Shown here piece by piece: positions 1-64,000 of a stretch of DNA of 64,000 bases. The stretch covers positions 5,905,199-5,969,198 of the forward strand of contig CP000875.1 in the NCBI GenBank assembly GCA_000018565.1, written 5' to 3'. The translations under genes were made by a program, and so were the position numbers. The notes under the pieces were generated by a model that saw only the letters and a list, made by a program, of their open reading frames with translations, did no database searches and was not told where the DNA came from. Numbering within the stretch: position 1 is the first letter of the stretch; each line of letters begins with the position of its first letter. The stretch comes from Herpetosiphon aurantiacus DSM 785 (lineage in GTDB: Bacteria > Chloroflexota > Chloroflexia > Chloroflexales > Herpetosiphonaceae).

Positions 1-280
1 AATCGCGCCATTCGGTGCGTTCGCGGCCAACCAAGCCCAAGCCAACGCTATCAGTTTGCGGATCATACTCGAAGCGCGCATTTTCAAAATATTGCACAAC
101 CAGCTCATCTTGTTCTAAGGGATCGGTAATTGGTTGACCAAAAATCAACTCGCCGCCATTAGTTTGCCAAAACGAAGCAAACCCATAGGTATCGGTGAGC
201 GCAGGGGTCACTGCTTGGGAGGTGCGAAAAGCCCAAAAACATAAACCAAAAACCAGAGTCAACCAGATTATCCGCCGCAT
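1..280 (-). CDS. Exported protein, N-terminal fragment (runs off the window)
   Basis: A minus-strand reading frame starts with ATG at 280 and stays open to base 1, so only about 93 N-terminal residues are visible. It opens with a basic-hydrophobic signal peptide (MRRIIWLTLVFGLCFWAF). The mature part carries phrases such as FGQPITDP and VQYFENARFEYDP, a pattern I recognise from many exported Chloroflexota proteins of unknown function, usually placed before or after an enzymatic or binding domain. The catalytic or binding part, if any, lies outside the window, so no function is given. The next gene on this strand (rimM) ends about 100 bases upstream. Confidence 0.6.
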   Translation of the reverse strand, partial: MRRIIWLTLVFGLCFWAFRTSQAVTPALTDTYGFASFWQTNGGELIFGQPITDPLEQDELVVQYFENARFEYDPQTDSVGLGLVGRERTEWRD

Positions 281-385
281 AGCTGTATTCTCCGACTGAT
301 ACCTGAGGCTAGAAGCAAGGTGCGGCTTCATCGTAGCAGTGCAATGAGCCGCTGTCAATTCAGATTGGTGGGAAAGCTGAGGCGT

Positions 386-910
386 TTACTCAGGCACAAT
401 ATCGGCTAGCGAGGTTACGGTGATCGTGCCGCCAGCAATATCAATTGAGCGAACGACCGTGCGCACCATCGGCACTAAAATATCGGCTTGGCCTAATTTG
501 CGAACGACTAATACATCATTTGCGCCAGTTTCAATAATTTCAACTGCTCGCCCAATGTCTTCGCCGGCCTCAGTTTGCACTTGCAAGCCAACCAAATCGT
601 GCAAGAAATATTCATCATTGGCCAAGGGCGCTGCATCGCTGCGATGAATATAGGCTTCAAGGCCTTGCATCGCTTCGGCAGCGTCGCGGGTATCAACCTC
701 ATTCAGCCGCAACAAATACAGGCTGCCTTTGTGTTGGTGCAGGCGGCCAATCGTATAAGGCTTGGAAAGATCGCCCACAAACAATTGTTTAAGTTTTTGA
801 ATATGTTCGGGGTGCGATGAGATCATTGAAATCTTCAACTCGCCGCGCACGCCAAACGCCGCTGAAATGCGGCCAACTAACAAGAAATCATCTTGATTTG
901 GAGCTGTCAC
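386..910 (-). CDS. rimM: Ribosome maturation factor RimM
   Basis: RimM binds ribosomal protein S19 and helps mature the head of the 30S subunit. The 174-residue protein has the expected N-terminal RimM domain with [14 protein letters not shown] at residues 13-26 and a C-terminal PRC-barrel half from about residue 95 ([13 protein letters not shown] onward, with ANDVLVV and ILVPMV). The start is GTG: its GTGA overlaps the TGA stop of the KH-domain gene upstream, so the two are translationally coupled. The order rpsP-khpA-rimM is the usual bacterial one, except that trmD and rplS do not follow here. Confidence 0.95.
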
Positions 911-1134
911 GAATTAACCTCTAGGTGGACCCGTTTGTTTTGGCGAGCGCCAACGATGCCCAATACGTCGCGAATGGCTTTGACCACACGCCCATTGCGC
1001 CCGATGACCTTCCCTGCTTCGCTTTGGGGAATGCGCAGATCGAGGGTAATGCTGTGGTGACCAGTGCGTTTGCTAATTTTAATTTCGTCGGTGTCGATCA
1101 GGCCTTCGACGATATACTTCAATAAATCTTCCAT
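907..1134 (-). CDS. khpA: KH-domain RNA-binding protein KhpA (YlqC family)
   Basis: A 75-residue single KH-domain protein of the KhpA/YlqC family, a small RNA-binding protein that in other bacteria pairs with KhpB/Jag and affects cell division and RNA metabolism. The GxxG loop that contacts RNA is visible as GRNG at residues 45-48 inside [15 protein letters not shown]. The frame stays open upstream to 1170, but [14 protein letters not shown] is the family's usual N-terminus, so ATG at 1134 is chosen. It lies between rpsP and rimM and shares four bases with rimM. Confidence 0.92.
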
Positions 1135-1195
1135 AGCTGCATCCTTGGGCAATCGGCGGGTGCGAGGCATGCGGCCTCACACCCGCTTCGCGAGC

Positions 1196-1771
1196 TTACT
1201 CGGCGCTTTTTTGACCAGGAGCGCGGAAGCCAGCGGCTTCGGCACTTTCCACGGTGTCGAACCACAATTCAGCCACGGTTGAATTGTAGTAGCGGCTACC
1301 AGGAACGTGGTACAACATTGAGTTTTGGTTACCTTTGATGGCATAGCCTTCTGGGGCGCTACCATCGGCCAATGGGCGCACGCTACCAGCAAATTCGCCA
1401 GCTTCGGCTTCGGCCTTGACTGGAGCTGCAACGGCTACTGGAGCAACTGCTGCTTTGCTGACAGCTTTCTTGGCCTTCTTGACTGGAGCTTCAACTTTAG
1501 CTGGAGCTTCGCCAATCAATTTGCCTTCAGCATCAACCACGCCCAAGTTTTTCAACAAGCGCACTACGGTATCTGATGGTTGTGCACCAACGCTCAGCCA
1601 ATAGCGAGCGCGATCTTCCTTGATAAACACAACTTTTGGTTGTGCTTGAGGATTGTAGTGGCCAATCGTTTCGATAAACTTGCCATCGCGTGGTGCATGT
1701 GAATCTGCAATAACAACACGATAAGCGGGCTTGTGCTTCATGCCCATCCGGCGCAGACGAATACGAACCAT
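1196..1771 (-). CDS. rpsP: Ribosomal protein S16 with a long C-terminal extension
   Basis: Residues 1-85 are a normal bS16 ([20 protein letters not shown], then [19 protein letters not shown] and [12 protein letters not shown]). Normal S16 is about 80-90 residues; this protein has 191. After an Ala/Lys/Pro/Val-rich linker (about 88-125) comes a compact C-terminal module around residues 128-185 with [26 protein letters not shown] and AEAAGF. That module is familiar to me as a small add-on domain at the ends of some ribosomal proteins in Actinobacteria and Chloroflexota; its role is unknown. Start: ATG at 1771 after GGAGG; an in-frame opening to 1828 has no SD and would not fit S16. Confidence 0.95.
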
Positions 1772-1831
1772 TCGAGTGTTTCCTCCAAAATTGAAAAGTA
1801 AAGCTAGAACACGATTTATAGGCCACAAACA

Positions 1832-1867
1832 TTCTATGTTCTATGTTCTATGCTCTATGTTCTATGA
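1832..1867. repeat. Short tandem repeat, TTCTATG units
   Basis: About five head-to-tail copies of a 7-bp unit (TTCTATG, one copy CTCTATG) fill the gap between the end of ffh and the SD region of rpsP. The repeat is non-coding. Slippage here could vary the length of the ffh-rpsP intergenic spacer. Confidence 0.8.
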
Positions 1868-1871
1868 ATAA

Positions 1872-3221
1872 TTATTTGAACATGCGCATCAGGTCGCGCG
1901 GGTTTTGGCCGCCCTTGCTGAAGCGTTTCATCATGCGTTGCATTTCGCGGAACTGCTTAACCAATGCATTGACATCTTCGATCCGTGTACCACTACCAAC
2001 TGAGATCCGGCGCTTGCGGCTGGGATCTTTGAGCAAGTCGGGGTTACGGCGCTCTTTGATCGTCATCGATTGAATAATTGCTTCGATCCGTTTCATTTCG
2101 CGATCATCAAGGGCTTCATCAAGCTCTTTCATTTGGCGCATTTGCTTGCCTAGCCCAGGAATCATGCCCAAGATTTGTTGGATTGGGCCAAGTTTACGCA
2201 TTGAATTCATTGCGCCAAGGAAATCTTCAAAGTCGAAGGTGCCTTTGCGCATCTTCTTTTGCATTTTCTTGGCTTCATCTTTATCATAAACTTGCTCAGC
2301 TCGCTCGATCAAGGTCATCACATCGCCCATGCCCAAAATTCGTTGGGCTAGACGATCGGGGTGGAATGGTTCGATGGCATCGGTTTTTTCGCCCGTCCCA
2401 AGGAACTTAATTGGCACTCCAGTGACTTCGCGCATCGAGAGCGCCGCCCCACCACGGGCATCGCCGTCGATCTTGGTCATAATCAAGCCAGTTAATGGTA
2501 CTTTGGCATGGAAGGCCTCGGCCACTTTGACTGATTCTTGACCGATCATGGCATCGACGACCAACATAATTTCGGTTGGGCCAATGCGTTCGACGACTTG
2601 TTGTAATTCGGTCATCAAGCGTTCGTCGATTTGCAAGCGTCCGGCGGTATCGACGATCACAAAGTTGTTGCCATTGATTCGCGCTTGGCGCAAGGCGTGC
2701 TCAGCGATATCGGGCGGCGCAACCTCAGTACCTTCGCTATAAACCGGAATATTCAATTGCTTGCCGAGCGTTTCCAACTGCTTGATCGCGGCGGGTCGGT
2801 AGATGTCGGCGGCAACCAACAATGGCGTTTTGCCTTTTTTGCGCATATACAGCGCCAATTTGGCAGCCATGGTTGTTTTACCAGCACCTTGTAACCCGAC
2901 CAACATCACAATCGTCGGTTGCTCGCGGTTTTTCGATTCGTTGATCGGCACATTGGCATCACCAAGCAAGTGCACCAACTCGTCGTGAACGATTTTGATC
3001 ACTTGTTGACCAGGAGTCAAACTCTTGGTGACTTCTTCGCCAATCGCTTGTTCGCGCACCCGCGCCACAAAATCTTTGACGACTTTGAAGTTAACGTCTG
3101 CTTCCAACAAGGCCAAACGCACTTCGCGCAAGCCCGCATCAACATCAGATTCAGTTAGGCGGCCTTTGCTGCCCAACCGGTTGAAAACATCGGTTAAGCG
3201 GTCGGATAGATTCTCAAACAT
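1872..3221 (-). CDS. ffh: Signal recognition particle protein Ffh (SRP54)
   Basis: The GTPase that binds signal sequences with 4.5S RNA and hands ribosomes to FtsY. About 449 residues. The N domain is at 1-85 (FENLSDRLTDVFNRLGSKGRLTE). The G domain has GLQGAGKTTMAAKLA (G1), DTAGRLQID (G3) and TKIDGDARGGAALS (G4 region). The methionine-rich M domain follows, with GDVMTLIERAEQ, MIPGLGKQMRQM and SGTRIEDVNALVKQF, ending in a basic RMFK tail. The upstream frame is open to 3305, but MFENLSDRL is the family start and GAGG sits six bases before ATG 3221. It lies upstream of rpsP in the same direction. Confidence 0.96.
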   Translation of the reverse strand: MFENLSDRLTDVFNRLGSKGRLTESDVDAGLREVRLALLEADVNFKVVKDFVARVREQAIGEEVTKSLTPGQQVIKIVHDELVHLLGDANVPINESKNREQPTIVMLVGLQGAGKTTMAAKLALYMRKKGKTPLLVAADIYRPAAIKQLETLGKQLNIPVYSEGTEVAPPDIAEHALRQARINGNNFVIVDTAGRLQIDERLMTELQQVVERIGPTEIMLVVDAMIGQESVKVAEAFHAKVPLTGLIMTKIDGDARGGAALSMREVTGVPIKFLGTGEKTDAIEPFHPDRLAQRILGMGDVMTLIERAEQVYDKDEAKKMQKKMRKGTFDFEDFLGAMNSMRKLGPIQQILGMIPGLGKQMRQMKELDEALDDREMKRIEAIIQSMTIKERRNPDLLKDPSRKRRISVGSGTRIEDVNALVKQFREMQRMMKRFSKGGQNPRDLMRMFK

Positions 3222-3445
3222 CATACACCTCACCGCAACAGAAAAAACTGGCAGAAACTTGGCACGCCCTAGCGTGGAGAGTTTCCTGTCAGCATTTTGT
3301 CGCATTGTAGTTGATTACACACGGCCTGTCAAACTGCTTTCCTTTGGGGGTATTTTTGAACTCGCTGGCTCTAGTGTAGCACACAAAAAGCCTATTAGCG
3401 TGTATCATAGCGGCGTTTACTACGATTTGTCGCAAGGAGTTCGCG

Positions 3446-3865
3446 ATGAAAAGCGCACAACTGAGTGCTATCGGCTGGACGCTATTACGAGTCGTTGTCG
3501 GCATGGTCTTCGTGATCCATGGATGGTCGAAAGTTACAATGATTGGCGGGGTTGCCGCTACCTTTGGCAATGAGTATCAATTGCCAATTCCGGCGGTCTT
3601 GGCTTGGTTGGTCGCGACTATCGAATTTTTGGGTGGCTTGGCATTAACTGTTGGAGTCTATAGCCGTTGGGCCGCGCTTTTGCTGAGCTGCGTGATGTTG
3701 GGCGCGATCAAAGTCCATTGGGGCAGCTTCTTTTATTATGCCAATGGCATGGAATACGATCTGGTTTTGCTCACCGTCTGTACGGTCATTTGTTTGAACG
3801 GTGGTGGCCCCTACTCCGTTGATACCATGATTATTAATAAACCACCAGCCAAAAAACCAGCCTAA
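3446..3865 (+). CDS. DoxX family membrane protein
   Basis: A 139-residue protein with four predicted membrane helices: GWTLLRVVVGMVFVIHGWSK (residues 9-28), AVLAWLVATIEFLGGLALTVG, AALLLSCVMLGAIKVHWG and LVLLTVCTVICLNGGG. HGWSK in helix 1 and the acidic ATIEFLGG helix are typical of the DoxX/DoxD-like family. These proteins are often linked to oxidative stress or thiosulfate/quinone metabolism, but many have no known substrate. An AAGGAG SD sits before the ATG. It faces away from ffh, with a 220-bp shared promoter region. Confidence 0.85.
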   Translation: MKSAQLSAIGWTLLRVVVGMVFVIHGWSKVTMIGGVAATFGNEYQLPIPAVLAWLVATIEFLGGLALTVGVYSRWAALLLSCVMLGAIKVHWGSFFYYANGMEYDLVLLTVCTVICLNGGGPYSVDTMIINKPPAKKPA

Positions 3866-3943
3866 ACCCTTGCATTCCAACCAGCAATCAAAGATAATAG
3901 CACATCTGAACTAGCGGTTGGCACGTTGTAGGAGCGTTGAACA

Positions 3944-4522
3944 ATGCCTGATGGTAAAACTCATGATATGTTGACAGTCTTTACGGGCATTGTGGGCATT
4001 CCGATTATTTGGCGGATTGTGCCAAATAGCGATTTATTAGGGGCATTTGTTTGGGCCGGAAGCCATATTGTTTCGGGCATGGCCTTTTCGCCCGATTTGG
4101 ATTTGGCTTCCGAACCCTATAACCGTTGGGGGCCGTTGCGATTTATTTGGTGGCCCTATCGTGAGCTTGTGCCGCATCGTGCTGGAATTTCGCATAGCCT
4201 CGTATTTGGCCCATTATTTCGGCTTGGCTACTTTTTGGTGATGGTCTGGCTCTCGTTTTATTTGGGCATGACCTTAATCAATAGCTTCACGCCGGTTGAT
4301 ACTGCCACGATTAGCGCCGCCTTTATTGCCGATCTCAAGGCACTGTGGTATAGCGATCGCCAACTCATCGTTTATGCATTAGTCGGTTTTGTTACTGGCG
4401 GAGCCGTGCATTCGATTGCCGATTGGCTGATCGAAGGCCGCGAGCCGTATCATAAATCGCTGTTGATGCCATGGCGCAAACGTCGCCGCAAGCGCCGCCG
4501 TGATGACGATTGGGGTTGGTAA
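3944..4522 (+). CDS. DUF2227-type membrane protein (putative metal-binding)
   Basis: A 192-residue protein starting MPDGKTHDMLTVFTG. Histidine and acidic motifs recur along it: GKTHD, GSHIVSGMAFSPDLDLAS, PHRAGISHSL and AVHSIADWLIEG. They fit the DUF2227/YdjM-like group of membrane-bound, possibly metal-dependent hydrolases. Three or four hydrophobic stretches lie between them, and the C-terminus is strongly basic (RKRRRKRRRDDD). The reaction is unknown. It follows the DoxX gene by about 80 bases on the same strand and could share its transcript. Confidence 0.7.
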   Translation: MPDGKTHDMLTVFTGIVGIPIIWRIVPNSDLLGAFVWAGSHIVSGMAFSPDLDLASEPYNRWGPLRFIWWPYRELVPHRAGISHSLVFGPLFRLGYFLVMVWLSFYLGMTLINSFTPVDTATISAAFIADLKALWYSDRQLIVYALVGFVTGGAVHSIADWLIEGREPYHKSLLMPWRKRRRKRRRDDDWGW

Positions 4523-4523
4523 T

Positions 4524-5414
4524 TTAGCCCAACCATGTGCCAACTTGGCCATCACCACGACTACCTAGCAAGAGTTCGGGTGGAACTGGGCGTTGCTGCC
4601 AAAAGCGATTCCAATTGGCTATCGCATTCATTTTATACGCCCCAATAATTGCAAATATAATAATCAACGTGATAATAATAGCTTGGCTCCACAAAACTGC
4701 CAGAAATCCTGTGATAATGGTATACACATAGGCTACACCTTGAATTGAAGCAATTGGTTCGCCACCTATGAGCACCCCCATGATCACAGTGAGTGATATG
4801 ATAAAACCTAATCCACCGATTATGATTGTGGCAAAACGCCCAAGGGTATAGCCTGCCCGCCGCCAAGCATCAAGCATCGAAATTTGTTTGCCCGGCTTGG
4901 GTGGAGCTGGCAAGAGGCCAATTTTGCTACGCTCGATCGAAAAGAGTGTATTCGTGCCGCGTGGTACGACCGGAACCCACGCCATGGTTGGCGGTGAGTC
5001 GGTTAAGGCTAGCAACAACGGTGAACCCATAATGTTCAGCCCAACATTATTAACAGGTTGGGTAAAGTTGTGGGGCAGCACAGGCCAACCCACAAATGGC
5101 ACTGCCAGCAGCAATTGTTCGGGCACTTCAACGGTTTGAAAATCTTTTTCGCGGATGGCTTTGAGTGCGCCACTGACTGGGCGACGTAATTGTGGCTGAC
5201 CAGTTGGCCCCCAGGCGATCATCCATGGGCCTAAGGTGCGGTAGCCATGTACTTTCAGCCATTGTTCAGCCGCCGCCATGACGGGGCCAACATAGCCGGT
5301 TGGCAAGGGCGCAATTAATTCTTGGTGGGCTGGCAATACATGCAACTGCAAGGCCATCGCCTCGGGCAATTGTTGGGCGATTAACTGTTCAATAGGAAAA
5401 TAATCATTGCTCAC
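4524..5414 (-). CDS. Membrane protein of unknown function, paralogue of the next gene
   Basis: Not recognised. In this 296-residue protein the first about 190 residues are soluble-looking and proline-rich (repeated APLPTGYVGPV, AVPFVGWPVLP). Two hydrophobic helices follow (FATIIIGGLGFIISLTVIMG and ILWSQAIIITLIIIFAIIGAYK region), then a short cytosolic tail with NRFWQQRPVPPELLL. The upstream neighbour has the same plan and a matching NRFW..(T)PxPPxLL tail, so the two are ancient duplicates. The frames overlap by 11 bases, which suggests coupled translation and perhaps a heteromer. It is convergent with the DUF2227 gene, with one base between the stops. Confidence 0.7.
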   Translation of the reverse strand: MSNDYFPIEQLIAQQLPEAMALQLHVLPAHQELIAPLPTGYVGPVMAAAEQWLKVHGYRTLGPWMIAWGPTGQPQLRRPVSGALKAIREKDFQTVEVPEQLLLAVPFVGWPVLPHNFTQPVNNVGLNIMGSPLLLALTDSPPTMAWVPVVPRGTNTLFSIERSKIGLLPAPPKPGKQISMLDAWRRAGYTLGRFATIIIGGLGFIISLTVIMGVLIGGEPIASIQGVAYVYTIITGFLAVLWSQAIIITLIIIFAIIGAYKMNAIANWNRFWQQRPVPPELLLGSRGDGQVGTWLG

Positions 5415-6237
5415 GCTGTTTCTCCGACTCTAGCTCAATGATCAAAAGAGGTGGTGTTGGGGTCGTTGCCCAAAAACGGTTCCATGCCTGAATTGCACTG
5501 CCGCGTTGTCGCCAAATCACCACTCCCAATAGCATACTGCCAATCATACCAAACCAGCGCAGGGCTGTGAAGATCTCAAAGCTCTTGAACAACAGAATTT
5601 GGGGTTCGGCTCCCAGCCACCATTGAAGCATCGCCCATGGCATGCTGAGCAAGAGAATGATGATTAGCGCAGCCAGTTGTAAACGCAAAAATGGCGGCCA
5701 GGTATGCTGCCATTGATCACGCCAGGTTAATTGTTGCCCAAGCTCTGGCACTGGGCGTTGCCAGCCAAGTTTGCGCACCCACCACGTATGGCGTGGCCAC
5801 AAGGCCCGTGCTCCCAACGGCAAAACTGGAATATAGGCTTGCACGCGTGGTTCAACCCCAACCAATGGCAAAACTGGAATCAACGGCGCGGCTAGTGGCT
5901 CTAGCCCTTGCTCATACAGTTGATCGTAAATTCCTGCTAGGTTGTAGCGCTGTTGAGCATCAATTGCTAAAATGACTTCTGCCACCAACCGAGCTTCGAT
6001 TTGATGCACCCGATATTCTGGCCCCAACTTGGGATCAAACACATGGGCAATCGGCTGATAGAGTACGCGCTGGGCATAGGTGTCCCACGTTTGCAAGGCT
6101 GGGCCAAGCGCCGTATAGCCTTGCAAACGTAACGCCTGGCGCATTTGGTCGGCTTGTTCAAGCACATGTTGCAGTTCAACCTGCCGCAAAACGCTATCGT
6201 GTTGTTCCAATAAAAACAATCGCAGCATAACGCTCAA
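5404..6237 (-). CDS. Membrane protein of unknown function, first of a paralogous pair
   Basis: Not recognised. The 277-residue protein has a long N-terminal soluble part (about 1-190) with LPLVGVEPRVQAYIPVLPLG, a proline-rich segment like the one in its downstream partner. Two membrane segments follow (LQLAALIIILLLSMPWAML and FGMIGSMLLGVVIWR), then a C-terminal NRFWATTPTPPLLI motif. The start ATG at 6237 has no strong SD. It is divergent from gyrA, and the gyrA promoter lies in the 180-bp gap between them. Confidence 0.7.
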   Translation of the reverse strand: MSVMLRLFLLEQHDSVLRQVELQHVLEQADQMRQALRLQGYTALGPALQTWDTYAQRVLYQPIAHVFDPKLGPEYRVHQIEARLVAEVILAIDAQQRYNLAGIYDQLYEQGLEPLAAPLIPVLPLVGVEPRVQAYIPVLPLGARALWPRHTWWVRKLGWQRPVPELGQQLTWRDQWQHTWPPFLRLQLAALIIILLLSMPWAMLQWWLGAEPQILLFKSFEIFTALRWFGMIGSMLLGVVIWRQRGSAIQAWNRFWATTPTPPLLIIELESEKQREQ

Positions 6238-6341
6238 TTTCTTGGCCTACAAAGATGAATAGTTTGCTAGCTGTAGTATAGCAACGATAGGCCGACTGCT
6301 GATCAATTTACCTAAATTCAGCATATTTGTGCTAAAAATAT

Positions 6342-6370
6342 TCGACATTATGGCTATTTCGCGGTATAAT
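6342..6370 (+). promoter_or_regulatory. Sigma-70-type promoter of gyrA
   Basis: The -35 box TCGACA (6342-6347) is separated by 17 bases from a perfect -10 TATAAT (6365-6370). The gyrA ATG lies about 50 bases downstream of the -10 box. Confidence 0.8.
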
Positions 6371-6420
6371 ACAGGAAGCTTAACTTTAGGGATTTAGCGC
6401 TTACGCAAGGGATAAAATTC

Positions 6421-8904
6421 ATGGAAATAGGGATTGTCAAGCCTGTTGCGATTGTTGACGAGATGCGTACCGCCTATCTCGATTATGCAATGAGTGTGAT
6501 TGTATCGCGGGCCTTACCTGATGCTCGCGATGGTCTCAAACCTGTGCAGCGGCGGATTTTATATGCAATGTTCCGCGAAGGGCTATTGCACAACGTGCGC
6601 TATTCCAAATGCGCTGGGGTTGTCGGCGAAGTGCTCAAGAAGTATCACCCTCACGGCGATGCTTCGGTTTATGATGCCCTCGTGCGCCTCGCCCAACCAT
6701 GGAATATGCGCTATCCGCTCGTCGATGGCCAAGGGAATTTTGGCAGTGTTGACGGCGACGCAGCGGCGGCCTACAGATACACTGAAGCGCGGCTCAAAGA
6801 AATTGCCGAGGAATTGTTGCGCGATATCGACCGCGATACGGTGAATTTCGGCCCCAACTTCGATGGCGGCTATCAAGAGCCATTGGTGTTGCCAGCGCGT
6901 TTGCCCAACTTGCTGCTCAACGGCTCAGCTGGGATTGCGGTTGGTATGGCCACCAACATTCCGCCACATAACCTTGGCGAGCTGTGCGATGGCATCGGCT
7001 ACTTGGTTGATAATCCCGATGCAACCGTTGAAGATTTGATCAAATTTATCCCTGGCCCCGACTTCCCAACGGGCGGCTCGATTCTGGGTACTGAAGGGAT
7101 TATCAGCGCTTATTCGAGTGGTCGTGGCCGGATTTTGATTCGCGCTAAAGCCCACATCGAAGAAGCTGCTCGCGGTGCGTTCCATATCGTCGTGACCGAA
7201 TTGCCCTATCAAGTTAACAAAGCCCGTTTGATTGAACGGATTGCCGAGTTAGTCAAAGATAAACGGATCGAAGGGATTCGCGATGTGCGCGATGAATCCG
7301 ACCGTTCAGGGATTCGCATGGTGATTATCTTGAAGCAAGATGCCCAGCCCAAGAAAGTGCTGAATCATCTATTCAAATACACCAGCATGCAAACCACCTT
7401 TGGCGCAAATATGTTGGCCTTGGTCGAAGATGGCAAGCAGCCACGCACGCTTTCGCTTAAAAAAGCCTTGCAAGAATATATCGAGCATCGCCAAATTGTC
7501 ATTCGGCGGCGTACCGAGCATGATCTGGCCAAAGCCAAAGCACGGGCGCATATTCTCGAAGGCTTGAAAATTGCGCTCGATCAGCTTGATGAAGTGATTG
7601 CCACGATTCGCGCTAGCCGCACCGCTGAAACTGCCCGCAGCAATTTGATGAAAAACTTCAAGCTCAGCGAATTGCAATCGCAAGCGATCTTGGAAATGCA
7701 ATTGCGGCGCTTGGCCGGCCTCGAACGCAAAAAGATCGAGGATGAATATAAAGAAGTCTTGGGGACGATTGCCGACCTTGAAGATATTTTGTCCAAGCCC
7801 GAACGGGTTTTCAAAATTATCAAGGACGATGTGGCTGAACTCAAAGAAAAATATGGTGATGTGCGGCGCTCACGGATCATTGCCGATGCCACTGGCGATA
7901 TCAGCACCGAAGATCTGATTCCCGACATGAATGTGTTGGTGACGGTGACCGATCGTGGCTACATCAAGAAATTGCCTGGCGATACCTATCGCGTGCAAAA
8001 TCGCGGTGGCCGTGGTATTAAGGGCATGACCACCAAAGAAGATGATGTGGTGGCACATCTCTTGATGTGTAATACCCTGAACGATCTTTTGTTCTTTACC
8101 AACCGTGGCAAAGTCTATCAACTCAAAGTTCATGAAGTTCCCGATGCGAGCCGTACCGCCAAAGGTCTGCCGCTGGTCAACCTGATCTCGCTCGAACCAG
8201 GCGAATTGGTCACATCATTGATCGCTGTGCCCGATTTCGACGATGGCGAATATTTGGTGATGACCACGGTCAAAGGCCGAATCAAACGCACCAAGTTGAG
8301 CGAATATAGCTCAGTGCGCTCGAATGGCTTGATCGCGATCGGGCTTGATACTGGCGACGAACTGCGCTGGGTCAAAACTAGCAATGGCGACGAAGATATT
8401 TTGATGACTACCCAACATGGCCAAACCATCCGCTTCAGTCAAGCCGAAGTGCGTCCGATGGGTCGGCCAGCTAGTGGGGTGATTGGCATCAAAATGTCAG
8501 CCAAAGATCAAGTGGTCGGCATGGATTTGGTGCGGCCAGATTCACAACTGCTCGTGATTACCTCTCACGGCATGGGCAAGCGCACCGACCTCGAAGACTA
8601 TCCGGTCAAGGGGCGGGCAACCCAAGGCGTGATTACCATGCGGCTCAAGCCAGGCGATATTATTGCCGCCGCATTGGTGTTGACTGATAGTGATATTGTG
8701 ACCACAATTACCCGCAATGGTGTCGTGATGCGTACTCGTGCCGACAAGATTTCTAAGTATGGGCGAACAACTCAAGGCGTAACCGTAATCAATCTTGATA
8801 AGAAAGATTTGGTCGCAGCAGTTTCGGCTGAACCACCAGTCGATGACAAGAGCGATGATTCGGATGCCAACGATAGCCCCGGCACAGTAACCCTGACAGC
8901 TTAA
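6421..8904 (+). CDS. gyrA: DNA gyrase subunit A
   Basis: The breaking-rejoining subunit of DNA gyrase, 827 residues. The catalytic tyrosine is Y120 in AYRYTEARL. The winged-helix region has [31 protein letters not shown] and NFGSVDGD. A coiled-coil tower follows, then a six-bladed C-terminal beta-pinwheel starting around residue 510. The GyrA box appears as [10 protein letters not shown], which argues for gyrase rather than topoisomerase IV ParC. The tail is acidic and Ser-rich. A strong promoter lies upstream and a strong terminator follows; gyrB is not in the window, so the gene appears monocistronic. Confidence 0.93.
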
Positions 8905-8923
8905 GCTTTTTAAGCAAATTAAT

Positions 8924-8966
8924 GCTAAAAACCCGTTGCATATCCGATATGCAACGGGTTTTTAGC
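8924..8966 (+). terminator. Strong rho-independent terminator after gyrA
   Basis: A perfect 21-bp inverted repeat with a single-base centre: the left arm starts GCTAAAAACCCGTTGC and the right arm ends GCAACGGGTTTTTAGC. The T-run is inside the right arm, so the hairpin reads as a terminator on both strands. It lies 20 bases after the gyrA stop. Confidence 0.9.
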
Positions 8967-9045
8967 GGTTAAACTAAGTTCACCTATATACCTATATCCG
9001 CTCTTTTTTAGGTAAAATTAATCTAGCTATTCATGGAAACTGTGA

Positions 9046-9051
9046 TATAAT
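9046..9051 (+). promoter_or_regulatory. -10 box for the winged-helix gene
   Basis: TATAAT at 9046-9051 has no clear -35 partner. The start codon of the downstream gene is about 200 bases away, so the transcript would carry an unusually long leader. Confidence 0.5.
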
Positions 9052-9116
9052 CGGGGAGACATAACATAACAACAGCAATTTTCTACCTCAAAATCTCATC
9101 CAACTACCACTACCAC

Positions 9117-9252
9117 CGTCCGCTGTCGGCTGATCTATTGACCCAGAAAGCGAAGGAACGGAAGATACACCAACAGGCCGTGGTGCCTGTAAACCGCCAA
9201 GATAGCGGGGTCTCTTTTCCGCGCAGTCAAAGAGGATTGCAAGGAGGCGAGC
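9117..9252 (+). other. Long structured 5' leader of the winged-helix gene
   Basis: The 136 bases before the ATG can form several stems: CCG/CGG at 9119-9128, GACCC (about 9139) with the GGGGTC near 9210, ACAGGC/GCCTGT closing a short loop, and CCGC/GCGG just before GGGGTC. The leader ends in a good SD (AAGGAGG). It does not match any riboswitch consensus I know by eye. It may be a regulatory leader or an uncharacterised RNA element. Confidence 0.35.
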
Positions 9253-9630
9253 ATGATCTCTTCAAGCGTGTATATGTTGCTTGAGCAAGCGATCGATACT
9301 CCCGAAAAACTGCATTGTGTCATGCTATTTGCACAACGAACAGTTAATCAAGGCACTGCTACTCACATCGCTCGCCAGCTAGGGCGCGATATATGGAGTA
9401 TTGAGCGAGCACTCAAAGAACTCAGTGAGGCAGGCATTCTTTCCATCGCCGGTGAAGGCAAATCGTCGTGTTACGATTATCAACCGCGTTCGTATGTGGT
9501 TAATGCGTTGGAATTATTAGTTCAAACCTACAACGACCCCATTTTGCGCAGCGAAATCTGCGATTATGTGCGCGAGTTAGCTAGCTACGCGCCGTATCGC
9601 GCTCACTTCCACACCGTTTTGGCAATCTAA
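9253..9630 (+). CDS. Small winged-helix DNA-binding protein
   Basis: A 125-residue protein. Residues about 33-85 read as a winged helix: GTATHIARQLGRDIWSIERALKELSEAGIL, followed by a short basic wing (GEGKSSCYDYQP). The C-terminal 40 residues (ALELLVQTYNDPILRSEICDYVREL) are helical and may mediate dimerisation. No effector domain is visible. This is a predicted transcription factor with unknown targets. It has a clear AAGGAGG SD and a long leader, and sits alone between the gyrA terminator and hutH. Confidence 0.75.
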   Translation: MISSSVYMLLEQAIDTPEKLHCVMLFAQRTVNQGTATHIARQLGRDIWSIERALKELSEAGILSIAGEGKSSCYDYQPRSYVVNALELLVQTYNDPILRSEICDYVRELASYAPYRAHFHTVLAI

Positions 9631-9740
9631 AACCTGCGCCTACTCAGAATCTCCCGAGAGGAGAGAGAGTGGCGCAAGGGCTACATCGTCCTAGCTCAAC
9701 CATAATTAAACCCATCGCAAGCCCACCATTTGCTGACGGC

Positions 9741-9749
9741 TGGTATACT
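9741..9749 (+). promoter_or_regulatory. Extended -10 promoter of the ammonia-lyase gene
   Basis: TGGTATACT is an extended -10 (TGn plus TATACT at 9744-9749). No good -35 is visible, as is usual for extended -10 promoters. The GTG start is 36 bases downstream of the box. Confidence 0.55.
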
Positions 9750-9785
9750 AGCGCCGAAAGCGAATTAAGCTAGCGAGGTAGCATT

Positions 9786-11372
9786 GTGGAATGTTTAGTG
9801 CTCAATGGCGAGCAGTTAACAGTTGATGGTTTGGTGGCTGCCGCTCGTAATCCGGCAATTAAGGTCGAATTAGCGCCCGAAGCAATTGAACGAATGCACT
9901 ATTCTCGCGCTGCCGTCGAGCGATTTGTGGCCGAAGGTCGCGTGGTCTATGGCATTACCACGGGCTTTGGTCATTTTCAAAATCGTACAATCGATCGCGA
10001 CCATGTGCGCGAGTTGCAACGCAATATTATTATGAGCCACGCCACTGGCACAGGCACGCCGCTGCGCCGCGACCAAGTACGCGCCATGTTGATCGTGCGA
10101 GTCAATACCTTGGCTAAAGGCTTTTCAGGGATTCGCCCGCTGGTTGCACAAGCCTTGCTTGATCTGCTCAACGCCGATATTTTGCCAATTATTCCTTGTC
10201 AAGGCTCGCTTGGAGCTAGCGGCGATTTGGCTCCCCTCGCCCATGCCTGTTTGATTTTGCTGGGCTTGGGCGAGGCGGTTGCTCCAGGTCAATCGCCAGT
10301 CCATGGCCAACGCATGAGTGGAGCCGAAGTTTTAGCCCACTTGCAGCAAGAACCTTTGGTTTTAGAGGCTAAAGAAGGCTTAGCATTAACTAATGGCACG
10401 GCATTATTGAGTGGCTTAGCCGCCTTGGCAATCTACGATGCCGAGCAACTTTGCCGCAGTGCCGAGACTATCGCCGCCTTGTCGATGGAAGCTTTGGCGG
10501 CTTTGCCAGCAGCCTTCGATCAGCGGTTGCATGCAATTCGTCCGCATCCACGTCAGCTTGATAGTGCGCGGAGCATTCGTCAATTGTTGCAAGGCAGTAG
10601 CTTTGTTTACCCCAGCCAAGCCGCTGATCCGACTATTTATGGGCCGCATAAAGTCCAAGATGCCTACTCGTTGCGCTGTGTGCCTCAAGTCCATGGGGCA
10701 ATTCGCGATGCAGCCTGTTATGGGCGTTGGGCTACCGAGATTGAACTCAACAGCGCTACCGATAACCCCTTGATTGTTCCTGTTGATCCTGCGCAACCCC
10801 ATGGCGAATATGAGGCGATTTCGGGCGGTAACTTTCATGGTGAGCCTCTCGCATTAGCCATGGATTTTCTGAAAGTGGCGTTGAGCGAATTGGGCAACAT
10901 CAGCGAGCGCCGCACTGCTCGCTTGGTTGATGCAGGTTTGAATGGCAATTTACTCGCCCCGTTTTTAACCGAGCAAGGCGGCCTGCACTCAGGCATGATG
11001 TTGATTCAATATACGGCTGTGGCTTTGGCGAGCGAAAATAAAGTGCTGGTACACCCCGCTGCTGCTGATACGATTCCTACCTCGGGTAATCAAGAAGATC
11101 ATGTCAGTATGGGGCCGACTGCTGCCCGTCAGGCTGCCGAGATGCTCGATAATGTGGTGGGTATTTTGGCCTGTGAAGCCTTATGCGCGGCCCAAGCGAT
11201 CGATTTACGTTGGCGCAAACACGAGCATTTACAGCTGGGCCAAGGAACTGCGCCCGCCCATCAAGTAATTCGCCAGGTTGTGCCATTTCTAGCTGAAGAT
11301 ACCGTGATGTACCCGCATATCGAAGGCCTGAAACAGGTGATTCAGGCTGGTAAATTGGCCTTAGCCGAATGA
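9786..11372 (+). CDS. hutH: Histidine ammonia-lyase
   Basis: Converts L-histidine to trans-urocanate and ammonia using the self-made MIO cofactor. In this 528-residue protein the MIO triad is ASG inside GSLGASGDLAPLAH (about residues 143-156). GITTGFGHF carries the catalytic-loop tyrosine region. IIMSHATGTG has the His typical of histidine-type lyases, and ALASENKVLVHPAAADTIPTSGNQEDHVSM includes the Glu of the SEN motif that marks HAL rather than PAL. A tyrosine lyase is the main alternative. No hutU, hutI or hutG lies nearby. The start is GTG after GCGAGG. Confidence 0.85.
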   Translation: MECLVLNGEQLTVDGLVAAARNPAIKVELAPEAIERMHYSRAAVERFVAEGRVVYGITTGFGHFQNRTIDRDHVRELQRNIIMSHATGTGTPLRRDQVRAMLIVRVNTLAKGFSGIRPLVAQALLDLLNADILPIIPCQGSLGASGDLAPLAHACLILLGLGEAVAPGQSPVHGQRMSGAEVLAHLQQEPLVLEAKEGLALTNGTALLSGLAALAIYDAEQLCRSAETIAALSMEALAALPAAFDQRLHAIRPHPRQLDSARSIRQLLQGSSFVYPSQAADPTIYGPHKVQDAYSLRCVPQVHGAIRDAACYGRWATEIELNSATDNPLIVPVDPAQPHGEYEAISGGNFHGEPLALAMDFLKVALSELGNISERRTARLVDAGLNGNLLAPFLTEQGGLHSGMMLIQYTAVALASENKVLVHPAAADTIPTSGNQEDHVSMGPTAARQAAEMLDNVVGILACEALCAAQAIDLRWRKHEHLQLGQGTAPAHQVIRQVVPFLAEDTVMYPHIEGLKQVIQAGKLALAE

Positions 11373-11390
11373 TTTGATAGGTAAGTTTAA

Positions 11391-11528
11391 CCACGAAGGA
11401 CACGAAGAGCACGAAGTGAGTAGGCTCTAGACTTTTGGCTATCGAAATTATTAAGCTATTACCTCATGTCTCGATAGCCTAGAGCCTTCGGCCAACATAG
11501 CTAGTCTCAATCTTCGTGTCCTTCGTGG
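11391..11528. repeat. 138-bp inverted-repeat element (CCACGAAGGACACGAAG family)
   Basis: The outer arms are a perfect 18-bp inverted repeat (CCACGAAGGACACGAAGA at 11391-11408 and its complement at 11511-11528). Nested inside are AGGCTCTAG/CTAGAGCCT (11422-11430, 11479-11487) and GGCTATCGA/TCGATAGCC (11438-11446, 11471-11479). The same outer motif recurs at about 55405 and 61654. No ORF is present. It resembles a miniature inverted-repeat element and lies between convergent genes, where it could also act as a terminator. Confidence 0.65.
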
Positions 11529-11545
11529 ATCACAAACTCCGCAAC

Positions 11546-12598
11546 CTAGATAATTCGTTGAAACCAACGCAGCCAATTTTGGCCGAGCACCTTGGCAATA
11601 TCATTTTCGTGCCAGCCCCGCTTCGCTAAGGCTTGGCCGATCTTTAGTAAATCGCTCCAGCGATCAATTTCAGCCGGAATCATCTCAACTCCAAAGCCAC
11701 CGTCGAGGTCGGAGCCAAGCGCCACATGCTGCGTATTGCCTGCCAGCTGACAGATATGCTCAATTTGCATCACCACATGCTCCAACGAGACATGATTTTT
11801 GCTACCATCCCAATCGGCCCGCAGCATACGGTTGTAGAGTGCAATTCCAATCACGCCATCACGCTCAATAATCGCTTTGATCATCTCATCACTTAAATAG
11901 CGATCTTGGTGGCTGGCTCCAACTAATAAGCTGCGACAATTGGAGTGCGAGGCCGCAATTGGCCCTTGAAAGTGCTCAAGTGCTTGCCAAAAACTTTCCT
12001 CTGCCAAATGACTGGCATCGAGCGCCACGCCTAATCTTTGCATCAATTCCAATAATTCCAAGCCCAATTTGGTCAATGAGCCTGGTGCACCAGTGCCACC
12101 AGCATAGCGAGTTGCTTGCCATGCTGGGCCAAGCCAGCGCAAACCCGCAGCATACCACTCGATTAGTTCATCGGGCGTGCGCAAGCCATCTGCTCCTTCC
12201 ATCAACAAGACCAACCCTGGCACTGATTGGTTGCGAGCTTGAATCGCTTGGAGGGCTGGTTGATTGTCGATAAGGTGCAAAAAGCCAGCGGCACATTGTT
12301 GTTTATACCAATTTAGTTGCTCCCACGCTTGATCGTGGGCTTCGTCGGGGGTAGCATAGGCCACGCCATCAAGCGTAGTTTGGGCTTCCGCTGGCAGAAT
12401 AAAAATTGTGCCACACACAATACTTGGCGTGTGCAAGCCAATTTCAGCCAAGGTAGTGGTCAAGGTACCAGCCTCAGCAATCCATTCAACGGTTTGTTCG
12501 GTTGCACGTTGGCGGCCAAGTTCCACGGTTTTGGTCAAATCGCGGCCAAGGTTAATTGCGTTATAAGCCAAATCGAGGTGTGCATCAACGAGAATCAT
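11546..12598 (-). CDS. Membrane dipeptidase family protein (peptidase M19)
   Basis: A zinc-dependent dipeptidase of the renal-dipeptidase (M19) fold, 350 residues. HLD in MILVDAHLDLAYNA (residues 1-14) gives the first metal ligands, MEGADGL contributes the bridging Glu, and LDASHLAEESFWQAL plus PIAASHSNCRSL carry the conserved histidines. LGSDLDGGFG near the C-terminus is also typical. There is no signal peptide, so it is probably cytosolic despite the family name. The natural substrate is unknown (L,D- or D-amino-acid dipeptides in relatives). It starts six bases after the DinB gene, in one operon. Confidence 0.88.
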   Translation of the reverse strand: MILVDAHLDLAYNAINLGRDLTKTVELGRQRATEQTVEWIAEAGTLTTTLAEIGLHTPSIVCGTIFILPAEAQTTLDGVAYATPDEAHDQAWEQLNWYKQQCAAGFLHLIDNQPALQAIQARNQSVPGLVLLMEGADGLRTPDELIEWYAAGLRWLGPAWQATRYAGGTGAPGSLTKLGLELLELMQRLGVALDASHLAEESFWQALEHFQGPIAASHSNCRSLLVGASHQDRYLSDEMIKAIIERDGVIGIALYNRMLRADWDGSKNHVSLEHVVMQIEHICQLAGNTQHVALGSDLDGGFGVEMIPAEIDRWSDLLKIGQALAKRGWHENDIAKVLGQNWLRWFQRII

Positions 12599-12604
12599 GG
12601 TGCC

Positions 12605-13090
12605 TCATTCTAGCGAGCGTAGGCCCGTTTCGATTTCATTGCGATGTAACCGAATATGCAATGAAATCAGATTTAATAGTTGCTCAAGGGTCATCTGTTG
12701 CTTTTTAACAAATTCGACGGGTAATGCTAAATCGGCTGGTTGCAACGTTGTAATGTATTCGGCCAATTGCACTCCCGTTTTATCCCAATGTTGACGAATT
12801 TCGGCAAAGCTCTTGCCTTCCCAAGCCGCAACTTGCTCAATATTCATGCGATCAACATCAAAATCGGGGGCAAAAATTGGGCTGATATCGCCAGTTTGGG
12901 CTTGTTGTTGTTGCTTTTGGGCTAGGCGCAACATCTGGCGCGAGGTTAAAGCAATATGCGCCACAATTTGCCAAGCGTTCCAGCCATCGTCTCGAATTGG
13001 CCGATACAAATTAGCTTCGGGTTGCTCAGCCACAATCGTCCAGACCCGTTCAGTTTCTTTAGCGTAATACTCGGCGGCCTTACTCGTCAT
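12605..13090 (-). CDS. DinB family protein
   Basis: A 161-residue four-helix-bundle protein of the DinB/YfiT-like superfamily. Candidate metal histidines lie in NAWQIVAHIALTSRQML (about residue 44) and in ISLHIRLHRNEIE near the C-terminus, in the usual H...HxxxH arrangement. Members are metal-dependent thiol transferases or have no known reaction; the substrate here cannot be told. An AGGAGG-like SD precedes the ATG, and the dipeptidase follows after six bases. Confidence 0.8.
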   Translation of the reverse strand: MTSKAAEYYAKETERVWTIVAEQPEANLYRPIRDDGWNAWQIVAHIALTSRQMLRLAQKQQQQAQTGDISPIFAPDFDVDRMNIEQVAAWEGKSFAEIRQHWDKTGVQLAEYITTLQPADLALPVEFVKKQQMTLEQLLNLISLHIRLHRNEIETGLRSLE

Positions 13091-13152
13091 TGAGGTTCCT
13101 CCTTGACACAGATTGATCTATCATAGCATATTCTGTTTTGCAGGAGCAGTTG

Positions 13153-14316
13153 ATGAGCACTGAACGACTTTATTGGCACGATGCCTATTTGCGCGAATGG
13201 TCAGCCCAAATTGTAGCTCGCGATCAGCAACGGGTGGCGCTTGATCGCAGCGCTTTTTATCCCGAAGGTGGTGGTCAGCCCGCTGATCATGGCTGGATTA
13301 ACGGGGTGGCGGTGGTCGATGTGCAGGCTGATGATCATGATTTGGTGTGGCATACCCTCGCTGCGCCAATTGATAGCGATAGCGTGGAATGTCGCCTAGA
13401 TTGGCAACGACGCTTCGATCATATGCAGCAACATCATGGCCAGCATTTGCTCTCGGCAGCATTTGATCAGCTATTCAATTGGCGCACAGTTGGTTTTCAT
13501 CTCAGCAGCGAGTATGTCACAATTGATTTAGCCACTGGTGAAGCTGACTCCGAGCAACTTGGCGAGGCTGAAACTCTCGCCAACCAAGTAATTTGGCAAA
13601 ATTTGCCGATTTTGGCGCGATTTGTCAGCGCCGAAGAACTTGCCACGCTGGCCTTGCGCAAAGCTCCCAGCGTAACTGGAGCAATTCGCGTGGTTTCGGC
13701 TGGCGATTTTGATCATTCAGCATGTGGCGGAACCCACCCCAATGCGACTGGCGCGGTTGGTCAGATTCATATTCGGCGCAGCGAAAAGCGTGGCGAGAGT
13801 GTGCGAATTGAATTTGTGTGTGGTGGGCGAGCGTTGCAGGATTTGCGTTGGAAGAATGCTGCGCTTGGCCGAATCGCCGCAGGTTTTAGCGTGGCTCAAC
13901 CTCAAGCCGAGCAAGCGATCGAACGGTTACGTGAGCAAGAACAACAAGTACGCAAACAGTTTCAGCAGGCCGAGCAACAACTATTGGAGTTTGAAGCCAA
14001 AGCGTTGGTTGAGCAAGCTCAGCGGATTGGTCAATTAAAGGTTGTGGCCCAAGTTTGGCTGCGCGAACCGCAAACCGTGCGCCAACTAGCCAATTTGGTG
14101 GCTCAGGCAGGCGGGGTAGCCTTGTTTGGCGTGGCAGCTAGCAAACCCCAATTAATCTTTGCCGGCCAAGGCTTGGATTGCGGGGCAATTTTGCGGCAGG
14201 TTGTGGCAGCATTTGGCGGCAAGGGCGGTGGTAGCGTTCAACAAGCCCAAGGTGGCATTGCTGAGGCCAACGATTTAGCCGCCGCCTTAGAGTTGGCAAA
14301 ACAGCAAATTGCTTAA
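13153..14316 (+). CDS. Alanyl-tRNA editing protein (AlaX-type, with DHHA1 domain)
   Basis: A stand-alone relative of the editing half of AlaRS that removes Ser or Gly from mischarged tRNA-Ala. About 387 residues. The N-terminal barrel has YPEGGGQPADHG. The zinc/catalytic motifs are HMQQHHGQHLLSA (HxxxH type) and HSACGGTHPNATG (CxxxH type). A coiled-coil segment follows (about 255-295, Glu/Gln-rich), then a DHHA1-like C-terminus with FAGQGLDCGAIL and GGKGGGSVQQAQGG. An in-frame TTG opens at 13138, but the GCAGGAG SD sits inside that extension, so ATG 13153 is the start. Confidence 0.88.
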   Translation: MSTERLYWHDAYLREWSAQIVARDQQRVALDRSAFYPEGGGQPADHGWINGVAVVDVQADDHDLVWHTLAAPIDSDSVECRLDWQRRFDHMQQHHGQHLLSAAFDQLFNWRTVGFHLSSEYVTIDLATGEADSEQLGEAETLANQVIWQNLPILARFVSAEELATLALRKAPSVTGAIRVVSAGDFDHSACGGTHPNATGAVGQIHIRRSEKRGESVRIEFVCGGRALQDLRWKNAALGRIAAGFSVAQPQAEQAIERLREQEQQVRKQFQQAEQQLLEFEAKALVEQAQRIGQLKVVAQVWLREPQTVRQLANLVAQAGGVALFGVAASKPQLIFAGQGLDCGAILRQVVAAFGGKGGGSVQQAQGGIAEANDLAAALELAKQQIA

Positions 14317-14323
14317 ATAGCAA

Positions 14324-14357
14324 ATGCAGGCATGCCGAATGTACAGCATGCCTGCAT
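14324..14357. terminator. Bidirectional terminator between convergent genes
   Basis: A perfect 12-bp inverted repeat (ATGCAGGCATGC / GCATGCCTGCAT) with a 10-base loop in the 53-bp gap between the tRNA-editing gene and pheT, which point at each other. Confidence 0.75.
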
Positions 14358-14369
14358 CGCTAAAATAGG

Positions 14370-16886
14370 TTAGCTGCGAATTTGCACGCCCAATTCGCGT
14401 TCTAGCTGCTTGAGCAACTTTTCGCGGGTTTTGAGCAAATCTTTGTCGGCTAAGGTGCGGTCAGGGGCGCGGAAGCGTAGGCGGAAGGCCAAACTGCGCT
14501 GACCAGCTGGAATCGGCGAGCCAGTGTAGACATCGAACAGCCGTACATCTTCTAAGAATTCGCCACCATACTGCTTGATGGTTTTGGCAATCAGGTCAGC
14601 GGCTAGCTCATCGTTGGCAACCAAGGCCAAATCTTGTACCGTGGCGGGGAAGCGCGAGATGCTGGTATATTTGGTTGGTTGGCTGACCTTGAGCAATTGA
14701 TCAACGCTTAGTTCAGCGATACAAACTCGTGGCACGCTAAAGCCAAAGCGATCGCGCACCAAAGGATGTAACTCACCAAACACCCCAACCACCACTTCAT
14801 CAACCACGATTTTAGCGCTGCGGCCTGGGTGCAAACGCTCGTCGCTGGCAACTTGGAAGCTGGCGCGATCACGCAAGCCGTGGCGACGCAACACTTCTTC
14901 AATCACGCCTTTGAGGTCGAAGAAATCGAAGCCTTCGGGGCTTGGTTGGCTCCAAGTGCTTGGTTGGCGCGTGCCAGCCAAAATAAGTGCCAAGTTGCGT
15001 GGCTCGTCGGGTAGCAATTGGCCCGCCACAGGGTGGAACACCGCGCCAATTTCAAACAAGGCTACCCGTTCGCGTTCGCGCAAATCGCCGACCACAATGC
15101 TCAACAATTCGGGCAAGATAGAGCGGCGCATCACTGATCGCTCAGGAGTTAATGGGTTTTCCAAGCGCACAAATTGTTCAGCATTTGCCCCATTTTCGCT
15201 TACATATACCGAATTTTGCAAGCTGTCGTTGCTAAGCGAGTAGCTGATTGCTTCATCCAAACCTGCGGCTACCAACATATCGCGCAAGCGTTCGGTGGCC
15301 TCGAACAACGGATTAGCACGTTGGGTTGGCAGCGTGTCGGCCATCAAGGCTTCGGGGATGCGATCATAGCCATACATACGGGCCACATCTTCGAGCAAAT
15401 CGGCTTCGATTTCAACATCGGTGCGATGGGCTGGCACTAGCACATGCAAGGCAGGGCCACGGCTTGATTCAACTACCGCGCATTCAAAACCCAAACGACT
15501 TAGTAAATTGGCAACTTCGGCTTGCTCAAGATCGATCCCCAAAATGCGTTTTACTTCGCCCAAGGCTAGCTCAATTTCGCGGCGGGCGAAGGGCACAGGG
15601 CAAACATCAACTAATCCATTGGCAATCGTGCCGCCAGCTAATTGTTGAATTAAGTTCAACCCGCGAATCGTTGTGCGTGGTGGCAGCGTTGGATCAACGC
15701 CTTTCTCAAAGCGTTTGGAAGCTTCGGAGAAAAGCTTGAAATGTTGGGCCGTGCGGCGAATCGCAATCGGATTCCACAAGGCTGCTTCATATAACACATT
15801 GACCGTGCTATCGCTAATTTCCGAGGCTGCGCCACCCATAACCCCAGCCAAACTTGAAGGGCCATTGGGATCGGCCACAACTGTATCGATTGGCCGTAAT
15901 TCGCGCACAACATGATCAAGCGTTTCGAGCTTTTCGCCTGCGGCGGCTGGTCGAATAATCAAGCGCCCTTGGGCCACCTGATCTGCATCGAAGGCATGGC
16001 TTGGTTCGCCCAGTTCCAACATTACATAATTGGTAATATCAGCAATGTTGTTAATTGGGCGCTGGCCTGCCAAGCGTAAGCGCCGTTGCATCCACCACGG
16101 CGAGGGGGCAATCTTCACCCCTTCGATCAAGCCAGCGACAAAGCGTGGGCAAATGTTTGAATCAACAATCTCAACCTGAATTTTATCGGCGATGGCTGGG
16201 CCATTGGTTGGCAAATCAAAACTGGGCATGCGCAATTCGGCCCCAGTTAAGGCCGCAACTTCCCGCGCAACCCCCAGAATGCTTAGGGTATGGGCATAGT
16301 TAGGAGTCGTTTCAATTTCTAAAACGGCATCGCCCCAATAATCGGCCAAGGGCGTGCCAACTGGCGCATCATCGGGCAAGAAGATAATGCCATCATGTTC
16401 ATCGGAGAGCGCCAGCTCCATTTCTGAGCAAACCATGCCCTCGGACGGTACGCCGCGCAATTTGGTTGGTTTGAGCGTCAACCATTGGCGGGTTTCGCTA
16501 TGACCATCGAGCAGGCGAGCGCCTTTAGTGGCTAGCACCACTTTTTGGCCGCTCATGCCAAGCTCGATATTCGGTGCGCCGGTCACCACGGTCAATTCGC
16601 GGCCTTCGCCATAGGCAATGCGTGGTAATTTTAGGCGTTCAGCGTTGGGGTGCGGCTGCACATCGACGATCTGGCCCACGAAAATCGTCTCGCGATCCCA
16701 CGGAATATAATCTGGTGGGGTGGCGCTGCTCAAATCTGGTGCCCACGCTGAGCCGGCAGGAGCTTGCAGCCCGACATAATCGATGCTGGCAACTTCCAAG
16801 CCCGCCCGCGTGAGACGCTCGGCCAATTCTTCTGGGCTAATCGTTATATCAACAAATTCGCGTAACCACGAAAGCGGTACTCGCAT
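14370..16886 (-). CDS. pheT: Phenylalanyl-tRNA synthetase beta subunit
   Basis: The beta chain of the (alpha-beta)2 enzyme, 838 residues, slightly longer than the usual about 800. Visible parts in order: N-terminal MRVPLSWLREFVDI, a tRNA-binding/EMAP-like OB fold (FVGQIVDVQPHPNAERLKL, VVTGAPNI), the B3/B4 editing domain (about 210-400), B5 (IDLEQAEVANLLSRLGF), a catalytic-like core with MRRSILPELL, and a C-terminal FDX-ACB domain (YTSISRFPATVQDLALV through LAFRLRFRAPDRTL). pheS is absent on both sides, so the two subunits are encoded apart. Confidence 0.95.
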   Translation of the reverse strand: MRVPLSWLREFVDITISPEELAERLTRAGLEVASIDYVGLQAPAGSAWAPDLSSATPPDYIPWDRETIFVGQIVDVQPHPNAERLKLPRIAYGEGRELTVVTGAPNIELGMSGQKVVLATKGARLLDGHSETRQWLTLKPTKLRGVPSEGMVCSEMELALSDEHDGIIFLPDDAPVGTPLADYWGDAVLEIETTPNYAHTLSILGVAREVAALTGAELRMPSFDLPTNGPAIADKIQVEIVDSNICPRFVAGLIEGVKIAPSPWWMQRRLRLAGQRPINNIADITNYVMLELGEPSHAFDADQVAQGRLIIRPAAAGEKLETLDHVVRELRPIDTVVADPNGPSSLAGVMGGAASEISDSTVNVLYEAALWNPIAIRRTAQHFKLFSEASKRFEKGVDPTLPPRTTIRGLNLIQQLAGGTIANGLVDVCPVPFARREIELALGEVKRILGIDLEQAEVANLLSRLGFECAVVESSRGPALHVLVPAHRTDVEIEADLLEDVARMYGYDRIPEALMADTLPTQRANPLFEATERLRDMLVAAGLDEAISYSLSNDSLQNSVYVSENGANAEQFVRLENPLTPERSVMRRSILPELLSIVVGDLRERERVALFEIGAVFHPVAGQLLPDEPRNLALILAGTRQPSTWSQPSPEGFDFFDLKGVIEEVLRRHGLRDRASFQVASDERLHPGRSAKIVVDEVVVGVFGELHPLVRDRFGFSVPRVCIAELSVDQLLKVSQPTKYTSISRFPATVQDLALVANDELAADLIAKTIKQYGGEFLEDVRLFDVYTGSPIPAGQRSLAFRLRFRAPDRTLADKDLLKTREKLLKQLERELGVQIRS

Positions 16887-16936
16887 GCCGTTTTACCTCA
16901 TCGTATCTAGTAGTTTAAGCCAATCAGCATTATAAA

Positions 16937-17001
16937 GGCAAAAATCAAAAGGCAGAAATCAAAAGGCAGCTTTTGACTTTAATCTTTTGCCTTTTGACTT
17001 T
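16937..17001. repeat. AAAAGGCA-type A/T-rich repeat tract
   Basis: Repeated AAATCAAAAGGCAG units are followed by their approximate inverse (CTTTTGCCTTTTGACTTTTT). Similar tracts sit at about 20689-20710, 21040-21065 and 55278-55310. The 312-bp pheT/pdhA gap otherwise holds only the pdhA promoter and a leader hairpin. Confidence 0.55.
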
Positions 17002-17033
17002 TTTATGACGCACTGTGTCGAAAATAAAGCTCT

Positions 17034-17063
17034 CTGACGGCATGCAATGCGATATGCTATAAT
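17034..17063 (+). promoter_or_regulatory. Promoter of the E1alpha/E1beta/E2 operon
   Basis: -10 TATAAT at 17058-17063 has a CTGACG -35 candidate at 17034-17039, with an 18-base spacer. The first start codon is about 140 bases further on. Confidence 0.6.
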
Positions 17064-17129
17064 AGCCAATGGTACAAAAGGCCTGTCAACGACGACACAA
17101 ATCACCTTAAACTACTTAATTTATAGAGG

Positions 17130-17153
17130 CGTTCTATCCCCGTTGATAGGACG
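17130..17153 (+). promoter_or_regulatory. Leader hairpin upstream of pdhA
   Basis: A 9-bp stem (CGTTCTATC / GATAGGACG, one G-T pair) with a 6-base loop in the transcribed leader, 48 bases before the pdhA ATG. No T-run follows. It could influence mRNA stability or regulation; nothing more can be said. Confidence 0.4.
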
Positions 17154-17201
17154 GCCAGGTATGGCTTTTCTTCTTCTGCAACCCTCGATAAAGGAGCCTT
17201 G

Positions 17202-18179
17202 ATGGAAAAGCAAGATTTACTTGCCGATTACCGCACGATGGTGCTGATTCGCTCATTTGAAGAACATTGCCAGCAACAGTACACCCGTGCTCGGATCGGC
17301 GGCTTCTTGCACTTATATGTTGGGCAAGAAGCAGTCGCGGTTGGTGCGATTGGTGCCTTGAAAGCACAAGATCATTTAGTCACTCACTATCGCGACCATG
17401 GCCACGCCCTTGCTCGTGGCTTGGAACCCAAACCTCTGATGGCTGAATTGTTTGGCCGCAGCACTGGCACCGGTAAAGGCAAAGGCGGCTCAATGCACTT
17501 TGCTGATAAAAATAAAAATTTCTGGGGCGGTTACGCCATCGTTGGTGCCCACTTGCTGTTGGCCATGGGGATTGCCTACTCGATCAAATACAAGCGCGAA
17601 GTGCTTGGCCAAGCTGATCAAGATGGTGTTGTCATGTGTTTCTTTGGCGATGGCGCAACCAATGGCGGCGAATTCTACGAAGCCGTCAGTATGGCCGCAT
17701 TATATAAATTGCCAATCGTTTTCCTATGCGAAAACAACGAATTTGCCATGGGTACGCCGCTCAGCGTGCACACCTCGGTCACCGAAATTCACAAAAAAGC
17801 TTCGCCATTTATGCCTGGCGAACGGGTGAATGGCAACGACGTTGAAGAAATGCGTGCTCGCGCCCTTTACGCCGTCAACCATGCCCGCACCGAAGGCCCA
17901 TATTTCTTAGAAGCGATGACCTATCGTCTCCGTGGTCACTCGGCTGCCGACCCTCAAATGTATCGAACTCGCGACGATATTAATGCTCGGCGTTCCGGCG
18001 ACCCAATTGCTTTGCTCAAGCAAAAACTGATCGATCAAAACTTGTTGACTGAAAAACAAGCCAAGCAAATCGATAAAGAAGTTGAAAAGGAAATGGATGT
18101 AGTGGTGCAATTTGCCGAAGAAAGCCCTGCCCCAGACCTGAGCGAAGCATGGACCGAAATCTATTCGAAGCCGCTCTAA
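17202..18179 (+). CDS. pdhA: Pyruvate dehydrogenase E1 component, alpha subunit
   Basis: Thiamine-diphosphate-dependent decarboxylase subunit of a 2-oxoacid dehydrogenase, 325 residues. The ThDP/Mg motif is GDGATNGGEFYEAVSMAAL followed by FLCENN. Phosphorylation-loop-like YRLRGHSAADPQMYR and GKGKGGSMH are typical of pyruvate/acetoin-type E1alpha. Substrate choice between pyruvate, acetoin and branched-chain acids cannot be settled from sequence; the overall similarity pattern favours pyruvate. ATG 17202 follows AAGGAGCCTTG; a TTG immediately before it is less likely. First gene of a three-gene operon. Confidence 0.88.
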   Translation: MEKQDLLADYRTMVLIRSFEEHCQQQYTRARIGGFLHLYVGQEAVAVGAIGALKAQDHLVTHYRDHGHALARGLEPKPLMAELFGRSTGTGKGKGGSMHFADKNKNFWGGYAIVGAHLLLAMGIAYSIKYKREVLGQADQDGVVMCFFGDGATNGGEFYEAVSMAALYKLPIVFLCENNEFAMGTPLSVHTSVTEIHKKASPFMPGERVNGNDVEEMRARALYAVNHARTEGPYFLEAMTYRLRGHSAADPQMYRTRDDINARRSGDPIALLKQKLIDQNLLTEKQAKQIDKEVEKEMDVVVQFAEESPAPDLSEAWTEIYSKPL

Positions 18180-18189
18180 GGAGATATCA

Positions 18190-19188
18190 ATGCCCGTTAT
18201 AACCTACTCGGAAGCCTTGCGCCAAGCATTGCGCGAAGCAATGACCAACGATCCACGGGTGTTTATCATTGGTGAAGATGTTGTTCACTACGATAGCGCT
18301 TACGGTGTCACCAAAGGGTTTGAAAAAGAATTCGGCCCCGAACGCATCAAAGATATGCCAATTGCTGAAGCTGGGTATGCTGGTTTAGGCATCGGCGCTG
18401 CGATGAACGGCCTGCGCCCGATCGTGGAAATGATGACCACCAACTTTGCAATTTTGGCGCTGGATATGATTATCAACCACGCTGCTAAATTGCACTATAT
18501 GTTCGGTGGTCAATTTACCTGCCCAATCGTGTTCCGCATGCCCAATGGCTATGGTCAATTGAGCGCCACCCACTCGCAAGCCTTCGATAACTACTATGCC
18601 TACATGCCAGGCTTGAAAGTGGTTGTGCCTGGCACTCCATACGATGCCAAAGGCTTGATGAAGGCCGCGATCGAAGATCCCGATCCCGTGATTTTCATCG
18701 AACACACTGGGATCTACAACATCAAGGGCGAAGTGCCAGAAGAAAGCTACACCGTTCCGATTGGCAAATCGAACTTGTTGCGCGATGGCAAAGATGTGAC
18801 GATTGTGGGCTATGGCCGCATGATTCCTTACTGCCAACAAGCCGTTGAAACCTTGGCAAGCGAAGGCATCGATGCAGCCTTGGTTGACTTGCGCACCATT
18901 CGTCCGCTCGATATGGAGCCAGTCTTGGAAAGTTTCCGCAAAACCAACCGCGCTGTAATTGCCACCGAAGAGTGGACATCAGTTGGTGTTGGCTCGGAAA
19001 TTGCCGCTCGCTTGTATACCGAAGGCTTTGATCACTTGGATGCTCCAATTTGGCGCGTGGGCTTTGACGAAGTGCCAATGCCGTATGCCAAAAACTTGGA
19101 AGCCCATGTGGTTCCCAATGCCGATTCAGTCATTCAAGCAGTCAAGAATGTGCTGGCAGGCAAGACCCAAAAGATTCGGCAGCAGTAG
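18190..19188 (+). CDS. pdhB: Pyruvate dehydrogenase E1 component, beta subunit
   Basis: A 332-residue E1beta. It has the transketolase-like pyrimidine-binding half (RVFIIGEDVVHYDSAYGVTKG, DMPIAEAGYAGLGIGAAMNGLRP), the central HSQAFDNYYAYMPGLKVVVP, and the C-terminal transketolase domain (VTIVGYGRMI, DLRTIRPLD, EEWTSVGVGSEIAARL). It sits 10 bases after pdhA with its own AAGGAG SD. With pdhA it forms the heterotetrameric E1 that acetylates the lipoyl group of the E2 encoded next. Confidence 0.9.
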   Translation: MPVITYSEALRQALREAMTNDPRVFIIGEDVVHYDSAYGVTKGFEKEFGPERIKDMPIAEAGYAGLGIGAAMNGLRPIVEMMTTNFAILALDMIINHAAKLHYMFGGQFTCPIVFRMPNGYGQLSATHSQAFDNYYAYMPGLKVVVPGTPYDAKGLMKAAIEDPDPVIFIEHTGIYNIKGEVPEESYTVPIGKSNLLRDGKDVTIVGYGRMIPYCQQAVETLASEGIDAALVDLRTIRPLDMEPVLESFRKTNRAVIATEEWTSVGVGSEIAARLYTEGFDHLDAPIWRVGFDEVPMPYAKNLEAHVVPNADSVIQAVKNVLAGKTQKIRQQ

Positions 19189-19276
19189 TTGAGGTTGGGT
19201 GGCTTGGCAGCAGGCTAAAGAAAACGGTTTCGTGAATTCTAAGCTTGTTGCCAAACCACCAACACACGAGGTCACG

Positions 19277-20605
19277 ATGGCGAAGAAACTAGAAATGCCC
19301 AAAATGGGCTACGATATGGTCGAAGGTACTTTGGCCAAATGGTTGAAAAAGCCAGGCGATGAGGTTTCGCGTGGTGAACCAATTGCTGAAGTCGAAACCG
19401 ATAAGGTCACGATTGAAATCGAGGCTTTTGAGGCTGGGACAATCTTAAAGTTCTTGGTCAACGAAGGCGAAACCGTGCCAGTTGGTGCGCCAATCGCCGA
19501 AATTGACGATGGCTCAGGCGATGACGAGGCCGAAGCAGCCAATGCCAGCGTTACGCCTTCCAGCGATGCTCCAGCAGTTGGCGAGGGTGGCGAGGCCGCT
19601 CCGCCGGCTCCTGCCGTGGTCGCTCAACCAGAAAAAGTTGAGGCTACACCAGCAGCCAGTGCTCCGGCAACCAGCACTGGGCGCTTGTTTGCAACTCCAG
19701 CTGCTCGCGGTTTGGCCGAACAACGCGGCGTAGATTTGGCTGGCCTCAAGGGTTCTGGCCCTGATGGCCGAATTGTTAAGGCCGATGTATTGGCTGCTGC
19801 CGTTGCACCAAAGGCTGCACCTGCTGCTACCCCAGCCGCTGCGCCAGCTGCTGCACAAGCGGCTCCAGTTGCATCACCAGTGCCAGCACCAGTTGGCTTG
19901 ATCTTCGCGCCACCAGCACCAAATTCGGTCTACACCGAGGAGCCACTCTCGCGCTTACGCCAAACCGCTGCCAAGCGCATGGTCGAAAGCCAACAACAAG
20001 TGCCACCATTCTTCGTTACTTCAACGATTGAAATGGATGCGATTCAAGCCTTGTTGCCTAAGTTGCGTGAAGCTCATGGTGGCAAACTTTCAGTGACTGA
20101 ATTGTTGCTGAAGGCTTGTGCTATCGCCTTGAAGAAGTTCCCCGCACTCAACTCGACCTTCGCTGGCGATAAGTTGTTGGTTCACAAAGATGTTCACATC
20201 AGCGTGGCTGTAGCAACCGATGCTGGCTTGTTGGCTCCAGTCGTGCGCAACTGCGATAGCTTGAGCCTCGGCGCAATCTCCAACCAAATGCGCGATGTGA
20301 TTGGCCGCACCCGCGATGGCAAAGCTGGCCTCGACGATCTCCAAGGCGGCACGTTTACCGTCAGCAACTTGGGGATGTTCGATGTCACCAACTTCATCGC
20401 GATTATCACGCCACCCCAAAGCGCAATTTTGGCAGTTGGCAGCACAATTGCCACTCCAGTTGTCCGCGATGGTGAAATTGTGATTCGTCAATTGATGAAT
20501 GTCACGGTTTCAGCTGACCACCGCGCCACTGATGGAGCAAGCGTTGCCCAGTTCTTGGTTGAACTCAAGAACTTGCTGCAAAACCCATTCAAGCTCTTGC
20601 TCTAA
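19277..20605 (+). CDS. pdhC: Dihydrolipoamide acyltransferase (E2) of the 2-oxoacid dehydrogenase
   Basis: About 442 residues. A single lipoyl domain is at 1-78, with the lipoylated lysine in ETDKVTIEIEA. A Pro/Ala-rich linker follows, then a peripheral-subunit-binding domain (ATPAARGLAEQRGVDLAGLKGSG, with DGRIVKADVL). A second Ala/Pro linker leads to a catalytic domain of about 230 residues with SNLGMFDVTNF and the active-site DHRATDG. The ORF opens at 19199, but MAKKLEMPKMGYDM is the family start and GAGG lies six bases before ATG 19277. The E3 gene is not in the window. Confidence 0.9.
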   Translation: MAKKLEMPKMGYDMVEGTLAKWLKKPGDEVSRGEPIAEVETDKVTIEIEAFEAGTILKFLVNEGETVPVGAPIAEIDDGSGDDEAEAANASVTPSSDAPAVGEGGEAAPPAPAVVAQPEKVEATPAASAPATSTGRLFATPAARGLAEQRGVDLAGLKGSGPDGRIVKADVLAAAVAPKAAPAATPAAAPAAAQAAPVASPVPAPVGLIFAPPAPNSVYTEEPLSRLRQTAAKRMVESQQQVPPFFVTSTIEMDAIQALLPKLREAHGGKLSVTELLLKACAIALKKFPALNSTFAGDKLLVHKDVHISVAVATDAGLLAPVVRNCDSLSLGAISNQMRDVIGRTRDGKAGLDDLQGGTFTVSNLGMFDVTNFIAIITPPQSAILAVGSTIATPVVRDGEIVIRQLMNVTVSADHRATDGASVAQFLVELKNLLQNPFKLLL

Positions 20606-20628
20606 ATGTTTGAGCATAGATGAATCCC

Positions 20629-20667
20629 AGCTCCTTGCTTGCTTCGGCGGGCGAGGAGCTTTTTTTA
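20629..20667 (+). terminator. Terminator after the dehydrogenase operon
   Basis: Stem AGCTCCTTGC / GCGAGGAGCT (one G-T pair) with a TTCGGC-containing loop, followed by a run of seven T. It starts 24 bases after the E2 stop. Confidence 0.85.
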
Positions 20668-21063
20668 ATTATGAGGGATGAAGGCGAAATCAAAAGGCAG
20701 AAGTCAAACAACAAAAGCCAATAGCCGTAATTGTTTATGAGGGTGGCAACCGCTGCCTTTCTCCCGCATGCGAGGCGATAGGGAACCATCCCATTATGAA
20801 CGGTTGAACGCCCCTCGCCCGCCGCTGTGGGAGAGGGGTTGGGGTGAGGGCATGCTAGAACTGGTTGTTAACCCAATGACCCATTACAAACAGCCAATAG
20901 CCAAATAATCAAATAAATCTGTGCTCGTCTGTGGCTAAACCCTGTACTTGGGGTACTTTGGAGAATAATTTTTTAACGCAGCGGCGCAGAGAATTTTGGA
21001 TGAAGTCTATAACCCTTGCTCTACTGCATTAATTGAGCTTTTTGCCTTTTGATTTCTGACTTT
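20668..21063. other. 396-bp gap made of interspersed repeat sequence
   Basis: No gene is seen. The gap holds two AAAAGGCAG/AAGTC tracts (about 20689-20710 and 21040-21065) and one copy of the CCCCTCGCCCGCCGC...GGTGAGGG element. The rest is A/T-rich with no convincing ORF. Confidence 0.6.
20811..20850. repeat. GC-rich 40-bp interspersed repeat, copy 1
   Basis: CCCCTCGCCCGCCGC then TGTGGGAGAGGGGTTGGGG then TGAGGG. The same 40-bp unit, with one or a few changes, recurs at 57443-57482 and 60022-60062, and in inverted form at 59957-59999. Its C-rich left half and G-rich right half are partly self-complementary. Confidence 0.8.
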
Positions 21064-21852
21064 TTACTTTACTCGGCGTTGGCGGGCGGCCTCGAATAAT
21101 AACACACTGCCGGCAACCGCAGCATTCAACGATTCGAGCGAGCCAAGCATGGGGATGGTGATGGTGCTGGAATAGCTGAGGGTGGTGGCCGAAACGCCGT
21201 TAGCTTCATTGCCGATAATCAACACAGTTGGTTGGGTCAAATCAGCCTGATCATAGGATAAGGGTGAATCTTGCACCGCCGCGAAGCGTTGTTGGCAATG
21301 CTCAATCAGCGGCAAGGCAGTTTCCCAATTTAAGCCATCGACGATGGGTAGCCGAAAATGCACGCCCATACCTGAGCGCACAACTTTGGGACTCCACACA
21401 TCGGCAGTGCCTGGTAAACACAACACTTGGCCAACGCCAGCGGCTTCGGCTGAGCGCAACAGCGTGCCAACATTGCCAGGATCTTGCACGCCATCGAGCA
21501 TCAAGATTAATGAGGCTGATTGGCTGGTGAATTGAGGCATTGGGATAACCGCGATGATGCCTTGAGGGGTCTCAACATCGCTGAGTCCAGCCAAGATTGC
21601 TGGGGTTGTTGCAAAAGCATTGGGCAATTGAGCAATGAGATCGAGCAACTGCTGGCCGCGTTCGGTGCTTGCCAACTGCTCAGGCACATAGAGCAACAAA
21701 CTTGGTGTGGCAAAATTGAGCGCTTCGCCAACCAAGCGCACCCCTTCAACAACAAACCTGCGTTCGCTATGACGATCCTTACGGGAACGCAACAACGAAC
21801 GCAGGTATTTAACGTGATGATTAGCAGTGCTGGTAATGAGGTCGATCAACAC
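21064..21852 (-). CDS. TrmH/SpoU-family RNA 2'-O-methyltransferase
   Basis: A SPOUT-class methyltransferase that methylates ribose in rRNA or tRNA. About 262 residues. The N-terminal substrate-binding part has STANHHVKYLRSLLRSRKDR and FVVEGVRLVGEAL. The SPOUT knot carries LDGVQDPGNVGTLLRSAEAAG (motif 1), VLIIGNEANGVS (motif 2) and IPMLGSLESLNAAVAGSVLLFEA (motif 3). Open frame continues to 21921 inside rplT, but GTG 21852 after CAAGG gives a start just past the rplT stop. It is the last gene of the infC-rpmI-rplT run. Confidence 0.87.
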   Translation of the reverse strand: MLIDLITSTANHHVKYLRSLLRSRKDRHSERRFVVEGVRLVGEALNFATPSLLLYVPEQLASTERGQQLLDLIAQLPNAFATTPAILAGLSDVETPQGIIAVIPMPQFTSQSASLILMLDGVQDPGNVGTLLRSAEAAGVGQVLCLPGTADVWSPKVVRSGMGVHFRLPIVDGLNWETALPLIEHCQQRFAAVQDSPLSYDQADLTQPTVLIIGNEANGVSATTLSYSSTITIPMLGSLESLNAAVAGSVLLFEAARQRRVK

Positions 21853-21868
21853 AGCACCATGCCTTGAA

Positions 21869-22225
21869 CTAGGCCAAAGCTTGCTTAGCTTGAGCGACAA
21901 TTGCCGTGAAAGCGGCAGCATCGCGGACAGCCAAGTCGGCCAATTGGCGGCGATCGATCACGATGCCAGCCTTGTTCAAGCCATTGATCAAATTGCTATA
22001 GCTCAAACCATTCAAGCGAGCAGCAGCGTTGATCCGCACGATCCACAAGCGGCGGAAATCGCGTTTGCGGTTGCGGCGGTCGCGATATGCGTAGGCAAGC
22101 GCCTTCATCACTGCTTCGTGAGCGGTTTTATAGTTGTGAGAACGGCTGCCGCGGAAACCCTTGGCTTGATTCAAAAGCTTCTTGTGACGCTTGTGCGTCA
22201 TAATGCCACGTTTGATACGTGCCAT
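21869..22225 (-). CDS. rplT: 50S ribosomal protein L20
   Basis: 118 residues, normal length. It has [57 protein letters not shown] and [14 protein letters not shown]20 binds 23S rRNA early in 50S assembly and in other bacteria represses its own operon through the mRNA leader. It follows rpmI with a gap of 114 bases. Confidence 0.97.
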
Positions 22226-22339
22226 CGAGATACCTCCAAATTGAGTACAGACAAAATGCTGGCGAGACGGTACAGGAGCATTGCAAAGCTTGTAACCCTG
22301 ATCCCGCTACTAACCAGCATCAATTTTCCGACGGGCGAA

Positions 22340-22543
22340 CTACTTCAGGCCGTAAGGCAATGAGCGTTGCAGACGCTTCACGTCTGATGGGCTCACTGGG
22401 AACATCTTATCGAGAGCCTGCTTGACACGGGTTGATTTGCGGCGGCGGAAGTGGCTTTTGCCACCCTTGGTGCGCATAATCTTACCGGTGCCAGTGATTT
22501 TAAAGCGGCGCTTGGCCTGCTTGTTGGTCTTCATCTTCGGCAT
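22340..22543 (-). CDS. rpmI: 50S ribosomal protein L35
   Basis: About 67 residues, [22 protein letters not shown] then [15 protein letters not shown], classic L35. ATG 22543 is chosen; an in-frame TTG three codons earlier is closer to AGGAGA, so the exact start is uncertain. The gene begins inside the 3' end of infC (about 44 bases overlap), which couples the two. Confidence 0.95.
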
Positions 22544-23123
22544 CGAAATCAATATCTCCTAATGATGATAATGGTGGAGCCGGTTTATCGCTACGTTTCG
22601 CAGGCTGCGTTTTGCTTGGTGATGGGGCCATGATCAACGAATAGGCCCGACCTTCGAGCGTGGGTTTTTGCTCAAGCACCCCATGATCGCGTAAATCCTC
22701 GGCAATTTGCTCGAGCATTTCGCGGCCAATTTCAGGGTGAGTGATTTCACGCCCACGGAAACGTACCGAGAACTTCACTTTATGCCCTTCTTCGAGGAAA
22801 CGGCGAGCATTGTTCACCTTTACCTGCAAGTCATGGGTGTCGGTGCGCGGCTGCATGCGAATCTCTTTCAGTTCGACCTGTTTTTGATTCTTGCGGGCTT
22901 CGCGTTCTTTCTTGGTTTGCTCGTAGCGGTACTTGCCGTAATCCATAAGGCGGCAAACCGGCGGGCTAGCATTCGGGGCAACCTCAACTAAGTCGAGATC
23001 GCGGTCATGTGCCATGTCGAGTGCATCACGGGTCGTGATGATCCCAACTTGGTTCCCGTTTTCGTCGATCAGACGCACTTCACGCACGCGAATCCGATTA
23101 TTGATTCGTAGCTTGTCTCTGAT
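22500..23123 (-). CDS. infC: Translation initiation factor IF-3, rare ATC start
   Basis: IF-3 keeps 30S free and checks start-codon pairing. The N domain has [17 protein letters not shown] and [13 protein letters not shown]-like text ([24 protein letters not shown]). The C domain has [41 protein letters not shown]. No ATG, GTG or TTG fits: AAGGAG sits six bases before ATC (23123-23121), followed directly by [14 protein letters not shown]. infC using AUU/AUC/AUA for autoregulation is established in other bacteria. A 40-residue acidic, Pro/Ser-rich tail beyond the normal end overlaps rpmI. Confidence 0.93.
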
Positions 23124-23164
23124 AGGAGGCTCCTTCCAAAAAAGGACATCAAAACACAACAAAG

Positions 23165-23193
23165 CCCTAAACGCGACCTCATCAGCGTTAGGG
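23165..23193 (-). promoter_or_regulatory. Leader hairpin upstream of infC
   Basis: Stem CCCTAA-CGC / GCGTTTAGGG (one bulged base) with a 10-base loop, in the transcribed leader between the promoter and the infC SD. It is a candidate for the control structure often found in infC-rpmI-rplT leaders, where L20 acts. Confidence 0.45.
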
Positions 23194-23206
23194 TGTTGGC
23201 TTGCCA

Positions 23207-23235
23207 ACTATAGCATATTCTAGGCGATAAGTCAA
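23207..23235 (-). promoter_or_regulatory. Promoter of the infC-rpmI-rplT-trmH run
   Basis: On the minus strand: TTGACT (-35, 23235-23230), a 17-base spacer, and TATAGT (-10, 23212-23207). Both boxes match consensus at five of six positions. Confidence 0.75.
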
Positions 23236-23342
23236 AGCTTTTTAGGCTATTCGATTAAATTTTTAATCAAATAACACAAATGTTTGGCAAGCATGTGCTA
23301 TACTAAGCTTGTGTTTGCATTTGATGTTGTTTGGAGGGGCAT

Positions 23343-23759
23343 GTGGTTGTTCAATTTAGTTTGCCATTACCACCATCAATCAACAGCCAATATGTGACGG
23401 TTGGTAATCGCCGTGTGCTCAGCCGCGAAGCCCAAGCTTTCAAACGTCAAGTCAAACGCCAACTAGCGCTTTTACAACAACGCGATACGATCTCGGAGCA
23501 ATTTCTGGCGCTAGCTCATCAAGGTTATATTGCGCTATTCCTCGATTTCTATTTTGAAACGCCGCTGCGCCGCGATCTCGATGGCGGCCTCAAAATAACC
23601 CAAGATAGTATTTGCACCAGCCTTGGAATTAACGATAATCGGGTTGTCGATATTCATCTGGTCAAACGGATTGACCCGTTACATCCACGCTTAGAAGTTG
23701 AATTGGAAGCGCTCAGCGATTGGCAATTTGAACATGATCGCCAAGTATTGATTAAATAA
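23343..23759 (+). CDS. RusA-like Holliday-junction resolvase
   Basis: A 138-residue protein with the RusA fold signature: LPLPPSINSQYVTVGNRRVLS at the N-terminus, then RRDLDGGLKITQDSICTSLGINDNRVVDIHLVKRID, whose aspartates (RDLDG, QDSI, NDNRVVD) are the catalytic metal-binding set in RusA. RusA resolves four-way DNA junctions and is most often a phage gene; no other phage genes are near. An in-frame TTG opens at 23331, but GGAGGGG is placed for GTG 23343. Confidence 0.8.
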   Translation: MVVQFSLPLPPSINSQYVTVGNRRVLSREAQAFKRQVKRQLALLQQRDTISEQFLALAHQGYIALFLDFYFETPLRRDLDGGLKITQDSICTSLGINDNRVVDIHLVKRIDPLHPRLEVELEALSDWQFEHDRQVLIK

Positions 23760-23763
23760 GCTA

Positions 23764-23801
23764 AAACCAAAACCCCGCTCACGTGAGCGGGGTTTTGGTT
23801 T
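23764..23801. terminator. Bidirectional terminator, 19-bp perfect palindrome
   Basis: A perfect 38-bp palindrome centred on ACGT (arm AAACCAAAACCCCGCTCAC). It has A-runs on the left and T-runs on the right, so it works for both the RusA gene and the convergent DUF11 gene. Confidence 0.9.
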
Positions 23802-23816
23802 GGTTGAAATTGTCGT

Positions 23817-26249
23817 TTAGATCCGCGTCATTTCGCGGCGAACCCGTATAACGTGAACGAACATCGTCAGGGCGAAGAGCACAAAGCCTGCTGCTGGAAT
23901 ACCCATATTCGTAGCTGGGTTGCTAACCCCAACATCGGTTGCGCCAGTGCCATCGCCACTACCTTGGCCGCCGCCAATGCCAGTATTTGGCGTGACGGTT
24001 GCTGGGTTGGCAGTTGCAGCACCGCCGCCGACATTGCCCTTAGGAACTGCTGTGGCGCTGACTGCAGGAGCTTCGCCGACCACCAAAACACTCGAAATAT
24101 TCGAATAGATTGGCTGGGCCAAGCCAGTGAAATTCAACTGAGCTTGGTTGACGATCCGCGTTTGAGCAGCCACACCATCTTTGATCTTGACTGGAATCAT
24201 GATTGTCAAGGTTTGGCCTGCTGGCAAGACCCCGACCCGCACGGTAATTTGGTTGCCTTGTTGTTCAACCCGTGCATTTTGGTCGCTGACCTTGATTGGG
24301 CCATTGGTTTCCAAGTTGCTTGGCAATTGATCAACCACCACGACATCACGCATCGTACCAGCATTCAACGAATTAGTTGGGCTGATAATCGTGATTGTGT
24401 AAATCAAACTTTCGCCTGCAAAGCGGCTGCCCCAATCGCTCTTCTTTTGGAACTGCAAGCCAGTCACGATTGGATCGGTGACGAAGCCAGCTGGATTGGT
24501 TGGCGTTGCTGTAGCTGGCGCGGGTGCATTGGTTGGTTGGCTGCCAGCTGGTGCATTGGTAGCCGAAGGCACTGGTGCGCCTGGCCGTGGCGTTGCACTT
24601 GGATTTGAACCACCGCCTGGGCGCTGAGTTGCCGAAGGCACTGGCACACCTGGGCGTGGCGTTGCGCTTGGGTTGCTTGGTGGAACAACCGTGGCAACAG
24701 GCACATTGGTTGCTGGCACTGGCGTAATATCAGGCCGTGGTGTGTTGCTTGGCTGATTCGGCTGTGGTGTGTTGCTTGGCTGATTTGGCCGTGGCGTATT
24801 GCTCGGCTGGTTTGGCCGTGGCGTATTGCTCGGCTGATTTGGCCGTGGCGTATTGCTCGGCTGGTTTGGCCGTGGCGTATTGCTTGGACCAGTCGTAACA
24901 GGTATGCTGGTTGAGCCACCAGGTGTGTTGGTTGCACCAATTGGTGTGACTGGTGTGCTGGTAGGTGGAGTATTGGTTACACCAATTGGCGTAATCGGAG
25001 TATTGGTCACAATTGGCGTAATTGGTGTATTGGTCACAACAATTGGCGTGAAGCTTGGGCCAGCTGTGCCAAGCGTGCTGGTTGGTAAGGTATCAGGCAC
25101 AATCACGGTATCGCTTGCTTGCAACGTGCGATTGGCCGCCGTGGCACTAACGATATTAACGATATTCGTGCCCAATGCCACGCTGGCATTAACTTGGACT
25201 TGAATCGTGACCACAATTGGGTTACCTGCACTGACCGTCCCATTACAGTTGACGGTTGTGCCACCAACGCAGGTCGCTGTGCCAAGTTGTTGAACTGCAA
25301 TAAAGGTTACCTGGCTTGGTAATGGGTCGCTAATGCTGACTGAGCGCGAAGTTTGCCCATCGCCATTATCTTGGAAACTTACCGTGATGATATAACTAAA
25401 TGTTTCGCCAGGCTGCACGAGCGCCCGCGAACTACTCTTGCCCACCGCGATTGGCTCATCGGCTGGCAAGGTGGTTTCGGTTGCCGTGGCAATATCAGTT
25501 GGTAGGGTTGGAACTGGCGTACAACTTGCAACCAAACAATCAATGGTTGGCGTTGCTGGGGTCAGTGTAACCGGACCAGTGATTGTGCCCGTTGGTGTTT
25601 CATCAGGTGGAATGGTATCGGTTGGTGGAATGACAATCGTTGGTGGTGTTGCACATGGATCAGGCGTTTGGGCTAAAGGCCGATGCAAACGCGTGCTTCC
25701 ACTCATCCCACCACGGGGTATCGTTGGGCTTACAACACTGGTTTCAGTTGGTGTGATGATCGTCGTAGCCGTTGGTGCGCTCGGCGTGTCTGTCACACTT
25801 GGGGTGTCGGTGACGCTCGGCGTATCGGTCACAGCTGGTGTATTGGTTGACGTAATAATTGTCGTTGGCGTATCCGTGACACTTGGCGTATCGGTCGGTG
25901 TGCCAGGTGTGCCAGGTGTAGGATAGGTTGTGGCGGTTTCGGTTGGTGTTTCGGTTGGCTCAAACGTTGGACACGGCGTGACAAGCGGTGTTTCGGTTGG
26001 CACCGGATAGGTCTGGGTGGCGGTTGGTGGTAACGGCGTAACCGGTGTTGCTGCTGACGTTGGCCGAATCGTGGCTTGCGCCTGAGCATTAAATGGAAAA
26101 ATAGCACTGCTAATCGCAGCTAACAAAGGGGTTGCCATCATAACGATGCTAACAACCAGCGCTGTTAACTCCCAGATTGTCCAGCGAACTTTGCCTTTAC
26201 CTCGTTCGCGGAGGGATGTCGGGCGTTGCCGACGAAAAAAAGATTTCAT
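23817..26249 (-). CDS. Large threonine/proline-rich surface protein with DUF11-like domains
   Basis: 810 residues. There is an N-terminal membrane/signal segment (IWELTALVVSIVMMATPLLAA, about 27-47) and a long Thr/Pro spacer (TDTPSVTDTP repeats). A DUF11/isopeptide-like beta domain lies at about 275-385 (VQPGETFSYIITV, VSISDPLPSQVTFIAVQQ). A second Pro-rich spacer has five or more NTPRPNQPS repeats, and a second DUF11-like domain follows at about 610-720 (SLIYTITI, VVVDQLPSNLETNG, LPAGQTLTIMIPVKI). A C-terminal helix (AAGFVLFALTMFVHVI) ends in a basic tail. Expected on the outer surface. The downstream gene order DUF11 protein then sortase suggests anchoring. Confidence 0.8.
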   Translation of the reverse strand: MKSFFRRQRPTSLRERGKGKVRWTIWELTALVVSIVMMATPLLAAISSAIFPFNAQAQATIRPTSAATPVTPLPPTATQTYPVPTETPLVTPCPTFEPTETPTETATTYPTPGTPGTPTDTPSVTDTPTTIITSTNTPAVTDTPSVTDTPSVTDTPSAPTATTIITPTETSVVSPTIPRGGMSGSTRLHRPLAQTPDPCATPPTIVIPPTDTIPPDETPTGTITGPVTLTPATPTIDCLVASCTPVPTLPTDIATATETTLPADEPIAVGKSSSRALVQPGETFSYIITVSFQDNGDGQTSRSVSISDPLPSQVTFIAVQQLGTATCVGGTTVNCNGTVSAGNPIVVTIQVQVNASVALGTNIVNIVSATAANRTLQASDTVIVPDTLPTSTLGTAGPSFTPIVVTNTPITPIVTNTPITPIGVTNTPPTSTPVTPIGATNTPGGSTSIPVTTGPSNTPRPNQPSNTPRPNQPSNTPRPNQPSNTPRPNQPSNTPQPNQPSNTPRPDITPVPATNVPVATVVPPSNPSATPRPGVPVPSATQRPGGGSNPSATPRPGAPVPSATNAPAGSQPTNAPAPATATPTNPAGFVTDPIVTGLQFQKKSDWGSRFAGESLIYTITIISPTNSLNAGTMRDVVVVDQLPSNLETNGPIKVSDQNARVEQQGNQITVRVGVLPAGQTLTIMIPVKIKDGVAAQTRIVNQAQLNFTGLAQPIYSNISSVLVVGEAPAVSATAVPKGNVGGGAATANPATVTPNTGIGGGQGSGDGTGATDVGVSNPATNMGIPAAGFVLFALTMFVHVIRVRREMTRI
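24745..24890. repeat. 27-bp in-frame tandem repeat inside the DUF11 gene
   Basis: About five tandem copies of a 27-bp unit encode NTPRPNQPS (one copy NTPQPNQPS). The copies differ at silent positions only slightly, so the array is recently expanded. It is protein-coding, not a CRISPR array. Confidence 0.85.
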
Positions 26250-26279
26250 GCGAAACCCCTCGATCTATTGCCTCCGCAA

Positions 26280-27188
26280 TTAAGAGGAGAGCGCTGCCTG
26301 ATCAATCAGCCGAGCCTTAACTACCAACCGCTGGGTGTCCCAAGCGGTACATGTGATCATGGTGATAATTGCTTGCTCGGTTGGATACATAACTTCGACT
26401 TGGTTTGGCCAAACTTGTTGAATTGTCTGGACTTGATAATGATAACGGGTATCGGCAGTTTCGACGTAGATATCTTGACCAATCTGAAGTTCATTCAGGC
26501 GGGCGAAAACACTACCGCGAATCCCTGCATGCCCCGCAAAAACGCTATTCCCTTTGCCTGGTAAGGCCGTGCCATGATGATAACCCACAGCATAATCGGC
26601 AACTTCCCAAATGCCATCGCGCAGAAAAACTTCACGCACCGGACTATCAAGCTCCATTGTTGGCACGATCATCCGTTTGGGAACAAAGCTCATGGGATCA
26701 GGCGTTGGGGTTGGCGATGCAGGTGGCAAGATAAACGCCTGAGCAGGCACAAGATAATCGGGTGCAGCCGCGCTGATGGCGGGTGCAATCACTGGTAATT
26801 GTTGGCCTAGCACTCGATCAAGTTCAGCGGCACTAGCTCCTGGTGCGAGTGCTTCCCAAGCCACTGCTGGAGCCGCCGGATTGTTACGAGCATACCACCA
26901 ATCGCGTCCGTAGATGTTGACCACCCAATAACCAAAAAAGATGATTACCCCAACAATCAACAAACGTTCCGAGCGCACTAAAATAGCGTCAAGCACCCCA
27001 CGGAAACGATAACCCTGAAGTGCAGTTTTCCGCTCTTCTTTGAGCGAACGGAGTTGGGCTGGCCGATGCAATGACGAACGCACTGGTGGTGGTGCTGCCA
27101 GCAATTCTTGAAGCAAGCCCAAATCGTCGTGTGTCGAATCGATGGTTGGCGGTTGTACCACTACAAACTCGTACTCTATATGCTTCAA
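26280..27188 (-). CDS. Sortase
   Basis: A membrane-anchored transpeptidase that cuts a sorting signal and joins a surface protein to an acceptor. 302 residues. One membrane helix (LLIVGVIIFFGYWVVNIYG, about 75-93) is followed by a Pro-rich stalk and a sortase barrel from about 165. The catalytic His is in VFAGHAGIRGS, the Cys in IITMITCTAWDT and the Arg in TQRLVVKAR. The TTG start (TTGAAGCAT) follows AGGGA. The DUF11 protein is encoded 30 bases downstream and is its likely substrate. Class (D/E-like) cannot be settled by eye. Confidence 0.88.
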   Translation of the reverse strand: MKHIEYEFVVVQPPTIDSTHDDLGLLQELLAAPPPVRSSLHRPAQLRSLKEERKTALQGYRFRGVLDAILVRSERLLIVGVIIFFGYWVVNIYGRDWWYARNNPAAPAVAWEALAPGASAAELDRVLGQQLPVIAPAISAAAPDYLVPAQAFILPPASPTPTPDPMSFVPKRMIVPTMELDSPVREVFLRDGIWEVADYAVGYHHGTALPGKGNSVFAGHAGIRGSVFARLNELQIGQDIYVETADTRYHYQVQTIQQVWPNQVEVMYPTEQAIITMITCTAWDTQRLVVKARLIDQAALSS

Positions 27189-27208
27189 TCATCCCTAGAA
27201 TGGCGCAA

Positions 27209-27237
27209 ATTATATAGCTCTCTTTACAATTGTGCAA
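27209..27237 (-). promoter_or_regulatory. Promoter of the sortase-DUF11 unit
   Basis: On the minus strand: TTGCAC (27237-27232), a 17-base spacer, and a perfect TATAAT (27214-27209). The start codon is only about 20 bases from the -10, so the transcript would be nearly leaderless. Confidence 0.7.
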
Positions 27238-27301
27238 TAGGACTAAAAGGCTACATATCGCATTAAAGCCTTATTTTGCCCGCTGGTTGTAAAGCAAATT
27301 C

Positions 27302-30300
27302 TTAATAATCTGCGATGGTCAATGGTAGGTAAAGCTGCGGCGCAATCGCGGTTACGCTAATCGTCACTGTCGCACTTAGGGTTTGATTCAAGCTCAAATT
27401 GCGCACCTGATAGTTAAATGAATCAAGCCCATTATAAACGGGATCAGGCGTGTAGCGAACGCTGCGTTGATCTGCATCGAGCCATACTTGGCCATGTTGT
27501 GGTTGTTCAAGGCTGATAATTTGGCTAAAATCGGCTTGATCATTCGCCAATGGAGTTAGCCGATTAGCCTGTGAATATTGCAAAACTTCGTAATAATCGG
27601 CCTGTGGTTGCCAAGCATTGTTGGTTGGTAAGGGCAAACGCAAGGCCGGATCACCAAAAAAGCTGAAGGTGTCGAGCAAATCGGGCGAGATATTGGCCGC
27701 TGCTAAATCAAGCTTGCCTTGAATTGTTGCTGGCCCAACCAAGCGCCAACCATCGTTGATAATCGAGTTTACAAACCCACGATTCAGGTAATCGTGGCCA
27801 TGGGCGATGCCCAAACCACTAGCCGCCCACATACCAACTGCTCCATGCTCAGGCTGCAACACCAGCATTTCGGCCAACGATTCAAGGTCATTTTGTTGAT
27901 AATGGCCAGCATAGCAACTCAACGAGAGCATCAACGGCAAGGCGCTATTGCTTAAACTTGCCACCGATTGCTGGTTGAAAATCGTCGGATCAGCCCAAAC
28001 ATCGATGCCCGCATGGCCAACATAATTGACCAAAAATTGACCATTATTGATCTGATTAACGATTTCTGCCCGAAAATTCGTCAGATTGGTATTCGCTGTG
28101 TAGTACAACTGCTGATCATCAACCGTTGGCGGTAAAATTTCCACCACCTCATTTGAAAGCCACGGAAAATCGCCCGATACATCTGGATCATCGGCGATAA
28201 ACAACAGCTTGTTCAGCCAATCGGCGTTGCTGGGCGTGGCTTCGTAACTTAATATTTTCGCAACTACATGTTCAACATCGCTCAGCGAACGCGCTGGAAT
28301 GCGCCCCAAGAACAAATCGGGCAAAGTATCGTTGCCAGCAACCGTTACATAGCGATTGTCGGCGGCTGTTTCGCGCAACCACGGGTCAACATCGGCCAAA
28401 TAGGGTGGAATAAAATTGGTCACGGGTTGTCCAATAATATCAGCATAATCGTGCGGATCTGCCGTGCCATCGCCAACTAACACCACAAAACTAGGCGCTG
28501 GTGCTTGCCAATTATGATAGGCATACTTGATAAAATCAGCGATCGCCTGTTGATCAACCCGCCCATCGCCAAATTGATCGTAAATCTGCTGCACATCAAT
28601 TAATAATGGCTTGAGGCCTTGGCTGGCGCGTTGGGTAATCAATGGTTGCAGTGCATCGCTCCAGCTCGAGGAGTTGGCTGGGTTATAGCTAATCAGCAAA
28701 TAATCGGCTTGCTGGCTGGTGCTGCTCAAATCGGGCTGACTAAACCAAACGCTGCTCAACGGTGTTTGGCGTTGGCTCTGCACAAGGTAGCGGCGATTGC
28801 CACTGGTTTGCCAGCTTAATTGGCCTTGCTGCAAATTCCAGCCAATCAAGCGGCGCGGAGCCAAGGGCGTTTGCACATCGAATAGCAACGGATTTTCGCT
28901 GATGATATTGCTAATGCTTTGGTTGGCTTGGCTGCTTGACCATTGTAATTGGCCCGCAACTGCCTGCGCTTGACGCTGGTAATCTAGCTCAACCCAATCG
29001 AGAAAACTGGTTTCGCGCTCGGTACTCATTGGGGTAATTGTGAGTTGGTTGGTTGCGCTAAGCCAGCCACTTGGCAGGTTAATCGTTGACTCAAGCAGTT
29101 GAAAGCCGGTTATTGTGACGGTTGTGAGCAAACGATTGTTCAGGCGAATTTCGGCTTGATGCCGATTGCCAAGCTTGCCGCCATGCAAGCGCAACCGCAA
29201 GCGGGCTGGCTGATCGAAGCGAGTTGCATTATCCAAATTCCAATTAATTTGCAAGGGCTGAGCGCTTTGGCCGGAGCCTGGGCTATACCAATATTGCCAC
29301 CACCAACGATTTGTGCCGCTGGCCGGAAAGGCGCTCAGATAGAGTTTTTGTTCTTCCAAGCGCAAGGTCTCGCTATAGTAGCTCAGGCTTGGGTTGGCCG
29401 AATTGACTGATTCGCTAACCAACACATTGCCTGGTTGCTGTCCATTCCAGCGCACAATCACGCTCCCTTGCAGGCTTTGATCACGATTGTAGGGCGGTAG
29501 ATAAAAAATCATGCCCGTGGCAGTCAGCAACCGTGGCAGTTGATTGCGCCCTTGCCATAGTTGTAAATTAGCCGATTGATTGAGCCATTGGCTTGGCACG
29601 CCCGCCGCCTGCAAATCGCTCCAACGAATTTCGCTGATGCCTGGGTTGGCAAAACTCACTCGCACTCCATTGGTTACTGGCGTGGTTGTGGCAAAGGCTG
29701 GGCGTAATGCTGGATTTTGTAGATCGCTGGGATTGAGCACTTGCTGACGTAGCAGTTCGTTCCAAAATGGATCAGCTCGCAAGCTGGGTTGCTCGGTACT
29801 TGCCACAAATTCTAGCGCTATGTCGATTGAGCTTGGTACAACTATTTGCTGTTTGCTTGGTTGCCATTGCGCCCCGAAAATAGTTAATGGCACAAGTTGT
29901 TGCTCCCGCACTTGGACGCTCTGACCAAGGTTGGCCCATGTGGTTGGATATTGGGCTTGTTTGACGGCTACACTTGGTGCGCTTAGCGCTATGGCCTTGC
30001 TTGGCGCGAGTGGATCAACCTGCCAACCACTGCTAGGAGTGAGGCTAAGTTGTTGCTGATAGTGTTGTAGTTGTTGAGGATTAACCGATTTTAGTCTGAG
30101 TTGGTAGCCTGCTGGCACAACTAACCAGTGGCTTGAACGCGGCAAGGCCGGCTGATCAGGTGTGGCATCATTTTGCCAGCCTGCAATGTTGATGCTATTG
30201 GGTTGCAGGGTTGGTTTGGGTAATTGCACGTTGATATGCAGTTGCTGATCGTGGCGTTGTAGCGTGAGTGTCGCCGTGGTAATTTGGGCAATCACGGGCT

Positions 30301-30355
30301 GTCGAATCAACATCAGCGACACAACCAAACAGCCAATTAACCAACGTTGTAGCAT
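27302..30355 (-). CDS. Exported C25 (gingipain-like) cysteine protease
   Basis: About 1,017 residues. A signal peptide (LQRWLIGCLVVSLMLIRQPVIAQ) leads into a propeptide/beta-rich N-terminal region (about 30-560). The peptidase C25 domain has its catalytic His in FLVNYVGHAGIDVW (about residue 778) and Cys in LMLSLSCYAGHY (about 812), with GRIPARSLSDVEHVV and FVVLVGDGTADPHDY before them. A C-terminal cadherin/Ig-like segment ends the protein (NGLDSFNYQVRNLSLN). The ORF opens at 30430, but ATG 30355 has GAGG before it and starts the signal peptide. The SD lies in the stop region of the upstream S26 gene, two bases away. Last gene of the peptide cluster; it may process the exported peptide or be a passenger. 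Confidence 0.82.
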   Translation of the reverse strand: MLQRWLIGCLVVSLMLIRQPVIAQITTATLTLQRHDQQLHINVQLPKPTLQPNSINIAGWQNDATPDQPALPRSSHWLVVPAGYQLRLKSVNPQQLQHYQQQLSLTPSSGWQVDPLAPSKAIALSAPSVAVKQAQYPTTWANLGQSVQVREQQLVPLTIFGAQWQPSKQQIVVPSSIDIALEFVASTEQPSLRADPFWNELLRQQVLNPSDLQNPALRPAFATTTPVTNGVRVSFANPGISEIRWSDLQAAGVPSQWLNQSANLQLWQGRNQLPRLLTATGMIFYLPPYNRDQSLQGSVIVRWNGQQPGNVLVSESVNSANPSLSYYSETLRLEEQKLYLSAFPASGTNRWWWQYWYSPGSGQSAQPLQINWNLDNATRFDQPARLRLRLHGGKLGNRHQAEIRLNNRLLTTVTITGFQLLESTINLPSGWLSATNQLTITPMSTERETSFLDWVELDYQRQAQAVAGQLQWSSSQANQSISNIISENPLLFDVQTPLAPRRLIGWNLQQGQLSWQTSGNRRYLVQSQRQTPLSSVWFSQPDLSSTSQQADYLLISYNPANSSSWSDALQPLITQRASQGLKPLLIDVQQIYDQFGDGRVDQQAIADFIKYAYHNWQAPAPSFVVLVGDGTADPHDYADIIGQPVTNFIPPYLADVDPWLRETAADNRYVTVAGNDTLPDLFLGRIPARSLSDVEHVVAKILSYEATPSNADWLNKLLFIADDPDVSGDFPWLSNEVVEILPPTVDDQQLYYTANTNLTNFRAEIVNQINNGQFLVNYVGHAGIDVWADPTIFNQQSVASLSNSALPLMLSLSCYAGHYQQNDLESLAEMLVLQPEHGAVGMWAASGLGIAHGHDYLNRGFVNSIINDGWRLVGPATIQGKLDLAAANISPDLLDTFSFFGDPALRLPLPTNNAWQPQADYYEVLQYSQANRLTPLANDQADFSQIISLEQPQHGQVWLDADQRSVRYTPDPVYNGLDSFNYQVRNLSLNQTLSATVTISVTAIAPQLYLPLTIADY

Positions 30356-30357
30356 AC

Positions 30358-30798
30358 TTACCTCAAATGATGAATTAACCAACGCCGTGCATGGCGCAAC
30401 CATGCCAAACTCCATTGATACCAACGCCACCCGTTATTCATGCTCAATGATTTTTCGGCAGCCTGCCAGGTTACTGCTTGAGCCACAATTGCCGAGCGTT
30501 CGATCCAGCCATCGAAATAGGGACAGGCATCGCCAGCAATCAAATAGTGTGCTTGTTTACGCCAAAGCAAGCGATGAATGACCACCCGTTGACCAACTTT
30601 GGCCAAAACCACGCTGCCGAGTGGGATACGATTGGGCAAGCCTGCAATTGTTACTAACGTTTGGTCGGGCAAGATGGGATGCATGCTGCGGCCCGCGACT
30701 TGAAGCTGTAATTGCCCACCAGCCTGCGCTACGATCTGCGCCAAATCATAGGCCTCGGCGGCACTCAGCACTCGTTCAGCCAAGCTGTTGGCGCACAT
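30358..30798 (-). CDS. S24/S26 signal-peptidase-like protein
   Basis: 146 residues. The catalytic serine motif is AGRSMHPIL (S38), followed by LGSVVLAKVGQRVVIHRLLWR with H75 where bacterial type-I signal peptidases have Lys, so it resembles the Ser-His type. GDACPYFDGWI matches the conserved GD(N) box. There is no clear N-terminal membrane anchor; the C-terminal 40 residues are Trp/Arg-rich. Small S24/S26 proteins of this kind are known from peptide-natural-product clusters. Its frame overlaps the HPr-kinase-like gene by 23 bases, and its stop abuts the protease gene. Confidence 0.75.
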   Translation of the reverse strand: MCANSLAERVLSAAEAYDLAQIVAQAGGQLQLQVAGRSMHPILPDQTLVTIAGLPNRIPLGSVVLAKVGQRVVIHRLLWRKQAHYLIAGDACPYFDGWIERSAIVAQAVTWQAAEKSLSMNNGWRWYQWSLAWLRHARRWLIHHLR

Positions 30799-31606
30799 AG
30801 CTAATTACCTCAGAATCGGGCACAAACGCCAAGTGCCATTGGTCCAGCTTGCTGGTAGCATAATCGGCAACTTGCAAGGCCTGATCAAGCGCGATTGGAT
30901 TCCACAAGGGCAGAAATTGCTCTGGCAACCAATGGCGCAAGGCCTGACCACTGCTCAAACTGATCGCTTGGTTGGCTGGACCATGGCTGAGATAGCAAAT
31001 CGTCCGAACTGGGGCAGCTTGGGCTGCGATCAAGCCAGCGCTGCTATACCAAGGTGTGCCATAAGCCCAAAGTTGCTCATTTTGCCAGCGCACAATCACT
31101 CGATCGTCGCTCAAAATGCAGGCTCCAGCACTATGCCATAAACGAGCTGAAGTCGATTTGCCCACACCTGGAGGACCAACCAAGAGCAAACCTTGTTCGC
31201 CATCGATCAAGCCGCAAGCATGCAATAAGCCGCCTTGATTGGCGCTGAGCCATTCGATCAAAATCAGCTGCAAAGCGGGGTAATCGAACAGCACTTCGGC
31301 GGCACTAATGCTGGGATCATGGCTTAACAACCAGGTATCGCTGGCGGTTTGTTGCAACACCCATAATGGCTCAGCATGGGTTGGTGGGTGGCCAACGATG
31401 CTGCGAACATGCGCAGATTGCCAGAGCGCCCAAACTTGATCGGCCTGAAAAAGCCGCTGACCAAGCGGGTAGCGGTCAGCGGCAGCACAGCTAAGAATCG
31501 TCAGATCGGCGGTTGTGTTGGTGGTTTGAAATTGTTGATCGACCATTGCTGGCCACGTTGGCAGATCAAGCGCCAACCGACAACCGCCAATTGTAAGCAT
31601 AACCAT
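30776..31606 (-). CDS. HPr-kinase-like P-loop protein
   Basis: 276 residues. The Walker A loop is LLVGPPGVGKSTSARLW (about residues 140-156), preceded by LLHACGLIDGEQG and followed by GACILSDDRVIVRW, the arrangement of HPr kinase/phosphorylase C-terminal domains. The N-terminal half is not like HPr kinase and no HPr gene is near. HprK-like enzymes next to peptide genes are known to phosphorylate a C-terminal residue of lasso-peptide precursors; a similar role on the 56-residue peptide encoded 14 bases upstream is inference. It overlaps the S26-like gene at its 3' end. Confidence 0.72.
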   Translation of the reverse strand: MVMLTIGGCRLALDLPTWPAMVDQQFQTTNTTADLTILSCAAADRYPLGQRLFQADQVWALWQSAHVRSIVGHPPTHAEPLWVLQQTASDTWLLSHDPSISAAEVLFDYPALQLILIEWLSANQGGLLHACGLIDGEQGLLLVGPPGVGKSTSARLWHSAGACILSDDRVIVRWQNEQLWAYGTPWYSSAGLIAAQAAPVRTICYLSHGPANQAISLSSGQALRHWLPEQFLPLWNPIALDQALQVADYATSKLDQWHLAFVPDSEVISYVRQQLG

Positions 31607-31620
31607 GGTGAAAATAACGC

Positions 31621-31791
31621 TTAGGTAAAACAGGGGGTAATTTTACAATTTGCGCCCGATGTAGCACTGCTGGTCGTGCGACAAACCGCCAACACATCTT
31701 CTTTGATCCGCAAGCCAACCGTTTCGATCGTTGGTTTGACATAGGCTTTGTGTGGCTTGCGCTCGGGCTGGCTTGATGATTGTTGTGCCAT
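31621..31791 (-). CDS. Putative RiPP precursor peptide, 56 residues
   Basis: A short ORF read by hand. Leader part: MAQQSSSQPERKPHK then AYVKPTIETVGLRIKED, containing the YxxP motif (Y17, P20) that peptide-binding PqqD-like proteins recognise in lasso and related leaders. C-terminal part (about 33-56): VLAVCRTTSSATSG then ANCKITPCFT, with cysteines at 37, 49 and 54 and eight Ser/Thr from residue 39. The SD GGGAGG sits seven bases before the ATG, the best in the cluster. It lies 22 bases after the radical SAM gene and 14 bases before the HPr-kinase-like gene. The modification type is unknown; thioether links are the first guess. Confidence 0.78.
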   Translation of the reverse strand: MAQQSSSQPERKPHKAYVKPTIETVGLRIKEDVLAVCRTTSSATSGANCKITPCFT

Positions 31792-31813
31792 GAGACATCC
31801 TCCCGGTATGAGG

Positions 31814-32929
31814 TTAGCGAACCTCTAGACAAATTGCATTATTGATCCAACGGTCGGCATTTTCGGCAAAAGCAGAAACTCGCGCCTTCGTACTATCACA
31901 CACCCATTCAATGGGGCGATTTTCCAACGTGTTACGTTCTAAGGCCGACCAACCTGGACAATTGGTACAGACCAAAGACATTTCGCAGGAGTGGCAGGCA
32001 GTGGCTTCGGTATTGCGGGTTTCGCGCACATCGGCCAAGTAGCCATCCCAGACTTCCATAAAATTGGTTGCTCGCCAATCGACAGCGCGGGTACGGGTAA
32101 TCATACACGGGCTGACCATCCCATAGGCATCGACATGGCCTGATTTATTGGCAGCGCCACAGGTGAAGGTTTTTTCGCCACCCTTCATTTGGTAGCCCAA
32201 AAACCCGTTGCAGTAATCTTGCCATTCTTCAACCCGCTGTGGATCGAGTTTTTCAATTTCGATCAGCTCTTCGGGGCTAAGCCGCAAGGTGGTGGGAAAA
32301 CGATCGCCATTCAAGCGTGGGTGAATCATGCCATCGTAGCGGAAATCCCAGCCATAGTGCTCGGCAACGGCCTTCATTGCCAAAAATTCGTGCGAGTTGA
32401 TGTTGAGCAAGACGGTTTTGAGCACCACATCAATCTCATATTCGGCCAACAGCGCCAAACCTTGCATACACTTGGCAAACGAGCCAGGCACGCGGGTTAC
32501 GGTTTCGTAGGTTTCGGCGGTGGCTCCATACAAGGTTACTTCGACCAAATGGGGCTTGTATTGGCTCAAAAATTCGGCGCGTTGGCGCGTGATCATGGTG
32601 GCGTTGCTATAGATCGAAATCACAAAGCCAAGATTACGAGCGTAGAGATACAGCTCTTCAAAATCGCGCCGCACCATAATTTCGCCGCCAGTCAGCAGCA
32701 ACCAAAGCGTGCCAGCTGCTGCCATTTCGTCGAAAAGCCGTTTGCATTCGTCGGTCGAAAGCTCACGTTGGCGGGCAGCTTGGTGATTAACTGGTAAGTT
32801 GATATAGCAATGCTGACAATTTAAATTGCAGCGCTCGGTTAACTCGAACGACATCGAGACCGGCACGCGACCTAAAGCTGCTAATCGAACATTGAACGCC
32901 GCATCGTTGGTTTCAGCACATAATTCCAT
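31814..32929 (-). CDS. Radical SAM/SPASM peptide-modifying enzyme
   Basis: 371 residues. The radical SAM cluster is C34-C38-C41 in TERCNLNCQHCYINLP, followed by LLTGGEIMVRRDF (GGE motif). The C-terminal SPASM domain shows CGAANKSGHVDAYGMVSPC (about 255-273, a CX12GX4C pattern), then CHSCEMSLVCTNC (about 312-325) and a final Cys in EWVCDSTKA (about 343), enough ligands for two auxiliary Fe-S clusters. Relatives cut C-H bonds on peptide substrates to make thioether, C-C or epimer products. It starts two bases after the PqqD-like gene stop, with AGGAGG inside that gene. Confidence 0.88.
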   Translation of the reverse strand: MELCAETNDAAFNVRLAALGRVPVSMSFELTERCNLNCQHCYINLPVNHQAARQRELSTDECKRLFDEMAAAGTLWLLLTGGEIMVRRDFEELYLYARNLGFVISIYSNATMITRQRAEFLSQYKPHLVEVTLYGATAETYETVTRVPGSFAKCMQGLALLAEYEIDVVLKTVLLNINSHEFLAMKAVAEHYGWDFRYDGMIHPRLNGDRFPTTLRLSPEELIEIEKLDPQRVEEWQDYCNGFLGYQMKGGEKTFTCGAANKSGHVDAYGMVSPCMITRTRAVDWRATNFMEVWDGYLADVRETRNTEATACHSCEMSLVCTNCPGWSALERNTLENRPIEWVCDSTKARVSAFAENADRWINNAICLEVR

Positions 32930-32931
32930 GC

Positions 32932-33228
32932 TTAGGCAACCTCCTGAATAACAGCGGCCTCAAGCATCGATTCCAACAACGGAATCAGATCGGCTTGGGC
33001 GGCCCGAGGCTCAACATCGTATTCAGCACACACGAGGTCGATCAATTCGGCTAGACTTTGGGGTGTAGCCAAAGCTTGCCAAACCAGCGCGGCAGTCTCG
33101 TTAAGGGCAAAAATAGCATTGAGGGCAGCGGTGTTTGGTCGCACAGGCACCAACACCGTTTCACTCCCAATGCTACGGGTAACAATCGCCGGATCACGGA
33201 CAAATCGTTGTGGAGCGTGCTCATTCAT
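32932..33228 (-). CDS. PqqD-like peptide chaperone (RRE domain)
   Basis: 98 residues from ATG 33228, the first gene of the peptide cluster. Sequence features of the PqqD fold: RFVRDPAIVTRSIGSETVLVP, then LNAIFALNETAALVWQAL, LAELIDLVCAEYDVE and a C-terminal helix LIPLLESMLEAAVIQ. PqqD-like RRE domains bind the leader of a precursor and present it to the radical SAM enzyme. The open frame to 33249 has no SD. A free-standing PqqD directly before a radical SAM/SPASM gene is the usual layout for RiPP clusters. Confidence 0.82.
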   Translation of the reverse strand: MNEHAPQRFVRDPAIVTRSIGSETVLVPVRPNTAALNAIFALNETAALVWQALATPQSLAELIDLVCAEYDVEPRAAQADLIPLLESMLEAAVIQEVA

Positions 33229-33270
33229 AAGTGTGTACTCAAACCACAAGGGTCAATTGCAATGATTTTC

Positions 33271-33300
33271 ATCTTAGCATGAACTGATCTCCACGTCCAA
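33271..33300 (-). promoter_or_regulatory. Candidate promoter of the peptide cluster
   Basis: On the minus strand: TTGGAC (33300-33295), an 18-base spacer, TAAGAT (33276-33271). It lies in the 107-bp gap after the response-regulator gene. Both boxes are imperfect. Confidence 0.4.
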
Positions 33301-33335
33301 GCCCTGTTTTATCCCTCGATTGTGGGAATTTTAGC

Positions 33336-33995
33336 TTAGATTTGGGGTGGTGCGAGGCGAGCTTGCACCGCGAACAAGCGTAATTCAGCTTTATTGCCTA
33401 AACCTAATTTGCTATAAATATTGCGCAAGTGGGTTTTAATTGTTTCTTCGCTCAGAATTAATTGCTGAGCAATATCGCTGTTGCGCCGCCCTTCGGCTGC
33501 CAAGAAAAAGACTTGGCGTTCGCGTTCGGTCAAGGCATTCAGGGCATCGTTGGTTTTGGTCGAGACGGTTGGCTGTGGGCCTTCCAATAGTTGGCGCACA
33601 ACTTTTTGAGCAATTGGGCCAGCCAAAACTGTTTCACCTTGAGCAACTGCACTGATGTGGCTGATCAAGCGTGAGGGATCTTCGGTTTTGAGCACATAGC
33701 CAGCAGCCCCAGCGGCCAGCGATTGGCGAATCACATCGTTGGTGTCGTTGGCGGTCAACATCAACACGCGAGTGCGTGGCGACGCTTCCACAATGGAGCG
33801 ACAAACTTCATAGCCAGGCATATCGGGCAAGCTCACATCGAGCAAGGCCACATCAACAAATTGATCTTTAGCAACTACGGCAGCGTCGCGCCCATGCCCA
33901 AGCACGCCAACAACTTCCATCTCATCGTGGGTTTCGAGCAGGGCACGTACCCCTTCCCGAAACACCGGATGATCATCAACAATCAGGATCCGCAT
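33336..33995 (-). CDS. NarL/LuxR-type response regulator
   Basis: 219 residues from ATG 33995 (AAGGAG seven bases before). The receiver domain has MRILIVDDHPVFREG, the phospho-acceptor Asp in VALLDVSLPDMPG, MLTANDT and YVLKTED. The C-terminal LuxR helix-turn-helix has LTERERQVFFLAAEGRRNSDIAQQL and ETIKTHLRNIYSKLGLGNKAEL. It lies directly downstream of the histidine kinase and directly upstream of the peptide cluster on the same strand, so the cluster could be one of its targets; that is inference from position only. Confidence 0.9.
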   Translation of the reverse strand: MRILIVDDHPVFREGVRALLETHDEMEVVGVLGHGRDAAVVAKDQFVDVALLDVSLPDMPGYEVCRSIVEASPRTRVLMLTANDTNDVIRQSLAAGAAGYVLKTEDPSRLISHISAVAQGETVLAGPIAQKVVRQLLEGPQPTVSTKTNDALNALTERERQVFFLAAEGRRNSDIAQQLILSEETIKTHLRNIYSKLGLGNKAELRLFAVQARLAPPQI

Positions 33996-34101
33996 GGGGT
34001 ACTCCTTCTTCAGAACAGATGCGAAAACGGTCAAAAAATGGACAATGCATATCCACTCTAGGGGTGAGAGTTTACGAACAAAATTACGATTAATTGAGTA
34101 A

Positions 34102-35703
34102 TCATGCGGTGTGAGTGTGTTGTTCTAAGGGCAACCAACAGGTGAATTGCGAACCTTGACCAACGGTGCTGGCTACCGAAATTGTGCCTCCCATCAAGGC
34201 CAACAACTCACGCACAATGGCTAAACCTAAACCGCTACCACTCTCGGTTGGGTTACTACCGCGATAAAAACGTTCAAATAAGCGTTGCTGATGTTCAGGT
34301 GCGATGCCTGGCCCAGTGTCGGCTACGGTGATAAGCGTGCCAGCCTGCCCCGCTTGGGTTTGGCGATCAACCGATAGCGTGACTGTGCCGCCAGTTGGTG
34401 TGAATTTTAGGGCATTGCTTAGCAAGTTCACGACCACCCGCATAAATTGATCGGGGGCTAACCAAAGCTTGGGCAAATTGCTGGTACATTCTTGAAAAAT
34501 CAAGCGTTGTTCCCGCGCTTCGGCCAGCGGGCGATAGGTTTGGGCTAAGTTGCGCAACAATTCAATAATATCAACCCATTCAGGACTACTATGCATCAAG
34601 CCGCTATCCAAGCGGGTCAGGGTCAACAAATCTTCAACGATTGCTTCCAAGCGGCCTGCTTCGCTCGCAATAGTTTCGAGATATTGAGGTAACTTGGTTT
34701 TAGCTTTGACTTGCTGGGCCAACCGGGCATACAACTTAATATTGGCCAAAGGCGTGCGCAATTCATGCGAAGCATTGGCGACAAACTGAGTTTTGAGCCG
34801 ATCATACTCCTTCAGCCGCGTAATATCGTGGAGCACGATCGTCCACCAATCTTCTTGTTCACTGAAAATGGGGATGTAGGCAATGTGGATGGCCAGATCG
34901 GTGGTGGGATTCTGCTCAAGCACAATCTCGGCACGCACACTATCACCAGTTTGTTGGGCCTCTTTGAATAAGCCCAAAACTTGCTGCGAAAGCTCGTTCA
35001 GGTGTTCGGGCACGGGTGGAGTGACCGCAAAAAAGGCTAAGGCTTGGGGATTAACAAAGTGAATCCGACCATCGCCATCAACCAAAATCAAGCCTTCTTC
35101 CATAGCGGTGAAAGCTCCCTCGAACTTGCGCCGCTCATCATTAATATCAGCGATCAGCTGGGCATTTTCAATCGCCATGGCTGCATGCTGGGCAATCACA
35201 TTCAGCAGCGCCTCATCATCCATGGTAAAAAAACCAATTTCAGGATGCACCAAGGTCAGCACGCCGCGCACTCGTCGCCCACGCAAAAGCGGCACACACA
35301 GCACTGAGCGTACATCCAACGTATCACTGGGATAATCGATCCAACGTTCATCGAGATTGGTATCGGCGATTAAGGCACTTTGGCGATGCTTGAGCACCCA
35401 ACTTGCCAAGCCTTCGCGTAAAATACGATTAGTAAAAGGAGTCAAGCGAGCTTGTTGAAAACGCTCAGAAAGCAAATGCATTTGAACTTCATCGTACTCG
35501 CCATAGAGGAAAATGCTACCACGCACAGCATTGGTAAAGCGGGTTGTGGCTGAGAGCACATGCTGCAAAACATTGGGTAAACTTAACATCGTCGCAAACT
35601 GTTGAGCGAGGCTATAGAGCAACTGCAACCGTTCATACTCGGTTCGCAAACGCTGATATGAATCTTCGGGGCTTGTCACCTGACCAGGTTCATTCGCGGC
35701 CAT
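34102..35703 (-). CDS. Cytosolic GAF-PAS histidine kinase
   Basis: About 533 residues from ATG 35703 (the open frame to 35790 lacks support). Order: a short coiled coil (about 10-35), a GAF domain (about 35-190, FTNAVRGSIFLYGE, VRSVLCVPLLRGRRVRGVLTLVHPE), a PAS domain (about 200-310, FEGAFTAMEEGLILVDGDGRIHFVN), HisKA with the phospho-His in [19 protein letters not shown], and HATPase_c (NLLSNALKFTPTGG, DTGPGIAPE, GSGLGLAIV). There is no membrane segment. The partner regulator gene follows after a 106-base gap. A HisKA-type kinase with a NarL-type regulator is an uncommon pairing. Confidence 0.9.
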   Translation of the reverse strand: MAANEPGQVTSPEDSYQRLRTEYERLQLLYSLAQQFATMLSLPNVLQHVLSATTRFTNAVRGSIFLYGEYDEVQMHLLSERFQQARLTPFTNRILREGLASWVLKHRQSALIADTNLDERWIDYPSDTLDVRSVLCVPLLRGRRVRGVLTLVHPEIGFFTMDDEALLNVIAQHAAMAIENAQLIADINDERRKFEGAFTAMEEGLILVDGDGRIHFVNPQALAFFAVTPPVPEHLNELSQQVLGLFKEAQQTGDSVRAEIVLEQNPTTDLAIHIAYIPIFSEQEDWWTIVLHDITRLKEYDRLKTQFVANASHELRTPLANIKLYARLAQQVKAKTKLPQYLETIASEAGRLEAIVEDLLTLTRLDSGLMHSSPEWVDIIELLRNLAQTYRPLAEAREQRLIFQECTSNLPKLWLAPDQFMRVVVNLLSNALKFTPTGGTVTLSVDRQTQAGQAGTLITVADTGPGIAPEHQQRLFERFYRGSNPTESGSGLGLAIVRELLALMGGTISVASTVGQGSQFTCWLPLEQHTHTA

Positions 35704-35903
35704 TGGATACTCCACAGATATGCGTATTGTTTGGGAATTATAACACCGAGTTTCAAGCCACAAGGGGAGCGGTACAATCGCCCCATGCAATGCTTAATCT
35801 GTATGATACAATGATTCATCATGAAACCAAATGTTGCTGAGTACCAATTCCAGATTTTCGTGTTTAATGCTGCGCGTACTCATCACCCAAAGTTGAGGCA
35901 CTA

Positions 35904-36641
35904 ATGGTGTTTGCACGACCAAAATTTGATTTAGGCGACGTTAAAGCCATCTCAAGCCCTTCATGGTTTGCCCAAATTGTTCAACAGGTTCAGCTATGGT
36001 GGGCTGCTTCAACCATCCGTTCGGATGCTTCGGACGTAGTACCAATTAACGATAATCAGCGCCCAATGCCTGGTGATCCGCCAGGTGATAATGTGTTAAT
36101 TCGGCGGATTGCCCAGGGCGATGAGCAGGCGCTATCGCAACTTTACGATCGGTATGCTGCAACAGTGATGGGGATTGCCTTGAAAATCGTGCGTCAACGC
36201 GAGATTGCCGAGGAAATTACCCAAGAGGCTTTTTGGCGAGTATGGCAACGGGCAAGCACATTTGATAATAGCCGTGGTAATTGTGCCCCTTGGCTTTTTG
36301 GCATTGCTCGCAACTTGAGCATCGACGAACTGCGCCGTCGTGCGGCTCGCCCTCAAGCTGCCTATGAAGACCCTGAAAGACCATTGCTTGAGGCGATTGC
36401 CGATGAAGCCAATGTGGAAGAAGTTGTCTGGTTGGGTGAACAACGCTCAGTTGTGCGCTCAGCAATGCAGGCGCTTTCTGCCGAACAACGTGAAGCGTTG
36501 GAACTAGCCTATTTTAGTGGGCTGACTCAACGTGAAATTGCCGATAAATTAGGCAATCCCTTGGGCACGATCAAAACGCGTGTGCGGCTTGGTCTCTTGA
36601 AACTGCGTGATCTTTTGGGTACACAACAGTGGAACGAATGA
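35904..36641 (+). CDS. ECF RNA polymerase sigma factor
   Basis: 245 residues with a GAGG SD. An N-terminal extension of about 60 residues (WFAQIVQQVQLWWAAS) comes before region 2 (about 65-135), which has DEQALSQLYDRYAATVMGIAL, EITQEAFWRVWQRAS and NCAPWLFGIARNLSIDELRR. Region 4 (about 180-240) has SAEQREALELAYFSGLTQREIA and LGTIKTRVRLGLLKLRDLL. Its stop TGA is shared with the ATGA of the next gene, an anti-sigma factor, the normal layout for a SigK/RskA-type pair. Confidence 0.92.
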   Translation: MVFARPKFDLGDVKAISSPSWFAQIVQQVQLWWAASTIRSDASDVVPINDNQRPMPGDPPGDNVLIRRIAQGDEQALSQLYDRYAATVMGIALKIVRQREIAEEITQEAFWRVWQRASTFDNSRGNCAPWLFGIARNLSIDELRRRAARPQAAYEDPERPLLEAIADEANVEEVVWLGEQRSVVRSAMQALSAEQREALELAYFSGLTQREIADKLGNPLGTIKTRVRLGLLKLRDLLGTQQWNE

Positions 36642-37429
36642 TGGATGCACAATTAGAAGAACTCTTGATTGGTTATGCACTTGGCATTTTGAGTCTCGAT
36701 GAGCAACAATCGGTCGAAATTCAAATCGCCAATAATCCACTGCTGCGCACGAAAATTCAGCAGTTGCAACGGACTGTCCATCAATTGGCTTTGGCGGCCC
36801 CACGGGTTCAACCAGCGCCAATTGTTAAGCAGCAGTTGTTGGCTCGTGCTCGTGCTAGCAAGCAGACTAGTCCGATAACCCGTCCTACGACTCGTCGCCT
36901 CTCGTTGGCGTGGGCTGCGGCTTTGGCCTTGCTCATTGCCTTGGGTGGTTGGAATATTGGCTTGCGTAATGAGAATAATCAATTGCGCACCAATGTGGCT
37001 GGGCTTGAACGCGAAGTTGCCAGCGAACGGTTGCGGCGCGTGCAGGCCGACGAGCAAATTGCCAAGGCCGAGCAGGCGGTTGCCTTTGTGGTAGCGCAAA
37101 CCACCACGTCGCGCCAATTGGCAGCTACTGAGCAATCGCCCAAAGCGGTTGGCACAATGTATATGCAGCCTGGCAATCAGACGGCAGTTTTGGTGGTTGA
37201 TGGCCTAGCGCCCCTGCCTGAAGGCCAAGTTTACCAATTTTGGCTAGCCCGAGCTGGTCAAGAGCCAATTCCAAGCGATCAGTTTTCCGTGAATGCGGCT
37301 GGTCATGCTCAATTAGTGATCACCGCTGATAGTCAAGTCAACGATTTTCAACAGGTGATGGTGACGATTGAGGCGGCTGGTGGTTCGCAAACCGCGCCTG
37401 GTACGACCGTGTTAGCTGGTAACCTCTAA
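36638..37429 (+). CDS. Anti-sigma factor, RskA type
   Basis: 263 residues from ATG 36638, overlapping the sigma stop (ATGA); GTG 36629 and ATG 36641 are alternatives. The N-terminal anti-sigma part (about 1-65) has LLIGYALGILSLDEQQSVEIQIANNP. One membrane helix follows (LSLAWAAALALLIALGGWNIGL, about 87-108), then an extracytoplasmic RskA domain (about 150-263) with GTMYMQPGNQTAVLVVDGL, YQFWLARAGQEPIPSDQF and VMVTIEAAGGSQTAPG. It would hold the ECF factor at the membrane until released by proteolysis. Confidence 0.9.
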   Translation: MMDAQLEELLIGYALGILSLDEQQSVEIQIANNPLLRTKIQQLQRTVHQLALAAPRVQPAPIVKQQLLARARASKQTSPITRPTTRRLSLAWAAALALLIALGGWNIGLRNENNQLRTNVAGLEREVASERLRRVQADEQIAKAEQAVAFVVAQTTTSRQLAATEQSPKAVGTMYMQPGNQTAVLVVDGLAPLPEGQVYQFWLARAGQEPIPSDQFSVNAAGHAQLVITADSQVNDFQQVMVTIEAAGGSQTAPGTTVLAGNL

Positions 37430-37433
37430 ATTG

Positions 37434-37464
37434 GGCAGCCACACTCAGTTTGGGTGTGGTTGCC
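37434..37464 (+). terminator. Stem-loop after the anti-sigma gene
   Basis: 13-bp stem GGCAGCCACACTC / GGGTGTGGTTGCC (two G-T pairs) with a short loop, six bases after the stop. No T-run follows, so termination is only probable. Confidence 0.5.
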
Positions 37465-37549
37465 GCCCTCGAAATAGGCCAATTGGAATATAGCCCTGCA
37501 TCTTTATTCATGGTTTAATCAGTTTATGCTGTAGCTGTGAGGTGGTGCT

Positions 37550-40510
37550 ATGTGGCGCGTTTTAACAATCGGCCTGCTCGTTTTTGGCCTTTTACCCTCG
37601 GTTAGTGCCCGAACAACCCTGCCCATTCAGTTTGTTATGCCAATTGCCAGCGTAACCAATCGCGGCCTAAGCTTCGATAATCGTGGCTTGCCTCAACGCA
37701 CGCTTCAGTTGTACGAGGCTTGGCCTGCAACCCAAGCCAAACGCCAGCCTGATCCGTTGTTGCGGGTGGCTGTGCCAAGCTTTCCCCAAAAAATTGACCC
37801 AAATTTACAAAACTATTGGCATGATGCTCCGAGCCAGCCGCAAACGCTGCTGGTATTTTTGGCCGAGCAAGCCGATTTGAGCTTGGCCAGCACCTTTGAT
37901 GATTGGGCTGCACGTGGTGATTACGTCTACAAAACCCTGACTGACCATGCCCAACATAGCCAAACCCCTTTGCTAAACGCATTACGGGCGCAAGGCCACA
38001 ACCCACAATCGTTGTGGATTGTCAATAGTTTGATTGTTGAGGGTGATCAGCAGTTGGCCTTGGATCTGGCGCAACATCCAGCGGTTGCTAGCATTGGGGC
38101 TAACCATGTTTTTAATCTCCCAAGCGTAGCGACGACTCTTGTAACTGAGCCTGAGAATGTGGCGTGGGGGGTGGCGGCGGTTGATGCGCCCCATGTTTGG
38201 TCTGATTGGGGCGTGCGTGGTCAGGGGATTGTGGTTGCCAATATTGATACTGGCGTTACCGTAAGCCATACAGCTTTGCTGAATAATTATCGTGGTTGGT
38301 CAGCCAATGGCTTGAGCAATGATTACAACTGGTTTGATCCGCTGTATCAGTATCGTTTGCCAACCGATCCGGCGGGCCATGGTACGCACACGATGGGCAG
38401 TTTGGTGGGAGCGAATGACCAGCAGGGCATGGCCTTGGGTGTTGCACCAGCCGCTCGTTGGATTGCCGCCCGCGCGTGTGGGGCGTTGACCTGCGATGAC
38501 TTGAGTTTGATCAGAAGTGCCCAATGGATGCTTGCCCCAACCCGGGTTGGCTGCGAACGCAATCAGCAAATTGCTTGCGATCCGCGGCCCGATTTACGTC
38601 CACACATCATCAATAATTCGTGGGGTGGGCCAGGCGAAAGCACGTGGTACAGCGGGTATATTACTGCGTGGGATGCAGCAGGCATTTTGAGTGTGTTTGC
38701 GGCGGGCAATTTTGGGCGCTCTGGCTGCTATACGAGCACTGCACCTGGTAATAATGCCAATGTGTTCAGTGTTGGTGCTGTCGATATTAATAATCTGATC
38801 GCCGATTTTTCTTCGCGTGGGCCAACCAGCGATGGTCGTACCAACCCCGATTTGAGTGCGCCAGGTGTGCGTGTTCCTTCAGCTTGGCCGAATGGATCGA
38901 CAGCCTTGCTCGATGGCACATCGATGGCGGCTCCTCATGTGAGCGGTATTGCTGCGCTAATTTGGTCGGCGAACCCGCAGTATATTGGCGATTTAGCTGC
39001 AACCCAAGCCTTGTTGACGAACACAAGCGAAGCGCGTTACTCGGCCCAATGTGGCGATGCGCCAACAGCACGGCCCAATAATGTGTATGGTTGGGGCAGT
39101 GCCGATGCCTATGCAGCGGTACGTCAGGCACGAGTTGATGTGGCTTGGCTGAGTTTGCCTGAGCAGTTGCTTGTTCCAGCGAATACCCTCGTGACGATTC
39201 CGATCACTTTGGATACCCGCCAAGTCAGCGCAGCGGGGAGCTATCGGGCGAATGTTTTGGTGGTCGCTAGTTCAGGTACAAACACCTTTGAATTAGAACT
39301 GATCGTCGAGGCCGCAGCCAATACTAGCCAATTTACCGGCCAATTAGTTGATCGGTGGCATGGACGTGGGGTGTATGGGCGGGTCAGCATTGGTGGCGGG
39401 CCTTCTAGTTATACCGATCCAACCGGCCATTACACCATGACCCTGACAACCAGCAGCCATGAGATCTCGACCCAAGCTACTGGCTATCATCCAGCGGCTA
39501 CGATGGTTGATTTAAATCTCCAGCAGACCAATGTGCTGACATTAACGCCTGATATTCCGCATATGCTGGCTGAAATTCCGCCGATCAGTGCTAGCTTGGC
39601 TTTTGCTGAACAACGCACATTTGCGGTAACCTTGACCAATGCGGGCACTCAGCCGCTAGTCGTTTCGCCGCATGTGCCAAATCAGGAATGGCAGATTACC
39701 CCAGTCCCGAGAACCGCCCTATACGATACAACTGGCTTGGCCGAATTAAAGCTCGATGATGACCAAGTGTATACCGATGCCTTGGATTTGGGCTTTAGTG
39801 CGCCATTGTTTGGCACTTTGGCAAACAAGGTTTATCTGAGTTCAAATGGCTGGGTTTCATTGAATCAAACGCGGAGTGCTGCCCCTAGCGCTAACTGCTT
39901 TCCGGCCAACAATTTGCCCAATGCCACGCTTGCCCCCTTCTGGACTGATCTTGATCCTTCAGAGGGTGGCATTATCCGTGCTGGAAGGGTTGATGCTGAT
40001 ACGTTTGTGGCGAGTTATGAACAGGTTCCAATCTGGCAAGAAGAACATCTTCCCACGGCTGCCCCAACCTACACCTTCCAATTAATTATTGAGCGTAGTG
40101 GGCAGGTTGAGTATCGTTATGGGGCGATGGGCTACTTTCCAGGCCGCTGGGGAGTTGGCACGCATACCAATAGTAGTGTTGGGCAGGCTTTGGGTTGCCA
40201 TCAAAGCCATGAATATTTGGCGGCCCACAATTGGCAATTGCTCAATCAGCCAAGTAGTCAGCAATGGTTGAGTGCTACGCCAAGTAGCCTGACGATCGCG
40301 CCCAATCAACAAGCCACCGTGTTGGTTCAGCTTAAGGGCTTTGGGGCAATCAGTTGGTTGCAACATCCTGCGGTCAGCATTGTGCAGATCAACAGCAACG
40401 ATCCGCGCCAGCCGCAACGTGAAATAACCGCGAGCGTAGGGTTGCAACTAGCGCCTTATCAAACCTATGCCAATACGATTGTGATTAGTAATCCATTAGC
40501 AAACCCTTGA
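37550..40510 (+). CDS. Secreted subtilisin-like serine protease (S8)
   Basis: 986 residues. Signal peptide (WRVLTIGLLVFGLLPSVSA, cut near residue 20); propeptide (about 25-195, containing an inhibitor_I9-like LLVFLAEQADLS and HPAVASIGANHVF). Catalytic domain about 205-520 with Asp233 in NIDTGVT, His277 in AGHGTHTMG and Ser458 in GTSMAAPHVSG. Extra cysteines (residues 310, 315, 335, 343, 393) suggest disulfides. After the protease come a beta-sandwich region, a carboxypeptidase-regulatory-like insert (GRVSIGGGPSSYTDPTGHYTM) and a C-terminal beta-rich region. SD GAGG. Likely a secreted degradative protease. Confidence 0.9.
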   Translation: MWRVLTIGLLVFGLLPSVSARTTLPIQFVMPIASVTNRGLSFDNRGLPQRTLQLYEAWPATQAKRQPDPLLRVAVPSFPQKIDPNLQNYWHDAPSQPQTLLVFLAEQADLSLASTFDDWAARGDYVYKTLTDHAQHSQTPLLNALRAQGHNPQSLWIVNSLIVEGDQQLALDLAQHPAVASIGANHVFNLPSVATTLVTEPENVAWGVAAVDAPHVWSDWGVRGQGIVVANIDTGVTVSHTALLNNYRGWSANGLSNDYNWFDPLYQYRLPTDPAGHGTHTMGSLVGANDQQGMALGVAPAARWIAARACGALTCDDLSLIRSAQWMLAPTRVGCERNQQIACDPRPDLRPHIINNSWGGPGESTWYSGYITAWDAAGILSVFAAGNFGRSGCYTSTAPGNNANVFSVGAVDINNLIADFSSRGPTSDGRTNPDLSAPGVRVPSAWPNGSTALLDGTSMAAPHVSGIAALIWSANPQYIGDLAATQALLTNTSEARYSAQCGDAPTARPNNVYGWGSADAYAAVRQARVDVAWLSLPEQLLVPANTLVTIPITLDTRQVSAAGSYRANVLVVASSGTNTFELELIVEAAANTSQFTGQLVDRWHGRGVYGRVSIGGGPSSYTDPTGHYTMTLTTSSHEISTQATGYHPAATMVDLNLQQTNVLTLTPDIPHMLAEIPPISASLAFAEQRTFAVTLTNAGTQPLVVSPHVPNQEWQITPVPRTALYDTTGLAELKLDDDQVYTDALDLGFSAPLFGTLANKVYLSSNGWVSLNQTRSAAPSANCFPANNLPNATLAPFWTDLDPSEGGIIRAGRVDADTFVASYEQVPIWQEEHLPTAAPTYTFQLIIERSGQVEYRYGAMGYFPGRWGVGTHTNSSVGQALGCHQSHEYLAAHNWQLLNQPSSQQWLSATPSSLTIAPNQQATVLVQLKGFGAISWLQHPAVSIVQINSNDPRQPQREITASVGLQLAPYQTYANTIVISNPLANP

Positions 40511-40581
40511 TATGGCTGATGCCGCATGCGATAATTGGCTGAGCTGTATAGTAATTGGTTTGGCATAGGAAGGTTCATGGT

Positions 40582-40992
40582 ATGAGTCTGATTATTCGTT
40601 GGCTGATTAATGCGATTGCAATTGCTGTGACGGTTTATTTAGTGCCTGGGATCAGTGGTGGGGTTAGCTCAATTGATCAGCCACTGAGCATTGATCTTAA
40701 AACCTTATTGGCTGTTAGTTTGATTTTTGGCTTGATCAACGCCTTGGTTCGGCCAATTCTGAAACTTTTGTCATGTCCACTCGTATTTTTGACGCTCGGT
40801 TTGTTTATCTTTGTAATCAATGCGGCGATGCTGATGCTCACATCGGCAATCTCGCAAGATTTAGGTCTACAATTTTATGTAGAAGATTTTGGCACAGCAT
40901 TGCTTGGGTCGATTGTTATTTCGTTGATTAGTATTGTATTGACCGCTGTTGTCAGCGATGGTGACGATCAACGCGAACGCCGTCGTCGTTAG
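40582..40992 (+). CDS. YvlD/phage-holin-IV-like membrane protein
   Basis: 136 residues from ATG 40582 (GGAAGG SD). Four membrane helices: SLIIRWLINAIAIAVTVYLVPG, LLAVSLIFGLINALVRPILKLL, LVFLTLGLFIFVINAAMLML and ALLGSIVISLISIVLTAVV. The motif INALVRPILKLLSCPLVFLTLGLF is the family hallmark. It is chromosomal with no phage context. In Bacillus, YvlD-type proteins belong to cell-envelope-stress or spore regulons; the role here is unknown. The C-terminus is charged (DGDDQRERRRR). Confidence 0.85.
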   Translation: MSLIIRWLINAIAIAVTVYLVPGISGGVSSIDQPLSIDLKTLLAVSLIFGLINALVRPILKLLSCPLVFLTLGLFIFVINAAMLMLTSAISQDLGLQFYVEDFGTALLGSIVISLISIVLTAVVSDGDDQRERRRR

Positions 40993-41045
40993 AGAAGATG
41001 TAGTTGAAGTAAGTAGTCCTTGATTGTGTTGAAAGGAACGCCCTT

Positions 41046-41840
41046 ATGAGTAATCCATACCAACCACAAGACCCTAACAATCCTTACGGCCAACAACCTC
41101 AGCAGCCACAACAGCCGTATGGCCAACAACCTCAGCAACCCTATGGTCAACAACCACAACAGCCGTATGGTCAGCAACCCTATGGTCAACAACCACAACA
41201 GCCGTATGGTCAGCAACCCTATGGTCAACAGCCTTACGGCCAACAACCATTTGTCCAAGGTGGCTATGCAGTGCCTAGTGCTGCCGGAATGTATGCCAGT
41301 TGGGGTATTCGTTTTGGCGCATATTTCTTGGATGTTTTGATCTTACTTATCCCAAGCGTTATAATAAATCTCATTACAGGGATTGGTGTCACTGCAAACT
41401 TTAATCTCACCGGAAGCACCAGTTCAGCATCAAGCCTTGGCATGTATATTATTGGTTCGCTTTTGAATCTCATTATTAATATTGGCTACTTTGCCTATTT
41501 CCATGGTACAACTGGACAAACTATCGGTAAAAAAATCGTGAAAATTCGGGTTATTCGGCGCACCAATCAACCAATGGATTTTGTGGTGGCAGTGAAGCGT
41601 TTGGCGATTACCATTGCATCCACAGTTATAAATTTGGTGATTGGGATGATCAGCTTTAATAGTATCGATGATATTGCTGCTGGCAATCTTAGCGCTGCAA
41701 CAGCATCATTTGGCTTTTTGGGGATTATTAGTTTTGTAATTGGGATTGCCACCCTTTTGGATTATCTGTGGCCATTGTGGGATGGGCAGAAGCAAGCCTT
41801 GCATGATAAAATTGCTGACACCTTGGTTGTTCGGGCATAA
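41046..41840 (+). CDS. RDD-family membrane protein with PYGQQ-repeat tail
   Basis: 264 residues. The N-terminal 73 residues are low-complexity Pro/Tyr/Gly/Gln: about ten PYGQQ or PYGQQPQQ units, of the kind that makes disordered, sticky tails. From residue 83 an RDD domain follows ([18 protein letters not shown] with the R-D pair, [15 protein letters not shown]) with about four helices and ends in a typical [11 protein letters not shown]. The function of RDD proteins is largely unknown (ion exchange in one case). The PYGQQ tail probably lies outside the membrane core and may bind partners. AAGGAA SD. Confidence 0.85.
41080..41252. repeat. In-frame tandem repeat encoding PYGQQ units
   Basis: Tandem 15- to 24-bp units (CAACCCTATGGTCAACAA and variants) with near-identical DNA, including two copies of a longer 39-bp block. 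Expansion or contraction by slippage would change tail length without breaking the frame. Confidence 0.85.
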
Positions 41841-41854
41841 TCCGACAACGAGCA

Positions 41855-41863
41855 TGGTATAAT
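41855..41863 (+). promoter_or_regulatory. Extended -10 promoter of the acidic-protein gene
   Basis: TGGTATAAT: extended TGn at 41855-41857 plus a perfect TATAAT at 41858-41863. It starts 15 bases after the RDD stop, so the next gene has its own promoter. Confidence 0.65.
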
Positions 41864-41865
41864 GG

Positions 41866-41896
41866 ACACGCTCCTAAGTTGCACTTAGGGGCGTGT
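41866..41896 (+). promoter_or_regulatory. Hairpin at the predicted 5' end of the mRNA
   Basis: A 14-bp stem (left arm ACACGCTCCTAAGT, right arm ACTTAGGGGCGTGT, one G-T pair) with a 3-base loop. It begins three bases after the -10 box, so the transcript would start at or just inside this stem. It may protect the 5' end. No T-run follows. Confidence 0.55.
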
Positions 41897-41920
41897 TTGC
41901 ACATACAAGGAGATTCTCTC

Positions 41921-42562
41921 ATGTCCGATGGCATGCCAACTCATGAGCTAGATTTAGTAGTAGGCTCGATGATCACCGTCAGCCCAGAAGATGATCGAGC
42001 GATGTTTGAAGAAGAAAAAGCTTGGGTTGAAGATGTTCAAGACCTGTTGCGCGAAGAAGGCGTTGAGGTTGATCTGCTTTCAATGCCTGGAGCAGAAGTT
42101 TACAACGGCGGCATTGCGACATTTGCCGATCTCTACAACTTGCGTCGCTTAGCTGCTCATTCAGAAAAAGGCAGCGATTTGGATAATTTGCCAGCTAACC
42201 TCGAAGATGATGAAGTTGACCCAGTGTTGGCAAATATTTGGGAAGGCGAAAGCCAAACCAAATATCCACACTTGATCAACCATCAAGGCGAAGGTGGCTA
42301 CTATTTGCCAGTCGATTTCGCTGAGCCAATTTGGTTGAGCTACGAAGGCGAAGAAGCTGACGAAGAAGAATGGGAAGAAGGCAGCGAAGATGTGGTCTCA
42401 TTTGGCTCATCGGTTGCTTTGTCGCGCGAATTGACTGAACTCGAAGGCCATGTGCGCAATTTGCGTGGAGCCGAAGGCCAAGCTGCTCACCAAGCCTTGC
42501 ACGAATTACGTGCGGCTGCCCAACATAGTATTGAAAACAATTTACCCTTGATTTTGTGGTAA
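41921..42562 (+). CDS. Acidic protein of unknown function
   Basis: 213 residues from ATG 41921 (AAGGAG SD; an upstream ATG-containing frame to 41879 lies in the leader). No domain recognised. It is strongly acidic, with Asp/Glu clusters such as PEDDRAMFEEEKAWVEDVQD, NLPANLEDDEVDPVLANIW and YEGEEADEEEWEEGSEDV. There is no signal peptide or membrane helix, so it is cytosolic. The C-terminal helix (LSRELTELEGHVRNLRGAEG) could be a coiled coil. It has its own promoter with a 5' hairpin and a terminator-like stem after it. Confidence 0.75.
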   Translation: MSDGMPTHELDLVVGSMITVSPEDDRAMFEEEKAWVEDVQDLLREEGVEVDLLSMPGAEVYNGGIATFADLYNLRRLAAHSEKGSDLDNLPANLEDDEVDPVLANIWEGESQTKYPHLINHQGEGGYYLPVDFAEPIWLSYEGEEADEEEWEEGSEDVVSFGSSVALSRELTELEGHVRNLRGAEGQAAHQALHELRAAAQHSIENNLPLILW

Positions 42563-42581
42563 TTAGCGCCTAAATCGCTTG

Positions 42582-42613
42582 GCTCCACGCTGGTTGATGT
42601 ACTGGCGTGGAGC
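42582..42613 (+). terminator. Stem-loop after the acidic-protein gene
   Basis: 9-bp perfect stem GCTCCACGC / GCGTGGAGC with a 14-base loop, 20 bases after the stop and followed by TAAGTTTGTTGG. A likely weak terminator. Confidence 0.55.
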
Positions 42614-42634
42614 TAAGTTTGTTGGTAAAACTCC

Positions 42635-42664
42635 TTGCGTTTGGGGCATGCTCTACAGTATAAT
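42635..42664 (+). promoter_or_regulatory. Promoter of the two-kinase operon
   Basis: TTGCGT (42635-42640), an 18-base spacer, and a perfect TATAAT (42659-42664), about 45 bases before the ATG of the first kinase. Confidence 0.6.
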
Positions 42665-42708
42665 TTTCCTCAGAGAAGCCTGAAATCTACGATTTGAGCA
42701 CAATACAT

Positions 42709-44742
42709 ATGGCTGACGTTGCAACTACCCAAAATCACGCACGTCCAATCAGCGGTTTTCAGTTGTTGGCAATTGCCGAGGCAATCAACAACGCAGCAAA
42801 TCTTAGTTCTTTGGTAGCTACAGTGGCCGAGTTATGTGCTACTGGTTTTGGGGTCGAAGTCGTTAAGTTGGGGCTGCTTGATAACGAACACCATAGCGGT
42901 TCGTCCACGCCATATCTCTATGGCAACCCCAGCAAAGCCACCCAAAAATTGCTCGATCAAGCGATTGCCCAAACCATCGAACAAAAAACTGCCCTGTTGC
43001 CAAGCAATGACGAGAGTGCCCAAGCCCAATTGTTGGTGTTGCCGTTATTGGCCAGCCAGCAATTAATTGGCTTTTTGGCCTTGCTCTTGCCCAAAAAAGG
43101 CCGTTGGTCGGCTGAAGCAATCGAGGCTGCTCAGTTGTTGGCGCATAATTTGGCTCTAGCGATTTCAGCGGTTCAGCTTAAAGACTATACCGCTAAACGT
43201 AATCAAGAAATTAATACGCTCAACGATATCGCCGCCACAATCACTTCATCGCTTGATCCACGCCAAGTCTATCGCTTGGTGGTCAAGAAGATCAACGAAT
43301 ATTTTCAGGTTGAGGCTGGTTCACTGCTACTGCTCGATCCCGTGACCAACGAATTGGTCTTTGTGATGACGCTTGAGGCGGGCGAAGAAAAATTGGCGGG
43401 CGTGCGGGTTCCACCTGGCCAAGGTTTGGTTGGGGCAGCAATTACCACCCGCCAGCCAGTCGTCGTGCTCGATGCCCAAAACGACCCACGTTTCTATCGG
43501 CGGGTTAGCGAGGATGTTGGATTTGTGACGCGCTCGGTCTTGTGCGTGCCCATGCTGGTGAAAAATCGTGAAATTGGGGTGATTCAGTTGTTGAATAAGC
43601 TAGAAGGCGTATTTAACACTGAAGATACCCAACGCCTGCAAGCTATGGCTAACACGGTGGGCGTGGCGATCGATAACGCTAATCTGTTTCACGAAGTTTC
43701 GCAAAACCGCAATCGCCTCCAAGCCTTGCTCAACTCCACCACCGACGGTATTTTGATGATCGACCCTGATGATGTGGTGTTGACTGCTAATCCAATGCTG
43801 GGTGAGTTGTTTGGCTGGGAATGGCGCAATATCATCGGCGAGGCTGGCAGCGATATTCTGGCTCGCATCAAAGAGCAATCGCGGGTGGTCAACGAGTTGC
43901 CCAATAGCGAAACCTGCGAAATTGAAGTGTTGCGGCCTCGTACCCGCTATGTGCGCCAAGAGCCATTGCCAGTGCGCAATAATTTTGGCAATGTGATTGG
44001 CACGCTGATTGTGTTCCACGATATTACCGAGGAATATCAGCTAGCCCAAATTCGCGAAGATTATATGGGCATGTTGGTGCACGATTTGCGTGCGCCACTC
44101 ACGGCGATCATCAATGGTATGACCATGGTGCGCCGTGGTTTTGCTGGCCCAATTAACGACCAGCAACGCGAATTGCTAGATATTGCCAACAATAGCAGCC
44201 AAGAAATGGTTGGCATGATCAATACCTTGCTGGATATTAGCAAGATGGAAGCTGGCGAATTGGTGCTGAATCGTGCGCCATGCTCAGCCTACGAAATTGT
44301 TGATCGTGCTTCGGAACGTTTGATTAACTCAGCTCGCAGCGTTGATATCAGCATCAATCTGGATATGGCCCTGAATTTGCCAATTATCGATGCTGACCAA
44401 GATAAAATTGTGCGGATCTTGCAAAACCTGCTGGATAACGCGATCAAATTTACGCCAGTTGGCGGAAGTGTTACAATCCGCGTGCGCCAATTAACTGATA
44501 ATGAAAAGCAGACGATCTGCTGGAGTGTAATTGATGCCGGACCGGGCATTCCCGAAAGCTATCGTGCCAAGATTTTCGATAAGTTTGTGCAGGTTGCTGG
44601 CCAGAGAAAAGGCACGGGCTTGGGCCTGGCCTTTGCCAAACTTGCATCAGAAGCCCACGGCGGGCGGATTTGGGTTGAAAGTGTTGAGGGCGAAGGTAGT
44701 ACATTCTCGTTTACCATTCCGTATGAGCCAGCAGTGAAATAG
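42709..44742 (+). CDS. Cytosolic GAF-GAF-PAS histidine kinase
   Basis: 677 residues from ATG 42709; TTG 42694 is an alternative five codons earlier, and neither has a strong SD. Order: a first GAF-like domain (about 15-150), a second GAF (about 165-320, ASSLLLLDP-type AGSLLLLDPVTNELVFV, RSVLCVPMLVKNREIGVIQLLNK), PAS (about 325-440, LLNSTTDGILMIDPDDVVL), HisKA with His in MLVHDLRAPLTAIINGM, and HATPase_c (NLLDNAIKFTPVGG, DAGPGIPES, GTGLGLAFAK). There are no membrane helices. The next kinase starts six bases after the stop. No response regulator gene is adjacent. Confidence 0.9.
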   Translation: MADVATTQNHARPISGFQLLAIAEAINNAANLSSLVATVAELCATGFGVEVVKLGLLDNEHHSGSSTPYLYGNPSKATQKLLDQAIAQTIEQKTALLPSNDESAQAQLLVLPLLASQQLIGFLALLLPKKGRWSAEAIEAAQLLAHNLALAISAVQLKDYTAKRNQEINTLNDIAATITSSLDPRQVYRLVVKKINEYFQVEAGSLLLLDPVTNELVFVMTLEAGEEKLAGVRVPPGQGLVGAAITTRQPVVVLDAQNDPRFYRRVSEDVGFVTRSVLCVPMLVKNREIGVIQLLNKLEGVFNTEDTQRLQAMANTVGVAIDNANLFHEVSQNRNRLQALLNSTTDGILMIDPDDVVLTANPMLGELFGWEWRNIIGEAGSDILARIKEQSRVVNELPNSETCEIEVLRPRTRYVRQEPLPVRNNFGNVIGTLIVFHDITEEYQLAQIREDYMGMLVHDLRAPLTAIINGMTMVRRGFAGPINDQQRELLDIANNSSQEMVGMINTLLDISKMEAGELVLNRAPCSAYEIVDRASERLINSARSVDISINLDMALNLPIIDADQDKIVRILQNLLDNAIKFTPVGGSVTIRVRQLTDNEKQTICWSVIDAGPGIPESYRAKIFDKFVQVAGQRKGTGLGLAFAKLASEAHGGRIWVESVEGEGSTFSFTIPYEPAVK

Positions 44743-44748
44743 CCTTCT

Positions 44749-47430
44749 ATGTTTGTCAACCTGCGGCGACGGCTAAAAAGTCGCATTCGGTATAAAATCA
44801 CCCTGCCATATTTGCTCTTGCTAGCATTTTTGTCGGGCTTATTGATTGTGATTATTTTTTGGCTGTATGCTCAGAGCTTGCAGAACCAACTCAATCAATC
44901 ACTGCGCACCAGTGCTACCAATACTGGCGTGGGCTTGGAAACCATCGAAGCCCAAATTCTCGATAATTTGCGTTTGATCGTCACGTCGCCTGCCAACGAA
45001 AAAGAAGCTTTGCTGAGTACCGCCGAGGCATTTAGCAAAAATGATGTTGATCAGGTTGAGCAGATCATCAACAATGCCTTTAATTATTTCAAGCCCTCAC
45101 GCCTAATTGCGCTGAATGCTGATGGTCAAGTACTGGTCGATGCCGCTAGTTCAACTGTGCTGAGCCGTAGCCCTTCGTTGGTTGGTAGCACTGAGCTAGC
45201 CAAAGATTCCTTGATTCAGGCGGTCCTGCGCGGCCAAGTTGATGATTATGGCGATAAATATGCCAGCCTCTTGCGCATCGGTGCGAATCCGCCTTACACG
45301 ATGTTTTTTGTGGTTGCTCCGGTTAAATTAACGGTCGGCAGCAGTGAACAAGTGGTTGGGGCAATTATTTATGCCGAGCCACTTGAGCGGATTGTCAACG
45401 AGGAATTACCGCCACGCAACGGCGCAACCATCACCGCGATTCTCAATAGCGATGGCAGTGTGCTCACCAGCAATCCACCCCAAGAGGCCGATGAGTTGCT
45501 GATTGATGCCAACCAAATCGAGCAAATCAAGGCCAGCCAAACTAACCCCGACCCCGAAACTCGTGGAACCTTATTCACCACGATTCAACGCGGCGACACG
45601 AGCTATCAAGTGATGTATAGCCCAATGCGGATTCGACGGGCGCTGAATGGCTATTTTGCGGTTGGTTTGCCACGTAGCAATATTGATCGGGCTTGGCAAC
45701 AAGCGCGGGTGCTGATTTTCCTGTTCGGCGTGCTTTCGCTAATTTCAATTATTTGGATCAGCGTGCGGGTAACCCGTAGCATTACTGTTCCCCTTAGCGA
45801 GTTGGTCAGTACCGCCTTGCGGATTAAAAGCGGCGATTTGGAAGGCCGTAGTTTTGTTTCCGAGGAAAACGAACTTGGCACGTTGGCGACAGTCTTAAAT
45901 GATATGACTGATCGCTTGCTCGATTTGTATCGTACCAGCCGCCAACTGGGCACAGAACTCACTCTTGATGGCGTTTTGACCCAAACCACTGCTGCGGTTC
46001 AACGCTTGATTCCCGATTCTGAAGTTGATGCCTTGGTGGTTGAGCAAGGCGTTTGGCACTATGTCACAACTGAAAGCGTGCGCGAAATCGAGCGTCCCTT
46101 CCCTGCGACTAGCCTTGAAACGCTTGCGCCAATGGTGACGATTACCGAAAATCCAGCCTTGGATAGCGCCTTGCGGCCACTTGCCCCAAATCTGCAATTA
46201 GTGTTGCCGTTGCGCACTCAGCAACAGGTGATTGGCAGCCTGTTGGTTAAGAATGATCGCGCTTTGCCACCAGCCAGCAGCATTCGCGAACCACTCAGCG
46301 CAATTGCCAGCATGACCGCCACGGCCATGCAAAATGCGGTGCTTTACACCACCGTCCAAGATGAAGCTAGCCGTAAACAGGCAATTCTGCAAAGTATCGC
46401 CGACGGCGTAATTGTGCTTGATCCTGATGGCAAAGTGATTTTGGTCAACCACACCGCCACGGCCATGCTGGGAGCCAGCGAAGCCGATTTGCTAGGCAAA
46501 AGCTTTGCGGAATTCCAGCTTACGCCATTGTCGGGCGGCGCTGAATTATTTGCCACGCCCACAGCCACAACCTTCTATGAGACAACCTCGCAGCGCATTT
46601 TGACTATGAATGCAGCGCCCGTTGAGCGCGAAGGCTTGCAATCGGGCGAAGTTTTGGTGCTGCACGATGTGACCGAAGAACGGGCGATGGATCGCGCCAA
46701 AACCGATTTTATCGCCACAATTTCGCACGAACTACGCACGCCATTGACCTCAATTTGCGGTTATGCCGATTTGCTATTGCGCGGTTTTGTCGGGCCTTTG
46801 ACCGACGAACAAACCCAATTTATGAGCACCATTCGTCAGCAAGGCCAAAGCATGGTCGAAGTGCTGCAAAATGTGATTGTGATTGCCAGTATTGAAGCTG
46901 GGAATATGGAACCACAAATTGAGCAGCATTCGCTGGACGAGTTGTTGCCGCCAATTGCCCAAGCTTTACAAAAAGGCTTTGATCAAAAGCAACTCAAATT
47001 GATCATTGACCTGCCTGAGAACATGCCGTACATTGTAGTGGATCGCGATCACTTCAAAATTATGTTGACCCAACTGCTGGAAAATGCCCGTCGCTATACC
47101 CAAACTGGCACAGTGACGGTGCAGGCCAAAGCGGTTGAGCAGCGAATTCAAATTGCAGTAATTGATACTGGGCCTGGGATTGCTAGCCAAGATTTTGAGC
47201 GTTTGTTTGAGCGCTTTCAACGTGGCGGTGAGCAAAGCGGCCTGACTTCCAAAGAGCGCGGTATCGGCCTTGGTTTGGCAATTACCAAACAATTGGTCGA
47301 GCAGAATAATGGTAAAATTTGGGTTGAGAGCGAGCAAGGAGTTGGTTCAAGCTTTATTATGCAATTTCCGCTGATGCAGCTTGAGCCAAGCGAATATAAC
47401 TTAGTGAATGCAACGGCAACCAACGCATGA
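44749..47430 (+). CDS. Membrane histidine kinase with extracytoplasmic sensor, HAMP, GAF and PAS
   Basis: 893 residues. TM1 ([25 protein letters not shown], about 17-42), a sensor domain outside the membrane (about 43-320, Cache-like), TM2 ([21 protein letters not shown], about 321-341), HAMP ([23 protein letters not shown]), a GAF-like domain (about 400-540), PAS (about 545-650, [22 protein letters not shown]), HisKA with [23 protein letters not shown], and HATPase_c ([30 protein letters not shown]). Its TGA overlaps the ATGA of the TP-rich protein gene, so kinase and surface protein are translated together. Confidence 0.92.
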
Positions 47431-49910
47431 GCAATAGCGCCTTACCACAACCAAATACCCAAGAGCCACGCGACCGATTGTTGTTAGCTATCGGTTCGAT
47501 TGTGATTTTAGCGGTGTTGTTGGTGATGGGCTGCTCATCATTAATGGTTGTGCGCTGGACAACTCCGGTTAATGCTTCTGGGCCTGAGGTCTTGCTGCCA
47601 CCATTTGCCAATTATGAGGCTTGGAATGGCACAGCACCATTTCCGATTGGACAAGAAGCGATTCGTAGCAAAATTAGCGATCAGCCAGCTAACCCAAATT
47701 TAGTTGCAGCCGAAACGCCGATTCCTATTGGGATTGTTGATTTGTTGCCAACCGCCACGCCAACTGGCCGACCTACGCCAGCAAATGAAGCAATTGTAAC
47801 CTCAACTACAACGACTACCCCTACTCCCACCAAGGATGAGGGTATTCCGATTGGTAGTGCAACGGCGGCAACGACCGAGCCAACTATCGAATTAACTGCC
47901 GAACCAAGCTCAACGCCACGGGTTAATCCAAGCTCGACGGCTGGTACGCGCACGCCAACCCTGAATCCAACGATTAATCCAACGCGACCAACCTTTGAAC
48001 CAACCTTTACGAGCACGCCAACCCGAACGAGTGTTGTGGTGGCTACTACGGTTGTGCCAGCCAGTGCAACCTCAACCAATACTGCAATTCCAACGTCAGC
48101 GCCAACAGCGACCAACACGCGCGTGCCTACGATCACGCCAGTGCCAGCGACGCTGACCAACACGCCAACCGACGTAGCAACGATCACACCAGTACCAGCA
48201 ACGCCCAGCAACACGCCAACCGACGTGCCAACCAATACGCCTGTGATCGTTACGGCGACCAATACGCCAATTCCAATTTTTACTACGCCGAGCAACACGC
48301 CAACCAATACGGCGACCAATACGCCGAGTAATACGCCAACCAATACGGCGACACCGACGAATACACCGAGCAACACGCCAACCGATACGGTGACACCAAG
48401 CAATACGGCTACGCCATCGAACACACCAACGCCAACCGATACGGCTACGCCAACTGCCACGCCAGCACCAGAGCTGTATATTGCTTGGCGCGTTGATGCG
48501 ATTGTCAATCCAGTTAATCCATCGATGGAAAATAATGATACCAAACAGGTATTCGTGGTGTTTGGCAATGCTGGCGATGCTCCGGCATCAGGGGCGCAAG
48601 TTAATATTAGCGTAACTGGAACTTGTATTAGCTCAAGTATTAGCAGCAGTGGCGTACCAATTACGCTTGGGGCGCACCAAGGCTTTACGCTTTCGCCCAC
48701 AATTTCAGCCAATAATGTTGGCAATTGTTCGATTACCGCAGTATTAACGGCGATTGGTCAAACCCCAGTTCAAGCAACCTTGAATTGGACGATTGTGTGT
48801 GATGGTTGTGCTACTGTAACCCCGCAACCAACCAACACGCCAACCCGTACACCAACCAACACGCCAACCCGCACACCAACACCAACCAATACTGCGACTC
48901 CATCGAACACGCCAACGCCAAGCAACACGCCAACGGCGACCAATACTCATACGCCAACGACAATTCCAACCTTGACCTATACGCCAACGCCCAGCAACAC
49001 GCCGACGGTCACCAACACGCCAACGCCCAGCAACACACCAACCAATACGCCAACGCCGAGCAACACGCCGACGGTGACCAATACGCGCACACCAACCAAT
49101 ACACCAACAATTACCAACACGCCAACGCCGAGCAACACGCCAACGGTGACCAACACGCCAACGCCAACTAGTACGCCAACGCCAACTAGTACGCCAACGG
49201 TGACCAATACGCCCGTTGATACACCAACGCCAAGCGAAACACCAACGCCGAGTGAAACGCCAACACCAACTAGTACGCCAACCCCAACTCCAGATCTGTT
49301 TGTGTTCCACATCGTCAATGGTGTGGTTAATCCAGCAGGCTCGATGACATTGGCGGCTGGGGCGCAAGAAAATGTAACGGTTGTGTTTGGCAATAATGCT
49401 AGCGGCTCGCGGGCAACTGGCTTGAATTTCAGTTTCAGTGGCGGGGCATGTATTAGCGCTCAGCCTGGCTCAAGCGATTCAAGCGATTTGAATGGCGGCG
49501 TAAATCGCTCGTTATCAGTCATTGTGACGGGTAATGCAGTTGGCTCATGTTCGTTCCGCACTCAATTTAGTGCCAGCAACGCCAATACCGTCAGTGTTGA
49601 TAGTAGTTTTACCGTGGTCAATACCGCACTAAATCAACCAGCGATTGCTGCAACTGCCACGGCAACTTCAACTGCCACAGCTACGGCTACCGCTGAACCA
49701 ACGGCAACTCTTGCGCCAACCGCTATGCCAACCGATCAACCAACAGCTGAGCCAAAAGCGACGCTCGAACCAACCTTGCCAGTAATTGGTCAAAGCTCAG
49801 GGTTTCCACCAATGTCGGGTGGCCAAATGCTTTGGTTGCTGGCGGGCGGGCTAGCTATTCTGCTCAGTGGCTTGCGCGGGCGAAGAATCTTACCGCTTAA
49901 CGTTGCCTAA
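47427..49910 (+). CDS. Anchored TP-repeat protein with two beta-sandwich domains
   Basis: 827 residues, translationally coupled (ATGA) to the kinase before it. N-terminal helix [18 protein letters not shown] (about 19-36); Thr/Pro-rich stalk 1 (about 105-350, [17 protein letters not shown]); a beta-sandwich (about 351-460) with four Cys (CISSSI, NCSITA, CDGC); stalk 2 (about 465-620, [11 protein letters not shown]); a second beta domain (about 625-735, [33 protein letters not shown]); and a C-terminal [16 protein letters not shown] segment, helix [16 protein letters not shown] and basic tail. Role unknown; it may be a surface stalk or sensor accessory. Confidence 0.8.
48130..48470. repeat. 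In-frame degenerate repeat, TNTP-type, stalk 1
   Basis: Irregular 12- to 24-bp units based on ACCAATACGCCGAGCAACACGCCA-like text. They code for TNTPSNTP and give long but spurious ORFs on the other strand. Confidence 0.8.
48827..49285. repeat. In-frame degenerate repeat, [10 protein letters not shown]-type, stalk 2
   Basis: About 460 bp of imperfect AACACGCCAACG-based repeat encoding the second stalk. Unit order varies ([29 protein letters not shown]), pointing to repeated duplication and drift. Confidence 0.8.
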
Positions 49911-49997
49911 TCTCCACCAGATCCATTCAATAACCGATTGACAGAATCCGCCAACCCTTGCAAACTAAGCCTAGTTTTCACTACGATGAGGTTTGCA

Positions 49998-51428
49998 ATG
50001 GATGTTGCTGATCAGCCACGCATTGCCATTATTGGCGGTGGTATCGCTGGCCTTAGTACAGCATGGTATTTACAACAACAAGGTCTCACGAATATTCAGC
50101 TTTTTGAACGTGATCAACGGCTGGGCGGCAAATTGCGCACCAGCCATGTTGCCTTGCCCGATGGCGCTGGCGAATTGCTGGTCGAAGCTGGCCCCGATGC
50201 CTTTATCAGCCAAAAGCCTTGGGGCTTGCAATTGGCGCGTGAGTTGGGCTTGGAAGATCAGTTAATTTCAACTGAGCCAGCTCGCCATAAGGTGTTTGTG
50301 TTGCATCGTGGCAAGCCCGAACCCTTGCCTGATGGCATTAACTTGGTTGTCCCAACTGAGTTTTGGCCGTTGCTGCGCACGCCGATTCTCTCGCTGCCAG
50401 GCAAATTGCGTATGTTGCTCGATTTGGTCTTGCCTGCCCGCCAAAGTAATACTGATGAATCGCTGGCCGATTTTGTGCGCCGCCGATTTGGGGCCGAAGC
50501 GCTGGATAAATTGGCCGAGCCGTTGATGGCAGGCATTCACAATGCAGAATCGGATCGCCAAAGCCTCGAAGCCACCTTTCCACGCTTTATCGAGGCCGAA
50601 CGCAGCCATGGCAGTGTGATTCGTGGGATTCTGGCGGCTAAACTTAAAGCAGGCAAGCCCAAAGGTCAGCAACTTAGCCCATTTATTAGCTTACGCGGCG
50701 GGATCGAGCAATTAATTACCGCGCTGGTTGAGCAGCTCAACGTTGAAATTCGGACAAATTGTGGGGTTCAAGCGCTGCGCTACGACCCAACCAACGCCTC
50801 AGCCTATCAACTGACCCTCGATGATGGCACGAAGATTGATGCTGATGCAGTGGTGTTGGCAGTGCCTAGTTTTGTGGCCGCTGAGTTGGTCGCACCTTGG
50901 GCTGAAGCCTTGGCCGAGCGCTTGAAGGCGATTCGTTATGTCAGCACTGGCACAGTTTCGTTGGCATTTCGGCGTAGCGAAACCAACATGGCCTTCGATA
51001 GTTATGGCTTGGTGATTCCGCGCAGCGAATATCGGCTGATTAATGCTGTAACGATCAACTCACGCAAATTTGCTGGGCGTGCTCCCGCCGATTATATGCT
51101 GTTGCGGGCCTTTGTGGGCGGCTCGAAACATCCCGAAGTGCTGCGCTTGGATGATCAGGCATTAACTCAATTGGTGCGTGATCAGCTTAAATCGATTTTT
51201 GGCCTGACCGCCGAGCCAATTTGGAGCGGGGTTGCCCGTTGGAACGAGGCTAATCCCCAATACGATGTTGGTCATTTCCAACGTATGGATCAGCTTGAGG
51301 CCTTGTGTCCAGAAGGCTTGTTGTTGTGTGGCAGCGGCTTTCGGGGCGTGGGCATTCCCGATTGTGTGCGCCAAGGCCAAGCAACCGCTCAGGCCATTAG
51401 CCAATTGTTCGCTTTGGCTAACGCTTAA
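49998..51428 (+). CDS. hemY: Protoporphyrinogen oxidase (FAD-dependent, HemY/HemG type)
   Basis: Heme-pathway flavoprotein that oxidises (copro)protoporphyrinogen. About 476 residues from ATG 49998, preceded by GATGAGG; a longer frame from 49938 lacks an SD. FAD-binding GxGxxG is at PRIAIIGGGIAGLSTAWYL. LLVEAGPDAFISQKPWGLQLARELGL and DALDKLAEPLMAGIHNAE-type motifs (ALDKLAEPLMAGIHNAESD) fit HemY. The C-terminal FAD-contact region has LLLCGSGFRGVGIPDCVRQG. Oxidation of coproporphyrinogen is an alternative. No other heme genes are near. Confidence 0.9.
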   Translation: MDVADQPRIAIIGGGIAGLSTAWYLQQQGLTNIQLFERDQRLGGKLRTSHVALPDGAGELLVEAGPDAFISQKPWGLQLARELGLEDQLISTEPARHKVFVLHRGKPEPLPDGINLVVPTEFWPLLRTPILSLPGKLRMLLDLVLPARQSNTDESLADFVRRRFGAEALDKLAEPLMAGIHNAESDRQSLEATFPRFIEAERSHGSVIRGILAAKLKAGKPKGQQLSPFISLRGGIEQLITALVEQLNVEIRTNCGVQALRYDPTNASAYQLTLDDGTKIDADAVVLAVPSFVAAELVAPWAEALAERLKAIRYVSTGTVSLAFRRSETNMAFDSYGLVIPRSEYRLINAVTINSRKFAGRAPADYMLLRAFVGGSKHPEVLRLDDQALTQLVRDQLKSIFGLTAEPIWSGVARWNEANPQYDVGHFQRMDQLEALCPEGLLLCGSGFRGVGIPDCVRQGQATAQAISQLFALANA

Positions 51429-51434
51429 TTTAAA

Positions 51435-51466
51435 AAGCCCACGGCATTTAGCTTTGCCGTGGGCTT
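51435..51466. terminator. Bidirectional terminator after hemY
   Basis: 12-bp perfect stem AAGCCCACGGCA / TGCCGTGGGCTT with an 8-base loop in the 44-bp gap between two convergent genes. An A-run lies before it and T-rich sequence after it. Confidence 0.85.
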
Positions 51467-51472
51467 GCTATT

Positions 51473-52957
51473 TTAGACGTTTTTGGTTTGGCTGATAAAG
51501 GCTTCGAGGTCGCTTTTTAGCTCAGCCAGCGACGGCAAATGGGTATACATCATATGCCCAGCCTCGTAATGCTTGATTACGATGTTATTGCGTAGGGTTT
51601 GGTCAAGCCCAAGGTGGTTGAAGGTGTGCAACGTGGCATAGTAGGGTGTGGCGAAATCGAAGAAGCCGCTGGCCACAAACACCTTGAGATAGGGATTTTG
51701 CGAGATGGCCGAGCGCAACGCTTCGGTGACGCTCACATATTGATTTTCATGCTTATCGTATTTCCAAGGCCGAACTTTTGAAGTTAGAATTTCATAGGGT
51801 TCGTCGCTCTCGAATTTGAGTTCGCGCCGCACATAATCGTTGAAGGTGGCGCTGTATGGTCCATGAATTACCGCATAACTTGGGTCGTACTCAAAGGCTT
51901 CACGGGTTGGATCGCGGTCGATGCCCACGAAGCGGCTATCCAAGCGGCCAACCGTGCGTTGCTGATCGCGCAGCAATTCCTTAGTAAACCGCATCAAGTC
52001 GATCCGTAGATTACTGTGATCGATAAAACGTTCGCTCAAACCGGTATAGCGAGCCAATTTACGCACAACCGAGCGGCGTTTGCCCTCGGCCAAACTATCG
52101 CCTTGCAACAATGCCGTAGCATATTCGCCAGCAGCAAAGGCCTCAACTTCGGCCAAGGTATCACTCAAACTCAATTGTAATTTGGCATCAAGCTTGTTGT
52201 GATACCACGCAGTCGCGGCGTAGGTTGGCAAAATCACCACATAGGCAATATCGTTGCCTGGGTCCATCTCGACGGTTTGAAAATCGAGAATCGAGGAGAT
52301 CAGCATAATCCCATTCAGATACATGCCATAGCGATTTTGCAGATAGTTGGTGATGGCAGAGCCGCGAGTTGTGCCATAGCTTTCGCCAATAATATATTTG
52401 GGCGAGAGCCAACGCTTGGCCCGAGAGGTGTAGAGCCGAATAAAATCGCTGATCGATTCAATATCTTTGGTAAATTGATGGAATTGGTTGGGATTTTCGC
52501 CAGTTGCCGCACGACTATAGCCCGTGCTAATTGGATCGATAAAAACTAAATCGCTTTGATCGAGCAAGGAATATTCGTTTTCGACCAAGCGAAATGGCGG
52601 TGCTGGCAAATTGCCAGTTTCATCGGCCATCAAAACCCGTTTTGGCCCCAACAAGCCAAGGTGCATCCAAACTGAGGCCGAACCTGGCCCGCCGTTGAAC
52701 GAAAAGGTGATTGGGCGGGTGGTTTGATCATCAACATCGCTGCGGGTATAGGCTACATAAAATACCGTCGCTTTGGCCTTGGGCGCTTGCTTAAACTCCG
52801 GATCGTCTTCGTAGAGCACGATTGTTCCGGCGGTGGCGGTGTAAGGCACATCGTTGCCCTTGATTTTCACGCGCCCATGGGTCACGCTCACAATCTCTTG
52901 TGGTGGCTTGGGGCTTTCCGAATCGCTGCGTTTTTCAGCGCTACCTGCATCTGCCAT
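51473..52957 (-). CDS. Serine carboxypeptidase-like protein (peptidase S10)
   Basis: About 494 residues, alpha/beta-hydrolase fold. The oxyanion-hole motif is NGGPGSASVWMHLGLLGP, the catalytic Ser lies in YIIGESYGTTRG, and the His in YEAGHMMYTH near the end. Asp is probably in ASGFFDFATPYYA. There is no signal peptide, unlike many S10 enzymes, so the location is uncertain. ATG 52957 is used; GTG 52975 is an alternative with an equally weak SD. The natural substrate is unknown; bacterial members cleave C-terminal residues from peptides. Confidence 0.85.
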   Translation of the reverse strand: MADAGSAEKRSDSESPKPPQEIVSVTHGRVKIKGNDVPYTATAGTIVLYEDDPEFKQAPKAKATVFYVAYTRSDVDDQTTRPITFSFNGGPGSASVWMHLGLLGPKRVLMADETGNLPAPPFRLVENEYSLLDQSDLVFIDPISTGYSRAATGENPNQFHQFTKDIESISDFIRLYTSRAKRWLSPKYIIGESYGTTRGSAITNYLQNRYGMYLNGIMLISSILDFQTVEMDPGNDIAYVVILPTYAATAWYHNKLDAKLQLSLSDTLAEVEAFAAGEYATALLQGDSLAEGKRRSVVRKLARYTGLSERFIDHSNLRIDLMRFTKELLRDQQRTVGRLDSRFVGIDRDPTREAFEYDPSYAVIHGPYSATFNDYVRRELKFESDEPYEILTSKVRPWKYDKHENQYVSVTEALRSAISQNPYLKVFVASGFFDFATPYYATLHTFNHLGLDQTLRNNIVIKHYEAGHMMYTHLPSLAELKSDLEAFISQTKNV

Positions 52958-53033
52958 AGGGTTGCATATCCTCACACTAGAAGCATATCAATCGATTTGA
53001 TTGTAACAAGTTTTGGCTCATTGATTGTCAATT

Positions 53034-54398
53034 TTAGGCTGGTTCGGCTTGCAGTTCAGGGCTGCTACTTGGGCTATCTTGATGGTCAGGAATTAGATCC
53101 TCGGCGTGGCGCACGACTCGCACGCCATAAGCGATCACGGCTACGGCGATGCCAACAATGCCACTCAAGACCATAATTAAGGCGATGCCCGCCCCTTTGC
53201 CACTGCCAACCCAACTGTCAAACATATCGACCCAAGCGCCGCCAACCGCCATACGTGGCTCAAACACTTTGTCGGCCAATGGTCCAACGATCAAAATTGC
53301 GATTGGCCCCGAAATTTGGGCGATCATGCGTCGCACTGCGAACACCCGCCCTTGGATATCGGGTGGCACTTTGGCTTGCCAAATCGCTTGATTCGAGCCA
53401 TTCAACATTGGTAGCACGAATAGCAAACCAAAGCCCGCAATCGACCAAACCAGCGTATTTTGGCCCAAGCCCATGAGAATGCCGCCAAAAAAGCTGGAGA
53501 GCGCCATTCCACCGAGCACGCCATGAACTTTGCGTTTGGGGCCGCCCCAGACACTCAGGATCAAGCCGCCGATCACTCCGCCAATGCCCATTGCCGATTG
53601 TACCGTGCCCATAATTGCCGAGTTACTATCGGTGCGGGCCAGAATCATGGGAGCGGTCATGGTGGCTTCAAACGAACCAACGAAGTTAATCATAAAAAAG
53701 GTCAGTTGCAAGCCCAAGAGGCTGGGGCGTGCCAAAATATAGCGAAAGCCAAAGCCTGCCTCGCTCCATAAACTGCCCTTGCCTTGCGCCCCCGCCTCGC
53801 TCTGCGTTGGTTGGGGAATATTAACAAAGAGCACTGCACTGACGGCAAACACAAACGTCACAATATCAATAATCAAGATACCGCCAATGCCCATTACGGT
53901 TAGCAAAAAGCCGGCTAGGGCTGGCGCGACAATTCCCGCTGCCGATTCGGCCATCGACATCATGCCGCTGGCGCGAGCATAGTGCTGTTTGGGCAACATC
54001 GTCGAAACTGCCGCCGAATAGGCTGGCCATTGAAACGATTGAAAAATGCTGGCAAATGCTCCAGCCACATACAAATGCCAAATTTGCAGTACATCGTTGT
54101 GGTAGAGCAATAAAATAGCGATCGTCGATAAGCCTGTGGCTAAATCGCTCAAAATCAGCACCAGCTTACGATTCCAGCGATCGACCAAGGCTCCGGCAAA
54201 GGGGCTAACAATAATGCTTGGGGCAAACGAGAAAAAGCCTACGAGCGCCAAGGCTGTGGCTTGACCTGTAATTTGCCAAGCCCAAATCGTCAGGGCAAAG
54301 CTGCTCATGGAGCTGCCAAGCAATGAAACGACTTGGCCAAACCACATAATGCTAAATGCGAGCATGCCGCTCGGTTGCTTTCTGGTTGCTTCAGCCAT
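53034..54398 (-). CDS. MFS transporter, EntS/MFS_3 type
   Basis: 454 residues with about 12 membrane helices. MFS_3-type motifs: GQVVSLLGSSMSSFALTIWAWQ at the start, GALVDRWNRKLVLILSDLA (motif A, about 70-88), and a second-half counterpart GLILSVWGGPKRKVHG. The C-terminal tail is charged and cytosolic. Relatives export siderophores or macrolides; the substrate is not known here. It is divergent from the DM13 lipoprotein gene, with a 187-bp gap between them. Confidence 0.85.
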   Translation of the reverse strand: MAEATRKQPSGMLAFSIMWFGQVVSLLGSSMSSFALTIWAWQITGQATALALVGFFSFAPSIIVSPFAGALVDRWNRKLVLILSDLATGLSTIAILLLYHNDVLQIWHLYVAGAFASIFQSFQWPAYSAAVSTMLPKQHYARASGMMSMAESAAGIVAPALAGFLLTVMGIGGILIIDIVTFVFAVSAVLFVNIPQPTQSEAGAQGKGSLWSEAGFGFRYILARPSLLGLQLTFFMINFVGSFEATMTAPMILARTDSNSAIMGTVQSAMGIGGVIGGLILSVWGGPKRKVHGVLGGMALSSFFGGILMGLGQNTLVWSIAGFGLLFVLPMLNGSNQAIWQAKVPPDIQGRVFAVRRMIAQISGPIAILIVGPLADKVFEPRMAVGGAWVDMFDSWVGSGKGAGIALIMVLSGIVGIAVAVIAYGVRVVRHAEDLIPDHQDSPSSSPELQAEPA

Positions 54399-54585
54399 TA
54401 CGGCTCCTTCTGGTTATGGTTGAGATTGGAATGTTGATTGAATTAGTATATCGCTATGCCAATAATTGCATATCAGTCTTTAGTTCTAGGGTGGGTTTGT
54501 TTAGGGTTTTGTAAGTTTTTGGCAAGGCTTGGTTAAGTGCTGGCGGTTATAACTAGGCTATGACATTTTATGGAGGCTAGCGGCG

Positions 54586-55272
54586 ATGAAATTGCGATAT
54601 TCAACAACGATTATTATTTTTGGGTTGTTAACGGCTTGTGGAACGGCTCCAACCAAGGTCGATGAGCCTTTTCCAACCACTAGTAGTGCAGCCATGGCTA
54701 CAGCTCAACCAACTATGGATAGCATGATGCAAACTGATGCCCTGACGATGACCGATGATATGATGCAACCGACCGATGCGATGTCGATGACCGATGATAT
54801 GATGCAACCAACCGCAATGCCAACGGCTGACGATATGATGCAACCAACCGTAATACCAACGGCTGATACGATGATCCAGCCAACCGTTGAGCCAACCACC
54901 GAAGCGCGAGTTGAGCCAACCACCGTGCCAGCCGAACCTGTTGTGTTGGGTTCGGGCAGTTTTCGCGGCATCGATCACAAAAGTGGCGGGATTGCAACGC
55001 TCTATCAGCAGCCCGATGGCAGCAATTTGTTGCGCCTCAGCGATTTCTTCGTTGAAGCAGGGCCAGATATGTATATTTTTGTCGCTAAGGCAGCCGAAAT
55101 TAACCAACCCAGCGATTTACAAGCGGGCTACCTTGAATTAGGCAAACTCAAAGGCTCCGAGGGCAACCAAAACTACAGCCTGCCTGCCGATTTCGATCCT
55201 GCGCTCTATGCCAATGTGGTCATTTGGTGCGAAAAATATCAAGTCTTGATGGCAGTTGCGCCAATCCAGTAG
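54586..55272 (+). CDS. DM13-domain lipoprotein
   Basis: 228 residues. It has a lipoprotein signal peptide with lipobox LLTACG (Cys at about 18). A Thr/Met/Asp-rich linker (about 40-105) contains four or five imperfect TDDMMQPTAM repeats. A C-terminal DM13 domain (about 120-228) reads GSGSFRGIDHKSGGIATLYQ, LLRLSDFFVEAGPDMYIFVA and VVIWCEKYQVLMAVAPI; the CEK cysteine is the conserved one in DM13. DM13 domains are thought to take part in electron transfer or redox. Membrane-attached on the outer face. Confidence 0.85.
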   Translation: MKLRYSTTIIIFGLLTACGTAPTKVDEPFPTTSSAAMATAQPTMDSMMQTDALTMTDDMMQPTDAMSMTDDMMQPTAMPTADDMMQPTVIPTADTMIQPTVEPTTEARVEPTTVPAEPVVLGSGSFRGIDHKSGGIATLYQQPDGSNLLRLSDFFVEAGPDMYIFVAKAAEINQPSDLQAGYLELGKLKGSEGNQNYSLPADFDPALYANVVIWCEKYQVLMAVAPIQ

Positions 55273-55277
55273 AATAA

Positions 55278-55470
55278 AGTCAGAAGGCAAAAGGCAAAAG
55301 GCAAAAAGAATATAGGGATCAGGGGGCAGAGGCTAGGGATCAGGCCGATCAGCATATAGGGCTAATCAAACAAATCTGGGGCAATCTGTGGCGAAACAAC
55401 AGCCCTTCGTGTCCTTCGTGGATCAATATTCTAATCCCTGACTCCTAGCCCCTGAACCCTAAAAAAAGGA
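55278..55470. repeat. Intergenic repeat tract with CTTCGTGTCCTTCGTGG copy
   Basis: The gap holds an AAAAGGCA tandem run (55278-55306), a GGGATCAGGGGGC... segment whose approximate inverse complement (CTAGCCCCTGAACCCT) lies near 55447-55462, and a CTTCGTGTCCTTCGTGG copy (about 55405-55421) in the orientation of the right arm of the 11.4-kb element. No gene is seen. Confidence 0.6.
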
Positions 55471-55476
55471 TGAGGT

Positions 55477-56175
55477 ATGGCCAATATTTTGGTGGTTGAT
55501 GACGAACCGAATATTCGCGAAGTGGTAGGCTTGTATTTGCGGCGCGAAGGCCATACGGTGCTTGAGGCCAGCGATGGCGAGGCCGCTTTGCGCTTGGCGC
55601 GTCAGCAACCACCCGATTTGGTCGTGCTTGATCTGATGTTGCCCAAAGTGACTGGCTTAGAAGTTTGTCGGCGCTTGCAGAGCGATCGCCGCACGCCAGT
55701 GATTATGCTCACCGCCAAGAGCGAGGAGAACGATCGCATCATTGGCCTCGGGGTTGGTGCTGATGATTATGTGGTCAAGCCATTTAGCCCACGCGAATTG
55801 GTGGCCCGGGTGGAAGCGGTGTTGCGCCGTGTTCAGCCGCAGCCCGATGCTCCACCACCCGACGAACGCCCAATTGAACTTGGCGCACTGCGGGTCGATC
55901 CGCGCACTCGTGATGTGCAAGTGGCGGGCAAATCGATCAGCCTAACTGCGCGTGAGTTTGATTTGCTCTATTTTTTGGCACGCCATCGCGAGCGTGTGTT
56001 TACCCGCGACCAACTGATGGAACTCGTTTGGGGCTATACATTTTCTGCCGATACCAGCACCGTGACGGTGCATATTCGGCGCTTGCGCGAAAAAATCGAA
56101 GACGATCCGACTGCCCCGCGTTATTTGCAAACAGTTTGGGGCGTGGGCTACAAACTCAGCGCAGGCGAACAATGA
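55477..56175 (+). CDS. OmpR/PhoB-type response regulator
   Basis: 232 residues. The receiver domain (1-115) has NILVVDDEPNIREVV, phospho-Asp in LVVLDLMLPKVTG, and VVKPFSPREL. The winged-helix domain (about 135-230) has ISLTAREFDLLYFLARH, FTRDQLMELVWGY and TSTVTVHIRRLREKIEDD. It is the first gene of a two-component operon, with ATGA overlap to the kinase. SD AAGGATGAGG. Confidence 0.93.
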   Translation: MANILVVDDEPNIREVVGLYLRREGHTVLEASDGEAALRLARQQPPDLVVLDLMLPKVTGLEVCRRLQSDRRTPVIMLTAKSEENDRIIGLGVGADDYVVKPFSPRELVARVEAVLRRVQPQPDAPPPDERPIELGALRVDPRTRDVQVAGKSISLTAREFDLLYFLARHRERVFTRDQLMELVWGYTFSADTSTVTVHIRRLREKIEDDPTAPRYLQTVWGVGYKLSAGEQ

Positions 56176-57413
56176 GACGTTTTTTGCATCAATCGAGCCT
56201 TTTGTTGTTGACCTTGGCGATTGCTCTGGGCTTGGTAAGTTTGGTCGGTCACTTTGGCTTGATGCTGCCAATGAGCGAATTAGAAGGCATCATCAAGCTG
56301 TTTGGCTCGCTGGGCTTTGGTGCTGGCATCGTGGCAATCGTCGCCTTACAAAGCCGGATGCTCTCGCTGTTGCGTAGTTTGCGAGCGCAAATTATTGCCG
56401 CGATTGGCCTTGGTGGAATTTTGGTTGCGGCCTTGTTGCAAGGCGTAGCGCGGGCCATGTTCATCAGTACCGACCACGATTTGCCCTTGCTCTTATTGGT
56501 TTTGATTTTTATGTTGGTGCTGGCTTTGGGGTTTAGCATTGCGGTTGGTAATGTCTTGGTGGCGCGTTTGGCCGAGGTTCGCGCAGGAGCCGCTGCGCTG
56601 GCCAAGGGCGATTTGGCTTTGCGAATTCCTGAACATGGTAATGATGAAGTCAGTATTTTGGCCGCCGATTTTAACCAAATGGCCGATGCTTTAGCCCAAA
56701 GTGCTGAGCGCCAGCACGAGCTTGAACAATCGCGCCGCGATTTGATTGCGGCGATCTCGCACGATTTGCGTACCCCGTTGACGGCGGTGCGGGCGATGAT
56801 CGAGGCCTTAGCTGATGGTGTGGTAACTGAGCCAGCCATGCAGCAGCGCTACCTCAATTCGGCCAATTCTCAATTGACTAACCTAAGCACCTTAGTTGAT
56901 GATTTATTTGAGATGGCCCAACTTGATGCTGGAGTGTTGCGTTTGGAACTAGAACGCGCCTCGCTCGGCGATTTAATCTCTGATACGCTGAGCAACTTGC
57001 AGCCGCATGCCGCAGCCCATGGCGTGCAATTGCGTGGTAGCGTCGCGCCCGAAGCCGATTTGGTGCTGATGAATGCGCCCAAATTGCAACGAGTGTTGTA
57101 TAACTTGATTAGCAATGCGCTGCGCCACACGCCGAGCGATGGCACAATCGCGATTCAGGCCCAAACGATCAACCAAACCGTGCATGTCGAAGTTAGCGAC
57201 ACTGGCGAAGGCATTCAGCCCGACGATTTACCACATATTTTCGAGCGTACCTATCGCGGCGAAAAATCGCGTTCGCGTGATTATGGCGGGGCAGGTTTGG
57301 GCTTGGCGATTGTACGGGCGATTGTTGAGGCCCATGGTGGCAACGTTTGGGTTGAAAGCCAGCCTCAGCATGGCGCACGCTTTGTCTTTACCCTGCAAAC
57401 TCCAGTTAACTAA
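56172..57413 (+). CDS. Membrane sensor histidine kinase
   Basis: About 413 residues from ATG 56172, whose ATGA overlaps the regulator stop; the frame open from 56028 lies inside the regulator gene. Four hydrophobic stretches lie in the first 130 residues (SLLLLTLAIALGLVSLVGHFGL, GFGAGIVAIVALQ, AAIGLGGILVAALLQGVA, LLLLVLIFMLVLALGFSIAVG). There is no large external domain, so it probably senses within the membrane. HAMP follows (about 135-185), then HisKA with LIAAISHDLRTPLTAVRAM and HATPase_c (NLISNALRHTPSDG, DTGEGIQPDD, GAGLGLAIV). Partner of the regulator before it. Confidence 0.92.
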   Translation: MRRFLHQSSLLLLTLAIALGLVSLVGHFGLMLPMSELEGIIKLFGSLGFGAGIVAIVALQSRMLSLLRSLRAQIIAAIGLGGILVAALLQGVARAMFISTDHDLPLLLLVLIFMLVLALGFSIAVGNVLVARLAEVRAGAAALAKGDLALRIPEHGNDEVSILAADFNQMADALAQSAERQHELEQSRRDLIAAISHDLRTPLTAVRAMIEALADGVVTEPAMQQRYLNSANSQLTNLSTLVDDLFEMAQLDAGVLRLELERASLGDLISDTLSNLQPHAAAHGVQLRGSVAPEADLVLMNAPKLQRVLYNLISNALRHTPSDGTIAIQAQTINQTVHVEVSDTGEGIQPDDLPHIFERTYRGEKSRSRDYGGAGLGLAIVRAIVEAHGGNVWVESQPQHGARFVFTLQTPVN

Positions 57414-57442
57414 TAGGCTAGGGGGAACCACGAAACCAAAAG

Positions 57443-57482
57443 CCCCTCGCCCGCCGCAGTGGGAGAGGGGTTGGGGTGAGGG
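57443..57482. repeat. GC-rich 40-bp interspersed repeat, copy 2
   Basis: Identical to the 20811 copy except for one base in the middle (GCAGTGGG instead of GCTGTGGG). It lies at the convergent junction of the kinase and the glycosyltransferase, almost touching the latter's stop. Confidence 0.85.
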
Positions 57483-57484
57483 TA

Positions 57485-58588
57485 TTAATCAAGCACGCGC
57501 CGATAAACTGCCAAGGTTTGCTCAGCAGTGCGTTGCCATGAAAATTTAGCGGCCTGGGCAGGGGCTTGATCGCGCAAAACTTGCCGAGCAGTTTGATCTT
57601 CCCACAAATGTTCAATCGTATCAGCCCAGGCTAGCGGATCAGCAACTGGCAATTTGAGGCCAGCATCGCCGACCACTTCAGGCAAACTTGAGGCATCAGC
57701 TACCACTACCGCCGCGCCACAAGCCAAGGCTTCTAAGGCTGGTAAGCCGAAGCCTTCATAGCGCGAAGGGTTGAGATACAAGCGGCAGGCGCTCAACAGC
57801 CAGCGAATTTCCTCATCGCTTGGGCTATCGATCCAAGTCACAACATCTTCTAAGTGTAATTCAGCGAGGGTTTGCCAAATTTCGCCATCGAGCCAGCCGC
57901 GCCGCCCCGCCAACGCCAAGCGATAGCCAGCTTGCGGCTTGCGATCAACGGCAATTCGCAAGGCTCGTAGCAACATTGGGATATTTTTGCGTGGCTCTAG
58001 GGTTGAAACAAACAGCATAAATTGATCAGCCTGCCAAATATTGTTGCCAATTTGGCGTTGAGCAACGCTGGCGAGCGCGATTGGTTGCATATCGGTTGCC
58101 AGATGAATCACATCAATTCGCGCTGGATCAACATTTAACAAGTTGGTCAGATCGTTGGCGGTGCTCTGCGAATCGGCAATAATTGCATTGGCTGAGGCCA
58201 GCGCTCGCTCAATTTGGCCATAATAACGGCTGGCGTTGGCATCCAAAATTTCAGGAAACAATTTAAATGCTAAGTCATGCACGGTGATCACGGCTGGAAA
58301 GGTGCGATACAGCGGCGGAATAAAATCAGGCGAGTGCAGCAGTTTGGGGCGGCGCAGGCCAATTTCCATGGGCAAAAGCACTTGTTCTAAGCGATGATGG
58401 GGTGGGGTGAATAAGCGTGCTCGCTGAATGTTGGGGCCAAGCGCCAAGGGCTTGGGGCTTTTGCGATGCTCCAGTACTAACCATTGTTGCTCAGGCGCGA
58501 TCTTGGGCAAGTAGGTCAGCAATTTTTGGGTGTATTGGGCAATGCCACCATGGCGGTAGGCATTCAAACGAGCATCGATCGCAATCAT
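57485..58588 (-). CDS. Glycosyltransferase family 4
   Basis: A retaining GT-B sugar transferase of 367 residues. N-terminal MIAIDARLNAYRHGGIAQYT has the acceptor-side Gly motif. The C-terminal half has LFVSTLEPRKNIPMLLRAL (donor-binding Arg/Lys) and YLNPSRYEGFGLPALEALACG (EX7E motif) followed by VVVADASSLPEVVGDAG. It resembles mannosyl- or related transferases used for polysaccharide or glycolipid synthesis; the exact donor is unknown. No other sugar genes are near. It is followed by the GC-rich repeat. Confidence 0.88.
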   Translation of the reverse strand: MIAIDARLNAYRHGGIAQYTQKLLTYLPKIAPEQQWLVLEHRKSPKPLALGPNIQRARLFTPPHHRLEQVLLPMEIGLRRPKLLHSPDFIPPLYRTFPAVITVHDLAFKLFPEILDANASRYYGQIERALASANAIIADSQSTANDLTNLLNVDPARIDVIHLATDMQPIALASVAQRQIGNNIWQADQFMLFVSTLEPRKNIPMLLRALRIAVDRKPQAGYRLALAGRRGWLDGEIWQTLAELHLEDVVTWIDSPSDEEIRWLLSACRLYLNPSRYEGFGLPALEALACGAAVVVADASSLPEVVGDAGLKLPVADPLAWADTIEHLWEDQTARQVLRDQAPAQAAKFSWQRTAEQTLAVYRRVLD

Positions 58589-58630
58589 CAGCGGCCTCGT
58601 AGCAAAATATGATCGTTATGCTACCACAGC

Positions 58631-59101
58631 CTAAGAGCGCTGGGTGATCAATTGTTCAACTGGCGGCGGAGCAACTTGCGGCTTATCGACTATACCGCTA
58701 ACTTCCTCAAGAATTGCCTGCGCCCGATAGCTGGCAACCAAAGCCTGCCGCAAGCTGCGCTGCTGTTGAATGCCCTCTTCGTTGATTGAATTGCCGATTG
58801 CTTGTTGCAGCTCGTGAATTTCGCCCTGCAAGCCTTGGGCGGCTTGGGTTAATTGGGCAAATACCGCTGGCGGCAAGTTGATCGTGCTGGCATCGATCAG
58901 CGGTTTTTTATGCTGATATTGGCGTTCGAGCAGGATAAAAATCGACCAACCTGCCATCCCAGCCACGCCCCAATCGATCAAATAACACAGCCACACTGGC
59001 GAGCGCGGCGTGAGAACTTGATGATCGACGAGATCCCAAGCGATGTAGGCAGCAAAAGCTCCCAACAACGGGAACCAGCGACGATTGAGGCTAACCTTCA
59101 T
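58631..59101 (-). CDS. Small membrane protein of unknown function
   Basis: 156 residues. Two helices at the start (WFPLLGAFAAYIAWDLV and WLCYLIDWGVAGMAGWSIFILL), then a long helical, probably coiled-coil cytosolic tail (about 75-135, LTQAAQGLQGEIHELQQAIGNSI) ending in a Pro-rich VAPPPVEQL. No family recognised. It precedes the glycosyltransferase on the same strand by 42 bases. Confidence 0.7.
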   Translation of the reverse strand: MKVSLNRRWFPLLGAFAAYIAWDLVDHQVLTPRSPVWLCYLIDWGVAGMAGWSIFILLERQYQHKKPLIDASTINLPPAVFAQLTQAAQGLQGEIHELQQAIGNSINEEGIQQQRSLRQALVASYRAQAILEEVSGIVDKPQVAPPPVEQLITQRS

Positions 59102-59297
59102 AATTGCGCATCCATTTCACAAATTAATGCCTGAACAATGATTCAGGCCAATCTAGTATGCTGCGCTAATCTGAAATTCTGATGAAAATTTGATGAGATG
59201 GCGATGAGCTATCAGCGTGAAATCGTTATCAAGACTGGTTGGCAAAAATCGCCAGAGCAGGTACGATCAGGCAGCTTTAGCGAAAGGATGCATAAGT

Positions 59298-59888
59298 ATG
59301 GCTCGGATTGCAACGATCGAACGTAACACCCGTGAAACCCAAATTAAGCTCACGCTCAATCTCGATGGCTCTGGTCAAGTGGCGATCAATACGGGCATCG
59401 GGATGTATAACCATATGTTGGAGAGTTTCGCTCGCCACGGTCAATTTGATTTAGCAGTGACCTGCAATGGCGATTTACATATCGACGACCATCATTCGGT
59501 CGAAGATGTGGCAATTTGCTTGGGCATGGCGATTGATCGGGCGCTGGGCGATAAGGCTGGTATCACCCGCACCGCCCATGCTTATGTGCCGATGGATGAG
59601 GCGCTGGCGTTTGTTGCGCTTGATCTGAGTGGCCGACCGTTTCATGTGCTCAACTTTAGCTGGACAAACCCTAGTATCGGTGGCTTGACCTGCGATTTGG
59701 TTGAGCATGTGTTTGAAAGTATTGCGATTCATGCCCGCATGAATTTGCATGCGAAAATCGAATATGGCCGCAACGACCACCACAAGGCCGAAGCCTTATT
59801 CAAAGCTTTGGCGAGGGCACTCGATAGCGCCACCAAACATGATCCACGTTTGGGCGATGCGATTCCCAGCACCAAAGGCGTGATTTGA
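59298..59888 (+). CDS. hisB: Imidazoleglycerol-phosphate dehydratase
   Basis: Sixth step of histidine synthesis (IGP to imidazole-acetol phosphate), with two metal-binding repeats. 196 residues. Repeat 1: [14 protein letters not shown] and [11 protein letters not shown]. Repeat 2: [18 protein letters not shown] and [20 protein letters not shown] typical LDHML motif is replaced by YNHML (Asp to Asn). ATG 59298 starts [14 protein letters not shown], the family N-terminus; the frame to 59217 has no support. No other his genes are in the window, so hisB is isolated. Confidence 0.93.
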
Positions 59889-59956
59889 TCGTTCCCCCCT
59901 CATTATAAGGGTAGGTTTTAATGATAATTGGGTGTAATTTGCCGTCGATTGACCTG

Positions 59957-60062
59957 CCCTCACCCCCTGCCCCCTCTCCCGCCGAGCGAGGCGAGGGGGA
60001 ACTAGCGGGTCGGTTAGAACGCCCTTCTCCCGCCGCAGTGGGCGAGGGGCTAGGGGTGAGGG
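59957..60062. repeat. GC-rich interspersed repeats, inverted pair
   Basis: 59957-59999 is an inverted copy and 60022-60062 a direct copy of the 40-bp element seen at 20811 and 57443. Together they form a long imperfect inverted repeat (CCCTCACCCCC at the left, GGGTGAGGGG at the right) around a 22-bp spacer in the 248-bp gap after hisB. A further CTCTCTCCCATCCGCGAG-type remnant follows to about 60130. Confidence 0.8.
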
Positions 60063-60136
60063 GTCTTAAAAGCTACCCTTGTATTGTAATAAACCTCTCT
60101 CCCATCCGCGAGATGAGGGCTGGGAGTGAAAGAATC

Positions 60137-60937
60137 TCAAACCGTTAGCTTAGTTTCAACCCCTAAATCCAGCCAACGTGGTTGAATGTCGCTCCCAGCA
60201 AAAGCTTGATCAATTTCTGCTTGGCCTTGGCTAAAGTGCTGCCAACCATCAAAATGAATTGGAATCAAGCTTTGGGGCTTGAGTAGTTGCGCCGCTTGAT
60301 AGGCCTGAGTTGCATCAAAGGTAAATAAAGTTGGGCCGGTTGGCGCAAATTGGGCTGCCCCAACATGCAAAAAGACCGTACCAATCGCGTAGCGTTCAGC
60401 AATCGCCGTAATTCCATCAAACAAAACGGTGTCGCCAGAAATATAAATTGGCCCATGCTCAAAAGCTGGGTATTCCAACACAAAGCCAATCACCTCGCCA
60501 ATAATCGGTAGCAACTCGACCGGGCCATGTTGGGCTGGCACGGCGGTGATCGTCAGCGGCAAGTCTTGGGGCGTGTTAACTGTAATCGATTGCCACTCGG
60601 CGAGGCCTTGCACGTTGGTTGCGCCCTGTTGTTGCAAGCGCTGGCGGCCCGATTCGGTGGTCAACACATGGCCTGCGTTCGGCAACAAGGCGCGGCCTGC
60701 ATCATCCAAATTATCATAATGATCGTCGTGCGAGAGCAAAACCAGATCAATCGCGCCAATTTCGCTTGCTGGCAAGGCCGCTGGGGTTTGCTTGTACAAC
60801 GCAAATTCAACCTGTGGCCGCACCTGGTAAACCCGCGCACTCCCAGCCGGATCAAACACCGGATCGGTCAAAATCCGCAGGCCGTCAATTTCCAACAAGA
60901 CCGTGGCTGTGCCGATGTAGGTTACATTGATCTGCAT
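60137..60937 (-). CDS. Metallo-beta-lactamase-fold hydrolase
   Basis: 266 residues, UlaG/UPF0173-like. N-terminal VTYIGTATVLLEIDGLRILTDPVFDP. The metal motif is LLSHDDHYDNLD, where the family pattern HxHxxDN would have His at the second position and here has Asp. VPAQHGP gives another ligand, ISGDTVLF carries the bridging Asp, and IPIHFDGW the C-terminal His. The substrate is unknown. It lies downstream of the TetR gene, and both have the same ACGTTCGTRTTTTAT motif before them, so the regulator probably controls both. Confidence 0.85.
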   Translation of the reverse strand: MQINVTYIGTATVLLEIDGLRILTDPVFDPAGSARVYQVRPQVEFALYKQTPAALPASEIGAIDLVLLSHDDHYDNLDDAGRALLPNAGHVLTTESGRQRLQQQGATNVQGLAEWQSITVNTPQDLPLTITAVPAQHGPVELLPIIGEVIGFVLEYPAFEHGPIYISGDTVLFDGITAIAERYAIGTVFLHVGAAQFAPTGPTLFTFDATQAYQAAQLLKPQSLIPIHFDGWQHFSQGQAEIDQAFAGSDIQPRWLDLGVETKLTV

Positions 60938-60958
60938 AACAACTCCTTATAAATACGG

Positions 60959-60973
60959 ACGTTCGTGTTTTAT
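60959..60973. promoter_or_regulatory. Operator-like motif before the MBL gene
   Basis: ACGTTCGTGTTTTAT, part of an imperfect palindrome AAATACGGAC|GTTCGTGTTT (60951-60970). A second copy lies before tetR at 61599. A likely TetR-type operator. Confidence 0.6.
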
Positions 60974-60988
60974 TGATGCTAAAAAATT

Positions 60989-61582
60989 TTAGCTGCGATA
61001 GGTGGCAATTAAATTGTCGATGGCGGCGCGGGCGGTGGCAAATTGAGCTTCGTGAGAACGCACTGCTCGCCAAACCAGCGCGGCGATTTCGATGCCATGG
61101 AATTGCAGCGCAACCTCGGCAATTGGCGTATCGTGGCGAAACTGGCCGAGCTGCACGGTTTCGGCGATGCATTGCTCAATAAAATTTAGATAATTATGAT
61201 AATAGCGCAGCACAGCCGCCCGCACTTCCGAGTTATCCAAATCATCAAGCTCAAGCACAGCGTTGGTAAAAAAACAGCCGCCTAGAAAAATGCCCTGCTG
61301 CAAATAGCTAAACCACGAATCGCAAAGCTTGCTAAGGCGGGCAATTCCAGCTGGCTCGGCCAGCACTTGACCAATCACCGCTGCTTGAAACAGCTCAGAG
61401 GCGCGATCAACCGCCGCAACTTGCAGTTCAGTCTTCGATTTGAAGTGAGCGCTGATACCGCCCTTGGACATGGCGACAGCCTCAGCCAAGCTCCCAATCG
61501 TCAAGCCATTCAGGCCAGCAACCGAAGCCATCTGCACTGCTTTATTCAAAATAAGTTCTTTGGCACTATCTTTGCGACTCAT
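60989..61582 (-). CDS. TetR-family transcriptional regulator
   Basis: 197 residues. The N-terminal helix-turn-helix domain (about 8-54) has ILNKAVQMASVAGLNGLTIGSLAEAVAMSKGGISAHFKSKTELQ, the standard TetR pattern. The C-terminal part (about 80-190) resembles the TetR_C_6/YcdC-like effector domain (FSYLQQGIFLGGCFFTNAVLELDD). The ligand is unknown. Probably represses itself and the downstream hydrolase through shared operator motifs. Confidence 0.88.
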   Translation of the reverse strand: MSRKDSAKELILNKAVQMASVAGLNGLTIGSLAEAVAMSKGGISAHFKSKTELQVAAVDRASELFQAAVIGQVLAEPAGIARLSKLCDSWFSYLQQGIFLGGCFFTNAVLELDDLDNSEVRAAVLRYYHNYLNFIEQCIAETVQLGQFRHDTPIAEVALQFHGIEIAALVWRAVRSHEAQFATARAAIDNLIATYRS

Positions 61583-61598
61583 ATTGATAAAATACCAT

Positions 61599-61613
61599 AC
61601 GTTCGTATTTTAT
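61599..61613. promoter_or_regulatory. Operator-like motif before the TetR gene
   Basis: ACGTTCGTATTTTAT, 14 of 15 bases identical to the motif before the MBL gene. It lies 17 bases upstream of the TetR start codon, a position suited to autorepression. Confidence 0.6.
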
Positions 61614-61651
61614 GCAAGCATGAATCTTCGGTGCTCCAAAGATGAACTATG

Positions 61652-61680
61652 GAGCCACGAAGGGCACGAAGAACGCGAAG
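61652..61680. repeat. CCACGAAGG-type repeat, diverged copy
   Basis: GCCACGAAGGGCACGAAGAACGCGAAGG, a variant of the outer arm of the 11391-11528 element. No second arm is seen close by. Confidence 0.6.
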
Positions 61681-61800
61681 GAAGGCTTTTCGCTCATTTG
61701 CTTGACAATCCAAGCATGATTGCTGCAACAAATTTTTGCTGGCCTACGTCCTAGTTAGCAGATAAGCAACCACAAGTTGCAGCCAAATAAGGAGTTTACA

Positions 61801-62232
61801 ATGCAAAATTCAAATCGCTTAGTGCGTGTTCAACAAGATCAAATGATTGCTGGTGTGTGTACGGGCTTGGCTCAATATTTCGCTTTTGATGTAACCTTGG
61901 TGCGCTTGGCCTTTGTGCTAGTGACCTTGGCTGGTGGTTCGGGCGTGTTGCTCTACATCATTTTGTGGGCCGTGTTGCCAGTGGTAACCGCACCTGGCTT
62001 GCCAAGCCCAGGCATCAACAGCGGGATTGATGAAATGCGTAACCAAGCCCAAAATGTGTTCAACAAGGTCAAAACTGCGGTTAACAATGCTCAAACCAGC
62101 AACGCTAACTCGGCTGCACCACAAAGCAATTGGAAGTTTGATCCACAAACGGGTCAACCAATCAATCCAGCTCCAGCCCAACCAGAAAAACCACGGTTTG
62201 ATCCATACACTGGTCAGCCATTGAACGACTAA
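61801..62232 (+). CDS. PspC-domain membrane protein
   Basis: 143 residues from ATG 61801 (AAGGAG SD; an ATG eight codons earlier is less suited). The PspC domain (about 1-60) has RLVRVQQDQMIAGVCTGLAQYFAFD and membrane helix LAGGSGVLLYIILWAVLPVV. A Gln/Asn/Pro-rich soluble tail follows, with two FDPQTGQPIN / FDPYTGQPLN repeats near the C-terminus. In other bacteria PspC proteins sense envelope stress; the tail repeats are a lineage-specific addition. Confidence 0.87.
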   Translation: MQNSNRLVRVQQDQMIAGVCTGLAQYFAFDVTLVRLAFVLVTLAGGSGVLLYIILWAVLPVVTAPGLPSPGINSGIDEMRNQAQNVFNKVKTAVNNAQTSNANSAAPQSNWKFDPQTGQPINPAPAQPEKPRFDPYTGQPLND

Positions 62233-62233
62233 T

Positions 62234-62593
62234 CTAACGATTGAGCTGATACCACAACGGTCGTTGAGCACAGCGCTCAGCGGCCGTTTTTTGTTGGGCA
62301 GAATCACAAAGTTGCTCAACTTCTTGCTCTAACAGTTTGAGTGTCTGCGGAGCCAGCCAATAGACCGTGGCTTGGCCTTCCTGTTCGCTTTCCACCACGC
62401 CAGCTTGAGCTAACACCCGCAAATGTTCCGAGATTGTCGATTGAGCACGATTGGTTCGCTGCACAATATCATTACAAATACAGCGAGGATGCTGAGCGAT
62501 GTAGCGCACAATGCCTAAGCGCAATGGATGGCCGAGGGCATGGCACATACTGGCGAGTTGGGTTAATGCAGCATCAGCTTGAATCGTTTCCAT
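62234..62593 (-). CDS. ArsR-family transcriptional regulator
   Basis: 119 residues. A winged helix at about 10-90: LGHPLRLGIVRYIAQH, RAQSTISEHLRVLAQAGVVESEQEG. The CxC motif in PRCICNDIV (residues 37-39) is where ArsR/SmtB members bind arsenite or soft metals, so it may respond to As(III), or sense another thiol-active signal. An additional Cys pair lies in the C-terminal helix. Good GGAGG SD. Its target is not adjacent: it is convergent with the PspC gene (stops nearly touching). Confidence 0.87.
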   Translation of the reverse strand: METIQADAALTQLASMCHALGHPLRLGIVRYIAQHPRCICNDIVQRTNRAQSTISEHLRVLAQAGVVESEQEGQATVYWLAPQTLKLLEQEVEQLCDSAQQKTAAERCAQRPLWYQLNR

Positions 62594-62698
62594 CTGACAA
62601 CCTCCGATTGTGGTGTTGATTAAAAACTAACACACGCGCATCACGGCATTATGTCCGCGCTACGCGTGTGTTGCTTTGCCGTTCAATCTGCAACTTAG

Positions 62699-63850
62699 TT
62701 ATTCAAGATAGGCTCGCAATTTGCGCCCACCAAACGCTGGGTGGCGCAGTTTTCGCAGTACTTTGGCCTCAATTTGGCGAATTCGCTCGCGGGTAATGCC
62801 AAATTCGCGGCCAACTTCTTCAAGGGTACGATATTTGCCATCGACCAAGCCATAGCGTAGCTCAATAATCCGCCGTTCACGCTCATCGAGCTTGCACAGC
62901 ACTTCATCAAGTTGTTCGCGCAATAAATGCTCGGTCGCATGATCAAGTGGCTCGGATGAGCGATCATCTTCGATAAAATCGCCTAACACACTATCGCCTT
63001 CGTTGCCAACGGGCGTTTCCAGCGAAACTGGCTGACGGGCAACTTCGAGCACGCGCCGCACTTTATCGGCGGGCAACCCAAGGGCTTCGCCAATCTCCTC
63101 GGCACTTGGCTCACGCTCTAAGGCTTGTTGCAACTTGTGGGCCGTGCGCTTGACCCGATTGATCGTCTCGCCCACGTGAACTGGCAGGCGAATAGTGCGA
63201 CTATGATCAGAGATCGAGCGCGTAATTGCTTGGCGAATCCACCATGTTGCATAGGTTGAGAACTTAAAGCCCTTGTGATAATCGAACTTCTCGGTTGCCC
63301 GCATCAGGCCAATATTGCCCTCTTGAATTAAATCTAAAAACGACATGCCGCGGCCAACATATTTTTTTGCAATCGACACCACGAGGCGTAAATTGGCTTG
63401 GATGAGATGTTGACGGGCTGCTTCGCTTTCGAGAACTTGCTGTTGCAGGCGGGCTTTTTCTTCGAGGAGATATTCGTGGCGGGCGAGCCGAATCATTGCG
63501 CGTTCGCCGCGTTCCAATTGTTTGGCCAACATGGTTTCTTCGTGGGCGGTTAAGAGATGCACTTGGCCAATTTCGCGCAAATACATGCGCACCGGATCAT
63601 CGAGGCTTACCCCTTCCCGAATCAGAGACCGTTCGAGATCGTCATCATCGACATCGCGTGAACGGAGATGCACTGCAGCGGTTGGCGGTTCTTCCAAAAT
63701 TGGAATATCTTCTGCTTGGCAGCGGACACACAATTCGTCGAACAGCGCTGTGTTTTTGTCGGAGGGAGGAAGGTGGAGCAGCACTTGGTCGTGCGTTAGA
63801 TAACGATGCTGACGGGCTGCCCCCATCAGAACTTCGAGTACGTTTTTCAA
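62699..63850 (-). CDS. Principal-type RNA polymerase sigma-70 factor
   Basis: 383 residues. Region 1.1-like N-terminus (about 1-60, [17 protein letters not shown]); region 1.2 ([22 protein letters not shown]); region 2 ([65 protein letters not shown] is cut here: key motifs [16 protein letters not shown] and [15 protein letters not shown]); region 3 ([12 protein letters not shown]); and region 4 ([36 protein letters not shown]). There is no large non-conserved insert. The TTG start at 63850 has no SD; ATG 63826 is an alternative. RpoD/SigA-type; whether it is the housekeeping one cannot be shown here. Confidence 0.9.
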
Positions 63851-64000
63851 GTAAGCACCGACTTTCTACTGCTATAGAAAAGCCTAATGATAGACCACTA
63901 TATCACGGATAGATCTGCGATTCAATACCCTATTCAAGCACATTGGGGGTGAAGTTTCCATAACATGCAGCTGATAATTCGTTGAAAAAAACGAAAAGTT

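Follow-up and report, generated by a model that had tools for sequence, protein, structure and literature searches.

A three-cysteine YxxP peptide encoded between a radical SAM enzyme and an HprK-like kinase in Herpetosiphon aurantiacus: a probable RiPP precursor

Introduction

The closest described relative of the system presented here is the LPP pathway. According to the available part of the LPP report (PMC13381572), the YxxP motif is the element bound by lasso and LPP RREs, LppK phosphorylates Ser3 of the LPP core, and LppS (S29/H68/D93) cleaves the RRE-bound YxxP leader. Judged by that part of the report, the gene set of our locus resembles an LPP cassette plus a radical SAM enzyme. A discrete RRE, a YxxP leader, an HprK-like kinase, an archaeal-type signal peptidase (SpI) with Ser/His/Asp residues and a variable core are common to both. 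The LPP core set, as described there (PMC13381572), is without a radical SAM enzyme, whereas the cassette of the window (the whole stretch of 64,000 nucleotides that was analysed) has one. The LPP leader consensus given in the same text is YxxPxVLxHQxIxFETxxS, compared with YxxPx[ILV]xx[VI]xL, read by eye, in the window and its relatives. The NTP transferase and the MsbA-like transporter described for LPP are not among the six operon proteins of the window, in which a domain scan found no transporter; one distant locus (L060) has an NTP_transf_5 protein and an ABC transporter.

Three further systems share parts of the gene set. The SynChlorMet cassette (TIGR04248-TIGR04251) presumably has PqqD-like, HprK-like and radical SAM/SPASM proteins in common with the window cassette, which differs in its single radical SAM enzyme, in having no fusion and in its Y-x-x-P leader. 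Membership in this family was rejected: the window scores 18.4, 14, 83.5 and 71.5 bits for ScmC, ScmD, ScmE and ScmF, with cut-offs of 125, 100, 400 and 400 bits, respectively. Sactipeptides and ranthipeptides (subtilosin AlbA, SkfB, PapB) likewise combine a radical SAM/SPASM enzyme with a Cys-bearing core, to which the window adds a separate RRE, a YxxP leader, HprK and SpI. Paeninodin-type lasso clusters, in the part of their description available, share the [Y/W]xxP leader, the discrete RRE and the HprK-like kinase; the window operon is without their cyclase and B2 peptidase and has a radical SAM enzyme instead. No report of the cassette was found among the matches listed in a literature search, which covered few subscription papers; the 2022 radical SAM RiPP atlas may include the enzyme group.

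Results and Discussion

The precursor gene and its operon

The sequence-only reading had proposed that a short ORF between the modifying enzyme and the kinase-like gene encodes a RiPP precursor. The ORF is present with the quoted sequence, and its position is borne out: on the minus strand, the radical SAM gene is followed after 22 nt by the precursor ORF and, after a further 14 nt, by the HprK-like gene. The GGGAGG element is located as described, although it is not the best Shine-Dalgarno sequence of the cluster, because the AGGAGGT of the radical SAM gene is a longer match. Y17-V-K-P20 was found in the leader, and the count of the last 20 residues gave three Cys and eight Ser/Thr. The order of the operon is PqqD-like RRE, radical SAM/SPASM enzyme, precursor, HprK-like kinase, SpI and secreted C25 peptidase. 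Neither SpI nor the C25 peptidase is named in the sequence-only reading. The coordinates are listed in Table 1.

Table 1. Features of the cassette and its flanks, in positions of the window.
Feature	Position	Strand	Basis
Sortase gene, downstream of C25	26280..27188	-	PF04203 in the window and in L042 12937-13845 (also G007); possible member of the system only
Secreted C25 (gingipain/PorU-like) cysteine peptidase; ATG next to SpI stop assumed	27302..30355	-	PF01364, 7e-93
ER/archaeal-type signal-peptidase-like protein (SpI), predicted leader peptidase	30358..30798	-	Pfam S24 just below cut-off
HprK-like kinase, 276 aa	30776..31606	-	Invariant motifs and AlphaFold2 model; Pfam HprK match below cut-off
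Precursor peptide gene, 56 aa plus stop	31621..31791	-	ORF list and conservation
Predicted core V36-T56 (cut after A35 favoured; alternative after D32)	31624..31686	-	Predicted from -3/-1 residues and from LPP spacing in the available part of the LPP report
Cys54, third invariant core Cys	31630..31632	-	Alignment
Cys49, second invariant core Cys	31645..31647	-	Alignment
Cys37, first invariant core Cys (residue 21 with Tyr17 = 1)	31681..31683	-	22/22
YxxP motif Y17-P20, predicted RRE-binding element of the leader	31732..31743	-	22/22 distinct precursors; role as given in the available part of PMC13381572
GGGAGG ribosome-binding site, 7 nt ahead of the precursor ATG	31799..31804	-	
Radical SAM/SPASM enzyme, 371 aa, predicted core-modifying	31814..32929	-	PF04055, 2.5e-19; SPASM 0.0049, below cut-off
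PqqD-like protein (RRE); ATG start assumed, ORF reaches 33249	32932..33228	-	PF05402, 8e-15
LuxR-type response regulator, upstream of the operon	33336..34034	-	PF00072 and PF00196 in the window and G007; possible member of the system only

Surface-type proteins were observed around several of these cassettes. In the window (23817-27188), genes for a sortase and for a Thr/Pro-rich protein of surface type come after the C25 gene, on its strand, and G007, a genome from a different genus of the family, likewise has a sortase and a similar ORF after its C25 gene. Upstream of the cassettes L054, L059, L061 and L150, the encoded proteins include some with a DUF11, lamin-tail or SdrD_B domain.

Conservation and distribution

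A search of 41 genomes yielded clear precursor orthologues in seven: the own genome, five congeners at 93-98% identity, and G007 at 56%. At E 1e-30, the radical SAM enzyme was detected in exactly these seven. The gene order in G007 is response regulator, PqqD, radical SAM enzyme, precursor, HprK, SpI, C25 and sortase. Compared to the window, the precursors of the five genus mates show 4-18 synonymous and 1-4 nonsynonymous changes, a pattern indicating that the peptide is under purifying selection. Stops, which would have spoken against the gene, were absent from the matched region in all six other genomes with an orthologue. Since synonymous changes dominate within the genus, internal stops are lacking and distant homologues occupy the equivalent operon slot, the ORF is more than a chance reading frame. 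It almost certainly encodes a genuine RiPP precursor. The family has no model in the Pfam and NCBIfam copies searched: none fits the window precursor or ten of its relatives, and two NCBIfam matches to unrelated models (E 0.14 and 0.16) were taken as chance.

A 19-row precursor profile matched 16 of 400 genomes of the phylum at E<=0.001; cassette genes lie beside the match in all 16. G087, which was found by its precursor, has a cassette with the layout of the window. The profiles were iterated, and the invariance of Tyr, Pro and Cys was thereby partly selected for; loci fetched by the enzyme alone therefore provide the cleaner test. A contig scan with an alignment of three radical SAM enzymes (window, G007, G087) gave 288 stretches with relatives, of which the best 80 were kept. 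Among these 80, nine loci outside Herpetosiphonaceae and G087 have a separate HprK and one radical SAM enzyme (L054-L057, L059-L062, L065). L058 is not counted, because it is the contig of G087, which had already been found by its precursor and used in the enzyme alignment. Eight of the nine contain a precursor ORF between the radical SAM and HprK genes, and in seven of these eight PqqD precedes the enzyme, L057 being cut by the contig edge. The records of the eight are titled Anaerolineaceae, Brevefilum, Anaerolineales and Chloroflexota, plus metagenome-assembled genomes (MAGs) named Bdellovibrio, Nitrospirae and 'bacterium'. The ninth, L065 (a Desulfocapsa MAG), has PqqD, radical SAM enzyme, HprK and SpI; its slot is without a precursor, and a two-Cys YxxP peptide is encoded upstream of PqqD. 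The gene set is shared by bacteria that are only distantly related, and the peptide has three Cys in each of the close members.

A contig scan with the precursor alone gave no match. Several weak precursor matches were discarded: L008-L022 after translation at the match, L026, L028-L033 and others on their E-values, G144 and G085 with no cassette in the part of the sequence examined, and L156 (G282) as a chance match on a 3.6 kb contig without a cassette gene. In G168, six type-1 precursor copies with near-identical cores were found, one in a cassette and five on other contigs, plus one SynChlorMet-like precursor. In the stretches fetched for the five extra copies (L144, L145, L147, L148, L149), no further cassette gene was found.

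Six loci are of SynChlorMet-like appearance. L063, L066, L067, L069 and L192 encode a fusion of radical SAM enzyme and HprK; four L063 proteins that were scanned stay below the Scm cut-offs, as do those of the window. L064 is similar but has no HprK in its contig piece. The precursors of L063, L064, L066 and L192 have a WxxP leader, three or four core Cys and a C-terminal Ser; for the fused-type loci L067 and L069 no precursor was found.

Anatomy of the peptide

Twenty-two distinct precursors were compared. L065, L217 and L222 (two, two and one core Cys, respectively), the SynChlorMet-like precursors (three to four Cys) and the five extra G168 copies were left out of these counts. YxxP is present in 22/22, the first Cys is residue 21 counted from the Tyr in 22/22, and the core contains exactly three Cys in 22/22, separated by spacers of 11-15 and 3-9 residues. 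In the 19-row alignment, only Y17, P20, C37, C49 and C54 are fully invariant. This combination of a conserved leader, a variable core and invariant Cys is the pattern that the sequence-only reading had expected in relatives of a true precursor, and it supports that reading. As is characteristic of RiPPs, a precursor of this kind adjoins a modifying enzyme. The assignment of Y17-x-x-P20 as the RRE-bound motif of lasso-type leaders, made by the same reading, agrees with the available part of PMC13381572.

Two positions of the leader bear on the cleavage site. Counted from the Tyr, position 16, the LPP cut position in the available part of the LPP report, is Ala, Ser or Thr in 19/22 precursors; the exceptions are the window and G007, which have Asp, and G087, which has Asn. 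The Asp of the window counts against the pathway proposed below. Position 19 is Ala, Gly, Ser or Thr in 20/22, each with Val or Ile at position 17 (by eye). Signal-peptidase cleavage sites follow a -3/-1 residue rule. Because positions 17 and 19 suit such a site, a cut between A35 and V36 (VLA|VC) is the favoured prediction.

The final residue is Ser or Thr in 14/22 precursors, compared to 22% within the cores. All seven precursors of a second group, SynChlorMet-like or variant, also end in Ser or Thr; this group includes L065, which is not SynChlorMet-like. The corresponding P values are 3.4e-5 and 2.1e-6 if the relatedness of the sequences is ignored. The remaining 8/22 precursors end in other residues.

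Modifying enzymes

The CxxxCxxC motif of the radical SAM enzyme (C34/C38/C41) is present in 18/18 homologues and seven Cys of the SPASM region are kept in 17-18/18. These are the residues expected of sactipeptide and ranthipeptide enzymes, with the Pfam SPASM match of the window protein staying below cut-off. The best solved relative is SkfB (2.7e-15). When compared with the NCBIfam models, the enzyme remained below the cut-off in the best 25 of 69 matches, and no known maturase model among them recognised it. The highest scores, all far below the cut-offs, were those of heme b synthase, followed by the mycofactocin maturase. Since the enzyme lies below every cut-off among these 25 matches, thioether formation is not fixed by homology. 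The PqqD-like protein very probably guides the modification of the precursor by the radical SAM enzyme.

The Walker A motif, D168 and GTPW of the kinase are invariant in 11 rows and kept in 17-18/18 of a larger set. A search with its AlphaFold2 model (pLDDT 74.6) gave the HprK/P structures 1kkl/1kkm as top Foldseek matches (E 1.9e-6), with TM values of 0.25-0.36 by query length and PEP carboxykinases close behind. By this model, the protein is predicted to adopt the HPr kinase fold. A profile search of solved sequences ranked ABC transporters above HprK because of the shared P-loop.

Peptidases

In SpI, S38/H75/D90 are invariant in 11/11 sequences. A profile search matched SEC11 (4.4e-12), and a fold search with the SpI model ranked LexA-type domains above signal peptidases. 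It is reasonably likely that SpI is the leader peptidase where it is present. The C25 peptidase scores 312 bits for PF01364 (cut-off 23) and has PorU as its best solved relative (2.2e-15); the catalytic His and Cys are kept in 15/15 cassette members. That it acts in the pathway appears somewhat more plausible than that it does not.

The distribution of the two peptidases was determined for 21 type-1 cassettes, genus mates being left out. Both are encoded nearby in 9/21. SpI occurs without C25 in 5/21 (L043, L056, L060, L062, L191), of which L056 ends at the contig edge. C25 occurs without SpI in 6/21 (L054, L057, L059, L150, L152, L154); L057 and L152 are cut upstream and L054 has 1.8 kb there. 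Neither was found in 1/21 (L153, cut downstream). According to this tally, one or both peptidases accompany each cassette that is not truncated. SpI itself is not universal, as it was not found beside the cassettes L054, L059, L150 and L154.

The SpI-like proteins of L060 (7205-8239) and L062 (7106-8140) carry a C-terminal GNAT acetyltransferase domain (PF00583). A short C-terminal [YF]LP[LIM] tail was noticed in 8/13 cassette C25 proteins examined (window, LYLPLTIADY; L042, L057, L059, L061, L150, L154, L155); of the other five, four are incomplete because the stretch ends within them, and L151 is without the tail. At L217, the C25 protein and a 1974-residue surface protein end in MYLPSVFRDSR and IYMPLIRFR. 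The tail is possibly a C-terminal sorting tag.

Proposed pathway and alternatives

Taken as a whole, we consider there to be a good probability that the 56-residue peptide is the precursor of a new radical-SAM-modified RiPP family processed by RRE, radical SAM enzyme, kinase and peptidases. The steps, their order and the cleavage site would, as we infer them, be as follows. The PqqD-like RRE would bind the YxxP leader and thereby hand the peptide over to the radical SAM/SPASM enzyme. This enzyme would most likely form thioethers between the three core Cys and carbon atoms of other residues. Phosphorylation of the core by the HprK-like kinase would most likely follow, possibly at the C-terminal Ser/Thr (Thr56 in the window). 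Thereafter, the RRE would present the leader to the SpI-like peptidase for a cut shortly before the first Cys, VLA|VC being the favoured site. Where SpI is lacking, the secreted C25 may cut the leader; where both are encoded, C25 probably acts on the peptide outside, by trimming it, or serves as its partner. The likely product is a thioether-bridged peptide, perhaps phosphorylated at a C-terminal Ser/Thr, released by SpI and/or C25.

Lasso kinases phosphorylate a C-terminal Ser. In our system, action of the kinase on the core is probable, and action on the C-terminal residue is a possibility that we rate a little below even. The roles of kinase and SpI are supported by the precedent of LppB, LppK and LppS, which in the available part of the LPP report serve as RRE, kinase and SpI on a YxxP precursor.

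The alternative that survives best concerns the chemistry. The ORF would still encode a precursor, with the radical SAM enzyme installing carbon-carbon crosslinks, epimers or a decarboxylation, while the Cys would be free, form a disulfide or bind metal. Radical SAM/SPASM enzymes have many reaction outcomes, the best (sub-threshold) NCBIfam scores point to heme b synthase and mycofactocin models, and metal binding would be feasible for an odd number of Cys. However, the three Cys are the only invariant residues of the core, and there is no invariant aromatic or other acceptor, as would be expected if the reaction were of the cyclophane type. We regard a non-thioether product as a serious but clearly less probable outcome and give modest preference to thioether formation on the core Cys, as suggested by the sequence pattern.

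It is improbable that the peptide is the precursor of a small redox cofactor like PQQ or mycofactocin, as the PqqD-like protein and the second-best score of the radical SAM enzyme, that for the mycofactocin maturase, might suggest. Apart from its Cys, the core varies among cassettes, unlike that of a cofactor precursor; moreover, G168 retains six copies, which lie on separate contigs and are nearly identical in the core, and a kinase plus peptidases suit a peptide product. A lasso peptide precursor, which the YxxP leader, PqqD-like RRE and HprK-like kinase common to lasso clusters would fit, is very improbable, given the three invariant core Cys and six operon proteins without an asparagine-synthetase-like macrolactam cyclase or a transglutaminase-type B2 peptidase domain. 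The chance that the ORF is spurious is negligible: it is short and overlapped by other frames, but its conservation, with mostly synonymous differences in the genus and homologues with ribosome-binding sites in the equivalent operon slot, already refutes this.

If the preferred reading of a RiPP precursor is correct, the cassette unites radical SAM chemistry with the maturation by kinase and signal peptidase just described for LPP. Its many natural variants are a test bed for how a single RRE and leader work with three different partners, namely radical SAM enzyme, kinase and peptidase.

C25 peptidases beside other cassettes

C25 was detected in 61 and PqqD in 109 of the 400 phylum genomes. 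Both lie within about 10 kb of each other in at least 18 of the 61 C25 genomes, namely seven Herpetosiphonaceae and G168, G236, G265, G306, G320, G334, G412, G418, G457, G467 and G489. The other 43/61, including most C25 genomes of the window's order, have no PqqD neighbour among the matches listed. Eight further C25 sites were examined, and partner genes were found at three of them and none at the other five. G265 has the order HprK-PqqD-rSAM-peptide-C25-SpI, with a two-Cys YxxP peptide that reads AMA-SSC; in G236, SpI-PqqD is flanked by C25 on either side; in G215, HprK and two C25 genes surround a lasso-like precursor and an Asn_synthase-domain protein. Furthermore, another contig of G320 has HprK-PqqD-rSAM-WxxP peptide-C25, and C25, a lasso-like precursor, HprK and PqqD occur together in G418.

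In a C25 tree of 35 hand-picked rows (15 cassette, 20 other), three label changes were counted, compared to a shuffled mean of 11.6, with two of the 'other' rows (G236, G265) turning out to adjoin partner genes. The cassette C25 proteins do not form a single supported clade in this tree.

A literature search found no printed report of a link between C25 and RRE/HprK RiPP cassettes, lasso-type included. C25 peptidases, a group familiar through the gingipains and the type IX sortase, may represent a new kind of RiPP partner. PorU joins its cargo by transpeptidation. As a dedicated partner, C25 could remove the leader outside the cell, or it could act as a transpeptidase and attach the peptide to a surface protein. 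Only tentatively do we extend the proposal to a new RiPP class, in which a three-thioether, C-terminally phosphorylated peptide would be made by RRE, radical SAM enzyme, HprK and SpI, with a dedicated C25 partner adopted by several YxxP/WxxP RiPP types, lasso included.

Two minor observations concern individual loci. In L219 and L223 (Chloroflexota), lasso-like precursors adjoin HprK and C25, in L219 together with an Asn_synthase-domain protein. L214 of G236 encodes, at 16123-16266, a 48-residue YxxP peptide without Cys, which adjoins an ABC-transporter-like ORF and the C25, SpI and PqqD genes and is perhaps another type of RiPP.
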